31,229 nucleotides of DNA from a virus. Position numbers and translations under genes: made by a program. The stretch lies in the IMG/VR virus record IMGVR_UViG_3300042335_000123, positions 1 to 31,229 of that record. The stretch is one strand, 5' to 3'. This document shows, piece after piece, positions 1 to 31,229 of this stretch. The notes beneath the pieces were generated by a model. The model had not been told where the DNA came from, searched no databases, and was given only the letters and a program-made list of their open reading frames with translations. Each line of letters begins with the position of its first letter. The first letter of the stretch is position 1.

Positions 1-30
1 ACTGAATCCTTGTGTTAGTAAACAACTCAT
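1..30 (-). CDS. 5' end of a further structural-region gene (partial)
   Basis: An ATG on the minus strand at 28-30 opens a frame that reads MSCLLTQGFS and runs off the left edge of the window. It begins 25 nt after the stop of the major capsid gene and continues in the same direction, so it is the next gene of the head operon. Short N-termini beginning MSC are seen in structural proteins of Bacteroidetes phages, but ten residues are far too few to assign a family. Confidence 0.55.
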   Translation of the reverse strand, partial: MSCLLTQGFS

Positions 31-55
31 ATTCGTAAGGTGGTTTTAAGTGATG

Positions 56-997
56 TTAAGAATTTGAATATTCAACGATTTCAGATGGGAATGCAACCTG
101 CCATCCACGACGATAACGGAATGAATATTTCACGTTCTGGTCGTCTTGGCTGTACCACATTTCTGCTGCTTCTTCTTCGTTAAGCAAGTCAACGCCCAAG
201 AATAAATTGCGGTCAGGGTCCATCGCAAAGATGAACGGATTGTCACCGCTATTTGAACCAAGTCCATCAAGACCGTGAACAGGTATGATTTCGTGTACTG
301 AACCCTCAGCGAATATGTTCTTCTGATTGCCGCCCACAGGGAAGTGGAACAAGTTGTCGATGAACATTTTCTGACGATACAATTCAGCGATGTCATAGCC
401 GCAGAATATCTTAACGCCTGCATTACCTTTCAACTGAACAGGAATCTTAGCAACCACGTTCTGCATGATAGTGCGCACGTTTGATGTGGTCACTGGTCCT
501 GCAACCGCAGTAGCTACATTCGTACCCGTTGCAGCCTTAATGATTTTTATCAAACCATCATAGATTGACAAGTATGCAGATGTTGAAGTCGTGTCGCCCT
601 GCCAGTCAGCAGTTTCTTGATGCTTCTTAATCTGCTCAACGATGTCAGTCACAATCTTTGCAGGTATGTCTGATTCGGTGTACTTCTGTCCGTTCTTAAG
701 CAGGATTTGTGTCCATTTAGCTTCAAGTGTACGTGGACAAAGTGTGTCCTGATACTTCACCGCTTTAGCATCAATCTCACGCTGCGTGAATGCAGTCGTA
801 CCTGATGCAAGGAATGAACAACCATCACCTGATTGTGGAATCGGTGTGTTGGTTAAAATTTGCAAAGCCATTTTGCTCTTTACTCCCACTTGCACGTTTG
901 CCAATGCAGCGGTTTCTGATTCGAAGTGTAAGGCTGTGAGCAGCTCCTTACTGGTTTGGTTAACGTAGTCCGTTAACGATGAAACTGAAAATGCCAT
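56..997 (-). CDS. Major capsid protein, HK97-fold type
   Basis: A 313-residue protein in the size range of HK97-fold capsid subunits. The N-terminal third is charged and helical, as expected for an N-arm and E-loop. The middle (about residues 130-200) has the alternating helix/strand pattern with an Ala/Gly/Val-rich stretch typical of the P-domain. The C-terminal part ends in a strand-rich segment with aromatic and Arg residues (YSFRYRRGWQVAF). It lies directly after a scaffold-like gene (1-nt gap) and an XkdF-type protease, which is the usual protease-scaffold-capsid order. The call rests on this context and on overall resemblance, since HK97-fold proteins share little sequence. A minor capsid or decoration protein is the main alternative. 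Confidence 0.72.
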   Translation of the reverse strand: MAFSVSSLTDYVNQTSKELLTALHFESETAALANVQVGVKSKMALQILTNTPIPQSGDGCSFLASGTTAFTQREIDAKAVKYQDTLCPRTLEAKWTQILLKNGQKYTESDIPAKIVTDIVEQIKKHQETADWQGDTTSTSAYLSIYDGLIKIIKAATGTNVATAVAGPVTTSNVRTIMQNVVAKIPVQLKGNAGVKIFCGYDIAELYRQKMFIDNLFHFPVGGNQKNIFAEGSVHEIIPVHGLDGLGSNSGDNPFIFAMDPDRNLFLGVDLLNEEEAAEMWYSQDDQNVKYSFRYRRGWQVAFPSEIVEYSNS

Positions 998-998
998 G

Positions 999-1607
999 TT
1001 ATTTAGTTTTTATTGTTTTTAATGTTGTTAGTATTGAATCAATTTTTTGTTGTTTCTTGTCTTTTGCAGTCGTGAACTGCTGATTCTCTTTCTTCAGTTC
1101 TGCTGTTGGCAGGTCGCTTATTTTCTCAATCAGTTCAAACATCTGCTTGTTGGTTTCTTTCTGCTTGTCGATTTCAGACTGCATCGATGACATCTTGCCC
1201 TCGATAGCATCCATCAGTTCCTTTAACTTCTTGCCCATATCTTCTTCTTCTTTCTTTGGATACATACCTGCTTCTGTTTCGGCAGGTGTTGCAGGAAGCA
1301 CAGGCTCGATGGCTGTGATAAGTCCGTTCGCTGTGGTTACCTTAGTGCCATCTTCAAGTTCGTGCGTTCCATCTGGTGCTGGGTTCGTACCTTGTTCAGT
1401 AACGACCATAAGCGGATAGCCCACTTGAAGTTCGTCATACGTTATCATAGTGCCATCTTTCAGCTTGCCCTCGCCCATCATCTTTTCTTCTTCTTTGGGT
1501 TTTTCTGTGGCTTCAGGCATAGCTTCGCCAAGCCCTAACAGGATGCGCATCTTTGCGAATTTCTCTTCGCCGATTAATTCTTTGATTGATTGTCTAATAT
1601 CTGACAT
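999..1607 (-). CDS. Scaffold-like protein of the head module
   Basis: A 202-residue, highly charged protein rich in Lys, Glu and Met. Residues about 30-45 are a Glu/Lys-rich linker. About 45-110 form a small beta-like domain with repeated DGT motifs (LKDGTMITYDEL, LEDGTKVTTANG). About 115-200 are strongly predicted coiled coil (KKLKELMDAIEGKMSSMQ and following). This composition, and the position between the prohead protease and the capsid gene, fits a capsid assembly scaffold that would be removed by the protease. The paired DGT motifs also occur in head-associated proteins of Bacteroidetes phages. No catalytic motif is visible. The start is the only good ATG and lies 1 nt from a hairpin in the 40-nt intergenic gap. 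Confidence 0.55.
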   Translation of the reverse strand: MSDIRQSIKELIGEEKFAKMRILLGLGEAMPEATEKPKEEEKMMGEGKLKDGTMITYDELQVGYPLMVVTEQGTNPAPDGTHELEDGTKVTTANGLITAIEPVLPATPAETEAGMYPKKEEEDMGKKLKELMDAIEGKMSSMQSEIDKQKETNKQMFELIEKISDLPTAELKKENQQFTTAKDKKQQKIDSILTTLKTIKTK

Positions 1608-1608
1608 A

Positions 1609-1639
1609 GCAGGTTGTTTACTATAAATAGCAAACCTGC
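1609..1639 (-). other. Hairpin directly upstream of the scaffold gene
   Basis: The 40-nt gap between the protease and scaffold genes holds a 7-bp inverted repeat, GCAGGTT at 1609-1615 and AACCTGC at 1633-1639. The loop contains a further short pairing (CTA/TAG). The hairpin ends one base before the ATG of the scaffold gene. No T-tract follows, so it is not an intrinsic terminator. It could be an RNA-processing site or a translation-control element. Confidence 0.4.
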
Positions 1640-1647
1640 ATAGCTGT

Positions 1648-2673
1648 TCAACTTAGAACTTCTTTCAGCTTGTTGATGACCTGCTCATCCGTTGCAGTTA
1701 TCAACTTCTTTAAGAAAAAACCCTCTACGCTGAAGCCTTTGAATGTGCCTGCTTTTATTAAGTTCCACACCTCGTCATTCTCTATCTTATACGAACCGAA
1801 CCAACTGCCATCGGGTATGTTGTCGAAGCCTGTCGGTGCTGTTATGCCACGCTGTTTGTCGATGATGAAACTCTCGAACATATACACGCCCTCTACCTGC
1901 TGACCGTTGTGCATCAAGTTCACCGAATGTTGGAACCCATCCTTGTGGTACTTCATTACAAGCTGCTCAATAGTGGCTGCATCAAATACGACATAGAACT
2001 CGAAGCCATCAGCACCCTTGCGATATATAGGCAGGTTGGCAATCATTAGCGGTCCAGTTACTATCCTGCGTTCTTGATTTTGTACTGCAAATTTCAACTT
2101 CTGCTCACGGTCTATCTGTTCAAGTTTACGCTGCGCCCATTCGATACCTGCATCGCCACCCCACGCAAGCCACATCAACCGACCACACCCATCGCCAAGT
2201 TCTTTCTGTGAATTTTGTCTGTGCCGTTCAAATGCTGCCATACGTGCAATCGTGTCACGGCTGATAGGTTCGCCCTTTGCAAGTTGATTCGCCCTTGCCT
2301 TACCGACTGACGTACCACAATCGCCCCATCCATTTTCTTCTGCCCAACGCAATGCTACCTTTGCATTTTCTGATGCCTGCTTCGGATAGTCGTCATAGCT
2401 GTCTTGGAATTGCTCCGACATCCCTTTATTCTCATACATACTGATGCACATCGCAATGGCTTGGTCTTGCTCCTTGCCCTCGTCAATCATTGCAGGTATG
2501 CAGCGTGATAGGAACTCTGACTGCGTTTCGCCTGCTTGTGGCTCGATAAATATCTCTGCATTGAACTTCATCCACATACGCTCGATAGCAGGTTGGTCAA
2601 CTAAGGCAACGGCGTTTAATCCTGTATCGCTGTTGTCGTCAATTATCATCTTGTAAATTGGGAACTTATCCAT
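1648..2673 (-). CDS. XkdF-like prohead maturation protease with an inserted helical domain
   Basis: A 341-residue protein. Residues 1-40 and about 200-341 resemble XkdF-type phage serine proteases: the VTGPLMIANLPIYR strand, the YYVVF-like strand at 226-230, His249 in HSVNLMH, and Ser315 in the GFSVEGFF strand are the likely active-site elements. These proteases trim scaffold and capsid proteins during prohead maturation. Residues about 41-195 are an insertion with two parts. The first has paired Cys residues (EFLSRCIPAMI...AMCISMYE). The second is helical, rich in Trp, Gly and Cys (WAEENGWGDCGTSVGKARANQ and CGRLMWLAWGGDAG). The gene precedes scaffold and capsid genes and overlaps the tape measure gene by 8 nt. 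Catalytic residues are assigned by pattern only. Confidence 0.68.
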   Translation of the reverse strand: MDKFPIYKMIIDDNSDTGLNAVALVDQPAIERMWMKFNAEIFIEPQAGETQSEFLSRCIPAMIDEGKEQDQAIAMCISMYENKGMSEQFQDSYDDYPKQASENAKVALRWAEENGWGDCGTSVGKARANQLAKGEPISRDTIARMAAFERHRQNSQKELGDGCGRLMWLAWGGDAGIEWAQRKLEQIDREQKLKFAVQNQERRIVTGPLMIANLPIYRKGADGFEFYVVFDAATIEQLVMKYHKDGFQHSVNLMHNGQQVEGVYMFESFIIDKQRGITAPTGFDNIPDGSWFGSYKIENDEVWNLIKAGTFKGFSVEGFFLKKLITATDEQVINKLKEVLS

Positions 2674-4288
2674 ATAGTGCTTTTGTTTTTATGTCTGTAA
2701 TTCTGTTCTGTGATGTGCTGATGTCGTCTTCAAGAACATACGCCTTAATCGGTTGCTGCCCTTGTTCTTGCCCTTGTGGTATGATTGTGCCTTGTGGGTT
2801 GAATGTTGGAACGGTCGGTGCTGTTGGTGCAGATATTGAACCGCCACCACCGCCACCTGCTCCTGCACTTCCACCTGATGTACTGCCACCATCATATTTT
2901 TGTGCTCGTATAGCTGCGACTCTTGCAAGACCTGCCGCAATGGTAACACCTGCCGCAACTGCTGCTCTTATTGGCGCATCTGGTGATGGAATAGATAGTT
3001 GCGAATTGTATGCTTTTTGCGCTGCAAGATATGTGTCAATTAAAGTAGTTGCAATATTGAATGCCTTGTTTGCTTGGAATTGTCTTTTTCTACCTGCTTC
3101 TGTTTTAGCTGGCAATGTGTTTATTATGTCGCTTACTTGTTTTATTGAATCAAATGCAAGTTGTTTATCTGCCTGTAATTGACGCTGTTTTGCTTGTATT
3201 TCTTCTATATAACTTGCTGCATTAATATCACTTCTTTTTTGTGCAATAATGGCATCTTTTTTTACTATTGGAAGTTCATCTACATTTTCAGTTTCTAATT
3301 TTTCAATTTCAGCATTTTTAGCACGCTCTTGTTTTAATTTATCTAAATAATCTTTTTCTTTTTGTAATCGTGCATTATTAAAATTTTCAATTCTTTGTAA
3401 TTCTAAAACTTGAAATTCAATTTTTAGATTTTCAATTTCTTTTTCTGCATCAATTAATGATTTTATTTCATCTGCTGTTAAATCACGAGCTTTTGCTCTT
3501 AATTCATTTGCGAATATTGTTTGTGCATCAAGTCGTTTGTTTATGAATTGCTTTTGTATAGTAAGAATTTCATCTTGTGATTTTCCCTCTGCTTTTGCTT
3601 GTGCTAATAGTAGTCTTTCTCTATTTGATAATGATGTTAAATTGTCATTTAGTTCTTCTGAATTTCTTCGTAGTGCTTTATTGTATGCTTCAGTTGCCCT
3701 TGTAGCTTGTTCTGTTTCGTCTGTTAATTTCTGATACATTACAACTGCCTGCGCAAGCAATGCTACTATTGCGCCTATTCCTGTTGAAAGTAACGCAATT
3801 TTGAATGCTTTCATTGCACCTGTACTTGCCCCTACGGCTATTGTGTAAAGGTTTTGTGCTGTGGTCAGTGCAACGGTCTTGATGATGCTCGCCTGCTTCA
3901 ACCCATCTGCAATAGATTGTGTCGCCTGCAATAGTGCCGTTGCTGATTGAACCTTAACTAATGTGGCTTGCAGTTCTTCATTCTTTGTGCCGAATAACGC
4001 CGTTGCAGATATAGCCGCTGTCAATCCACCTGCCACCGTTTGACCGAATGCAGCGAATGCCTGCGCCTTTGCGCCCGGGTCAAGTGCATTGATTTTCTCT
4101 TGCAGGTCTTTTACTTGGTCACGTGCTTCGGCTGCTTTCTTAGCATACGTATCAGATAATGCGCTGTCGCCTGCCTTTTCCGCTTCCAATGCCGCCGCCG
4201 TTAGATTCTTAATCTCTTGACGTGCCTCTTTGAGCGCATTCGTGCTTGCTCCTGTGTTGACCTTTACATCTAATACTACTTCTGCCAT
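2666..4288 (-). CDS. Tail tape measure protein
   Basis: A 540-residue protein with the composition of a tape measure protein. An N-terminal Ala/Lys/Glu-rich helical segment (1-70) is followed by hydrophobic stretches at about 75-100 and 160-185 (STGIGAIVALLAQAVVMYQK), then a long coiled-coil section rich in Lys, Glu and Gln (about 200-400). The tail end has a Gly/Ser run near 470-487 and Pro/Gln-rich sequence. Tape measure proteins set tail length at roughly 0.15 nm per residue, which would give a tail of about 80 nm. The base composition is uneven: the part encoding the coiled coil (about 3180-3720) is markedly more AT-rich than the ends. The start follows an AT-rich leader (TCTATTTAATAATATGG). 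The gene lies after the tail fibre and before the protease, an unusual order. Confidence 0.75.
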   Translation of the reverse strand: MAEVVLDVKVNTGASTNALKEARQEIKNLTAAALEAEKAGDSALSDTYAKKAAEARDQVKDLQEKINALDPGAKAQAFAAFGQTVAGGLTAAISATALFGTKNEELQATLVKVQSATALLQATQSIADGLKQASIIKTVALTTAQNLYTIAVGASTGAMKAFKIALLSTGIGAIVALLAQAVVMYQKLTDETEQATRATEAYNKALRRNSEELNDNLTSLSNRERLLLAQAKAEGKSQDEILTIQKQFINKRLDAQTIFANELRAKARDLTADEIKSLIDAEKEIENLKIEFQVLELQRIENFNNARLQKEKDYLDKLKQERAKNAEIEKLETENVDELPIVKKDAIIAQKRSDINAASYIEEIQAKQRQLQADKQLAFDSIKQVSDIINTLPAKTEAGRKRQFQANKAFNIATTLIDTYLAAQKAYNSQLSIPSPDAPIRAAVAAGVTIAAGLARVAAIRAQKYDGGSTSGGSAGAGGGGGGSISAPTAPTVPTFNPQGTIIPQGQEQGQQPIKAYVLEDDISTSQNRITDIKTKALYG

Positions 4289-4306
4289 ATTATTAAATAG
4301 AAAATG

Positions 4307-4690
4307 TTAAGAAATGAATTGCAATATCTCGAGTGCCTTGTCCTTACGTGCCACCGTGTAATATGTCGTCTGTGCATATCCGTTCGTTGTAAAGTTCGTT
4401 GACCATGCAGAATCCTGACCGTTCTCGAACCATAAGCGCAATCGTGGTGAACCGATACGCCAGTCATCAACGTGGTTGCGTATTGCATTCAGCAGATTCA
4501 CATACTGCTGCGTGGTTAGTTCGCCTTTGAAGTACTCAAATAGTTCTGCAATCTGATAGTTGCGCACTTCCTCATACTTATTATCTGCAAGCACCTCAAC
4601 GGTTGATAGTATGTCGTTATCGTAATATTGAATCACGTTACGAACTGCTCCGCTTGGTATTGTTTCTGTTGTTAGTCTTACTGTTATCAT
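4307..4690 (-). CDS. Small tail-region protein of unknown function
   Basis: A 127-residue protein when started at the ATG at 4690, which overlaps the stop of the fibre gene as ATGA. A further upstream ATG at 4741 would create a 55-nt overlap and is less likely. The sequence is soluble and mixed alpha/beta, with conserved-looking segments NYQIAELFEYFKGEL and HVDDWRIGSPRLRLWFENG. No enzymatic motif, signal peptide or membrane segment is seen. Its place between the fibre and the tape measure suggests a tail assembly or connector role, but the family is not recognised. Confidence 0.7.
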   Translation of the reverse strand: MITVRLTTETIPSGAVRNVIQYYDNDILSTVEVLADNKYEEVRNYQIAELFEYFKGELTTQQYVNLLNAIRNHVDDWRIGSPRLRLWFENGQDSAWSTNFTTNGYAQTTYYTVARKDKALEILQFIS

Positions 4691-6528
4691 CTGAAATAAA
4701 GTGCTACAATTAAGTTTACGTTTGTTGGATTTGTCGCCCAAGTAGGTGCTGTGAATTTTAACTCGAAATAATCGCCCGAAACAAACGATGCACCCGATAA
4801 CCCCGTTGCTTGTACATATACGTTTGCCGCATTCATCAATACGCCCGTTGATATAGTGAAATCTGTCGTGTTGTTTTTTCTTATTGCCAACGTGCCTGAT
4901 TCACCACTTCCGATTGTACCTGCTACCCTGACCATTATCGATGCCGCAATCAACTGGAATGATGCAGCTACATAATGCCTACGTGCCGCCGCCGTTGTTC
5001 CCCAATCCAATGATGCAGATAAGTCACCTGCATAGTATGTCGTCGCATCTAATGGGTTAAATGCCGTTGGTGCGATTCTGTGCATAAACACGCCCGACTT
5101 CTGATTAAATGTCGTCCAATCCGTTGATGACAATGCACCCCTATTGGTTGATGATGCAGTTGGTATGTTGATTGTAATCGTGCCGCTTGTCGTTATTGGC
5201 GAACCGCTGATATTTATGTCGCTCCCTGTCGTGCCTGCTGCAACTGCTACCGATGTGACCGTGCCGCTTGTTAATGTTGGAAATGTTTGCAGACTTCCAT
5301 CGCCACGCACATATTGCGAAGTGCTGCCACCTAATACCGTGCCAAGCGACTTGTTCTTCCATAGATTGTTCGTTCCTGTTTCATATACAAGCAGATTGTT
5401 ATTTGCAGGCGTTGTGATTAGGACATCGTGCAATTCGTTAAGTTCATATCCGTTCTGTGGCTTGATGTATATCTGACCATTACCTGCATTCGCTCGTTCT
5501 ACTATACCAATATACACAAGATGGTTCGGTGCAACTGGCTTCGTTGCAGTTAAAGTGCCTGCCGTAGCACCTAAGTATAACTGGTCACCTGACGTATAAG
5601 CTGACGTGTTCACGCCCGATATTACGCCCTGCGTTATGATGAAACCTTTTTGATTAGCACCTATGCTCGAACTGAATACAACACCGACCGTTTGCGCTGA
5701 AGTTGCATCTCCAGTATTCGATGCTAACTTAACGCTCATTCGATTGCCCTGCGCACCAAAGGCATATACTGGTTGTCCTTTGGTAATTGTTACTGAATCA
5801 GCATTCGTGACATAAGCAAATAATTGATTCGGCGCAACACCTATCATCTGGAAGTTAGTGCCATCATATATCAAGATAAACTGCTGCCCTGATTCAATGT
5901 CGCCCCCTGTTACCTGAATATTCAACTGCTTCACTAATGTCTTTGCCCCAAGTCCGTTTATGTTGATAGTCGAATCATCATCATTCCCATTGGTGAATTT
6001 AACTGCATATACATCCCCCTCTGTATATGATGCCACTCCCGATATGGTTACCGTGTATGTGTTCGTGCCTGATGCTACGCCATAAGATACACCACCATCG
6101 ATTGTCCACGTTCTGTCTGCTGACAAGTCCTGCGTGTTGCCGTTAATCGTTATCGTTCTGGTCGTAGGTACGCCACCCGATGAACCGCCACCGCCCGTAC
6201 TCGCTGCCCACGTTGGTACGCCTCCACTGCTTACCGTTAACACCTGCCCCGATGTGCCTATCGGTAATCGCTGCCATGTACCGCTGCCGACATAGTATAG
6301 GTCGCCTGTTGCAGAATTGTTGCGTGTAATCAGGAACTCACGAATGCCTGCATTCATCCGCATCCATACCTTGCTGTCTGCCACGTTCGCCATTATCTCG
6401 CCCTCATATATGTCCGTTGCACTCCACGTACCATCCGTGAAGTCGCTTGTCGGTCCTGCCGTTGGTACAATACCAGTCACGGTGCTGTACTTCTGTATCA
6501 TCTTGCTGTCTTGTATATTGATTGGCAT
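4687..6528 (-). CDS. Tail fibre or receptor-binding protein
   Basis: A 613-residue protein rich in Thr, Ser, Gly, Ala and Asn and poor in Lys, as fibres are. The N-terminus (1-120) carries motifs common in Bacteroidetes-phage fibres: YYVGSGTWQRLPIGTSGQVL, SSGGVPTWAAS, then a poly-Gly/Ser linker. The middle consists of beta-rich segments with repeated VTVTSVAVAAGTTGSDINI-like strands and an N-x-G-A-L-S-S-T-D-W-T-T-F-N-Q-K motif frequently seen just before a C-terminal domain. The last 125 residues form a separate beta-sandwich-like domain that probably contacts the host surface. It is the only obvious adhesin complete in the window. No chaperone or self-cleaving C-terminal motif is visible. 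Confidence 0.72.
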   Translation of the reverse strand: MPINIQDSKMIQKYSTVTGIVPTAGPTSDFTDGTWSATDIYEGEIMANVADSKVWMRMNAGIREFLITRNNSATGDLYYVGSGTWQRLPIGTSGQVLTVSSGGVPTWAASTGGGGSSGGVPTTRTITINGNTQDLSADRTWTIDGGVSYGVASGTNTYTVTISGVASYTEGDVYAVKFTNGNDDDSTININGLGAKTLVKQLNIQVTGGDIESGQQFILIYDGTNFQMIGVAPNQLFAYVTNADSVTITKGQPVYAFGAQGNRMSVKLASNTGDATSAQTVGVVFSSSIGANQKGFIITQGVISGVNTSAYTSGDQLYLGATAGTLTATKPVAPNHLVYIGIVERANAGNGQIYIKPQNGYELNELHDVLITTPANNNLLVYETGTNNLWKNKSLGTVLGGSTSQYVRGDGSLQTFPTLTSGTVTSVAVAAGTTGSDINISGSPITTSGTITINIPTASSTNRGALSSTDWTTFNQKSGVFMHRIAPTAFNPLDATTYYAGDLSASLDWGTTAAARRHYVAASFQLIAASIMVRVAGTIGSGESGTLAIRKNNTTDFTISTGVLMNAANVYVQATGLSGASFVSGDYFELKFTAPTWATNPTNVNLIVALYFR

Positions 6529-6529
6529 A

Positions 6530-9013
6530 CTATCCTCTTATTATGTGAATGTTTGATGTCGCTGCAAGGCTTCGCACTTCATCCTTACCGCCCACCACTA
6601 CGTTATAGAATGAATCAGCAGCGATATTGCGTATTTCATCCACACCGCCGATGACAAGGTTGTAATTGACAAGGTTATCAATCGGGTTGTCTGTGTCGCC
6701 TGCTACGAATGGTGTACCCTCTTTGATTTTCAAGAACTCGCATTTTGTAACCTGCGCATTAATAGGATTGTAGTTCTCAATCTTATTAAGTCGGTAATAT
6801 GAATTGTCGATGAAATACAATTTTCTGAAGTCAAGATTGAATATGTCTGAAACCGTTATATTCAAATACATAACAACTATCTTGCTGTCCTTATCCGTTA
6901 TCTCTGCGATGTATTTGCTCCAGTATTTGTTGTATAGATTGTTGTCCGTATATGTTAGTGGTGCATCAAATACCCAATACACCTGCTTTGGCTTGTCGAA
7001 TAATAAATCTAATGTCGGTTCTTGTGGTTTGTCTGTATGTCCTGTGAATGGATATTTTAGATAAGTTGTTTCTACCGTGTTGCTTGTTAGTGGGTCGTGT
7101 GTTACTCTATACTTACCATCAAACATACCTGAATAATGCAGTATGCGAATGTTGAAGTCGAATGGTGATGTTTGATTGTCGCTAAATTTATATATGGCAG
7201 GCGTTACCGTTAAGCCTAACTTTTCATTTAAATGTGTCGGTGAAAATATTAATTCTATTTTATTTTCTGCACGTACAAAGTCGTTGTCTATGTTAAGTGA
7301 CTTCTCGCCATATATTTGTTTCCATAGGTCGGTATAGATACTGTTGTAATAATCAGTGTCAGGCTTGTATGATAATTTGAAACTGCTAAATTCAAGTTCG
7401 CCCATCGGGTATATCTCAATCTGCCTGCTGTTATCCAATTTCATTGTCCAGTCCAACACATCACTGCTCATAAAGTCATTGTAAGGCTCAATGATTAGGT
7501 TGTTTATGTTGTCTTTATCAACATCAATATAAAGGTTGAACATCTTGACAAGGCTCATTAAGAAGTCAACCTGTTTGATGTTTGTCGGCGCAAATAAATT
7601 CAAGTTTGTTACTGGTTCGGTAAATACTCCAGTTGTATTATCATATCCGTTGTTCAAATCAAATGCAGGCGATGTGCTGTCATTATCGAATACTATCTTA
7701 TAGTCAACTTGTGGACCGTTAACGCTTATCGGACTTGATACATAGGCATAGCATCCGTTGTTTGGAAGCCCTGTGTTAACTATATCCTGATACTCAACAA
7801 AAAAATATGAACCTGGGTCATTTACTCCAAGATTTCCTCTTTCTTCAATTACTAAGTTATTTGCAAAAGTAAGCGTGATATATATTTCATCGCCATAGTA
7901 CAAATCCGTTATTGCTTCTAATTGCGTATAGTAGTCGTTGTTTGTCGCTAATGTGGATGCTAATACTGCTTCCTGTGTATTGTCATAAACTGATTTTCTA
8001 ATCAATTTAACTATTGCAGATGTTGCTGGTTGTAATGTTATCACCAAGTTTGCATATATCTTCGCCTTACGTTTCTGTAATTTGTATGGTATGATTAATT
8101 TCTTAAAGAATGCAGAATCAAAGAATGCGCTTGTATAAGTAAAATTTATCGAATCAAATATGCTGTCAACTATTTGCTTTGCATATACCGCAGGTATTAT
8201 ATTGTTTGATTCAATGTTGGATAGCGTTACGCCAGTTGCTCCGTTATTAATTAATGTATAAACATATCCCTCACCATCAGGCTCGCCGTTCTCAAAGTTA
8301 GTTGTGATTGTACCATTGAAATTGTCATATACTGCATTGTTCTTTATTATGCTTGTATCCCTGCTGTTGTTAATGTTGGCTAAAGTTCGTTTATGGTTAT
8401 ACTGCGACAAATCAACTTCAGTCAGCAACTTATTACCTAAGCTATTAAAAAAACTGCCTATTCTCCCGAATACAGATATTTCGTATTCAATGAAGTCACG
8501 TGTGCGGTTTATCTGAAGTAACTGCATCACGCCCCTGAACTGCTCTATCGTGTCAATCTCGATGTATGCAAGTGCCTTAATGTTAGGATTAAAGCTGCCA
8601 TCAATATCAATCTCGAATATGCTGCCGAATAGTGCGTTGTTCGTGTCTGTGCCTGGTAGCCTTACGGTCTTGCTGAATGAACCGTTGCGCTTGTCAGGAT
8701 TGCGTATGTCTGCAATGTTATAGGTTAATGTGAACGGTATATCGTCGTATAAATCCACCTCTACATATTCAAGATAAAAGAACACACCGCTCTGACTTGT
8801 CGGCACGGATGCGTTCAATGTAAGGCTCTGCGTTGTGCCGTTGGCTGATAATATCTTGCGCTCGATGTCGCCTGTGCTTGTCCTTAAGATTATCGTCTTG
8901 CCGTTGTCGGCTGACGTGAAGTTCGTGTTACTGCCTTGTACCGATATGCTGCCTGCCGATAATGTTACCGTGCCACGCCTGTTCGGTGATATATATAATT
9001 GCGTTCTGCTCAT
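6530..9013 (-). CDS. Large tail protein, probably tail-tip or baseplate
   Basis: An 827-residue protein whose first 110 residues are a beta-rich domain, followed by the segment VDLYDDIPFTLTYNIADIRN and KRNGSFSKTVRLPGT. This segment is a signature of a family of tail proteins in Bacteroidetes siphophages. The segment IEQFRGVMQLLQINRTRDF resembles the hub/tail-tip domain of such proteins. The rest is rich in Asn, Tyr and Asp with long beta-strand runs. The C-terminus has two near-identical repeats (IGGVDEIRNIAADSFYNVVV and VGGKDEVRSLAATSNIHII). It overlaps the preceding tail gene by ATGA and is followed by the fibre after 1 nt, so tail tip is the best inference. No lytic or protease motif was found. 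Confidence 0.62.
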   Translation of the reverse strand: MSRTQLYISPNRRGTVTLSAGSISVQGSNTNFTSADNGKTIILRTSTGDIERKILSANGTTQSLTLNASVPTSQSGVFFYLEYVEVDLYDDIPFTLTYNIADIRNPDKRNGSFSKTVRLPGTDTNNALFGSIFEIDIDGSFNPNIKALAYIEIDTIEQFRGVMQLLQINRTRDFIEYEISVFGRIGSFFNSLGNKLLTEVDLSQYNHKRTLANINNSRDTSIIKNNAVYDNFNGTITTNFENGEPDGEGYVYTLINNGATGVTLSNIESNNIIPAVYAKQIVDSIFDSINFTYTSAFFDSAFFKKLIIPYKLQKRKAKIYANLVITLQPATSAIVKLIRKSVYDNTQEAVLASTLATNNDYYTQLEAITDLYYGDEIYITLTFANNLVIEERGNLGVNDPGSYFFVEYQDIVNTGLPNNGCYAYVSSPISVNGPQVDYKIVFDNDSTSPAFDLNNGYDNTTGVFTEPVTNLNLFAPTNIKQVDFLMSLVKMFNLYIDVDKDNINNLIIEPYNDFMSSDVLDWTMKLDNSRQIEIYPMGELEFSSFKLSYKPDTDYYNSIYTDLWKQIYGEKSLNIDNDFVRAENKIELIFSPTHLNEKLGLTVTPAIYKFSDNQTSPFDFNIRILHYSGMFDGKYRVTHDPLTSNTVETTYLKYPFTGHTDKPQEPTLDLLFDKPKQVYWVFDAPLTYTDNNLYNKYWSKYIAEITDKDSKIVVMYLNITVSDIFNLDFRKLYFIDNSYYRLNKIENYNPINAQVTKCEFLKIKEGTPFVAGDTDNPIDNLVNYNLVIGGVDEIRNIAADSFYNVVVGGKDEVRSLAATSNIHIIRG

Positions 9014-10218
9014 CGTGTTGCGTATTGCTGATAGCCATATTCCATATCTATTACTAACTGCGAAGCACCATCATTGACCGACTTACGCACCTCATATGTG
9101 TTCGTGTTGATTTCAACAGGAACCAATGCACCATCCTCAACCGAATAGACCGTTGGCGATGTGATTAGTTCCTGCAACCAATCGAACTCTGCATCCGTTA
9201 GCCAATCCGAATTCAACTGAACCGATTCTTTGCTCTCTACGTGGAATGTGGTCTTGCCCCTGTTCTTGATGTTCTGCGTGAACACGCCTGATGGGAATGT
9301 GTAGTCTGTCTTTTCGAATCGCTGCCGCTCTACCGTGATTGTTTCTCGTGAAACCTTTGTGAACTGCGCAGAATCAAATCCACCCCATCTGTTTTGGAAT
9401 ACAAGGTTGTATGTCGTGTATGTGCATTCTGCATCAAGTATGTAATACGTGTATGTAAGGCTGTTGAAGTCGAAGCTGCTATCTAAAGCAGTTACCGTGT
9501 AATATGCCACGTTGTTAGTGATTATCGGTGTGCTGCCTGTTAAGGTAACAATCGTATTGTTCGCTATGTTGCCACTGCCAATCGGCACTCGCAGGAATTG
9601 ATTCATTAAGCCTGTTACCGTGTTGTTCGTGTTGGTCAGTCTGTATGTGCCAAGACCTACGCCTGCGCTATTGTATGTCGCTATATATAACGCTGCCACA
9701 TCATTGGTCTGCTCTTGTATCATATAAAGCCAAGCATACGAACCTCGTGTATGCCTGAATGTCAACGGCGTAGTAAGGAACCTTGCCGATGCGTTCTGAT
9801 TGATGCAGCGTGTCGTTGTGTCAAAGTTGATGAAGTCACGATAAGGGATGGATGCGTTCCATAGCCTTAGTGTGTCGCTCGTCACGTCAAGTGTCTGTGT
9901 CGTGCCGTATTCTTCACCCACCTTAACCTGAACGGATGCACGCATATTCGGGCAGTTGTTGAAGCCTGTATCTGCATATTCGATGTCGTGGCTGATGTAA
10001 CTATCCACAATGCGATGCAGGTCTATTGCTCCATATCCGTTCGGCATAGGCGACTTCTTGACCGTTGCCTGCAATGTGCCGTTGATGAATATCTGATATA
10101 TGTGCCTGTAACCTGTTTGCACATTGTTCGTTCCTGATACGGTAAGGAAGCACGGATTGTGTGTCGGAGCGAAGTTGTGCGTGGTCGTGTAGGGCTTGTC
10201 TATTATCGTTATTGCCAT
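9010..10218 (-). CDS. Tail structural protein, probably distal-tail-like
   Basis: A 402-residue, beta-strand-rich protein without Cys-rich or catalytic motifs. Residues 1-60 (NPCFLTVSGTNNV and HIYQIFINGTLQAT) and 275-402 (VVFQNRWGGFDSAQFTKVSRE and WLTDAEFDWLQELITSP) are similar to structural proteins found next to the large tail-tip protein in Bacteroidetes phages. The second segment, with Trp-Gly-Gly and a late WLQEL(I/L)TSP motif, is the most distinctive. Its stop overlaps the start of the tail-tip gene (ATGA), which implies coupled translation of two interacting proteins. The start follows the AT-rich leader TCTATTTAACTATATGG. Virion role is inferred from context. Confidence 0.62.
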   Translation of the reverse strand: MAITIIDKPYTTTHNFAPTHNPCFLTVSGTNNVQTGYRHIYQIFINGTLQATVKKSPMPNGYGAIDLHRIVDSYISHDIEYADTGFNNCPNMRASVQVKVGEEYGTTQTLDVTSDTLRLWNASIPYRDFINFDTTTRCINQNASARFLTTPLTFRHTRGSYAWLYMIQEQTNDVAALYIATYNSAGVGLGTYRLTNTNNTVTGLMNQFLRVPIGSGNIANNTIVTLTGSTPIITNNVAYYTVTALDSSFDFNSLTYTYYILDAECTYTTYNLVFQNRWGGFDSAQFTKVSRETITVERQRFEKTDYTFPSGVFTQNIKNRGKTTFHVESKESVQLNSDWLTDAEFDWLQELITSPTVYSVEDGALVPVEINTNTYEVRKSVNDGASQLVIDMEYGYQQYATR

Positions 10219-10237
10219 ATAGTTAAATAGAAATAAG

Positions 10238-10888
10238 TTATTGTCGTTTGAATGTGGTCAGCGCAATCTCTAACTTCTTGCCCAATCGCTTTTCGGTTTC
10301 TTCTCGCAAAGCAGTAATGCTCTGGTCGTTTATTACACTGCTGAAGAAGTTAGTCGCCCTGATACCTCTGTCAATTATCTTGTTGCGTATAGCGTATGCA
10401 ATGCTGCTGTTGATGTTGCGTACTGCTGCTCCCGATTGTGTTGTGCTTGTGCGTATCTGTATCGGCTTCTGCGCTATCCATAGTTCAAGGCTGTTCTGAA
10501 ACTTGCCGCCACTTGACTTCGGCTTCTGTGGGTAGGCGAACGGCGAATCAGCACTTTCGGGATAGGTTGACTTGCGACCTTTTACACCCTTGTCCACATA
10601 CTTCCAATAGTCGTTCATCACAAGCTGCACCGATACCGTGTTGCCTGTTTCTTCCACGTTCACCTGAACGCTGTTATATAGGCTTTGTTGCCCTGTCTTG
10701 CTCGTCGCATTCAGATTCTCTTGTACTTGACTTTTTACGGCTGTGATGAACTTGATTAGTATGTCCGTGATGCTGTCTTGTATGATTACCTGCGTGTCGC
10801 TTGTGTCCGTGATGCCGATGTCGGCTGCCTCGAACTTCGCCCACCTTTCTCTTTGTAATTTGTTTATGCCTTTCGGGATTGTTGCCAT
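10238..10888 (-). CDS. Neck or tail-completion protein, HK97 gp10-like
   Basis: A 216-residue protein with the arrangement typical of the HK97 gp10/tail-completion group: an N-terminal charged helix (KLQRERWAKFEA), a long helix (about 40-70), the strand pair TVSVQLVMNDYWKYVDKGVKG, a basic loop (KGRKSTYP) and a C-terminal helix. The YWKYVDKGVKGRKS motif is the strongest part of the assignment. Such proteins bind at the junction of head and tail. It lies between the small 41-residue gene (25-nt overlap) and the tail proteins. The precise class (tail terminator or head-tail connector) cannot be settled. Confidence 0.6.
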   Translation of the reverse strand: MATIPKGINKLQRERWAKFEAADIGITDTSDTQVIIQDSITDILIKFITAVKSQVQENLNATSKTGQQSLYNSVQVNVEETGNTVSVQLVMNDYWKYVDKGVKGRKSTYPESADSPFAYPQKPKSSGGKFQNSLELWIAQKPIQIRTSTTQSGAAVRNINSSIAYAIRNKIIDRGIRATNFFSSVINDQSITALREETEKRLGKKLEIALTTFKRQ

Positions 10889-10989
10889 TGCTTCTTTTGT
10901 TTTGCTTCATCATTCCGTGCTTTGTCAAGCCTGAATGAATAGTAATTAAAAAATTCAATTATCTGCATATCGAAGTAATAATCCCACAT
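10864..10989 (-). CDS. Small tail-region protein, 41 residues
   Basis: A short open frame fills the gap between the 208-residue gene and the gp10-like gene, with an ATG at 10989 and a TAA at 10864-10866. It encodes MWDYYFDMQIIEFFNYYSFR followed by a basic C-terminal helix (KQKKQWQQSRKA). The frame is open upstream as far as a TTG at 11016, one base behind the frame of the preceding gene. It could therefore start at TTG (50 residues) or be reached by a -1 frameshift from the preceding gene, as in tail assembly chaperone pairs. No canonical slippery heptamer was seen. It overlaps the next gene by 25 nt. Without this gene there would be an otherwise unusual 115-nt gap. Confidence 0.55.
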   Translation of the reverse strand: MWDYYFDMQIIEFFNYYSFRLDKARNDEAKQKKQWQQSRKA

Positions 10990-11003
10990 ACGCCTGTCGC
11001 TGC

Positions 11004-11630
11004 TCAGTTCTTCCAAAATAATATACCACTTCCATCTCTTCTCGTAGTTGTCGGCAGTGTTTGTTTCAACTGCTTGGTCTGTTTGTCGGCTTCCGAAACC
11101 AAATAGCTTAGTGTAGCGTCTAACAAAGCGTTGAAGTGAAGATAAAAAAAAACCGTAATCGGATAGGCAACATCAATCGTCATCTTCGCCTTAAATATGT
11201 CGGCTCGCCTTATCATATCTTCAGTGCTGTATGTCTTGCTGTCGCTCATAAAGATTGCAAGTATCTTGTGCATATTGTATATGATTTCATCCTGCGTTTT
11301 GCTTAACAATTCCAAATCTATGTACTGCGCAAGTTTCAGTTTTTCCATCTTCATCTGCAAGTTATACTTCACCCCATCGAACTTGACCTGCGTAGGGATG
11401 TGGTCTGCGCTTGGGAACTGATTGATGAATGTTATTTTGTTCATCATAAAGGCATAGTCATCCATATCCACGTTGCCGATTACTTCTTCACTCTGTCCTG
11501 TTAGCACTGCAAGTATCTTGATGTCCTTTTCCAATACCAAGCCATCAGGCATCTTCAGTATCGCATATATCTCTTGGAACTTGCCTATGCTGATGTCGCT
11601 CCAGTCTGTCGGTAGGGTTATTCGTATCAT
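11004..11630 (-). CDS. Unknown protein after the large terminase, possible tail assembly chaperone
   Basis: A 208-residue soluble protein, taking the ATG at 11630, which overlaps the TerL stop as ATGA. An upstream ATG at 11672 would add 14 residues inside terL and is less likely. The N-terminus reads MIRITLPTDWSDISIGKFQE, followed by a mostly helical protein with the segment DIKILAVLTGQSEEVIGNVD. This layout (beta strand, then an I-x-L-G-K-F-Q-E-like helix, then a D-x-x-L-L-T-G motif) is common in proteins next to tail genes of Bacteroidetes phages. The C-terminal tail is basic and Thr-rich. A chaperone role is inferred from position and the small overlapping frame behind it. Confidence 0.5.
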   Translation of the reverse strand: MIRITLPTDWSDISIGKFQEIYAILKMPDGLVLEKDIKILAVLTGQSEEVIGNVDMDDYAFMMNKITFINQFPSADHIPTQVKFDGVKYNLQMKMEKLKLAQYIDLELLSKTQDEIIYNMHKILAIFMSDSKTYSTEDMIRRADIFKAKMTIDVAYPITVFFYLHFNALLDATLSYLVSEADKQTKQLKQTLPTTTRRDGSGILFWKN

Positions 11631-12799
11631 CGGAATAAAGTTACTTTGTTTAATTGTCTCGTTAGCCTGCAATGGTTAGCAAGTGCAAGGGCGCACACCG
11701 TATCATCGTGCATCCCATCGGGCGCAGAATATCGCACACCACGTGCGCTGTATGTGTATTCGAATGATTCCATTTCTTCTTGCATTACCCCACTTAAAAT
11801 AGAAACCTCACGCTTTTGTACCGATGTAGCCAGCTCCAACATTATCTGCTGCTTCGATTCTGATGTGAACTTGAACCCCTCTGCGTTTGGACAAATTTTG
11901 ACCAATTCTTCGACAATCGGGTCGCCGACACCAGTGCTATCTATCAATGCAGGTGTGGTGCCGATTAGCATCTTCAGTATTGCAGTGGTGCTGCTCCAAT
12001 CCTTTTGAAAACGCTCGAAGTACGCTATGCTGCCGTTCTGATGTAGTCCGACGATGCAGGTGTAGTCGCTCGACTTAGCAAGGTCAACGCCGTAGAAGTG
12101 TACGTTGGTGGCGTATGGTTTATTCTGTATCTGTTTTCGTATGTGTTCAAGTCCGAATGGGTTGGCTGTGTTGTCGTTGAACTCGGCAAGGTACTCCTGA
12201 TTGAATGCGATGTCGGGCAGGTCTTTACGTGCTGCTTCAATTTCGTCTTTGTCGATAAATGGATTTGTTGATGTCGGCATTTTGAATGAAGCCCAGTCGT
12301 TATCCGCTTGTCCTTTTGCGTATAACTTGTAAAAGTCATTTTTGCCTTTCGGTGTGGATAGCATCCAACCATCGCCACGCATATCTGTTAGTGTTGGTCT
12401 GATGCTTTCAGTCCATAGCTGCCATAGGTTCTTCGCATAGGCTGCTTCATCCACAATAGCTAACTTGTATTTTCTTGAACGACCTGCAAGTGGATTGTCA
12501 AGTGTCCAGAACTCGATGCTGCCACCTGTTAGCAATTCAATTATCTGATTGTCGTGCTTCCGTTTGATTATCGGATAAAGCCTGCTGTATAGTTCTTTGA
12601 AAGTGCCTTCGAGTAGCTTGTATGTCGGCGTGAAATATCCGACTGGCGCATTCTCTTTCATTGCGCAATTAATCATCAACCTTGTTGCAAGGTATGACTT
12701 ACCCCATCGCCTGCCGCAGTTTAATACGTTAAATCGCTTGGCTTCATTCAGCACCTGTATCTGTGCTGCGTGCGGCTTCGGTCGGCGTATCGTCGTCAT
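11627..12799 (-). CDS. terL: Terminase large subunit
   Basis: A 390-residue packaging motor. The ATPase domain has the Walker A-like motif CGRRWGKS (28-35), Walker B LAIVDEA (113-119) with the catalytic Glu118, and the coupling motif STPKG (148-152). The nuclease domain has the RNase H-type acidic residues Asp239 in YGVDLAKSSDY, Asp287 in LIDSTGVGD and Asp365/366 in HDDTVCALALA. All elements needed to pump and cut DNA are present, although the protein is shorter than most TerL proteins (about 450-600 residues). It overlaps terS by 56 nt; no better start is found because the Walker A motif is already near the N-terminus. Confidence 0.93.
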   Translation of the reverse strand: MTTIRRPKPHAAQIQVLNEAKRFNVLNCGRRWGKSYLATRLMINCAMKENAPVGYFTPTYKLLEGTFKELYSRLYPIIKRKHDNQIIELLTGGSIEFWTLDNPLAGRSRKYKLAIVDEAAYAKNLWQLWTESIRPTLTDMRGDGWMLSTPKGKNDFYKLYAKGQADNDWASFKMPTSTNPFIDKDEIEAARKDLPDIAFNQEYLAEFNDNTANPFGLEHIRKQIQNKPYATNVHFYGVDLAKSSDYTCIVGLHQNGSIAYFERFQKDWSSTTAILKMLIGTTPALIDSTGVGDPIVEELVKICPNAEGFKFTSESKQQIMLELATSVQKREVSILSGVMQEEMESFEYTYSARGVRYSAPDGMHDDTVCALALANHCRLTRQLNKVTLFR

Positions 12800-13142
12800 C
12801 TATTAGTCGGATTGTCATTTCGGTCTTCACGTCTGCATTCTCTCTCGGCTTACCATATACCCTTGTCAGTAATGTTTCAAGCGAATACAAGCTGCCTTTT
12901 TCAATGCTCTTGCGAATAGCTGCTGCAATAGTTTTTTCAAGCACGGTTGCCTTTGGGTTATCCCATACCGACTTCAACTCTTCCATATCCATTGCCATCA
13001 TTACTTGTATGGTGTCGTTTATCTCGGATAGTTTATAGCCCTGCTCTTTAAGTAGGCTTACATACTTACGTGGTCTGCCGTTTGGGTTGCCTGACTGCCC
13101 TTTCTTGAATTTATGCGGCTCTATGTTTTCAGCTTTCGGCAT
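12744..13142 (-). CDS. terS: Terminase small subunit-like DNA-binding protein
   Basis: A 132-residue protein starting MPKAENIEPHKFKKGQSGNP with the basic motif FKKGQSGNPNGRPRK, which is typical of a family of small terminase-like proteins encoded before terL. A helical core (about 30-105) would form the oligomerisation unit, and the C-terminal tail is acidic (IDDDDTPTEA), probably to contact TerL. It recognises phage DNA for packaging. It overlaps the Mom-like gene by 14 nt upstream and terL by 56 nt downstream, so it is translated as part of the same run. The assignment is by motif and position. Confidence 0.75.
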   Translation of the reverse strand: MPKAENIEPHKFKKGQSGNPNGRPRKYVSLLKEQGYKLSEINDTIQVMMAMDMEELKSVWDNPKATVLEKTIAAAIRKSIEKGSLYSLETLLTRVYGKPRENADVKTEMTIRLIDDDDTPTEAARSTDTGAE

Positions 13143-13908
13143 CGTTGTTATTTCGCTGTTTTATTTGAGCGGCAAGGTCGCTCCGAACGCCATCACCCGA
13201 CTGGAAGCCGGGCGCACTACCTTGTGCTATTGCCGCATTTTTACGCTCTTTCAAAGATACTTTTTTGCCTTTATACATTCCTGCCCCCATTTCATCTATT
13301 TTGCTAAATGGTAATATCGGCACGGTTATTTTGCAAGTTTTGTCAATTAGGTAAATATATCTTAATTGAAAACCATTTAGATATTTAAATTCTTTAGGTG
13401 CTGCCGCTTTGCCGTTATTATTTAATATATGTTTTCCCTTTTGAAATGTAAAATCTGAAACAACTTTGCCATTCAATACACCCAAAGTTTGATTTATTTT
13501 TATTGATGTTAAATTAAAACCACTTGCACGATATATTGTACCATCTCCGCATTGTGTTCCATCGCTAAAACTTAATATCCATTTAATATGTGATGCATTT
13601 TTTTTAATTAACTTAATAGTAATTGCAATGCATCTGCTTTCACTATATTTTGGCAAATAATTATCAAATGCCATTCTGTTCAATTCAAGCATATCATTCC
13701 ATCCAGTGTTAGTTACTAATTGTAAAACTTTTCTTTTGTCCATTGGACTACCATAACTTAAAACTCCGTGAAGTTTATCATCAAGGAAGCATCCGAAATG
13801 AAGACTGCTATTTGGAACGCATTTTCCTGAATAATGGTGCTGCTTTACAAACTCATTTGCAATTTTACTTGGTATTACTTTTACGATTATTTCCTTTGCC
13901 CTGCCCAT
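13129..13908 (-). CDS. Mom-like DNA adenine modification protein (GNAT-type fold)
   Basis: A 259-residue protein with the pattern of the phage Mu Mom family: FVKQHHYSGKC (20-30), then CFLDDKLHGVLSYGSP (40-55), ELNRMAF (75-81), YSESR (88-92) and SFSDGTQCGDGTIYRASGF (113-131). In Mu, Mom adds a carbamoylmethyl group to adenine N6, which protects phage DNA from many restriction enzymes. The core appears complete. The C-terminal 60 residues (GAGMYKGKKVSLKERKNAA and GFQSGDGVRSDLAAQ) form a basic tail that may bind DNA. The gene body from about 13300 to 13900 is more AT-rich than its neighbours, a sign of recent acquisition. A ParB-like gene overlaps it by 22 nt. An N-acyltransferase acting on another substrate is the main alternative. 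Confidence 0.68.
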   Translation of the reverse strand: MGRAKEIIVKVIPSKIANEFVKQHHYSGKCVPNSSLHFGCFLDDKLHGVLSYGSPMDKRKVLQLVTNTGWNDMLELNRMAFDNYLPKYSESRCIAITIKLIKKNASHIKWILSFSDGTQCGDGTIYRASGFNLTSIKINQTLGVLNGKVVSDFTFQKGKHILNNNGKAAAPKEFKYLNGFQLRYIYLIDKTCKITVPILPFSKIDEMGAGMYKGKKVSLKERKNAAIAQGSAPGFQSGDGVRSDLAAQIKQRNNNDAES

Positions 13909-14501
13909 TGCATTATGATTAAATAAAGTGCGTTGCCGTTGCTGTTTTCGTTGCCCATTGTTTCGGCATACTTATACTCTTCCGTTTCTTTAATATCCTG
14001 AATAGCGTTTTTTATTTGCTCTGCCTGTTCATCAGCCAAAGTAAAAGTCATTTGTTGAAATGGTGCTTTGTCGCCATCAGGTAAAGTAAAATCAGTGCCC
14101 AATCCGTCTGCACTTAAATCAAACCCCGGCACATCCAACCCCCACTCATTAAGCTGTTCCGTATCCCAATCATTAGCCAACTGCTCCCACTCCCATTCAC
14201 CATAGCCGATGTTATCCTTTATCACAAACTCCCTGCGCCTTTCTTCTGTCCAGTCGTCTGCCATCATTACGTATGTGCTTGGTATCTCTTTGAATTTCAA
14301 CTCCTGCAATGCCTTTAACCGCATATTGCCACCAAGTGGATAGATACTGCCATCCACATCTGTTACGCACACCATTGGTCGCTTTTCCATCATCTCGGGA
14401 AACTCCTGCAACGACTGAACCAACTTCTTGAACTTGTCATCCTTTATGATGCGTGGATTGTTCGGGTTCGGTTTAATCTTTGATAGTTTTATTTTACTCA
14501 T
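13887..14501 (-). CDS. ParB/Srx-domain protein
   Basis: A 204-residue protein. Residues 1-85 form a ParB N-terminal-like domain: LSKIKPNPNNPRIIKDDKF, then SLQEFPEMMEKRPMVC, and the signature GGNMRLKAL (57-65) that in ParB-like proteins binds a nucleotide and DNA. The remainder (RREFVIKDNIGYGEWEWEQL, then an acidic, helical C-terminus) matches phage ParB-like proteins that accompany DNA-modification genes. Its role is probably to target or load a partner on phage DNA. It overlaps the Mom-like gene by 22 nt and follows the NeuD-like gene after 2 nt, so the two modules are translationally joined. It is distinct from the ParB domain fused to a methyltransferase at 24708-25841. Confidence 0.78.
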   Translation of the reverse strand: MSKIKLSKIKPNPNNPRIIKDDKFKKLVQSLQEFPEMMEKRPMVCVTDVDGSIYPLGGNMRLKALQELKFKEIPSTYVMMADDWTEERRREFVIKDNIGYGEWEWEQLANDWDTEQLNEWGLDVPGFDLSADGLGTDFTLPDGDKAPFQQMTFTLADEQAEQIKNAIQDIKETEEYKYAETMGNENSNGNALYLIIMQWAGQRK

Positions 14502-14503
14502 AT

Positions 14504-15079
14504 CTATTTTATTTTTTTTGCTGGTACTCCTGCGTAAACACCTGATTCAGTTATATCGTTCAACACCACCGCCCCTGCTCCTATCGTCACCCCATCGCAT
14601 ATATGTACGCCCTCACGTATCACTGCGTTTGTACCAATATAGACACAATCACCTATCACGCAATAACCACTTACCCGTGCTCCCGGTGCAAGCGTTACAT
14701 AATTGCCAATCACACAATCGTGACCGATGTCTGAATGTAAGTTCATATGCAGATGCCTGCCCGCAATTACGTTAGTGGTTATCACTGCATAAGGGCATAG
14801 TATCATCCCATTGTTGTAGCTTGAAGTCATCGCTGTCTTATGGATGATGCGGTCATAGTTCTGATTTCTCGGCATCTCTTTCACCAACTGCATACGAACG
14901 GTCGGATTGCCTATTGCAATTACCGTTGGCATATCTGTTGGCAACGTGGATAGTGGCAGTTCGTCATTGCATAGGTTATCACTTACGTAGAATGCGATGT
15001 GGTTATACCCCGAATATTTCGCCCACTGCTCTACTTCCCGACCGAAGCCACCCGAACCAACTATCGCAAGGCTATTCAT
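14504..15079 (-). CDS. NeuD/PglD-type sugar O/N-acyltransferase, left-handed beta-helix
   Basis: A 191-residue protein when started at the ATG at 15079 (MNSLAIVGSGGFGREVEQ), which overlaps the aminotransferase stop by 8 nt. An ATG at 15148 is in frame but lies deep inside the preceding gene. The N-terminus is the Rossmann-like unit of the NeuD/PglD family (AIVGSGGFGREV). From about residue 85 on, hexapeptide repeats form a left-handed beta-helix (IIHKTAMTSSYNNGMILCPY and similar), with the catalytic-type His in HSDIGHDCVIGNYVTL. The family transfers acetyl groups from acetyl-CoA to sugars, often an amino group made by a DegT enzyme. The neighbouring gene is such an enzyme, so the pair could make an N-acylated amino sugar. 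The sugar itself is not known. Confidence 0.82.
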   Translation of the reverse strand: MNSLAIVGSGGFGREVEQWAKYSGYNHIAFYVSDNLCNDELPLSTLPTDMPTVIAIGNPTVRMQLVKEMPRNQNYDRIIHKTAMTSSYNNGMILCPYAVITTNVIAGRHLHMNLHSDIGHDCVIGNYVTLAPGARVSGYCVIGDCVYIGTNAVIREGVHICDGVTIGAGAVVLNDITESGVYAGVPAKKIK

Positions 15080-15707
15080 AATATACTGCGAATTTAGACA
15101 AATCAGGATAAGGCAAGCTGATGTCGGGCATTTCCTTTGCCGTGCCATCCAAGTTGTAAAACTGCTGCATATCTCGTACGCCCTTTGCTGCTATTTCAGG
15201 TAACAGATAAAAGTTCCAACCAAGCATCTCGAATGTATCTACATGGTAGCTGCATTCACCCCTGCCGCTGAACCTCGCACGCTTGAACCAATTATATGCG
15301 TAAAAATTGTCAGTCAGTATCGCCCCTGCCTTTCCAAGTTTTAGATGCTTGTATGGTCCTGTAAATGATAGGCATTGATACTGATGTTCTCGATACATAC
15401 CTGCTGTAAATCGCAATGCTGAATCCCAAACCGAACTGCCTATAAGCTGATATTCGCCAGTCAATATTCTTTCGCTTTCAATGAAGTTCACCTTATTACC
15501 TGAATGTATGATTGCACAAGGCACTGATGGATAAGTGTGCTTTGGTATGCTGATTGTCTTGTTGACTACCTTACCCATATGCTTTTCATACATCAGCGCA
15601 AGAAATAACGCATTGCTTTGATTATCTACTGCCACTGCATATGGTGAACCTGTGTATTCGCATAGCTTCCTTTCAAATTCTGCTGTGATGTCGTATATTG
15701 ATGTCAT
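15072..15707 (-). CDS. Half-length DegT/DnrJ-type aminotransferase-like protein
   Basis: A 211-residue protein. It has the features of the N-terminal large domain of the DegT/ArnB/PglE sugar aminotransferases: a phosphate-binding segment AVDNQSNALFLAL (26-38), a WDSALRF segment (94-100) in the place of the usual EDxAQ region, and the PLP-lysine region CLSFTGPYKHLKLGKAGAI (112-130), in which Lys120 is the likely Schiff-base lysine. Full-length family members have about 360-400 residues. The C-terminal small domain is missing and the next gene begins immediately, so this is a compact version, not a sequencing break in an obvious sense. Position beside a NeuD-type acyltransferase suggests that it aminates a nucleotide sugar or serves as a binding protein. 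Confidence 0.65.
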   Translation of the reverse strand: MTSIYDITAEFERKLCEYTGSPYAVAVDNQSNALFLALMYEKHMGKVVNKTISIPKHTYPSVPCAIIHSGNKVNFIESERILTGEYQLIGSSVWDSALRFTAGMYREHQYQCLSFTGPYKHLKLGKAGAILTDNFYAYNWFKRARFSGRGECSYHVDTFEMLGWNFYLLPEIAAKGVRDMQQFYNLDGTAKEMPDISLPYPDLSKFAVYYE

Positions 15708-16987
15708 TGCCTTGCTTTTATGAAGTCATCGAAACTGCCATCATAGCCCTTATGTGCATACTCCCACTTGTATTGTCGGTATAGTGGGTTCACCTCTTCT
15801 ACGTTGTTTATTTGATTTTCAAAATAGTTATTCAGATACCCTATTCTGTTTATGTTGTTCCAATGCTTGAACATAGTGCTTTCAAGACCGCCATAGTATT
15901 TTTTTGGCTCTTCAAGTCCACCGATATGCCTTAAAAACTTCAAGTCAGCACACGATATTGACTGCGTACACGCCTGCGTTGGTTGCCAAATCTCATAGTT
16001 CATATAGTGCCACTGATGATAGCCACGCTCAATCATTTCACGCCTGCATATGTCGAACATAAGGCATAAGTATTTCACATTCTCGTGCTGTATCACATCC
16101 ATCATTGCCGCATCCCACCCTTGCGTTACAGGGAACGAATCACAATCGTATAGAATAGCATAGTCATAGTTCAGTGTGTTTATCAGTTCGTTATAGCCTG
16201 CTGACAACCCTCTGTTGTATCGCTCACCGATAATGGTTATGTTGTATTTGCTTTTAAGCATTTCAACCATCTCAACGGTCAGGAATGGATAGGCATTGTC
16301 CACTGCATATATGGGCAGGTTAAGTGTATTCGTGTTCCTCAACTGCTGCATACTGCGGTCAATGATTTCATATTCATTGTATAGCAGTGTGAATATCGCC
16401 TGCGTTTTTATTTTCTTGCGTACAACAAATTCATTGCCGTACTGACCAAGCACATCATATTCTTGAAAGTTTATTGCATCTACGGCAGGTCTAACTTCAG
16501 GGCTGTATAGGTGGTCGTTGTAATCATCAAAGACTATGTAGCCGCCATCAGATACCATCTTGCTGTATAGCTTAAAGTCGTTTTGCACTCCTGCATAGGA
16601 ATGGTCGCCATCAATGAATAGAATGTCAATCTTATCGCCGTTTAGCAGTTCCTTTACTATATTGGCTGTGGATGGGTATTGTGAATTGGCTTCGATGTAT
16701 TGATAGCTGTTGTTATGTTTATTCAATCTGCTTACGTTGTCCATCACTCGCTCCTTAGGTATCGGACCGCCCAAGTCTATTGATATGACATTCGTATTGG
16801 GTCGCTGCAACATCAAACACGCTGAACCGCCTGCATAACAACCTATCTCTACATAGTTCAACTGCCTGCCATTATCATATGAATTAGCAATGTCGAATAA
16901 AATATGGTATTGCAGATGAAAGGTTTCATTGTTTATTGCGGCTGCAATCTGTTTTGTCAGTTCGAGCGATTCTGTCGTGATATTCAT
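15704..16987 (-). CDS. SAM methyltransferase fused to a GT2-type glycosyltransferase
   Basis: A 427-residue two-domain protein. Residues about 30-190 are a class I methyltransferase of the Methyltransf_24 type: YVEIGCYAGGSA (45-56, SAM loop), SIDLGG (69-74), LFIDGDHSY (123-131) and YIVFDDYND (150-158). Residues about 195-427 are a GT-A fold: FTLLYNEYEIIDRSM, AVDN (228-231), RYNRGLSAGYNELI (256-269) and the metal-binding DCDSF (281-285). Methyltransferases of this type act on sugar hydroxyls, so the protein could add and methylate one sugar. It overlaps both neighbours by ATGA. The fusion is intact, with no stop or frameshift between the halves. Confidence 0.82.
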   Translation of the reverse strand: MNITTESLELTKQIAAAINNETFHLQYHILFDIANSYDNGRQLNYVEIGCYAGGSACLMLQRPNTNVISIDLGGPIPKERVMDNVSRLNKHNNSYQYIEANSQYPSTANIVKELLNGDKIDILFIDGDHSYAGVQNDFKLYSKMVSDGGYIVFDDYNDHLYSPEVRPAVDAINFQEYDVLGQYGNEFVVRKKIKTQAIFTLLYNEYEIIDRSMQQLRNTNTLNLPIYAVDNAYPFLTVEMVEMLKSKYNITIIGERYNRGLSAGYNELINTLNYDYAILYDCDSFPVTQGWDAAMMDVIQHENVKYLCLMFDICRREMIERGYHQWHYMNYEIWQPTQACTQSISCADLKFLRHIGGLEEPKKYYGGLESTMFKHWNNINRIGYLNNYFENQINNVEEVNPLYRQYKWEYAHKGYDGSFDDFIKARQ

Positions 16988-17247
16988 TTTGTGCGCTTCC
17001 GACCGTTTACTGGTTTGCTTTCATAAGTAGCGTAAATCGTGTGTTCATATAGTCGTTTCATCATATCCTGTACGCAGGTCGGGCAGGATAGGTCAGGCGG
17101 TGGCATATTGAATAACTCTACGTGTACGGATAGCATCGTCATCAGGTTTGACTGCGATTGGTTGTCGCCTGATACGAAGCCTGCCACTTTCCACGTGTTG
17201 TATGTAGTCCACGCTGCCTTTAGTCGTTCGTATTGTGATTGGTTCAT
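16984..17247 (-). CDS. Small protein with a CPTC motif, function unknown
   Basis: An 87-residue soluble protein with a Cys-x-x-Cys motif in DLSCPTCVQDMMKRLYEH and a basic C-terminus. The first half is an amphipathic helix (YERLKAAWTTYNTWKVAG) that may mediate dimerisation. A single CxxC is not enough for a zinc ribbon unless it dimerises. Both ends overlap neighbours by ATGA, so it is translated between the membrane protein and the methyltransferase-glycosyltransferase. Small proteins with a C-P-T-C-V-x-D-M motif occur in other Bacteroidetes phages, but no role is known to me. Confidence 0.6.
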   Translation of the reverse strand: MNQSQYERLKAAWTTYNTWKVAGFVSGDNQSQSNLMTMLSVHVELFNMPPPDLSCPTCVQDMMKRLYEHTIYATYESKPVNGRKRTK

Positions 17248-17507
17248 AGCTTAGTGATGTATTTTGTTATGATGTACCCTGCGAACATCGATGTGAAGCA
17301 CAAAGGTATTAATATTTCAAATGACACGTGGTTGATGATGCCAAGTGTCAGGCATACCCAGAACGATAAACACTTCGTGCAATCAAAGGGCTTCATTCGT
17401 TTGATGTTGAAGAACCACTTGAATGTCTGTACCACATTGCTCACAGGGTAGATGGCTGCTGCAATGAACGGCGACAATATCAATATCCATTCACGATGAA
17501 GTTCCAT
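17244..17507 (-). CDS. Small membrane protein with a CxxC motif
   Basis: An 87-residue protein with hydrophobic segments at about 7-26 (ILILSPFIAAAIYPVSNVV), 47-63 (FWVCLTLGIINHVSFEI) and 65-84 (IPLCFTSMFAGYIITKYI), so two or three membrane passes. Between the first two is the motif PFDCTKCLSFWVC, a metal-binding or redox-like pair that recurs in phage membrane proteins with C-x-x-C-x-x-F/W. It starts 28 nt inside the end of the glycosyltransferase gene and overlaps the next gene by ATGA. Its location in the glycan cassette suggests an anchor or transporter role near the membrane, but this is inference. Confidence 0.6.
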   Translation of the reverse strand: MELHREWILILSPFIAAAIYPVSNVVQTFKWFFNIKRMKPFDCTKCLSFWVCLTLGIINHVSFEILIPLCFTSMFAGYIITKYITKL

Positions 17508-19180
17508 AGCTGTACACGTTTTTTGTTCACAGTGTCGATGTGAAATTTATGTTTAACTGATTCGTATAACGCATTGCCGTAGTCCTCACGCATTGCAGGG
17601 CTTTCAATCATTCGCTTGATTTGTTTGTACCAATCTTTATGGCTTCGGTTAGGCTCAACTGGCACATAGTTGCTGCCGTTGTAGTGCGGTTGATAGGGAT
17701 GGATATTTGATACGATGCACGGCTTCTTCTTGAATCCTGCTTCTGCAAGTTTAAGCGGCGACTTGCATTTGTTGAACTCATTCTCCTTAAGCGGCACAAG
17801 GCACACATCCATTTCGTCTAATAGGTAGCCGTAGTTGTATATGTCCTTGCCCCATATACGCCTGTACTTTTCGTTAGTCGTGATGTTGGTCGTTTCGTAT
17901 TTCTTTAACTCGGCTGCATAGTCAGGTGATAGGCAGTTGTAGTTGTTTGTAAATACCTTTTCGTACTTGTATGATTCCTGCGCCTGCATCGGTATCGGTC
18001 GTTCTTCATACACGCCGTTGATAAGAAATGCCTGCTTCTGTCCATTGCTGAAGCCACCATACACAATTTGATACTTGCCATTTATTGACAAGTCATCGTG
18101 AAGCCTTTCCATCCCATCAGCCATCATCTGTATGTCAGGCAAATGACAGATGCCGCCCTGCCACCCTACACGCACAAGGTCTGATTCCGTTGCCGTACTG
18201 CTCCATTGCGGTTGGTCTGGGTTGATGCCGTTCGGTAATACCTCTACATTCGTGTTGTAGTTCTTTATCTTGTCTGCAAGGTATGATGTCGTTGTGGTCA
18301 CATAGTCTGCCGCTCGTATCGTGTCCACCACTCTGTTTGATTCTTCTCTGTTATATGCATAGTATAGAACGTGGTCGTGTGGCAGTACCCAGTAATCGTC
18401 AATGTCGTACAACACCTTGCACCCTGCCTGCTTGGCTGTGTTGATTAGGTGTACAGGGTTGATTGACCTCGATGCCTGCCTTGTGATTACTAACAACTGA
18501 TAGCTCTTAAAAAAATCTGCTTTCGCTTCGTCTATGTTGTTTATTAGCGTGATGTCGATGTGCTTGTAGTTGTCTGCGATATGGTGTGCAGGAATAAGGC
18601 AGCGGTGGTACTCCACGCCCGATTCAGGTACGCTGCGAAGCATCAGCACCTTGTATGGTTGGTTGTTCATATAGTCTTTGATTTGTCTTTTGCTTTTCTT
18701 TAGCGAGAAGTGGATGGCTGATGTCGGGATGCCTGTTTCTCGGTGCAACTTGCGAATTGAACCCTCTGCGATATAGTGCTGCAATATCCGTGCATCGTAG
18801 GGGTACTTCCCGATGCTGCCGTAACTTTTTTCTTGATCTTGGATGTAGTCTTGGATGCCTGCTTCGTCATAGGTTGTTGGTTTTGTTTCATCAAAAGTAA
18901 CCACATTTATATTTTCATTCAGTTCATCGTGTAGGTGCTTACGGTACTTGTAGTTGAATGTCGAACGTGGACTGCGCCACATCGTCATCACAATACGTAC
19001 TGCAAAGAACTTGATGTTGTTCGCCCCCTGTGCTTCAATAGCTGCAAGTTTATTCTTGTCGTACTCCAACAGGCACAATAACACTTCTTGATACAAGTCG
19101 TCTGTCAGGTCGTGGTTGTTGGTTATCTTCTTGCAGATGCTCAACAACTCGCTGCCTGTATATAAGTCCTGAAAGGTCAT
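17480..19180 (-). CDS. ECF-sigma-like domain fused to a GT4-type glycosyltransferase
   Basis: A 566-residue single frame. Residues 1-85 look like sigma region 2: ICKKITNNHDLTDDLYQEVLLCLLEYD (15-41), with the DDLYQEV core, then FFAVRIVMTMWRSP (58-71). Residues 128-170 form a region 4-like HTH (EGSIRKLHRETGIPTSAIHF). A short linker follows, and from about 176 to 566 a GT-B enzyme of the GT4 family is visible: DIDDYWVLP (259-267), NVEVLPNGIN (311-320), RVGWQGG (337-343) and VPLKENEFNKCKSPLKLAEA (462-481) with the donor-binding Glu. ECF sigma factors direct promoter choice; GT4 enzymes transfer sugars from nucleotide donors. An internal start at Met171 is possible, but no stop separates the halves. 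It overlaps the RuvC-like gene by ATGA. Confidence 0.78.
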   Translation of the reverse strand: MTFQDLYTGSELLSICKKITNNHDLTDDLYQEVLLCLLEYDKNKLAAIEAQGANNIKFFAVRIVMTMWRSPRSTFNYKYRKHLHDELNENINVVTFDETKPTTYDEAGIQDYIQDQEKSYGSIGKYPYDARILQHYIAEGSIRKLHRETGIPTSAIHFSLKKSKRQIKDYMNNQPYKVLMLRSVPESGVEYHRCLIPAHHIADNYKHIDITLINNIDEAKADFFKSYQLLVITRQASRSINPVHLINTAKQAGCKVLYDIDDYWVLPHDHVLYYAYNREESNRVVDTIRAADYVTTTTSYLADKIKNYNTNVEVLPNGINPDQPQWSSTATESDLVRVGWQGGICHLPDIQMMADGMERLHDDLSINGKYQIVYGGFSNGQKQAFLINGVYEERPIPMQAQESYKYEKVFTNNYNCLSPDYAAELKKYETTNITTNEKYRRIWGKDIYNYGYLLDEMDVCLVPLKENEFNKCKSPLKLAEAGFKKKPCIVSNIHPYQPHYNGSNYVPVEPNRSHKDWYKQIKRMIESPAMREDYGNALYESVKHKFHIDTVNKKRVQLWNFIVNGY

Positions 19181-19614
19181 AAGCCATATACTAACATCGC
19201 CGCATCTCGCACTTCCTGATTCGTTCGCTTATCGTACCCTGTTAGCCGCTTGAATTGCTCGGCATTGACCTTGTGCTTCTTAGGGATGACAAGGTGGCAC
19301 TGATAGTTGTTGCGTATGCAGTACACCTCAATCAACTTACCTACTGCGTGATTCTCGCCCACGTTCTTGGCTATCTTCTGCGCCACGTTTGACTTGCCGC
19401 CGTGCCAGTTGCTTTTTTTATTCAGCCACCCTGCTTCAAGTTTTACAATCGTTCTGCGCCTGCTGTTCCACTCTTCAATCGTCTGCAACACATCGAAGAA
19501 TGAACCTGTGAATAGTTGCATCTTGTCGTCAGCATATCGGTCATAAACACATAACCCTGACTTGTCAAGGTCAGGGTCAATGCCAATATACAATATGTGG
19601 TTGTCAATGGTCAT
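19177..19614 (-). CDS. RuvC-like Holliday junction resolvase
   Basis: A 145-residue protein with the RNase H-fold signature of RuvC: YIGIDPDLDKSGLCVYD (9-25, catalytic Asp13), VKLEAGW (57-63, Glu60), and EVRDAAMLVYG (134-144, Asp137). In host RuvC these acids hold the metal that cuts four-way junctions. It could resolve branched DNA before packaging, which suits its place ahead of the terminase genes. The length is close to bacterial RuvC (about 170), slightly shortened at the C-terminus. It overlaps both neighbours by ATGA. A crossover-junction nuclease of another RNase H subfamily is the only realistic alternative. Confidence 0.82.
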   Translation of the reverse strand: MTIDNHILYIGIDPDLDKSGLCVYDRYADDKMQLFTGSFFDVLQTIEEWNSRRRTIVKLEAGWLNKKSNWHGGKSNVAQKIAKNVGENHAVGKLIEVYCIRNNYQCHLVIPKKHKVNAEQFKRLTGYDKRTNQEVRDAAMLVYGL

Positions 19615-20006
19615 TCCTGTATCAGCACTTCTTTCGGCTTGCGTAAAAATATGTACTTCCCCTGATAGCTGTCAAGGATGTACACTTCGTAGCTGCCATC
19701 CATCTGCAAGTTGCCTGATAGGATGCCCTCGCCGTTGTTGTTGATGTTCAAACGTGCCTTGACCGTTAAGCCTGTAATGGTGAAGCTGCGTGTGTATTCG
19801 CTGTCAAAGGTCAGGCTCATCACCAAGTCTGTTGCCTTTGTAAATAACTTTCCATCGTGGAATTCGATGTCCAGTAGGTCGTTGTTCTTTGCTTCAGATA
19901 GCAGGTCGAATGACTTGCCTCTGATGATAATTTTGTCTGCCATCTTAATCTGCGCAACTGATGAAAAGCATATCGTTGTCAGTATGATTGTAATTAGTGT
20001 TTTCAT
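19611..20006 (-). CDS. Secreted protein of unknown function
   Basis: A 131-residue protein with a clear signal peptide (MKTLITIILTTICFSSVAQ; cleavage probably after VAQ). The mature part is beta-rich with two repeated Thr/Ser-rich strands (LVMSLTFDSEYTRSFTITGL) and a segment NGEGILSGNLQMDGSYEVYI. There is no lipobox, so it should pass to the periplasm or outside. Together with the secreted protease upstream it forms a pair of exported proteins, unusual for a phage transcript that otherwise holds DNA and virion genes. No family recognised. It starts after an AT-rich leader (TTCAATAGATATG). Confidence 0.65.
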   Translation of the reverse strand: MKTLITIILTTICFSSVAQIKMADKIIIRGKSFDLLSEAKNNDLLDIEFHDGKLFTKATDLVMSLTFDSEYTRSFTITGLTVKARLNINNNGEGILSGNLQMDGSYEVYILDSYQGKYIFLRKPKEVLIQE

Positions 20007-20008
20007 AT

Positions 20009-22258
20009 CTATTGAATTGTGATTGTTTTAGTTGTTGACCAAGCACCTGAACCTGTCTGACATCGTGACTGCGATTGTACTTCAATCGTCGTTCCTATTG
20101 TTGCAGGTCGTGTGATGGTTAAGCCATTAGTTGTTGTTTCGCTCCAAGCCGTAGTTCCTACATTGCGGAAGCGTATTGCGTAGAACTTGCTGCCGTTGTT
20201 TACGAATGTAGTTGTCCACCTGCCACCACTTGATGACAAGGTGAAGTCTGCCGGTGCTTGTGATATGGCAGGTACAGTGTATGTGATTTCACTTGTCGCT
20301 GACTTCGTGCCATTAGTACAGGTTGCTGTTGCCCTTAATACCACGCTCGATGCCTGTATCGGTAATGTGGTTGTGTATGGTGCTGATAAGTTCTGCGTGT
20401 TCTGTGCGCCGCCATTCACTGCATAGCTGAATGATATGGATTGATAGTTCGTGTTCGGTGCAATGCTGACCGTTACCGCTTGGCACGTTGTTGATGCTGT
20501 TATGGTCGGCTTTGTGCAAGTCGGGGGTGGTGGCGTTACGCTGATGCTGATGGTCACGAAGCCATCGCCAGTGCATCCATTTGTCGATGTAACAGTAACG
20601 CCGTATGATGTAGTCACAGTCTGCGTGATGGTGATGCTCTGCGTGGTCTGTCCACCTGCCCATTTGTATGTGTATGGCGCAGTGCCGCCTGTTGCGTTGG
20701 CTGTGATTGTGGTCGGTGTACCTGCCTGTACGCTCGATGGCGCATTGATTGATACCTGCATCGGGTTCGTGATGGTGAAGTTCTTCGTCGCCGTTGTGCT
20801 GCCGTTTACATTCGTAGCCGTTAAGGTCACGGTCTTTGTGCCGCCTGTTGAATAGGTTACATTCGGACTTATCGCTGTTGATGTGGCAGGTGTTGCGCCG
20901 CTGCCCAAGTTCCACAAGTAGCTTGTTGCATTCTGTGATTGATTGGTGATGTTAGCCTGCACCCCTGCACAAGTCGTGCTGATGTTGCCTATTGTCACTA
21001 CTGGTAAGGATGAAGCAGGGGCAAATGTGCCTGTGATATAATACCTGCCCACGCTGTTGTATCGTTTGTTCTGTGGTCTGTTCGCAATCGGGTCAGTGTC
21101 GTAACAGGGGGCATTCATATTCGGGTTGGCTGATGAACCTACCTGAATGAAGTACGTGCCTGCAGGCTGATTGATTAGCGTTATGCTTGATGACAATTTC
21201 TGCAAGTTAGAATCAAGAGCAATGATGTTGCCCGATGCGTTGCGTATGATTAGCCTTGTGTCCATTGTCGCCTGCCAGTTATCCGACTGCCTGAATGAAA
21301 ATGGTCGGCAGTTGATGGTGAAGTTCTGCGCCGTTGTTATCGTGAACCTGAAGTAATCTTCATCGTAGATTGATACAGGTGGATTGTCGATGTAGTGGAA
21401 TGAAGTCGTGTTCGTGAATGACCTGCCTATCATACCCGAATCGCTGATTGCGTTATTCACTATGTTAATATTCTTAGCCGTTGCCGTTGTGTTTCCGATG
21501 TCGTCTGCTTTCAATGATAATAGTTTTGGATGCGGCGTGTAACCCTTGCCGCCTATCCGTTGAAGTGATAATTCTGCGATGTCATCCTGCCAGTTCGGCA
21601 TATTGAAGCCGCCCGACATACGCCACCCACAAGGACCGCTTATTGGTCCGCATACCCAAGCCCCGATATTGCGACCGTATGCCACGCCCATCTGTGGTGC
21701 GAATGATGTTTCGCCCTCACCCTTGCCGTAATAATAAGCTGCTACTGCTTGACCTTGTGCGTTGTTCTCTGAATGGTGATTCAAATACAGCATATGCCCT
21801 GCTTCGTGTGCTGTTGCGTTGGCAATGCTCTTGAAGTCAGGTTGTCCGTTGCTCGTTATGTTTTTAGTGAATACAAATCCAGGTTGATATGCCTGCCATC
21901 CCCACGCACCGACAAAGGCAACACCGCCGACACCGCCATACCACGAATCCGTTGGCGTTAATACAATCGTGCCACGCTTGCTTGTCTGTGCTGCGTTATA
22001 TACGGATTCGATTGTGGTCACGTTCAAGTCGAATATCCAATAGTAGTTCGCAACAGAATTGAATACATCACGAATCTGTTGTGTGGTGAATCCTGATGAT
22101 GCAGCGTTGATTGTACTTGCTGACCAGTTCGGGTTGTTGATTACTGCGCCATCGAAGTCAAGGAATAGAACATTGGTGCTGTTCGGCAACGATTGAAGCT
22201 GCGGAACTTGTGCCGACACGTAGGTGCATATCAGCAGTAGAAGTGTAATGATTCGCAT
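20009..22258 (-). CDS. Secreted metzincin-like metalloprotease with PKD/Ig-like repeats
   Basis: A 749-residue exported protein. A signal peptide (1-16, MRIITLLLLICTYVSA) is followed by a catalytic domain (about 25-240) with the zinc motif HEAGHMLYLNHH (151-162): three His ligands at 151, 155 and 161 and the base Glu152. Position 158 is Tyr in place of the metzincin Gly. A PPC-like domain (283-376) is next, then a PKD domain (about 428-497, SYLWNLGSG), a second Ig-like repeat (500-575), a Pro-rich linker, and two Cys-bearing repeats to the end. It has the architecture of secreted Bacteroidetes proteases. There is no typical type IX sorting C-terminus. The role could be degradation of host surface proteins. 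It has a hairpin over its start codon. Confidence 0.8.
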   Translation of the reverse strand: MRIITLLLLICTYVSAQVPQLQSLPNSTNVLFLDFDGAVINNPNWSASTINAASSGFTTQQIRDVFNSVANYYWIFDLNVTTIESVYNAAQTSKRGTIVLTPTDSWYGGVGGVAFVGAWGWQAYQPGFVFTKNITSNGQPDFKSIANATAHEAGHMLYLNHHSENNAQGQAVAAYYYGKGEGETSFAPQMGVAYGRNIGAWVCGPISGPCGWRMSGGFNMPNWQDDIAELSLQRIGGKGYTPHPKLLSLKADDIGNTTATAKNINIVNNAISDSGMIGRSFTNTTSFHYIDNPPVSIYDEDYFRFTITTAQNFTINCRPFSFRQSDNWQATMDTRLIIRNASGNIIALDSNLQKLSSSITLINQPAGTYFIQVGSSANPNMNAPCYDTDPIANRPQNKRYNSVGRYYITGTFAPASSLPVVTIGNISTTCAGVQANITNQSQNATSYLWNLGSGATPATSTAISPNVTYSTGGTKTVTLTATNVNGSTTATKNFTITNPMQVSINAPSSVQAGTPTTITANATGGTAPYTYKWAGGQTTQSITITQTVTTSYGVTVTSTNGCTGDGFVTISISVTPPPPTCTKPTITASTTCQAVTVSIAPNTNYQSISFSYAVNGGAQNTQNLSAPYTTTLPIQASSVVLRATATCTNGTKSATSEITYTVPAISQAPADFTLSSSGGRWTTTFVNNGSKFYAIRFRNVGTTAWSETTTNGLTITRPATIGTTIEVQSQSRCQTGSGAWSTTKTITIQ

Positions 22259-22274
22259 CGTTTTTTATGCGAAT
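22251..22274 (-). promoter_or_regulatory. Hairpin enclosing the protease start codon
   Basis: An 8-bp perfect inverted repeat, attcgcat at 22251-22258 and atgcgaat at 22267-22274, with an 8-nt loop. The ATG of the protease gene (22256-22258) is in one arm. When folded in the mRNA, the start codon would be paired. This predicts translation control, for example by coupling or by temperature, but it may also be a chance repeat. Confidence 0.45.
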
Positions 22275-22317
22275 GTAAGTTTTTTTATGTTAGTCTAATT
22301 TGTGAGTTATATGATAT

Positions 22318-22620
22318 TTAATCGAACAACGTTAATTGCTGACCAGGTAATTTTAACCACTCTAATAGTCTTGATTTATGAAAACCCAAAGGGAGCAAAA
22401 CGACTTCTCCGTAATCGGGTTCAGTCGTATCACAGCATCTATGCTCTTTAAGTTGTTCAATGTAATTATGTTCATCTTCCCCTATTACGATAGTTTCAAC
22501 TTCTACTTTTGACCAACCAAGTAAGCCTGTTACCTTATTAACAACGTACTCGTTACCTGTTTGAAAGTAACGTGCTTTTTTAGGCTCATCGTAAGGTTTG
22601 TAATTATATAAAATTCTCAT
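22318..22620 (-). CDS. Protein of unknown function after the helicase loader
   Basis: A 100-residue protein, mixed alpha/beta, with no signal peptide or membrane segment. The segments MRILYNYKPYDEPKKARYFQ, WSKVEVETIVIGEDEHNYIEQLKEH and DYGEVVLLPLGFHKSRLLEW are notable but recall no family. It has two adjacent Cys (RCCDTT). It ends the early cluster: 12 nt after the loader gene upstream, and 59 nt before the secreted protease, a gap with a hairpin but no promoter consensus. Confidence 0.6.
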   Translation of the reverse strand: MRILYNYKPYDEPKKARYFQTGNEYVVNKVTGLLGWSKVEVETIVIGEDEHNYIEQLKEHRCCDTTEPDYGEVVLLPLGFHKSRLLEWLKLPGQQLTLFD

Positions 22621-22632
22621 ATATTTTTTTCG

Positions 22633-23376
22633 TTACTGCCTCAAATCACTTCCTGCAATCGGGATGATGTTGAACATCTCTCGCATACGGCTATATACTC
22701 GCTCGCCATACTTTTCTTTCATCTGGTCAGGTGTCAGGTTCGTTGTTACCATAGTGCGGTTATGCGGCACGTTTACATATCGCTCTTTTAACAGTTCAGA
22801 CATTAGGTTGATGCGGTTGCCGTAGTGGTTAATTTCACGCTCATCACCCAAATCATCGAAGCACAGGAAACCACCGCAATAGTTCTCTTTTGTGTAGTAA
22901 TCAATCTCATCATAACGACCATCGAACTGCGCCGCCAACTTATTGCAGTTCACCATCTCAAACTTGCCTATCGGGTTGTTCAGGATGCAGGAAGCAATGA
23001 TGGTCTTGCCAGTGCCGATGTTGCCAATAAGCAGGATGCCCTTGTTCGTGTCCAGTGTAGTGCTGCCATTCAGGTGATACCCTGCAAGGTCTGTGAAGAT
23101 GTCCTTGATGTCGTTGCGCTTGTTCTGCTTCACACGTTGTGCCAGTCGTTTCAAGTATAGTTCTGCAAGACGTGGCTGCGTGTATCCGTGCCATTCATCC
23201 TGCTTCAGTTGTTGCAGATATTGTTCAGACTTAAGCCTGTAATATTTTTGCTTCTTTGCCTCGAATATGATTAGCTGATATTCTTCATCTGTAAGGTCAA
23301 TGAAGTTAATGTCGTCAAGTAGTTGTTGCCGCTTGATTTGTTCCTGCTGTAAGTAGCTTTCTATTTTTTCGTTCAT
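22633..23376 (-). CDS. DnaC-like helicase loader ATPase
   Basis: A 247-residue AAA+ protein with Walker A GNIGTGKT (118-125), Walker B FLCFDDLGDE (170-179) and sensor 1-like TTNLT (211-215), followed by an Arg-rich finger region (RVYSRMREMFN). This is the layout of DnaC/IstB-type ATPases, which load the replicative helicase at the origin. A Gln-rich N-terminal helix (1-60) probably contacts helicase or initiator. It is the second gene of a lambda O/P-like pair; the initiator gene ends 21 nt upstream. No phage helicase was seen here, so it may recruit the host DnaB. Confidence 0.88.
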   Translation of the reverse strand: MNEKIESYLQQEQIKRQQLLDDINFIDLTDEEYQLIIFEAKKQKYYRLKSEQYLQQLKQDEWHGYTQPRLAELYLKRLAQRVKQNKRNDIKDIFTDLAGYHLNGSTTLDTNKGILLIGNIGTGKTIIASCILNNPIGKFEMVNCNKLAAQFDGRYDEIDYYTKENYCGGFLCFDDLGDEREINHYGNRINLMSELLKERYVNVPHNRTMVTTNLTPDQMKEKYGERVYSRMREMFNIIPIAGSDLRQ

Positions 23377-23397
23377 AAAGTGGGTTATTTTGAAAGA

Positions 23398-24135
23398 TTA
23401 TGTGAATTTAATGTTCTTGTACACTTCGGGATTTGTAAGGCTTGATTCGTCGTTTTTATGCCCTTTTTTGGCAAATTTAGAATTAGTCAGCCAATCGGCT
23501 TGGAATCCTCCCCACGAGTTCTCGATTGCTGCCTTGATGCAATCATTCGCTGTTAGGTCTGTTTTTTTGATCTCTCGCCATATCTTCAGGAATGCAGTGC
23601 GTGTGTTGGTCAGGTGTTTGTTCTTGCGGACTTTCAGCCATTCGTCTGCAAGGTTTGAATCGACACCCATCTTCAGCAGTGCATCCTTTGCATCGAATTT
23701 TGTTTCAACACCATTTTTATCTTTATTTTCATTATCATTTATATTTTCATTTTCATTTTCATTTTCATTTTCAGAACGTATTACGTTCGTATTACGTTCG
23801 TATTCACTATTATTTGATGTTGTTTTCTTGGTTTTATTCCATCTACTTTTCACTGATTCTGCGGCTTTCAGGCTTTTATCTCTGCGTTTTTGTGCCTCAA
23901 TTTCAAGACGCTCATTGTAACTGCCACGTTCATCGTGTTTGAATTTTTGAAACACAACATTGCCATTTGTAATCGATTCGCATTGCGTTCGTAATACGTT
24001 CGTATCAATCCTGCCACCATGCTGATGTTGAGCGCATAGCATACGGATATACAAACCTATCTGTTCATTCGTCATAAACATTGTTCCAGTCAGAAAATCT
24101 GAACTGTAAAATAAAAATGCTGGGTCTTTACTCAT
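23398..24135 (-). CDS. Replication initiator-like protein (phage O-type, DUF1376-like N-terminus)
   Basis: A 245-residue protein from the ATG at 24135 (MSKDPAFLFYSSDFLTGTMF). An in-frame ATG at 24171 lies inside the upstream hairpin and is unlikely. Residues 1-90 resemble the N-terminal domain of phage replication proteins that start with YxxDFL and then EQIGLYIRML, a winged-helix-like fold. A linker of repeated Glu-Asn pairs (about 110-130) follows, encoded by hexamer repeats. The C-terminal part (KHLTNTRTAFLKIWREIKKT and ENSWGGFQADWL) resembles the DNA-binding or loader-binding domains of such initiators. It precedes a DnaC-like gene, as O precedes P in lambda, and contains iteron-like repeats. 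Confidence 0.7.
   Translation of the reverse strand: MSKDPAFLFYSSDFLTGTMFMTNEQIGLYIRMLCAQHQHGGRIDTNVLRTQCESITNGNVVFQKFKHDERGSYNERLEIEAQKRRDKSLKAAESVKSRWNKTKKTTSNNSEYERNTNVIRSENENENENENINDNENKDKNGVETKFDAKDALLKMGVDSNLADEWLKVRKNKHLTNTRTAFLKIWREIKKTDLTANDCIKAAIENSWGGFQADWLTNSKFAKKGHKNDESSLTNPEVYKNIKFT
23725..23772 (+). repeat. AT-rich hexamer array (ATTTTC)n in the initiator gene
   Basis: Eight 6-nt units in a row: ATTTTC, ATTATC, ATTTAT, then five exact copies of ATTTTC (23743-23772). On the coding strand they give a Glu-Asn repeat that forms the protein's linker. The array abuts a cluster of 11-bp repeats. Such an AT-rich stretch could serve as the DNA-unwinding element of an origin, but slippage-prone linkers also arise without function. 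Confidence 0.7.
23774..23804 (+). repeat. Iteron-like repeat cluster 1
   Basis: Two exact 11-nt direct repeats ACGTTCGTATT at 23783-23793 and 23794-23804. They are preceded by a GAACGTA that forms a palindrome with the first copy (GAACGTA, T, TACGTTC; 23774-23788). Because 11 is not a multiple of 3, the repeats are read in different frames, so they were kept at the DNA level and not as a protein repeat. They are 4 kinds of the same motif as cluster 2 about 200 bp away. Confidence 0.6.
23985..24006 (+). repeat. Iteron-like repeat cluster 2
   Basis: Two further copies of the 11-nt motif in tandem: GCGTTCGTAAT at 23985-23995 and ACGTTCGTATC at 23996-24006. They share the core CGTTCGTA with cluster 1, about 200 bp away, and the orientation is the same. 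Together the four copies in the initiator gene resemble lambda-type iterons inside the O gene. Confidence 0.55.
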
Positions 24136-24142
24136 AATAAAA

Positions 24143-24187
24143 AAACCCAACAGTTTCAGTGGAACGAACACCTACGCTGCTGGGTTT
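24143..24187 (-). terminator. Terminator-like hairpin before the initiator gene (leader A)
   Basis: On the minus strand, AAACCCAGCAG (24187-24177) pairs with CTGTTGGGTTT (24153-24143): 11 bp with one G-U pair and a 23-nt loop, followed by seven T. It ends 7 nt before the ATG of the initiator. Because the promoter lies upstream (24238-24245), the hairpin sits inside the leader, which fits an attenuator, not a simple end-of-gene terminator. Confidence 0.6.
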
Positions 24188-24233
24188 GGGTTAAAGGTTT
24201 AACCAATATCTTAAATGATGTCGTTCTCATCAT
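24156..24233 (-). CDS. Putative leader peptide A (25 residues)
   Basis: A short frame opens with two tandem ATGs (24233 and 24230) about 5-8 nt after the promoter's -7 element and stops at 24156-24158, in the loop of the following hairpin. It begins MRTTSFKIL, which matches the start of leader peptide B (MTASIKIL) before the methyltransferase gene. It contains no other known domain. The position of the ATG would make the RNA nearly leaderless, as occurs in Bacteroidetes. Translation is not shown. Confidence 0.4.
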   Translation of the reverse strand: MMRTTSFKILVKPLTQTQQRRCSFH

Positions 24234-24237
24234 ACTG

Positions 24238-24245
24238 CAAATATA
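24238..24245 (-). promoter_or_regulatory. Promoter -7 element before leader A
   Basis: TATATTTG on the minus strand matches the Bacteroidetes -7 consensus TAnnTTTG exactly and sits in the context AAGTTATATTTGCAGTA, shared with the promoter of leader B. No TTTG is seen at the -33 position, so strength is uncertain. It would drive the replication initiator and loader genes. Confidence 0.6.
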
Positions 24246-24253
24246 ACTTATTT

Positions 24254-24733
24254 TTATTTTAATTTATTAAGTTGGTCTAAGTTCCAAAAATACATTGGTG
24301 GTGAAACATTTTTATTTTTTACAATTCCATTCCAATACCTGCCAATATTATTTATGTTAATGTAATAATTACCGCATGGCTCAATATCTTCATGTATAAA
24401 AACAAGAAATAAATCAATTCCAGTTGCTTGACTTATTTTTTTATATTGACAATATAATCTGTTATCACAACCAGTTTCAATAATGTTACCGAATTTAACC
24501 CATTTCTTTTTTCTTTTTACTTCAATAAATACACATTTTTGATTCTTAAATATAGTTAGATCAGGGCTTGTAATTACTTCATTAGAAAGAAAAATTTTTG
24601 GTGCAATATCTTCACTAAATTGGTACAATGGTAAAATTGAATATCCTTTATTTAAGAAATATTCTGCAATTATCTTTTCTCCATCTTTACCATATTGTAA
24701 TTTATCCTTAAAATTTTCCTTTGTCTGCTCCAT
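24254..24733 (-). CDS. PD-(D/E)XK-type nuclease-like protein
   Basis: A 159-residue protein if started at the ATG at 24733 (MEQTKENFKDKLQYG). An ATG 54 nt further up lies within the preceding gene. It has the restriction-endonuclease-like pattern: a helix with Glu (GEKIIAEYFLNKGYSIL), then SPDLTIFKNQKCVFIEVKRKKKW, in which Asp58, Glu71 and Lys73 form the metal-binding P-D...E-x-K set. A basic strand follows. Members include Holliday junction and repair nucleases and phage homing-like enzymes. It may act with the neighbouring methyltransferase as a restriction-type pair, or in replication. It is very AT-rich, like the gene upstream, and overlaps it by 26 nt. Confidence 0.7.
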   Translation of the reverse strand: MEQTKENFKDKLQYGKDGEKIIAEYFLNKGYSILPLYQFSEDIAPKIFLSNEVITSPDLTIFKNQKCVFIEVKRKKKWVKFGNIIETGCDNRLYCQYKKISQATGIDLFLVFIHEDIEPCGNYYININNIGRYWNGIVKNKNVSPPMYFWNLDQLNKLK

Positions 24734-25841
24734 AATGATCCCAGTTTGAACGGTTTTGACGACTAAAAAAATCAAGTTTATTGCCAATACACATACGCTC
24801 TACCATTTCATAAAATGCTTCAGGTTTACGTGAATGCTCACGCCTTGATTCAACTATTAAATCACGCTCTGAACTGCCCTGAATAATTGGATTTCCTTTA
24901 ATTGCTAATAGACAAAATTCAAGCTGCATGCGAACGGTTCTGCCAATACCCATTTTTACTTTATCCCAAACAAGTGTGGCTTTATATTCGAATCCCCATT
25001 GACGAACCAATAAAAAAGAATCTTCTAAAAATGCGTGTGTTGTCCATAAAAACAAAACGCAATTTTCTGCAGCTGGTAATTCAATTTCTTTAATTTGATT
25101 AATAGTCATAGTTGGGTAATCAACTGCACCACGGTTTGAAACTGAATCATAATTCTCACTATCAAATCCGCCTTTTTCAGAATACGCCCATGGTGGATCT
25201 ATAGCAATAACATGGTATTTTTTATCAGGTTGAATTAAATTTTCCTGTTCAATTTTTTGTTTTGTTTCTTCAATTCGTTGATCACGTTCCGCTTTCTTTT
25301 CCTCCTTCTTTATTTCCTGATATGCCTGATTAATACTTACCTCACCAGTTGAAAGTTTTGCTTTTACTTCAGGCGTTGCAATAGCTTCAATTTTCTTAAC
25401 CTTTGCAATGGTGTCGTGTGATACGTTGGCAACTTTTGATATTTCTTTTATAGTGTTTATTGGTTGTATATTCGACTTTTCAGATTTATGAAAAGTGGTT
25501 TTTCTTTCCGTTTCTTTTTCTTTTGCCTTTGCGCTAAACACTTCTTCAAGCTGCAACGCTAAAACGCTTCGTTGATAGTTGCTTAAATTTCGCCTACCAA
25601 ACTGGTTGCGAATCATCCACTCTTTTACCTCAACTTCATTTTCAAAATATTTTTCTTCAGTATTAAATTTAAGATTATGCTTTTGCGATATCTCGTACCT
25701 GTTATGTCCATCAATGATAAAACCATTCCAAGTTAGAATGGCATCACGGATTCCATCTGAAATACAATTTGCTTCAAGTTGCGAATATTCATCCGCAGTA
25801 AGTGGTGGAATTAATTTTTTGAATTCTTCTTTAATTTTCAT
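24708..25841 (-). CDS. ParB-domain fused to MT-A70 adenine methyltransferase
   Basis: A 377-residue protein. Residues 1-80 are a ParB N-terminal-like domain with IDGHNRYEI (43-51). About 85-200 is a KorB/ParB-like HTH segment (TIKEISKVANVSHDTIAKVK, 130-149) plus a Lys/Glu-rich linker. Residues about 207-377 are an MT-A70 methyltransferase: HVIAIDPPW (210-218) with the DPPW catalytic motif, FLWTTHAFL, and the C-terminal REHSRKPEAFYE (334-345). MT-A70 enzymes methylate adenine N6; the ParB domain would place it on DNA. It would protect phage DNA against restriction or mark it. The gene has its own leader and is AT-rich. It overlaps a PD-(D/E)XK nuclease gene. Confidence 0.88.
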   Translation of the reverse strand: MKIKEEFKKLIPPLTADEYSQLEANCISDGIRDAILTWNGFIIDGHNRYEISQKHNLKFNTEEKYFENEVEVKEWMIRNQFGRRNLSNYQRSVLALQLEEVFSAKAKEKETERKTTFHKSEKSNIQPINTIKEISKVANVSHDTIAKVKKIEAIATPEVKAKLSTGEVSINQAYQEIKKEEKKAERDQRIEETKQKIEQENLIQPDKKYHVIAIDPPWAYSEKGGFDSENYDSVSNRGAVDYPTMTINQIKEIELPAAENCVLFLWTTHAFLEDSFLLVRQWGFEYKATLVWDKVKMGIGRTVRMQLEFCLLAIKGNPIIQGSSERDLIVESRREHSRKPEAFYEMVERMCIGNKLDFFSRQNRSNWDHYGADKGKF

Positions 25842-25853
25842 GTTTTATTTTTT

Positions 25854-25949
25854 TTAATAAAAAACCCCTGATATTGCAGTAGCCACCGCCAAGAGGCATT
25901 CAACAACAAAAGGGGATTTTAAATTTAGTATCTTAATACTGGCGGTCAT
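25854..25949 (-). CDS. Putative leader peptide B (31 residues)
   Basis: A short frame from an ATG at 25949, about 6 nt after the -7 element, through the hairpin to a TAA at 25854-25856, 12 nt before the methyltransferase ATG. It begins MTASIKILNLKSPF. The first residues match leader A (MRTTSFKIL). Unlike leader A, it runs through both arms of the hairpin, so ribosomes would melt it. Translation is inferred, not seen. Confidence 0.38.
   Translation of the reverse strand: MTASIKILNLKSPFVVECLLAVATAISGVFY
25861..25920 (-). terminator. Terminator-like hairpin before the methyltransferase gene (leader B)
   Basis: On the minus strand AGGGG-type and CCCCT-type arms (plus-strand cccct at 25865-25869 and agggg at 25911-25915) pair. 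The flanking A and T runs extend the stem across one mismatch, and a T-tract (six) follows the last arm. The loop of about 40 nt holds a second small GC-rich hairpin. It lies between a promoter and the ATG, as in leader A, and suggests attenuation. Confidence 0.5.
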
Positions 25950-25955
25950 TTACTG

Positions 25956-25988
25956 TAAATATAACTTTTATTTCTTTTTCAATTCAAA
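25956..25988 (-). promoter_or_regulatory. Promoter before leader B
   Basis: TATATTTA at 25956-25963 is one base off the TAnnTTTG consensus, in the context AAAAGTTATATTTACAGTA. TTTG at 25985-25988 lies 21 nt upstream, within the spacing reported for Flavobacterium promoters. The -33 part is inside the end of the preceding gene. It would drive the methyltransferase and nuclease genes. Confidence 0.5.
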
Positions 25989-26192
25989 GTACTTGCGAAA
26001 CTTATTATCAATGCTGCCACGAACTATGCCATCACGTTGTAGCTTCATTAGGTATTGCAGCATATTGTAAGCATCATCGAATCCGAACACGCAGTAATCG
26101 TCTGCATATAACTTGCCGCCGCACTTCAGGTGCTGCATCACTATCCTGTCACGATACTTGTCACGTTCTTCATTGCCTTGTAAGGTTGTCAT
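25968..26192 (-). CDS. Small protein of unknown function (74 residues)
   Basis: A 74-residue basic, mostly helical protein. The segment DDAYNMLQYLMKLQRDGIVRGS looks like a two-helix unit and may bind another protein or DNA, with a strongly basic end (KFRKYFELKKK). Two Cys (KCGGK and YCVFG) do not form a clear metal motif. It ends the exonuclease run, 18 nt after the winged-helix-like gene, and its 3' end contains the -33 of the next promoter. Confidence 0.6.
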   Translation of the reverse strand: MTTLQGNEERDKYRDRIVMQHLKCGGKLYADDYCVFGFDDAYNMLQYLMKLQRDGIVRGSIDNKFRKYFELKKK

Positions 26193-26210
26193 ATTGCGCC
26201 AATATGTGAG

Positions 26211-26576
26211 TTATTTCTTTATTAGCCTTTCAATGTGATGCACCAGTGACTTATACACCGCTTCCTGCGCTCCGATGCGCTGACCAAGACTAACCGCATA
26301 ATCCTGCAACTCACGTACATCATCGCTTACATAGTAACCCTTACCATTTGCGCAGATGTTCGGCATCCCATTAAGCCGCAGGTGGTTGATTATCTTGCGC
26401 AGTCGTACATCAGTCAATCTGATGTCTGGGTACTTTTCATTCAGCGTGTCGCAGATGTAACTTGATGAAGCTGGGTTGTGCTTCGTTTTCTTCGACAGCC
26501 CCTGCGCTACAATACGTGCAAGGGCTAATTCGTCATCATTTAGTTTCTCTGTTTGTTTCTCGAATCCTTTTATCAT
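26211..26576 (-). CDS. Winged-helix-like DNA-binding protein
   Basis: A 121-residue protein. Residues about 35-90 form a likely winged helix: SSSYICDTLNEKYPDIRLTD, then VRLRKIINHLRLNGMP, then a beta wing (NICANGKGYYVSDD). The fold RLTDVRLRKIINHLR with the wing GKGYYVSD is common in small phage regulators or replication accessory proteins. The C-terminal 30 residues form a helix. It overlaps the zinc-knuckle gene by ATGA, so it belongs to the recombination set. The DNA target is unknown. Confidence 0.6.
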   Translation of the reverse strand: MIKGFEKQTEKLNDDELALARIVAQGLSKKTKHNPASSSYICDTLNEKYPDIRLTDVRLRKIINHLRLNGMPNICANGKGYYVSDDVRELQDYAVSLGQRIGAQEAVYKSLVHHIERLIKK

Positions 26577-26761
26577 ACAATATCATTTTCAGGGTAATAG
26601 TAATCTTCTTCATTCAGCATCCTCTTGATGCTTGCTGCTTGCTGTGGATAGATAGGACTGCCGTGACAATACTCGCAGTCCGTATCGATGCAGTCACACA
26701 TCGGACAGGCTTCCATCTCGATGTTGTGCTGTTCTTCAATGTAGTCTAACTGGTCTTTCAT
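26573..26761 (-). CDS. Small zinc-knuckle protein
   Basis: A 62-residue acidic protein with the Cys cluster CPMCDCIDTDCEYCHG, in which C-x-x-C and C-x-x-C pairs could hold one zinc ion, as in small treble-clef or ribbon proteins. The rest is acidic helix. It sits between the exonuclease and the winged-helix gene with 4-nt overlaps at both ends, so it probably helps recombination or early regulation. No fuller family is recognised. Confidence 0.62.
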   Translation of the reverse strand: MKDQLDYIEEQHNIEMEACPMCDCIDTDCEYCHGSPIYPQQAASIKRMLNEEDYYYPENDIV

Positions 26762-27426
26762 AATGTGTCGTTTAAAATGTTCACGTTAGTCAATATCCAC
26801 TTGCTCGATTCAGCAATGCGTTCCTTTAGCAGGTCGATATGTCCATCAATAGGCTCAATCGGTACAACGTGCAACTGCAACCGCTCCAGTGCCATACGTG
26901 AGTCGAATGATATGAAGTAGCCGATGCGTGTTTCTGTGAATAACATATTGGCGACCATCTGCCAGTAATATTCGGGTGCGATGTCCAACAATGAAGCTGC
27001 ATCTGTAATCAGCAAGTGCCGCACGTGTTCTGTTGAGTTGTAGGGGCATTTGATTTCGATGATGCCATTGTCGCCGGTTGCTGCCGTGAATACGCCATCA
27101 GGACTTCCACCACAGTATTGGTTGTACTCAAAGAACTTGGGATTCATTATGCCGTAATATTGCAGGTTCAGGTGTGGATGCTTTTGTTGGAATGCAGCCG
27201 CCGCATCTGATTCGTGTGCGTTGCCCCAGTCCATCGCATCCGTGTTCATCCTGCCGCCGTTGATAGGTTCAAGCGTTAGTATCTCGGCAATCTTTGATAG
27301 CATATAAGTTTCTGCAAGCTGCCCGAAGTAGGCATCCTTGCTTCGACCTTTGCCCATTATCTTGTGTATTTCAGATGCGGTAATCTTTCCGCACCTGTCC
27401 ATTATCCAGTCGTTATAGTTGTTCAT
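26758..27426 (-). CDS. YqaJ-type recombination exonuclease
   Basis: A 222-residue protein of the YqaJ/lambda-exonuclease family. It has the helix motif WGNAHESDAAAAF (67-79) with Glu72, the SPDG motif (108-111, Asp110), the EIKCP motif (124-128; Glu124 and Lys126) and YYWQMVANMLFT (153-164, with Gln156). These form the PD-(D/E)XK active site for 5'-3' resection of double-strand DNA. Its partner is the Rad52-like annealing protein encoded one gene upstream, giving a Red-like system. It overlaps both neighbours by ATGA. Length and motifs are complete. Confidence 0.9.
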   Translation of the reverse strand: MNNYNDWIMDRCGKITASEIHKIMGKGRSKDAYFGQLAETYMLSKIAEILTLEPINGGRMNTDAMDWGNAHESDAAAAFQQKHPHLNLQYYGIMNPKFFEYNQYCGGSPDGVFTAATGDNGIIEIKCPYNSTEHVRHLLITDAASLLDIAPEYYWQMVANMLFTETRIGYFISFDSRMALERLQLHVVPIEPIDGHIDLLKERIAESSKWILTNVNILNDTL

Positions 27427-27674
27427 AGTGTTGGTTTGTTTCTTGTGTGATTGATTTTGATTTCTGTTTTGTTCAATGATTTGATTGACTTGCTGCGACT
27501 GATTACATACACACCACGCCGTATTCGATTCGCATATCCTGCCTTGCGCATTATCGTCGCAATAGACCTCGTGATGCTGTGCTTCGCTGCCAGATGTTGT
27601 ATCTCGCTTGCAGATATTGGATTGCGCTTCTTGTGTAATTCTTCAATGAACTTCGTTAGCTTCTTGTTATCCAT
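27423..27674 (-). CDS. Small winged-helix-like protein
   Basis: An 83-residue basic protein. Residues 17-60 resemble an HTH: NPISASEIQHLAAKHSITRS, then IATIMRKAGYANRIRRGVYV, which would be helix-turn-helix with a wing. The C-terminus is basic (KINHTRNKPTL). It lies between the annealing protein gene (8-nt overlap) and the exonuclease (ATGA), so it is probably part of the recombination unit or an early regulator. No specific family is recognised. Confidence 0.6.
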   Translation of the reverse strand: MDNKKLTKFIEELHKKRNPISASEIQHLAAKHSITRSIATIMRKAGYANRIRRGVYVISRSKSIKSLNKTEIKINHTRNKPTL

Positions 27675-28233
27675 TGTCTGATGTGTTGTTGTTTAACTTA
27701 TTCAACTTCATCCTGAACTGCTCGGCTTTGTTCTGCAATACAGGCGCAATGTCGATGGTGTCCTTCCGGTTGATGTCCTTGCCGAATATCCTACCCAGTT
27801 TCTCTGCTGCATCTTTCAGTGCGTAGCTTTCGGCAGCAGGAGCAGCCATCTGAACCGCTGATGTGTTCACCTGCGTGAAGTCAGTCGCTGCAGAACCCTT
27901 TGCTGTTTGTATAGGACTTGCACCGATGCCATCCTGCCAATCCCACTGCGATGTTATTGGGTCAAGTATATGAAGCCTGCCGATAACTACGATGCTGTTC
28001 GCCATTATCTGTGCGCTCTTAATCTCGAACCGCCACGACTGATATATTGCAGTCAGCAAGTATTCAACCTTGTCAATCGGAATGTAGTTCGTGTTGTTAG
28101 CGAATTTGTTCTGCTTTATCCACTCAGGCTTCGGGGGCTGATTCAATAAGGTAAGCAGGTCGTTCTTCTTAGCTGCCGCTTCGGGGTCAGCATACAAGTC
28201 GGGTAATGATGGGAGTTTTGTGTTTTGTTTCAT
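27667..28233 (-). CDS. Rad52-like single-strand annealing protein
   Basis: A 188-residue protein. The core IPIDKVEYLLTAIYQSWRFE (51-70), IVVIGRLHI (81-89), and WDWQDGIGASPIQTAKGSAA (97-116) with AAESYALKDAAEKLGRIFG (133-151) matches the Rad52/22 family of phage annealing proteins. These coat single strands and pair complementary ends. The C-terminus is Asn/Lys-rich and flexible. It begins an exonuclease-annealing pair with the YqaJ-type gene downstream. Its promoter element (28250-28257) lies inside the stop of the previous gene. The N-terminal 40 residues (Lys/Pro-rich) are a likely linker. Confidence 0.8.
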   Translation of the reverse strand: MKQNTKLPSLPDLYADPEAAAKKNDLLTLLNQPPKPEWIKQNKFANNTNYIPIDKVEYLLTAIYQSWRFEIKSAQIMANSIVVIGRLHILDPITSQWDWQDGIGASPIQTAKGSAATDFTQVNTSAVQMAAPAAESYALKDAAEKLGRIFGKDINRKDTIDIAPVLQNKAEQFRMKLNKLNNNTSDNG

Positions 28234-28249
28234 TGTTTTTGGATTTGTG

Positions 28250-28257
28250 CAAAGTTA
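28250..28257 (-). promoter_or_regulatory. Promoter -7 element before the annealing protein gene
   Basis: TAACTTTG on the minus strand fits TAnnTTTG, in the context AAAAGTTAACTTTGCA that resembles the leader A and B promoters (AAGTTATATTTGCA). Its TAA is also the stop codon of the 56-residue gene. The start codon at 28233 is 17 nt away, leaving a very short 5' leader. No -33 TTTG is visible. Confidence 0.5.
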
Positions 28258-28425
28258 ACTTTTATTTTGTTTCGTGTTGTTATTCGTATTAACAAATGAT
28301 TGTTTGATGTCCTTTATCTGCTGCATCTTATTCTCAATCTGCATACGCCTGCATTCTTCATAGATGTACTTCATCCAGTCGTTGAAGTTCGGCTGCTCTG
28401 TTGGTTTGGTTGTCTTACTGCTCAT
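28255..28425 (-). CDS. Small basic helical protein (56 residues)
   Basis: A frame from ATG 28425 to TAA 28255-28257, with 11 nt of overlap with the HTH gene. It encodes MSSKTTKPTEQPNFNDWMKY and a long charged helix (EECRRMQIENKMQQIKDIKQ) with an Asn/Lys-rich tail. The arrangement is like a coiled-coil protein partner. It fills what would otherwise be a 180-nt gap, and its codons look like those of neighbours. Function is unknown. Confidence 0.62.
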   Translation of the reverse strand: MSSKTTKPTEQPNFNDWMKYIYEECRRMQIENKMQQIKDIKQSFVNTNNNTKQNKS

Positions 28426-28618
28426 AGTACTTGTTTATCACTTTGATTAAGATGTCTTGTGCTTCGCCTTTGAACGCTTTGATAATGGTTGGGCGGCTGA
28501 TGCCTGTTGCCTTAGCGATGATGCCGTAGTCACCGAACCTGTACTTCAGTTTCCACTGGTTAAGTGTGCGTGCAGGAACTTGTCCTATCCTCGTGTGCTT
28601 GCTTAGTCTAATCTTCAT
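28415..28618 (-). CDS. HTH transcription regulator-like protein
   Basis: A 67-residue protein with a clear helix-turn-helix: YGIIAKATGISRPTIIKAFKGE, in which AKATGISRPTI is the turn and recognition helix. The N-terminus is basic (MKIRLSKHTRIGQVPART). Proteins of this size act as Cro-like or antitermination-like regulators. It is the only clear DNA-binding regulator near the early promoter (29316-29344). Its 3' end overlaps the 56-residue gene by 11 nt and its start overlaps the 73-residue gene by 11 nt. Whether it represses the early promoter is unknown. Confidence 0.72.
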   Translation of the reverse strand: MKIRLSKHTRIGQVPARTLNQWKLKYRFGDYGIIAKATGISRPTIIKAFKGEAQDILIKVINKYYEQ

Positions 28619-28829
28619 AGGACTTGATTAATAGGGTTACATTCTCAATCGGTCTGCGATGTTCGTCAATAACCTGCTGAAACCATTCTTGCAGGTATTC
28701 TTCTGTGTAAGGCTCTGACATCTCGGCTTTGATGTCAATCATGTGTTCGTTGGCGTACACCTTATAGAACATCGTCTTGTGTGTGCCCGGTGCAGTTCCA
28801 TTGCTGCGTGTTAATGTGTAGGTTGTCAT
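28608..28829 (-). CDS. Small early protein of unknown function (73 residues)
   Basis: A 73-residue protein: MTTYTLTRSNGTAPGTHKTM, a strand and an acidic helix (EPYTEEYLQEWFQQVIDEH), and a C-terminal strand (IENVTLLIKSYED). It has neither signal peptide nor Cys pairs. It lies between a 30-residue membrane peptide (5 nt) and the HTH gene (11-nt overlap). No family is known to me; host takeover is a typical job for such early genes but is only inference. Confidence 0.6.
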   Translation of the reverse strand: MTTYTLTRSNGTAPGTHKTMFYKVYANEHMIDIKAEMSEPYTEEYLQEWFQQVIDEHRRPIENVTLLIKSYED

Positions 28830-28834
28830 AGTGG

Positions 28835-28927
28835 TTAGTTTAAGATTTTAATGATGATGTGAATTGCGAAGTAGGAAGCGGATATCGCCAGTACGACATA
28901 CGCTGCGGTGTTGTTCTTTTGTTTCAT
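28835..28927 (-). CDS. Single-span membrane peptide (30 residues)
   Basis: A frame from ATG 28927 to TAA 28835-28837 that encodes a charged N-terminus (MKQKNNT) and one membrane helix (AYVVLAISASYFAIHIIIKI). It is preceded by AAAACAAAATGAAACA, the same start context as the genes at 29284 and 28233. It lies 15 nt after the upstream gene. The small size and single helix suggest an inhibitor or membrane modulator of the host. Confidence 0.58.
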   Translation of the reverse strand: MKQKNNTAAYVVLAISASYFAIHIIIKILN

Positions 28928-28942
28928 TTTGTTTTGTTTAGT

Positions 28943-29284
28943 TTAGTTGTTATTAAGATATTCCATAACATCAGCAGCATCATAATCGCCATCGCAGGCA
29001 GATTCATTGATTGCTGCAATATCAATGTCTGTTAATTGGTCAATAGTCTTGATGTAGTCAGTATCATACCTGCCATCCCATCTGAGTATCGCAGTTCCTT
29101 GTTCGTATTCTTCACGTGTCATCAATTCGTTGTTATTAAGGTCCGTAAAGTTGCCATCGTCATCAGTGAAGATGTCCTTATTGCATTGTGCTACTAATTC
29201 GCCGATTGTCTTGATTGCTACGAAGCGCAATCCTTTATCGGATAAGTGCAGGTGTACTGTTGTTGTGTTGGTTACTTGTTTCAT
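28943..29284 (-). CDS. Acidic early protein of unknown function
   Basis: A 113-residue protein, rich in Asp and Glu, especially in the second half (DIFTDDDGNFTDLNNNELMT, YDTDYIKTIDQLTDIDIAAI and ACDGDYDAADVMEYL). The N-terminal part is a beta-like segment with His (TTTVHLHLSDKGL). The acidic composition could mimic DNA, as anti-restriction proteins do, but no fold is recognisable. It is the first gene after the early promoter at 29316-29344. Confidence 0.55.
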   Translation of the reverse strand: MKQVTNTTTVHLHLSDKGLRFVAIKTIGELVAQCNKDIFTDDDGNFTDLNNNELMTREEYEQGTAILRWDGRYDTDYIKTIDQLTDIDIAAINESACDGDYDAADVMEYLNNN

Positions 29285-29315
29285 TTTGTTTTGGTTAGAT
29301 TGTTAATTGATATTG

Positions 29316-29344
29316 CAAATATAAACACAAATAACAATACCAAA
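29316..29344 (-). promoter_or_regulatory. Early promoter, Bacteroidetes consensus
   Basis: On the minus strand TTTG (29344-29341) and TATATTTG (29323-29316) are separated by 17 nt. Both match the Bacteroidetes -33/-7 promoter consensus. The -7 element lies 32 nt from the ATG at 29284, and the region around it is AT-rich. It follows the lysis-cassette terminator, so it opens the early operon. Confidence 0.8.
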
Positions 29345-29413
29345 CAAGTATTTTGCAAAATATTTTTTTAATTACTGCATAACTGATTGATTTACAAGGG
29401 AATAAAATTTAAT

Positions 29414-29440
29414 AAAAAAGCCTGCATTCATCGTGCAGGC
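29414..29440 (-). terminator. Intrinsic terminator of the lysis operon
   Basis: GCCTGCA (29420-29426) and TGCAGGC (29434-29440) form a perfect 7-bp GC-rich stem with a 7-nt loop. On the minus strand it is followed by TTTTTT at 29419-29414. It lies 65 nt beyond the stop of the last lysis gene and 91 nt before the early promoter's -7 element, so it separates the two operons. Confidence 0.85.
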
Positions 29441-29504
29441 TCTAAAACAAATTATGAAACAAAACACGGAACTCGCCAACCGTGCCAATCCGTTGCTAAT
29501 ATAG
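29441..29504. other. Intergenic stretch with alternative hairpins
   Basis: Between the last lysis gene and the terminator, CACGG (29465-29469) can pair with CCGTG (29480-29484), or ACGGA (29466-29470) with TCCGT (29489-29493), but not both. On the plus strand a tiny frame (MKQNTELANRANPLLI) starts at 29454 after an A-rich context like those of the early genes. No real gene is claimed here. Confidence 0.3.
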
Positions 29505-29606
29505 CTAATTCTTATCTTCAGGCAGCTTCTCGGTAACTACCTGCACCACCACGTATGCGAATATCATCACGCCCAGTACAATCAACCCGAACTCAATATC
29601 GTTCAT
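29505..29606 (-). CDS. 33-residue membrane peptide of the lysis operon
   Basis: A frame from ATG 29606 to TAG 29505-29507 that overlaps the previous gene's stop as ATGA. It encodes MNDIEFGLIVLGVMIFAYVV and a charged tail (TEKLPEDKN): one membrane helix with a short N-terminal part. Coupled to the holin-like gene, it could be a holin regulator or part of the lysis machinery. It is the last gene before the terminator. Confidence 0.65.
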   Translation of the reverse strand: MNDIEFGLIVLGVMIFAYVVVQVVTEKLPEDKN

Positions 29607-30103
29607 CGCTTCATCAGTTCTTTGATTGCATCATCCTTGTGCTTGCTGCTGTTGCTGCTCCCGAAGTAATACGACAACACCATACCGACATACGATGTCA
29701 ATGCACCTAACACATAGATAAGTATGTCCTTTTCAACAGTCGTAATGCCCTTGAACATTATCAGATAGAACAATGCAAACGTAAGCCCGACGATAACCAA
29801 TGCAAGAATAGGTGATACAATCTTGTTCAATAAAGGTGCTGCTTCGCTTGTCGCAATATCTGATTCACGCTTACGTGCATCTGCAAGGTCCTGCATATCA
29901 AGTTCAAGCAGTCGCATCATCTCTGCCTTGTCCTGCTCGGTCAGCGTTTCATCCTTACTGATTAAATTCTTAACCACACCAAGTACGCCCTTGTCAGGCA
30001 GTACGTCACCAACCGCATCCAGTATCTTAGGGGCTTTGTCATTTATGAACTTGCCGACCTTAGTTTCTTTGAATTTCTTTTTATCCTTTACGCCAGTCGC
30101 CAT
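29603..30103 (-). CDS. Holin-like protein with C-terminal membrane helices
   Basis: A 166-residue protein. The N-terminal 95 residues are soluble, basic then helical (DKAPKILDAVGDVLPDKGVL and DKAEMMRLLELDMQDLADAR). Two or three membrane segments follow (about 93-117 ILALVIVGLTFALFYLIMF; 125-148 DILIYVLGALTSYVGMVLSY), and the tail is charged. This fits holins with three membrane helices (holin_3TMs-like). It overlaps the preceding holin-like gene by 23 nt and the 33-residue gene by ATGA. The role is inferred from neighbours and topology. Confidence 0.68.
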   Translation of the reverse strand: MATGVKDKKKFKETKVGKFINDKAPKILDAVGDVLPDKGVLGVVKNLISKDETLTEQDKAEMMRLLELDMQDLADARKRESDIATSEAAPLLNKIVSPILALVIVGLTFALFYLIMFKGITTVEKDILIYVLGALTSYVGMVLSYYFGSSNSSKHKDDAIKELMKR

Positions 30104-30440
30104 CGCTCACCTCTGTAATGTAGTTTTTGCCGAAGAACTGAATGGCGATGGTTGCACCTATGGTGACGAAGTTCACCACCTCAACAGGCACAAGAGCAGA
30201 TGAATTGACCAATGCTGCTGCGTTAAGTATAATGTTTGCAAGCACTACAATCCATTGCGCATAAGACCAACCCTCAGCAATCCATTTACCCGACATCGTG
30301 TATGCGTTGTTTAAGAATACCGTTATGCCTGCAATTATGACACCGAACCACGCTGCAAGCGTTGGTGATGCAATCACTGAATAACTTGTCAATGTGAGTA
30401 CTACAAGTGAAAGTACGTTGAATAGAATGGTCTTTTTCAT
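30081..30440 (-). CDS. Multi-pass membrane protein, candidate holin
   Basis: A 119-residue, very hydrophobic protein with four likely membrane segments: 5-24 (ILFNVLSLVVLTLTSYSVIA), 28-45, 62-80 (QWIVVLANIILNAAALV) and 86-104. A charged tail (EVSDGDWRKG) follows. Size and topology are those of holins, and it follows the endolysin gene after 2 nt. The neighbouring 166-residue protein is also holin-like, so the two might be holin and antiholin. Confidence 0.65.
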   Translation of the reverse strand: MKKTILFNVLSLVVLTLTSYSVIASPTLAAWFGVIIAGITVFLNNAYTMSGKWIAEGWSYAQWIVVLANIILNAAALVNSSALVPVEVVNFVTIGATIAIQFFGKNYITEVSDGDWRKG

Positions 30441-30442
30441 TT

Positions 30443-30871
30443 TTATGTGGTTTTAATTATTTTGAAGTATTGCTGCCTGTTGCCTGTCTGCTTGTATGAT
30501 ATGTGTATCCAGTCAGGTCCATTGATGTTGCCATATTCCCATAATAGTTGGTCAAAGATTAAGTTCGTGCGCATCCATTCATATAGCCGTGCATTCTCGG
30601 CGTTGTCTTTCGTGTCTATATCTATCGCTTCACCTTTCATGTGCTGTGAATTGTTCGAACCACCTACTTGCAGGTTCAACTTGAATGAGCGATAAAATGA
30701 ATTGATGTGTATCGGCTTGCCGTACCATTCTCTTGCAGGCTCGAAGCACCTTTCAGCAACTAACCGCATTGCAGCAAGTATCGTGTCGTCGGGATGGTTT
30801 GTGATGCCATATCGCAACGCTGTCGGGCTGTGTGTCGCTTCTTTGTACGATATGTGCCTACTTATTTGCAT
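30443..30871 (-). CDS. Endolysin, M15-type peptidase
   Basis: A 142-residue protein of the D-Ala-D-Ala carboxypeptidase-like M15A group. Motifs are SFYRS (58-62, Arg61), SQHMKGEAIDID (75-86) with zinc ligands His77 and Asp84, and WIHIS (121-125) with His123. Such enzymes cut peptide cross-links of peptidoglycan. It has no signal peptide, so export through a holin is expected, and two holin-like genes follow. It overlaps the membrane/coiled-coil gene by 14 nt. Catalytic residues are all present. Confidence 0.9.
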   Translation of the reverse strand: MQISRHISYKEATHSPTALRYGITNHPDDTILAAMRLVAERCFEPAREWYGKPIHINSFYRSFKLNLQVGGSNNSQHMKGEAIDIDTKDNAENARLYEWMRTNLIFDQLLWEYGNINGPDWIHISYKQTGNRQQYFKIIKTT

Positions 30872-31112
30872 TGCCTAATGACTGCTGAATCAATATGTGC
30901 TTTATCTCTTTGATGTCCGTCTTTATTTCTTTCATCTCGTCCCTCAACTCCTGCTTGTCTGCTGACCGCTGTTGCTTGATGTTCTCTACTTCTGTTTTAA
31001 TTTTTGTGATTTCATTTTGCGTTGTTATCCAACCGCCTATCATCGTAAGCAGTAACGGCGTTGCTACTGCAACTAACTGCATCAGGTTTACTTCACGCTT
31101 TATTGTCGTCAT
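30858..31112 (-). CDS. Membrane-anchored coiled-coil protein of the lysis cassette
   Basis: An 84-residue protein with one membrane segment (11-28, LMQLVAVATPLLLTMIGGWI) and a charged coiled coil (30-75, rich in Lys, Glu, Asp and Ile). The plan, membrane segment first and coiled coil after, resembles inner-membrane spanins or holin partners. It overlaps the endolysin by 14 nt and the upstream gene by ATGA. No lipoprotein partner was seen nearby. Confidence 0.6.
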   Translation of the reverse strand: MTTIKREVNLMQLVAVATPLLLTMIGGWITTQNEITKIKTEVENIKQQRSADKQELRDEMKEIKTDIKEIKHILIQQSLGNANK

Positions 31113-31229
31113 AGTGGTGTGATTCTTATTGCAAATGCAAGGATGTTTGAGTTGCCCGAATAGTCAAGGTCTGTATCTTCATTTATTGTTGCAGGTAGTG
31201 TGCCTGCTGCAAGGTCTGTAGTTGTATTC
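31109..31229 (-). CDS. 3' end of a gene upstream of the lysis cassette (partial)
   Basis: A frame entering from the right edge ends with a TGA at 31109-31111 that overlaps the next ATG (ATGA). The last residues are NTTTDLAAGTLPATINEDTD and then SGNSNILAFAIRITPL. It is Thr/Asn/Ala-rich and beta-like, as in structural or fibre proteins. The product cannot be named from 39 residues. Confidence 0.6.
   Translation of the reverse strand, partial: NTTTDLAAGTLPATINEDTDLDYSGNSNILAFAIRITPL

What the first reader, a model, noticed from the sequence alone, without database searches (positions are those of the whole stretch)
17480..19180. One protein joins an ECF-sigma-like domain and a GT4 glycosyltransferase
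The 566-residue frame starts with region-2 (DDLYQEVLL) and region-4 (HTH) patterns and continues into a complete GT4-like enzyme. I know of no such fusion. Sigma factors act on RNA polymerase and GT4 enzymes on glycans, so the link suggests a regulator of the glycan cassette that is also one of its enzymes, or a sigma fold reused as a docking domain. It heads the glycan genes. What is seen: both domain patterns in one open frame. What is inferred: a functional link.
Basis: partly seen in the sequence, partly recalled or inferred. Interest (0 to 1): 0.82.

Follow-up and report, generated by a model that had tools for sequence, protein, structure and literature searches.

The report
Phage sigma-like regulator fused to glycosyltransferase
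A group of uncultured phages carries one protein that joins a sigma-factor-like transcription domain to a sugar-transferring enzyme; the join is real and conserved, but in most related phages the sigma-like part is a separate gene beside the DNA-packaging genes, so it is probably a packaging/late-gene regulator that picked up an enzyme rather than a dedicated controller of sugar genes.

Summary
The 566-codon frame at 17480-19180 lies on the minus strand and is real. Residues 1-172 form an ECF-sigma-like unit (regions 2 and 4); residues 176-566 form a GT4-type GT-B glycosyltransferase. The fusion is not an assembly error. It recurs without a stop or frameshift in seven other IMG/VR contigs from seven metagenome numbers, in three lineages (about 98%, 75% and 65% identical to the window); one copy is cut by its contig end. 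Both halves show low dN/dS where it can be computed. The glycosyltransferase clade was found only in fused form. In more than 80 relatives the sigma-like gene stands alone, usually in the order sigma-like, membrane protein, Cys protein, glycosyltransferase, then terminase genes. In one distant relative it sits just before terminase with no glycan genes. The fused glycosyltransferase is not the neighbouring glycosyltransferase of those relatives: a common clade is rejected. Best reading: a phage late/packaging-type sigma-like regulator with a fused, separately acting glycosyltransferase. No activity has been shown for either half.

The parts
17480..19180 (-). Fused gene, 566 aa: ECF-sigma-like N-terminal half plus GT4-type glycosyltransferase
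   Evidence: same full-length frame in L003-L006 and L110/L111, partial at contig edge in L002
18923..19180 (-). Sigma region-2-like unit, residues 1-86 (DDLYQEVLL at residues 27-35)
   Evidence: Sigma70_r2 E=0.0015; model helices between residues 3 and 79; fold match to RpoE region 2, Z 6.9, 74 residues, 3.1 A
18665..18868 (-). Sigma region-4-like helix-turn-helix unit, residues about 105-172
   Evidence: Fold match to SigR region 4, Z 7.8, 61 residues, 2.0 A; sigma70-ECF profile covers residues 11-170
17483..18655 (-). Glycosyltransferase half, residues 176-566, GT-B fold
   Evidence: PHROG 7162 E=1.2e-48; Foldseek to PglA, GlgM, MshA, BshA, E down to 1.8e-11
18668..18670 (-). Internal ATG, Met171, conserved in all fused lineages; possible separate start for the glycosyltransferase
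   Evidence: not shown to be used
17244..17507 (-). Small membrane protein (CTKCLSFW), overlaps the fusion stop by 28 nt; conserved neighbour of the sigma-like gene
16984..17247 (-). Small CPTCVQDMMKRL protein; conserved neighbour
15704..16987 (-). Methyltransferase plus GT2 glycosyltransferase, local glycan gene
12744..13142 (-). TerS-like protein (DUF5681)
   Evidence: Homologous in position to the TerS rows of relatives; DUF5681 E=2.8e-11
11627..12799 (-). Terminase large subunit
   Evidence: PHROG 2, E=2.7e-37
19177..19614 (-). RuvC-like Holliday junction resolvase upstream; its stop overlaps the fusion start by 4 nt (ATGA)

Best explanation
The N-terminal half is a phage ECF-sigma-like transcription factor that belongs to the packaging/late-gene neighbourhood of a group of uncultured phages. 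In one lineage it became joined, with almost no linker, to a GT4-type glycosyltransferase of a different stock from the one that sits nearby in relatives. The likeliest mode of action is two separate activities in one chain: the sigma-like half brings host RNA polymerase to phage genes (probably packaging and structural genes), and the C-terminal half transfers a sugar as part of the phage's glycan or surface-modification set. The join keeps the two in step. Shown: family and fold resemblance of both halves, the conserved join, purifying selection on both, and the packaging neighbourhood. Inferred: RNA polymerase binding, promoter choice, timing, sugar and acceptor.
For: Sigma-like family: 9/10 members match sigma70-ECF, 12/12 the phage sigma PHROG; the model has both region 2 and region 4 and the best fold matches are sigma factors. 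Neighbourhood: SIG > TM > C > GT > ... > TerS > TerL in dozens of contigs; L112 has SIG before TerS/TerL without glycan genes. Fusion: three lineages. Selection: dN/dS where computable is 0.00-0.13 for the sigma half and 0.01-0.12 for the glycosyltransferase. Glycosyltransferase: PHROG 7162 and GT-B fold, conserved KSxLKxxEAG motif. Different glycosyltransferase stock: tree support 99/98, a common clade with the syntenic glycosyltransferases rejected, p-AU 0.003.
Against: No profile hit of the N-terminal half reaches a curated cut-off, and profiles built from the phage family alone found no solved structure by sequence. The N-terminal model is moderate (pLDDT 73, pTM 0.46), Foldseek E-values to PDB are weak (0.1 at best) and VIA Z values (below 8) are middling for a helical protein. 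No promoter or sigma-dependent gene set was identified. The nearly absent linker (residues 172-176) could hinder docking of region 4 on RNA polymerase.
Confidence: 0.5

Rival explanations
1. The glycosyltransferase half acts as a regulatory C-terminal extension of the sigma-like half, as SnoaL or TPR extensions do in ECF41/ECF42: binding of nucleotide sugar or acceptor switches the transcription factor.
For: ECF sigma factors with regulatory N- or C-terminal extensions are a known class in at least 26 groups (PMC8999054). The linker is very short and the join is conserved.
Against: The glycosyltransferase keeps its conserved motifs and strong purifying selection like a working enzyme. Standalone relatives lack the extension.
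Confidence: 0.15
2. The sigma-like half has lost sigma function and serves as a docking domain that tethers the glycosyltransferase to RNA polymerase, DNA or another phage protein.
For: Weak match to sigma profiles, below curated cut-offs.
Against: The region 2.2-type motif (DDLYQE) and the helix-turn-helix are the best conserved parts across fused and standalone forms, while the linker between them drifts, as expected of a working two-part sigma.
Confidence: 0.15
3. The sigma-like half is a dedicated regulator of the local glycan cassette.
For: Methyltransferase-GT2, aminotransferase and acetyltransferase genes lie downstream in the window.
Against: Standalone relatives keep the packaging neighbourhood with other glycan content, and L112 has no glycan genes there. 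The cassette differs between fused lineages (L110 has other GT2 genes).
Confidence: 0.08
4. An internal start at Met171 also yields a free glycosyltransferase, so that the gene makes two products and the fused form is a by-product or minor form.
For: Met171 is conserved in all three lineages at the natural start of the glycosyltransferase; its upstream context is A-rich like other starts in this phage, which mostly lack Shine-Dalgarno sites.
Against: The A-rich context follows from Lys-rich codons; there is no excess synonymous-site conservation there. The frame stayed open across the junction in three lineages, which a mere by-product would not require.
Confidence: 0.1

Closest known systems
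[quoted passage not shown]
   Same: Region 2 plus region 4 followed by an added C-terminal domain in one chain (PMC8999054)
   Different: The added domain here is a complete glycosyltransferase, a kind I did not find described; phage-encoded; weak sequence match to ECF profiles
Ltr/RinA/ArpU late transcription activators of Gram-positive phages
   Same: Small regulator gene next to the terminase genes; RinA lies upstream of terS and drives late genes (PMC13123087)
   Different: Those are about 130 aa; here the model has a region-2-like unit as well. No homology shown; the likeness is of position only
Standalone phage sigma-like proteins (BFVD, e.g. A0A6J7WFY6, annotated sigma-70 region 2)
   Same: Same size and fold, 27-29% identity over the full length for the two best rows
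   Different: Not fused to a glycosyltransferase
Phage GT-B glycosyltransferases of PHROG 7162 (e.g. phi92 gp164; homologues in LR756501, L021)
   Same: Homologous to the enzyme half, about 30% identity over about 390 residues for LR756501
   Different: Free-standing; no sigma-like gene detected nearby in L007, L008, L021

Membership tests
ECF (group IV) sigma-70 factors | Region 2 and region 4 present, no region 1.1 or 3 | tested here: met
   Two helical units joined by a disordered linker in the model; best fold matches are sigma factors
ECF (group IV) sigma-70 factors | Score above the curated family cut-off (TIGR02937, Pfam Sigma70_r2) | tested here: not met
   18.7 bits against 24; 18.8 bits against 42.9. 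Hence it is called sigma-like here, not filed as a member
ECF (group IV) sigma-70 factors | Binds core RNA polymerase and directs promoter-specific initiation | not testable with these tools
   Needs biochemistry
Ltr/RinA/ArpU late activators | Gene close to the terminase genes | tested here: met
   Standalone relatives; in the window TerS starts about 4.3 kb downstream of the fused gene
Ltr/RinA/ArpU late activators | Sequence homology to those families | tested here: inconclusive
   No such family appeared among the profile hits; not searched specifically
GT4-type glycosyltransferases (GT-B) | GT-B fold with GT4 relatives | tested here: met
   PHROG 7162; Pfam GT4-type models matched only below cut-off
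GT4-type glycosyltransferases (GT-B) | Sugar transfer activity, known donor and acceptor | not testable with these tools
   Needs an enzyme assay

The most novel reading that the evidence does not exclude
A single phage protein couples transcription initiation to glycan metabolism: the glycosyltransferase half senses or uses nucleotide sugar and thereby switches or times the sigma-like half, so that late transcription is tied to the sugar state of the infected cell.
Probability: 0.1. Interest if true: 0.85.

Novelty: new variant of a known kind. Interest (0 to 1): 0.5.

Why it matters
Sigma factors with added C-terminal domains are known, but I did not find one fused to a complete, apparently working glycosyltransferase. 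If the regulator half works, it offers a natural test of whether a phage physically couples late transcription with an enzyme activity. It also points to a little-described family of ECF-like regulators beside the packaging genes of uncultured phages.

Tried and rejected
Assembly error: rejected, the same junction occurs in three diverged lineages. Simple merger of the sigma-like gene with the glycosyltransferase that sits nearby in relatives: rejected, the fused glycosyltransferase is of another stock. Late promoter in the 168-nt stretch between the sigma-like gene and the membrane gene of relatives: rejected, that stretch is a conserved small coding frame of about 59 aa. PDB sequence hits of profile A1: set aside because A1 contained L028, which looks like a bacterial ECF sigma gene followed by a probable anti-sigma gene; profiles without it had no PDB sequence hit. 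Mixed alignment A6 misaligned the standalone sigma rows and was not used. A scan of bacterial and archaeal genome contigs found no relative. Tblastn of the N-terminal half against annotated phages found only that bacterial-like record, and of the standalone relative nothing. Literature searches found no sigma-glycosyltransferase fusion, but the library holds open-licence papers only. No second copy of either half was found in the window.

Full report
Observation. The frame at 17480-19180 is on the minus strand, 566 codons from ATG to stop. It starts within the stop of an upstream RuvC-like gene (ATGA overlap) and its end overlaps a small membrane-protein gene by 28 nt, so it sits in a tightly packed run of genes read in one direction.

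N-terminal half. Alone it gives weak profile hits: Sigma70_r2 E=0.0015, below the curated cut-off. Its relatives strengthen the case: 9 of 10 family members match the sigma70-ECF model, best E=9e-9, although the window protein scores 18.8 bits against a cut-off of 42.9, and all 12 tested match the phage sigma PHROG. AlphaFold2 with 17 aligned sequences gives two helical units, about residues 3-79 and 106-172, joined by a disordered linker (mean pLDDT 73, pTM 0.46). The top PDB matches are sigma factors, but with weak E-values. VIA-align gives Z 7.8 with 2.0 A over 61 residues for SigR region 4 and Z 6.9 with 3.1 A over 74 residues for RpoE region 2. These Z values are middling for a helical protein, so the case rests on sequence profiles, fold and domain order together. 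In BFVD the best rows are free-standing phage proteins of 160-232 aa, some annotated as sigma factors.

C-terminal half. It matches phage glycosyltransferase PHROG 7162 at E=1.2e-48, and the full model matches the enzymes PglA, GlgM, MshA and BshA. The conserved KSxLKxxEAG motif is present (KSPLKLAEAG in the window). The last helix of region 4 ends at about 172 and the first strand of the glycosyltransferase begins at 176, so there is almost no linker.

Is the join real? Full-length fusions occur in L003, L004 and L005 (75% identity), L006 (98%) and L110/L111 (65% over the sigma half), and a contig-edge copy in L002. These are seven contigs with seven metagenome numbers. dN/dS, where it could be computed, is 0.00-0.13 for the sigma half and 0.01-0.12 for the glycosyltransferase half; for pairs with L110 the synonymous sites are mostly saturated. 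A scan with the fused glycosyltransferases alone found close relatives only in the fused form (one further hit at 21% identity was not followed up).

What relatives look like. At least 80 contigs carry a standalone relative of the sigma half of about 170 aa, roughly 20-26% identical to the window. The usual order is SIG > TM > C > GT, then methyltransferase and ParB-like genes in some, then TerS and TerL, as far as each contig reaches. L114 has SIG > TM > GT > C. L112 has SIG, two small or unassigned genes, then TerS-like and TerL genes, with no glycan genes between (these were read from the translations, not profile-tested). So the sigma-like gene travels with packaging genes, and the membrane and Cys proteins follow it in fused and most standalone phages alike.

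Origin of the fusion. The fused glycosyltransferases group with free-standing enzymes of other phages (L007, L008, L021, LR756501; support 99/98), and a clade with the syntenic glycosyltransferases is rejected (p-AU 0.003). The fusion is therefore not a simple merger of the two genes seen near each other in relatives. The fused sigma halves group together with modest support (88/85).

Mechanism. I think the likeliest reading is two independent activities in one chain: a sigma-like regulator of packaging or late genes, and a glycosyltransferase. The regulator role is inferred from fold, profile and neighbourhood, by analogy with the RinA/Ltr activators beside terS (PMC13123087); no promoter was found. 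ECF factors with C-terminal extensions are known (PMC8999054), so a regulatory role of the glycosyltransferase half is a serious rival. Met171 is conserved at the natural start of the glycosyltransferase and could serve as an internal start, which is unproven.

Verdict. The 'regulator of the glycan cassette' reading is not supported. I rate it a new variant of a known kind.

Noticed in passing
window 20009-22258 (-): Predicted secreted M12B reprolysin-like metalloprotease with PKD and PPC domains in a phage; also in the fused-lineage relatives L003, L004, L006 (57-98% identity).
   Followed up: partly
window 13129-13908 (-): Mom-like DNA-modification protein between a ParB_N-like gene and TerS.
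   Followed up: no
window 15072-15707 (-): DegT-type aminotransferase of only 211 aa, shorter than the 360-position profile.
   Followed up: no
L009 597-779: Conserved small frame of about 59 aa (MKPDEKAKSLL...) overlapping the stop of the standalone sigma-like gene in many relatives; the fused lineages have the glycosyltransferase in that place.
   Followed up: partly
L028 (MT835716) 5962-7412: Record labelled 'Bacteriophage sp.' holds what looks like a bacterial ECF sigma gene followed by a probable anti-sigma gene; possibly a mislabelled bacterial contig.
   Followed up: partly
window 24708-25841 (-): MT-A70-type methyltransferase.
   Followed up: no
window, most gene starts: Starts mostly lack Shine-Dalgarno sites and have A-rich upstream stretches, as is typical of Bacteroidota; the host was not otherwise tested.
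   Followed up: partly

Follow-up and report, generated by a model that had tools for sequence, protein, structure and literature searches.

Why are two large genes in one stretch of phage DNA preceded by leaders of the same design, and what might such leaders do? The stretch analyzed here, 31,229 nucleotides from an IMG/VR virus record and referred to as the window in the following, carries both leaders on its minus strand—leader A in front of a replication initiator gene and leader B in front of a DNA methyltransferase gene. The original prediction took them for paired attenuators or leader-peptide controls, which perhaps sense translation and balance DNA modification with replication. Comparison with relatives suggests a different picture: the two leaders belong to a class of cis-acting phage RNA leaders that seems not to have been described so far. 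As far as sequence and covariation can tell, this class is marked by a kissing helix, two further helices termed P1 and P3, a terminator shape, a promoter, and a tight coupling to the start of the gene.

Gene order around the leaders

On the minus strand, the order runs from a small gene (26192–25968) via leader B, a ParB/MT-A70 methyltransferase gene, a 166-aa ORF, and leader A to the replication initiator and a helicase loader. The two genes that follow the leaders are:

23398–24135, minus strand: gene 3′ of leader A, phage replication initiator/primosomal protein, 245 aa (phrog_6451, 1.1e-25)
24708–25841, minus strand: gene 3′ of leader B, fusion of a ParB-like part and an MT-A70 adenine methyltransferase, 377 aa (MT-A70, 3.7e-23)

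The former also matches phrog_678 (replication initiation, O-like; 3.8e-16) and the latter phrog_359 (DNA methyltransferase; 1.4e-50) and the ParB-like phrog_12047 (3.3e-4). Within the initiator, a TTTTCATTTTCA repeat (window 23735–23775) encodes an EN-rich linker. The 166-aa ORF (24754–24254) appears PD-(D/E)XK nuclease-like by eye and has no Pfam match.

Two relatives, L083 and L084, are devoid of leader B, the methyltransferase, and the 166-aa ORF (window 24254–25963) and retain leader A, which is directly adjoined by the same upstream gene. This absence gives the leader B block the look of an inserted cassette for modification or restriction-modification, equipped with a kissing leader of its own.

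The minus strand of the window bears further genes: a tRNA gene (13168–13236; Rfam RF00005, 38.4 bits), several ORFs at 14504–19180 that by eye resemble acetyltransferases, aminotransferase/glycan-synthesis proteins, and glycosyltransferases—unusual cargo for a small phage—and a 749-aa secreted protein (20009–22258) that combines a metalloprotease-like HEAGHMLYLNHH motif and repeats of the PKD-like kind. One ORF (19180–17480) seems, again by eye, to start like a sigma factor and to end like a glycosyltransferase.

Anatomy of leaders A and B

Both leaders exist as first described, with all elements in place on the minus strand. An ATG lies close behind a TATATTT(G/A) box (4 nt in leader A, 6 nt in leader B) and opens a short frame, which stops inside the hairpin in leader A (MMRTTSFKILVKPLTQTQQRRCSFH, followed by the stop) and continues through it in leader B (MTASIKILNLKSPFVVECLLAVATAISGVFY, followed by the stop). 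The terminator-like T-run hairpin ends 3–20 nt 5′ of the ATG of the large gene. What had been overlooked is a complementarity between the bases just 3′ of each start codon and the loop of the next hairpin. In the following, these two segments are called A and A′. The elements are:

24238–24245, minus strand: leader A promoter, −7 element TATATTTG, TAnnTTTG type
24215–24233, minus strand: leader A 5′ hairpin P1, stem ATGATG/CATCAT (24233–24228 with 24220–24215)
24143–24187, minus strand: leader A terminator hairpin, outer stem AAACCCAGCAG/CTGTTGGGTTT (24187–24177 with 24153–24143)
24139–24145, minus strand: leader A U-tract, end 3 nt 5′ of the initiator ATG (24135–24133)
25956–25963, minus strand: leader B promoter, −7 element TATATTTA
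25939–25946, minus strand: leader B segment A, ACCGCCAG, immediately 3′ of the ATG (25949–25947)
25861–25920, minus strand: leader B terminator hairpin, outer stem AAAATCCCC/GGGGTTTT (25920–25912 with 25868–25861)
25859–25864, minus strand: leader B U-tract TTTTTT, about 17 nt 5′ of the gene ATG (25841–25839)

Both promoter boxes agree with TAnnTTTG, the −7 consensus of Bacteroidota promoters (PMC7366714), and a possible −33 element (TTTG, 25988–25985) precedes that of leader B. The shared context AAGTTATATTTnCAGTA has exactly two copies in the window, at 24249–24233 and 25967–25951; one more window site resembles it with three mismatches, and three such matches were reached in 1/100 shuffles. 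Scans for E. coli-type promoters and terminators gave no more matches than shuffled sequences and missed long-looped hairpins.

In leader A, the loop AGAACGA of the 6-bp P1 contains segment A (GAACGA, 24226–24221), and both ATGs sit in the 5′ arm of this stem. The outer stem of the terminator is followed by an internal loop (CGTA/GAAA), the inner stem P3 (GGTG/CACT), and an apical loop with A′ (TCGTTC, 24167–24162), the complement of GAACGA. In leader B, P1 is weak (GTA/TAC, about 3–4 bp), P3 is GCC/GGC, and the apical loop contains A′ as TTGGCGGT (25892–25885), with ACCGCCA/TGGCGGT as the core of the complementarity. The folding energy of leader A beats 200/200 shuffles (z −2.88); that of leader B is unexceptional (z −0.88). 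A predicted intrinsic terminator—stem plus U-tract—lies between promoter and gene, and both leaders combine a 5′ segment complementary to the terminator loop with a promoter and a gene start. A descriptor of promoter, segment complementary to the terminator loop, terminator, and ORF finds exactly these two leaders in the window. Leader A is a good fit to the class, and leader B is a looser member.

A covarying kissing helix

Relatives of the methyltransferase and the initiator were collected and their upstream regions inspected. Many bear a promoter and a terminator-like hairpin that ends just 5′ of the start codon; the peptide is not common to them. What the relatives share is the complementarity between segment A behind the promoter and A′ in the hairpin loop, as in GTCTTCAC/GTGAAGAC, AGGTCGAAGC/GCTTCGACCT, GACCCGA/TCGGGTC, and GTGCAT/ATGCAC.

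For a quantitative assessment, leaders were chosen by promoter, terminator, and ORF only—A–A′ pairing was not used—and clustered into 49 sequence-distinct groups. An A–A′ score of at least 15 is reached in 47/49 distinct leaders against 6.8 expected from mismatched partners, and a score of at least 18 in 36/49 against 1.7. In a background set of 656 kb, the descriptor of promoter and ORF gave five matches, none of them convincing.

A held-out scan kept the flanking conserved bases fixed and allowed any base at six positions each of A and A′. It yielded at least 147 distinct matches: 135 of the 147 listed are perfectly complementary (chance about 0.04), 11 bear one mismatch (three of these G–U), and 1 is a chance match. 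At least 42 different A hexamers occur among the matches listed. A promoter is present in 129 of the 146 held-out matches listed, and a T-run in 143 of these 146, though it was absent from the search pattern. In 138 of the 146 listed, an ORF starts 1–42 nt behind the T-run.

In an alignment of 12 members, all eight A–A′ pairs form in 12/12 sequences; six of the eight are changed on both sides and none on one side only, and slid controls are only 24–50% paired. From the same alignment, RNAalifold predicts the A–A′ helix unaided, and no other helix. P1 is 70% paired there in an imperfect register. As MAFFT lost the register of P1 and the terminator stems across types, these pair counts are limited to the A–A′ helix and, approximately, to P1.

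Close relatives show the same on a smaller scale. The contig of L041 contains both leaders, with 92% DNA identity to the window over 550 bp of the initiator region. Its leader A bears ACGCAG/CTGCGT where the window has GAACGA/TCGTTC—a matched change in A and A′—and the outer stem changes in a matched manner as well, from AAACCCAGCAG/CTGTTGGGTTT to AAACCCAGTGGT/GCCATTGGGTTT. The P1 stem is retained in L041/L085, with a loop that now reads AACGCAG. Taken alone, the six-pair helix of leader A is equalled by about 14% of mismatched partners. Leader B of L041 is nearly identical to that of the window, and L041 is the only distinct relative with the same A and A′; hence, leader B is backed by its architecture rather than by covariation of its own.

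P1, P3, and the terminator stem can coexist with the kissing helix

In this class, P1 stands at the 5′ end of the RNA, and the terminator consists of an outer stem, an internal loop, P3, and an apical loop with A′. Compared with mismatched partners, P1 scores of at least 10 were found in 32/46 leaders (5.7 expected) and P3 scores of at least 8 in 35/46 (7.5 expected), with 0/5000 permutations in either case. In some members, leader B among them, P1 was weak or escaped detection. The internal loop is often AGUA/GAA, which may resemble the sarcin-ricin/loop-E motif, or UGAA/GGA.

In 48/48 leaders, the first 34 nt find their best partner entirely inside the hairpin loop, and pairing to the terminator arms is at chance level (5′ arm, P = 0.18; 3′ arm, P = 0.81; mismatched partners). 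Hence, A–A′, P3, and the terminator stem appear built to coexist, which speaks for a kissing loop rather than an antiterminator. A classical terminator/antiterminator switch was rejected, as no upstream segment pairs to a terminator arm beyond chance.

A proposed attenuator and its alternatives

Most likely, the leaders are cis-acting attenuators in which the kissing contact controls the terminator. The best explanation, for which we see about even chances, is that A–A′ kissing holds this terminator closed; termination in vivo, the direction of the lock, and its trigger are what we infer from the architecture. Transcription would start at P1 or a few bases before it. P1 would form at the 5′ end of the RNA with segment A in its loop, followed by an AT-rich spacer. 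The intrinsic-terminator hairpin would then form, with A′ in an apical loop closed by P3 and the U-tract before the start codon. A and A′ would interact as an intramolecular kissing loop compatible with the terminator stem. This could happen before transcription of the terminator is complete, a timing in line with the folding of the nascent intermediate (see below). This contact would keep the hairpin closed and limit expression: as long as the 5′ fold stays unaltered, RNA polymerase would leave the template at the U-tract. An RNA-binding protein, a ribosome, or a complementary RNA, supplied by phage or host, might relieve this state by occupying P1 or unfolding it. The strong outer stem might also terminate unaided, and, hence, the lock could be superfluous.

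The contact might also act in the opposite direction. Nascent segment A could grab A′ ahead of the synthesis of the 3′ terminator arm and thereby prevent the terminator from closing, with expression on by default and a freed segment A turning it off. That A′ leaves the polymerase ahead of the 3′ arm is in line with such a capture, and so is folding restricted to nested structures: in 63/68 leaders, the nascent intermediate has A–A′ as its minimum free energy (MFE) helix, and the terminator appears in the full-length MFE structure, with its arm paired in 59/68. However, A′ overlaps a terminator arm in 0/48 leaders, upstream pairing to the arm stays at chance—unlike in classical antiterminators—and the conserved P3 displays A′ within an already formed hairpin. 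We consider capture rather unlikely and, since all helices can coexist, favor the terminator lock with modest confidence.

Less probable still is an action on the read-through mRNA, by protection of its 5′ end or control of translation initiation, with the T-run as an incidental feature. P1 at the extreme 5′ end and a hairpin near the start codon, often within 20 nt, would suit this role. It does not account for the T-run behind the hairpin in nearly all held-out matches listed, which the pattern did not demand, nor for the A-rich and U-rich flanks of the stem, as found in intrinsic terminators.

The leader-peptide or ribosome-sensing attenuator of the original prediction is very improbable. 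In its favor, the short frames of both window leaders start at the 5′ end and resemble each other in an S-(F/I)-K-I-L stretch, and the near relative of leader A has kept an uninterrupted frame. There, however, the peptide is freely altered (MMNAASCKISVKHLT), and the ATGs of leader A make up the stem of P1. By eye, the window frames MMRTTSFKILVKPLTQTQQRRCSFH and MTASIKILNLKSPFVVECLLAVATAISGVFY are without runs of one regulatory codon, and no conserved translated short ORF was found in the leader, as the peptides differ among near relatives. An ATG occurs within the first 40 nt in 10/68 nonredundant leaders, whereas 40 are expected from shuffles; hence, start codons are avoided in the 5′ region, and leader peptides were rejected for the class on this ground. 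In the window pair itself, the short frames probably arose from the ATGATG stem and by chance. The prediction therefore stands in so far as these are cis-acting leaders of one design with a terminator-like hairpin before the gene, and it is not supported for peptide control and the sensing of translation, as relatives of the same architecture usually have no such frame. Likewise, of the two features whose conservation was to be followed in relatives, the peptide starts are lost, and the hairpin pairing is retained and covaries.

A free small RNA gene that merely ends before the next gene is just as improbable: promoter and terminator alone would give an RNA of roughly 90–110 nt, but the start codon follows the T-run within 42 nt in 138 of the 146 matches listed.

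Relation to known systems

The closest working analogue is the rep attenuator of the pT181 type. There, an antisense RNA kisses in trans, and the 5′ terminator arm is the pairing partner of an antiterminator (PMC4878617). Like pT181 and Inc18-type plasmid attenuators (PMC4878617), the phage leaders have a 5′ hairpin followed by an intrinsic terminator ahead of a replication initiator gene, involve loop–loop kissing, and bear orthogonal loop sequences. Unlike in pT181, the phage leader kisses in cis, with the terminator loop, and arm pairing is not above chance. Antisense control of the pT181 type was rejected for lack of a clear excess of antisense promoters (TAnnTTTG at 4/48 elements against 2.0 expected, consensus search only).

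The window copies share with the trp, his, and ilv leader-peptide attenuators a short frame followed by a terminator before a structural gene. They differ in that the phage frames are not conserved, ATGs are depleted, the window frames hold no regulatory codon runs, and a mutually exclusive antiterminator is missing. With pseudoknotted or kissing cis-regulatory RNAs—riboswitch aptamers that use loop–loop contacts as well as STAXI and other motifs (PMC2864571)—the class has in common a covarying tertiary pairing in the 5′ leader; yet the phage kissing segments are free in sequence instead of forming a conserved ligand pocket, and their partner is the terminator loop. Rfam did not match the leaders in the window at the gathering score, nor the elements of eight relatives at E ≤ 1, and a kissing leader of this kind is not described in the literature searched, which excluded most subscription journals.

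Distribution among genes and phages

About 49 protein families lie downstream of the leader (310 entries, redundant across overlapping loci). The largest group is formed by several replication-initiator families, unrelated ones among them: DUF6291, Lin1244_N, HTH_36, DnaD-like, O-like, and primosomal. NUMOD4/HNH endonucleases, ParB-methyltransferases, DEAD helicases, DUF3987 primase-like proteins, DUF6378, and many short proteins are served as well. As so many families are served, and as the leader B-methyltransferase block is missing from L083 and L084, which keep leader A, a special balance between DNA modification and replication finds no support.

Whole contigs contain up to three descriptor matches. 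At loci with several copies, segment A of one copy is cross-complementary to A′ of another in 0/42 ordered pairs. Isolated phages bear the leader, too. Among four genomes scanned, Flavobacterium phage tooticki6-1 contains one element (L379:11597–11690; P1 GTAG/CTAC, A GTCGTCG, A′ CGACGAC) before the HNH endonuclease gene gp032, and identical copies exist in 34 records of isolated Flavobacterium phages. In Cellulophaga phage phi13:2, a single leader precedes gp060 within the 50 kb covered; lillamy9-1 and a 50-kb part of elemoA_7-9A yielded no element. A nearly identical leader (GTAG/CTAC, GTCGTCG/CGACGAC) occurs in an IMG/VR contig (G002, L385), near 19439–19540, before a 120-aa ORF unrelated to the endonuclease, which suggests that leaders are exchanged between genes. 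A search of host-genome contigs with two short generic peptides returned only distant matches outside the Bacteroidota.

Implications

The replication initiators of many Bacteroidota phages are preceded by a structured RNA class whose covariation is very strong and for which the sequences tested gave no match in Rfam 15. It makes the control of phage replication in this phylum testable. The copies in isolated Flavobacterium phages offer immediate experimental access. The class resembles plasmid copy-number attenuators yet acts in cis and could serve as a source of natural orthogonal RNA switches. It may also embody a new regulatory principle—a suggestion we rate somewhat below an even chance—of self-contained promoter-plus-attenuator cassettes with a private kissing code between 5′ hairpin and terminator tip, which travel between phages to time or dose early genes. 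If true, such cassettes would sit before replication initiators, homing endonucleases, and methyltransferases, with a code that differs among the copies in one genome.
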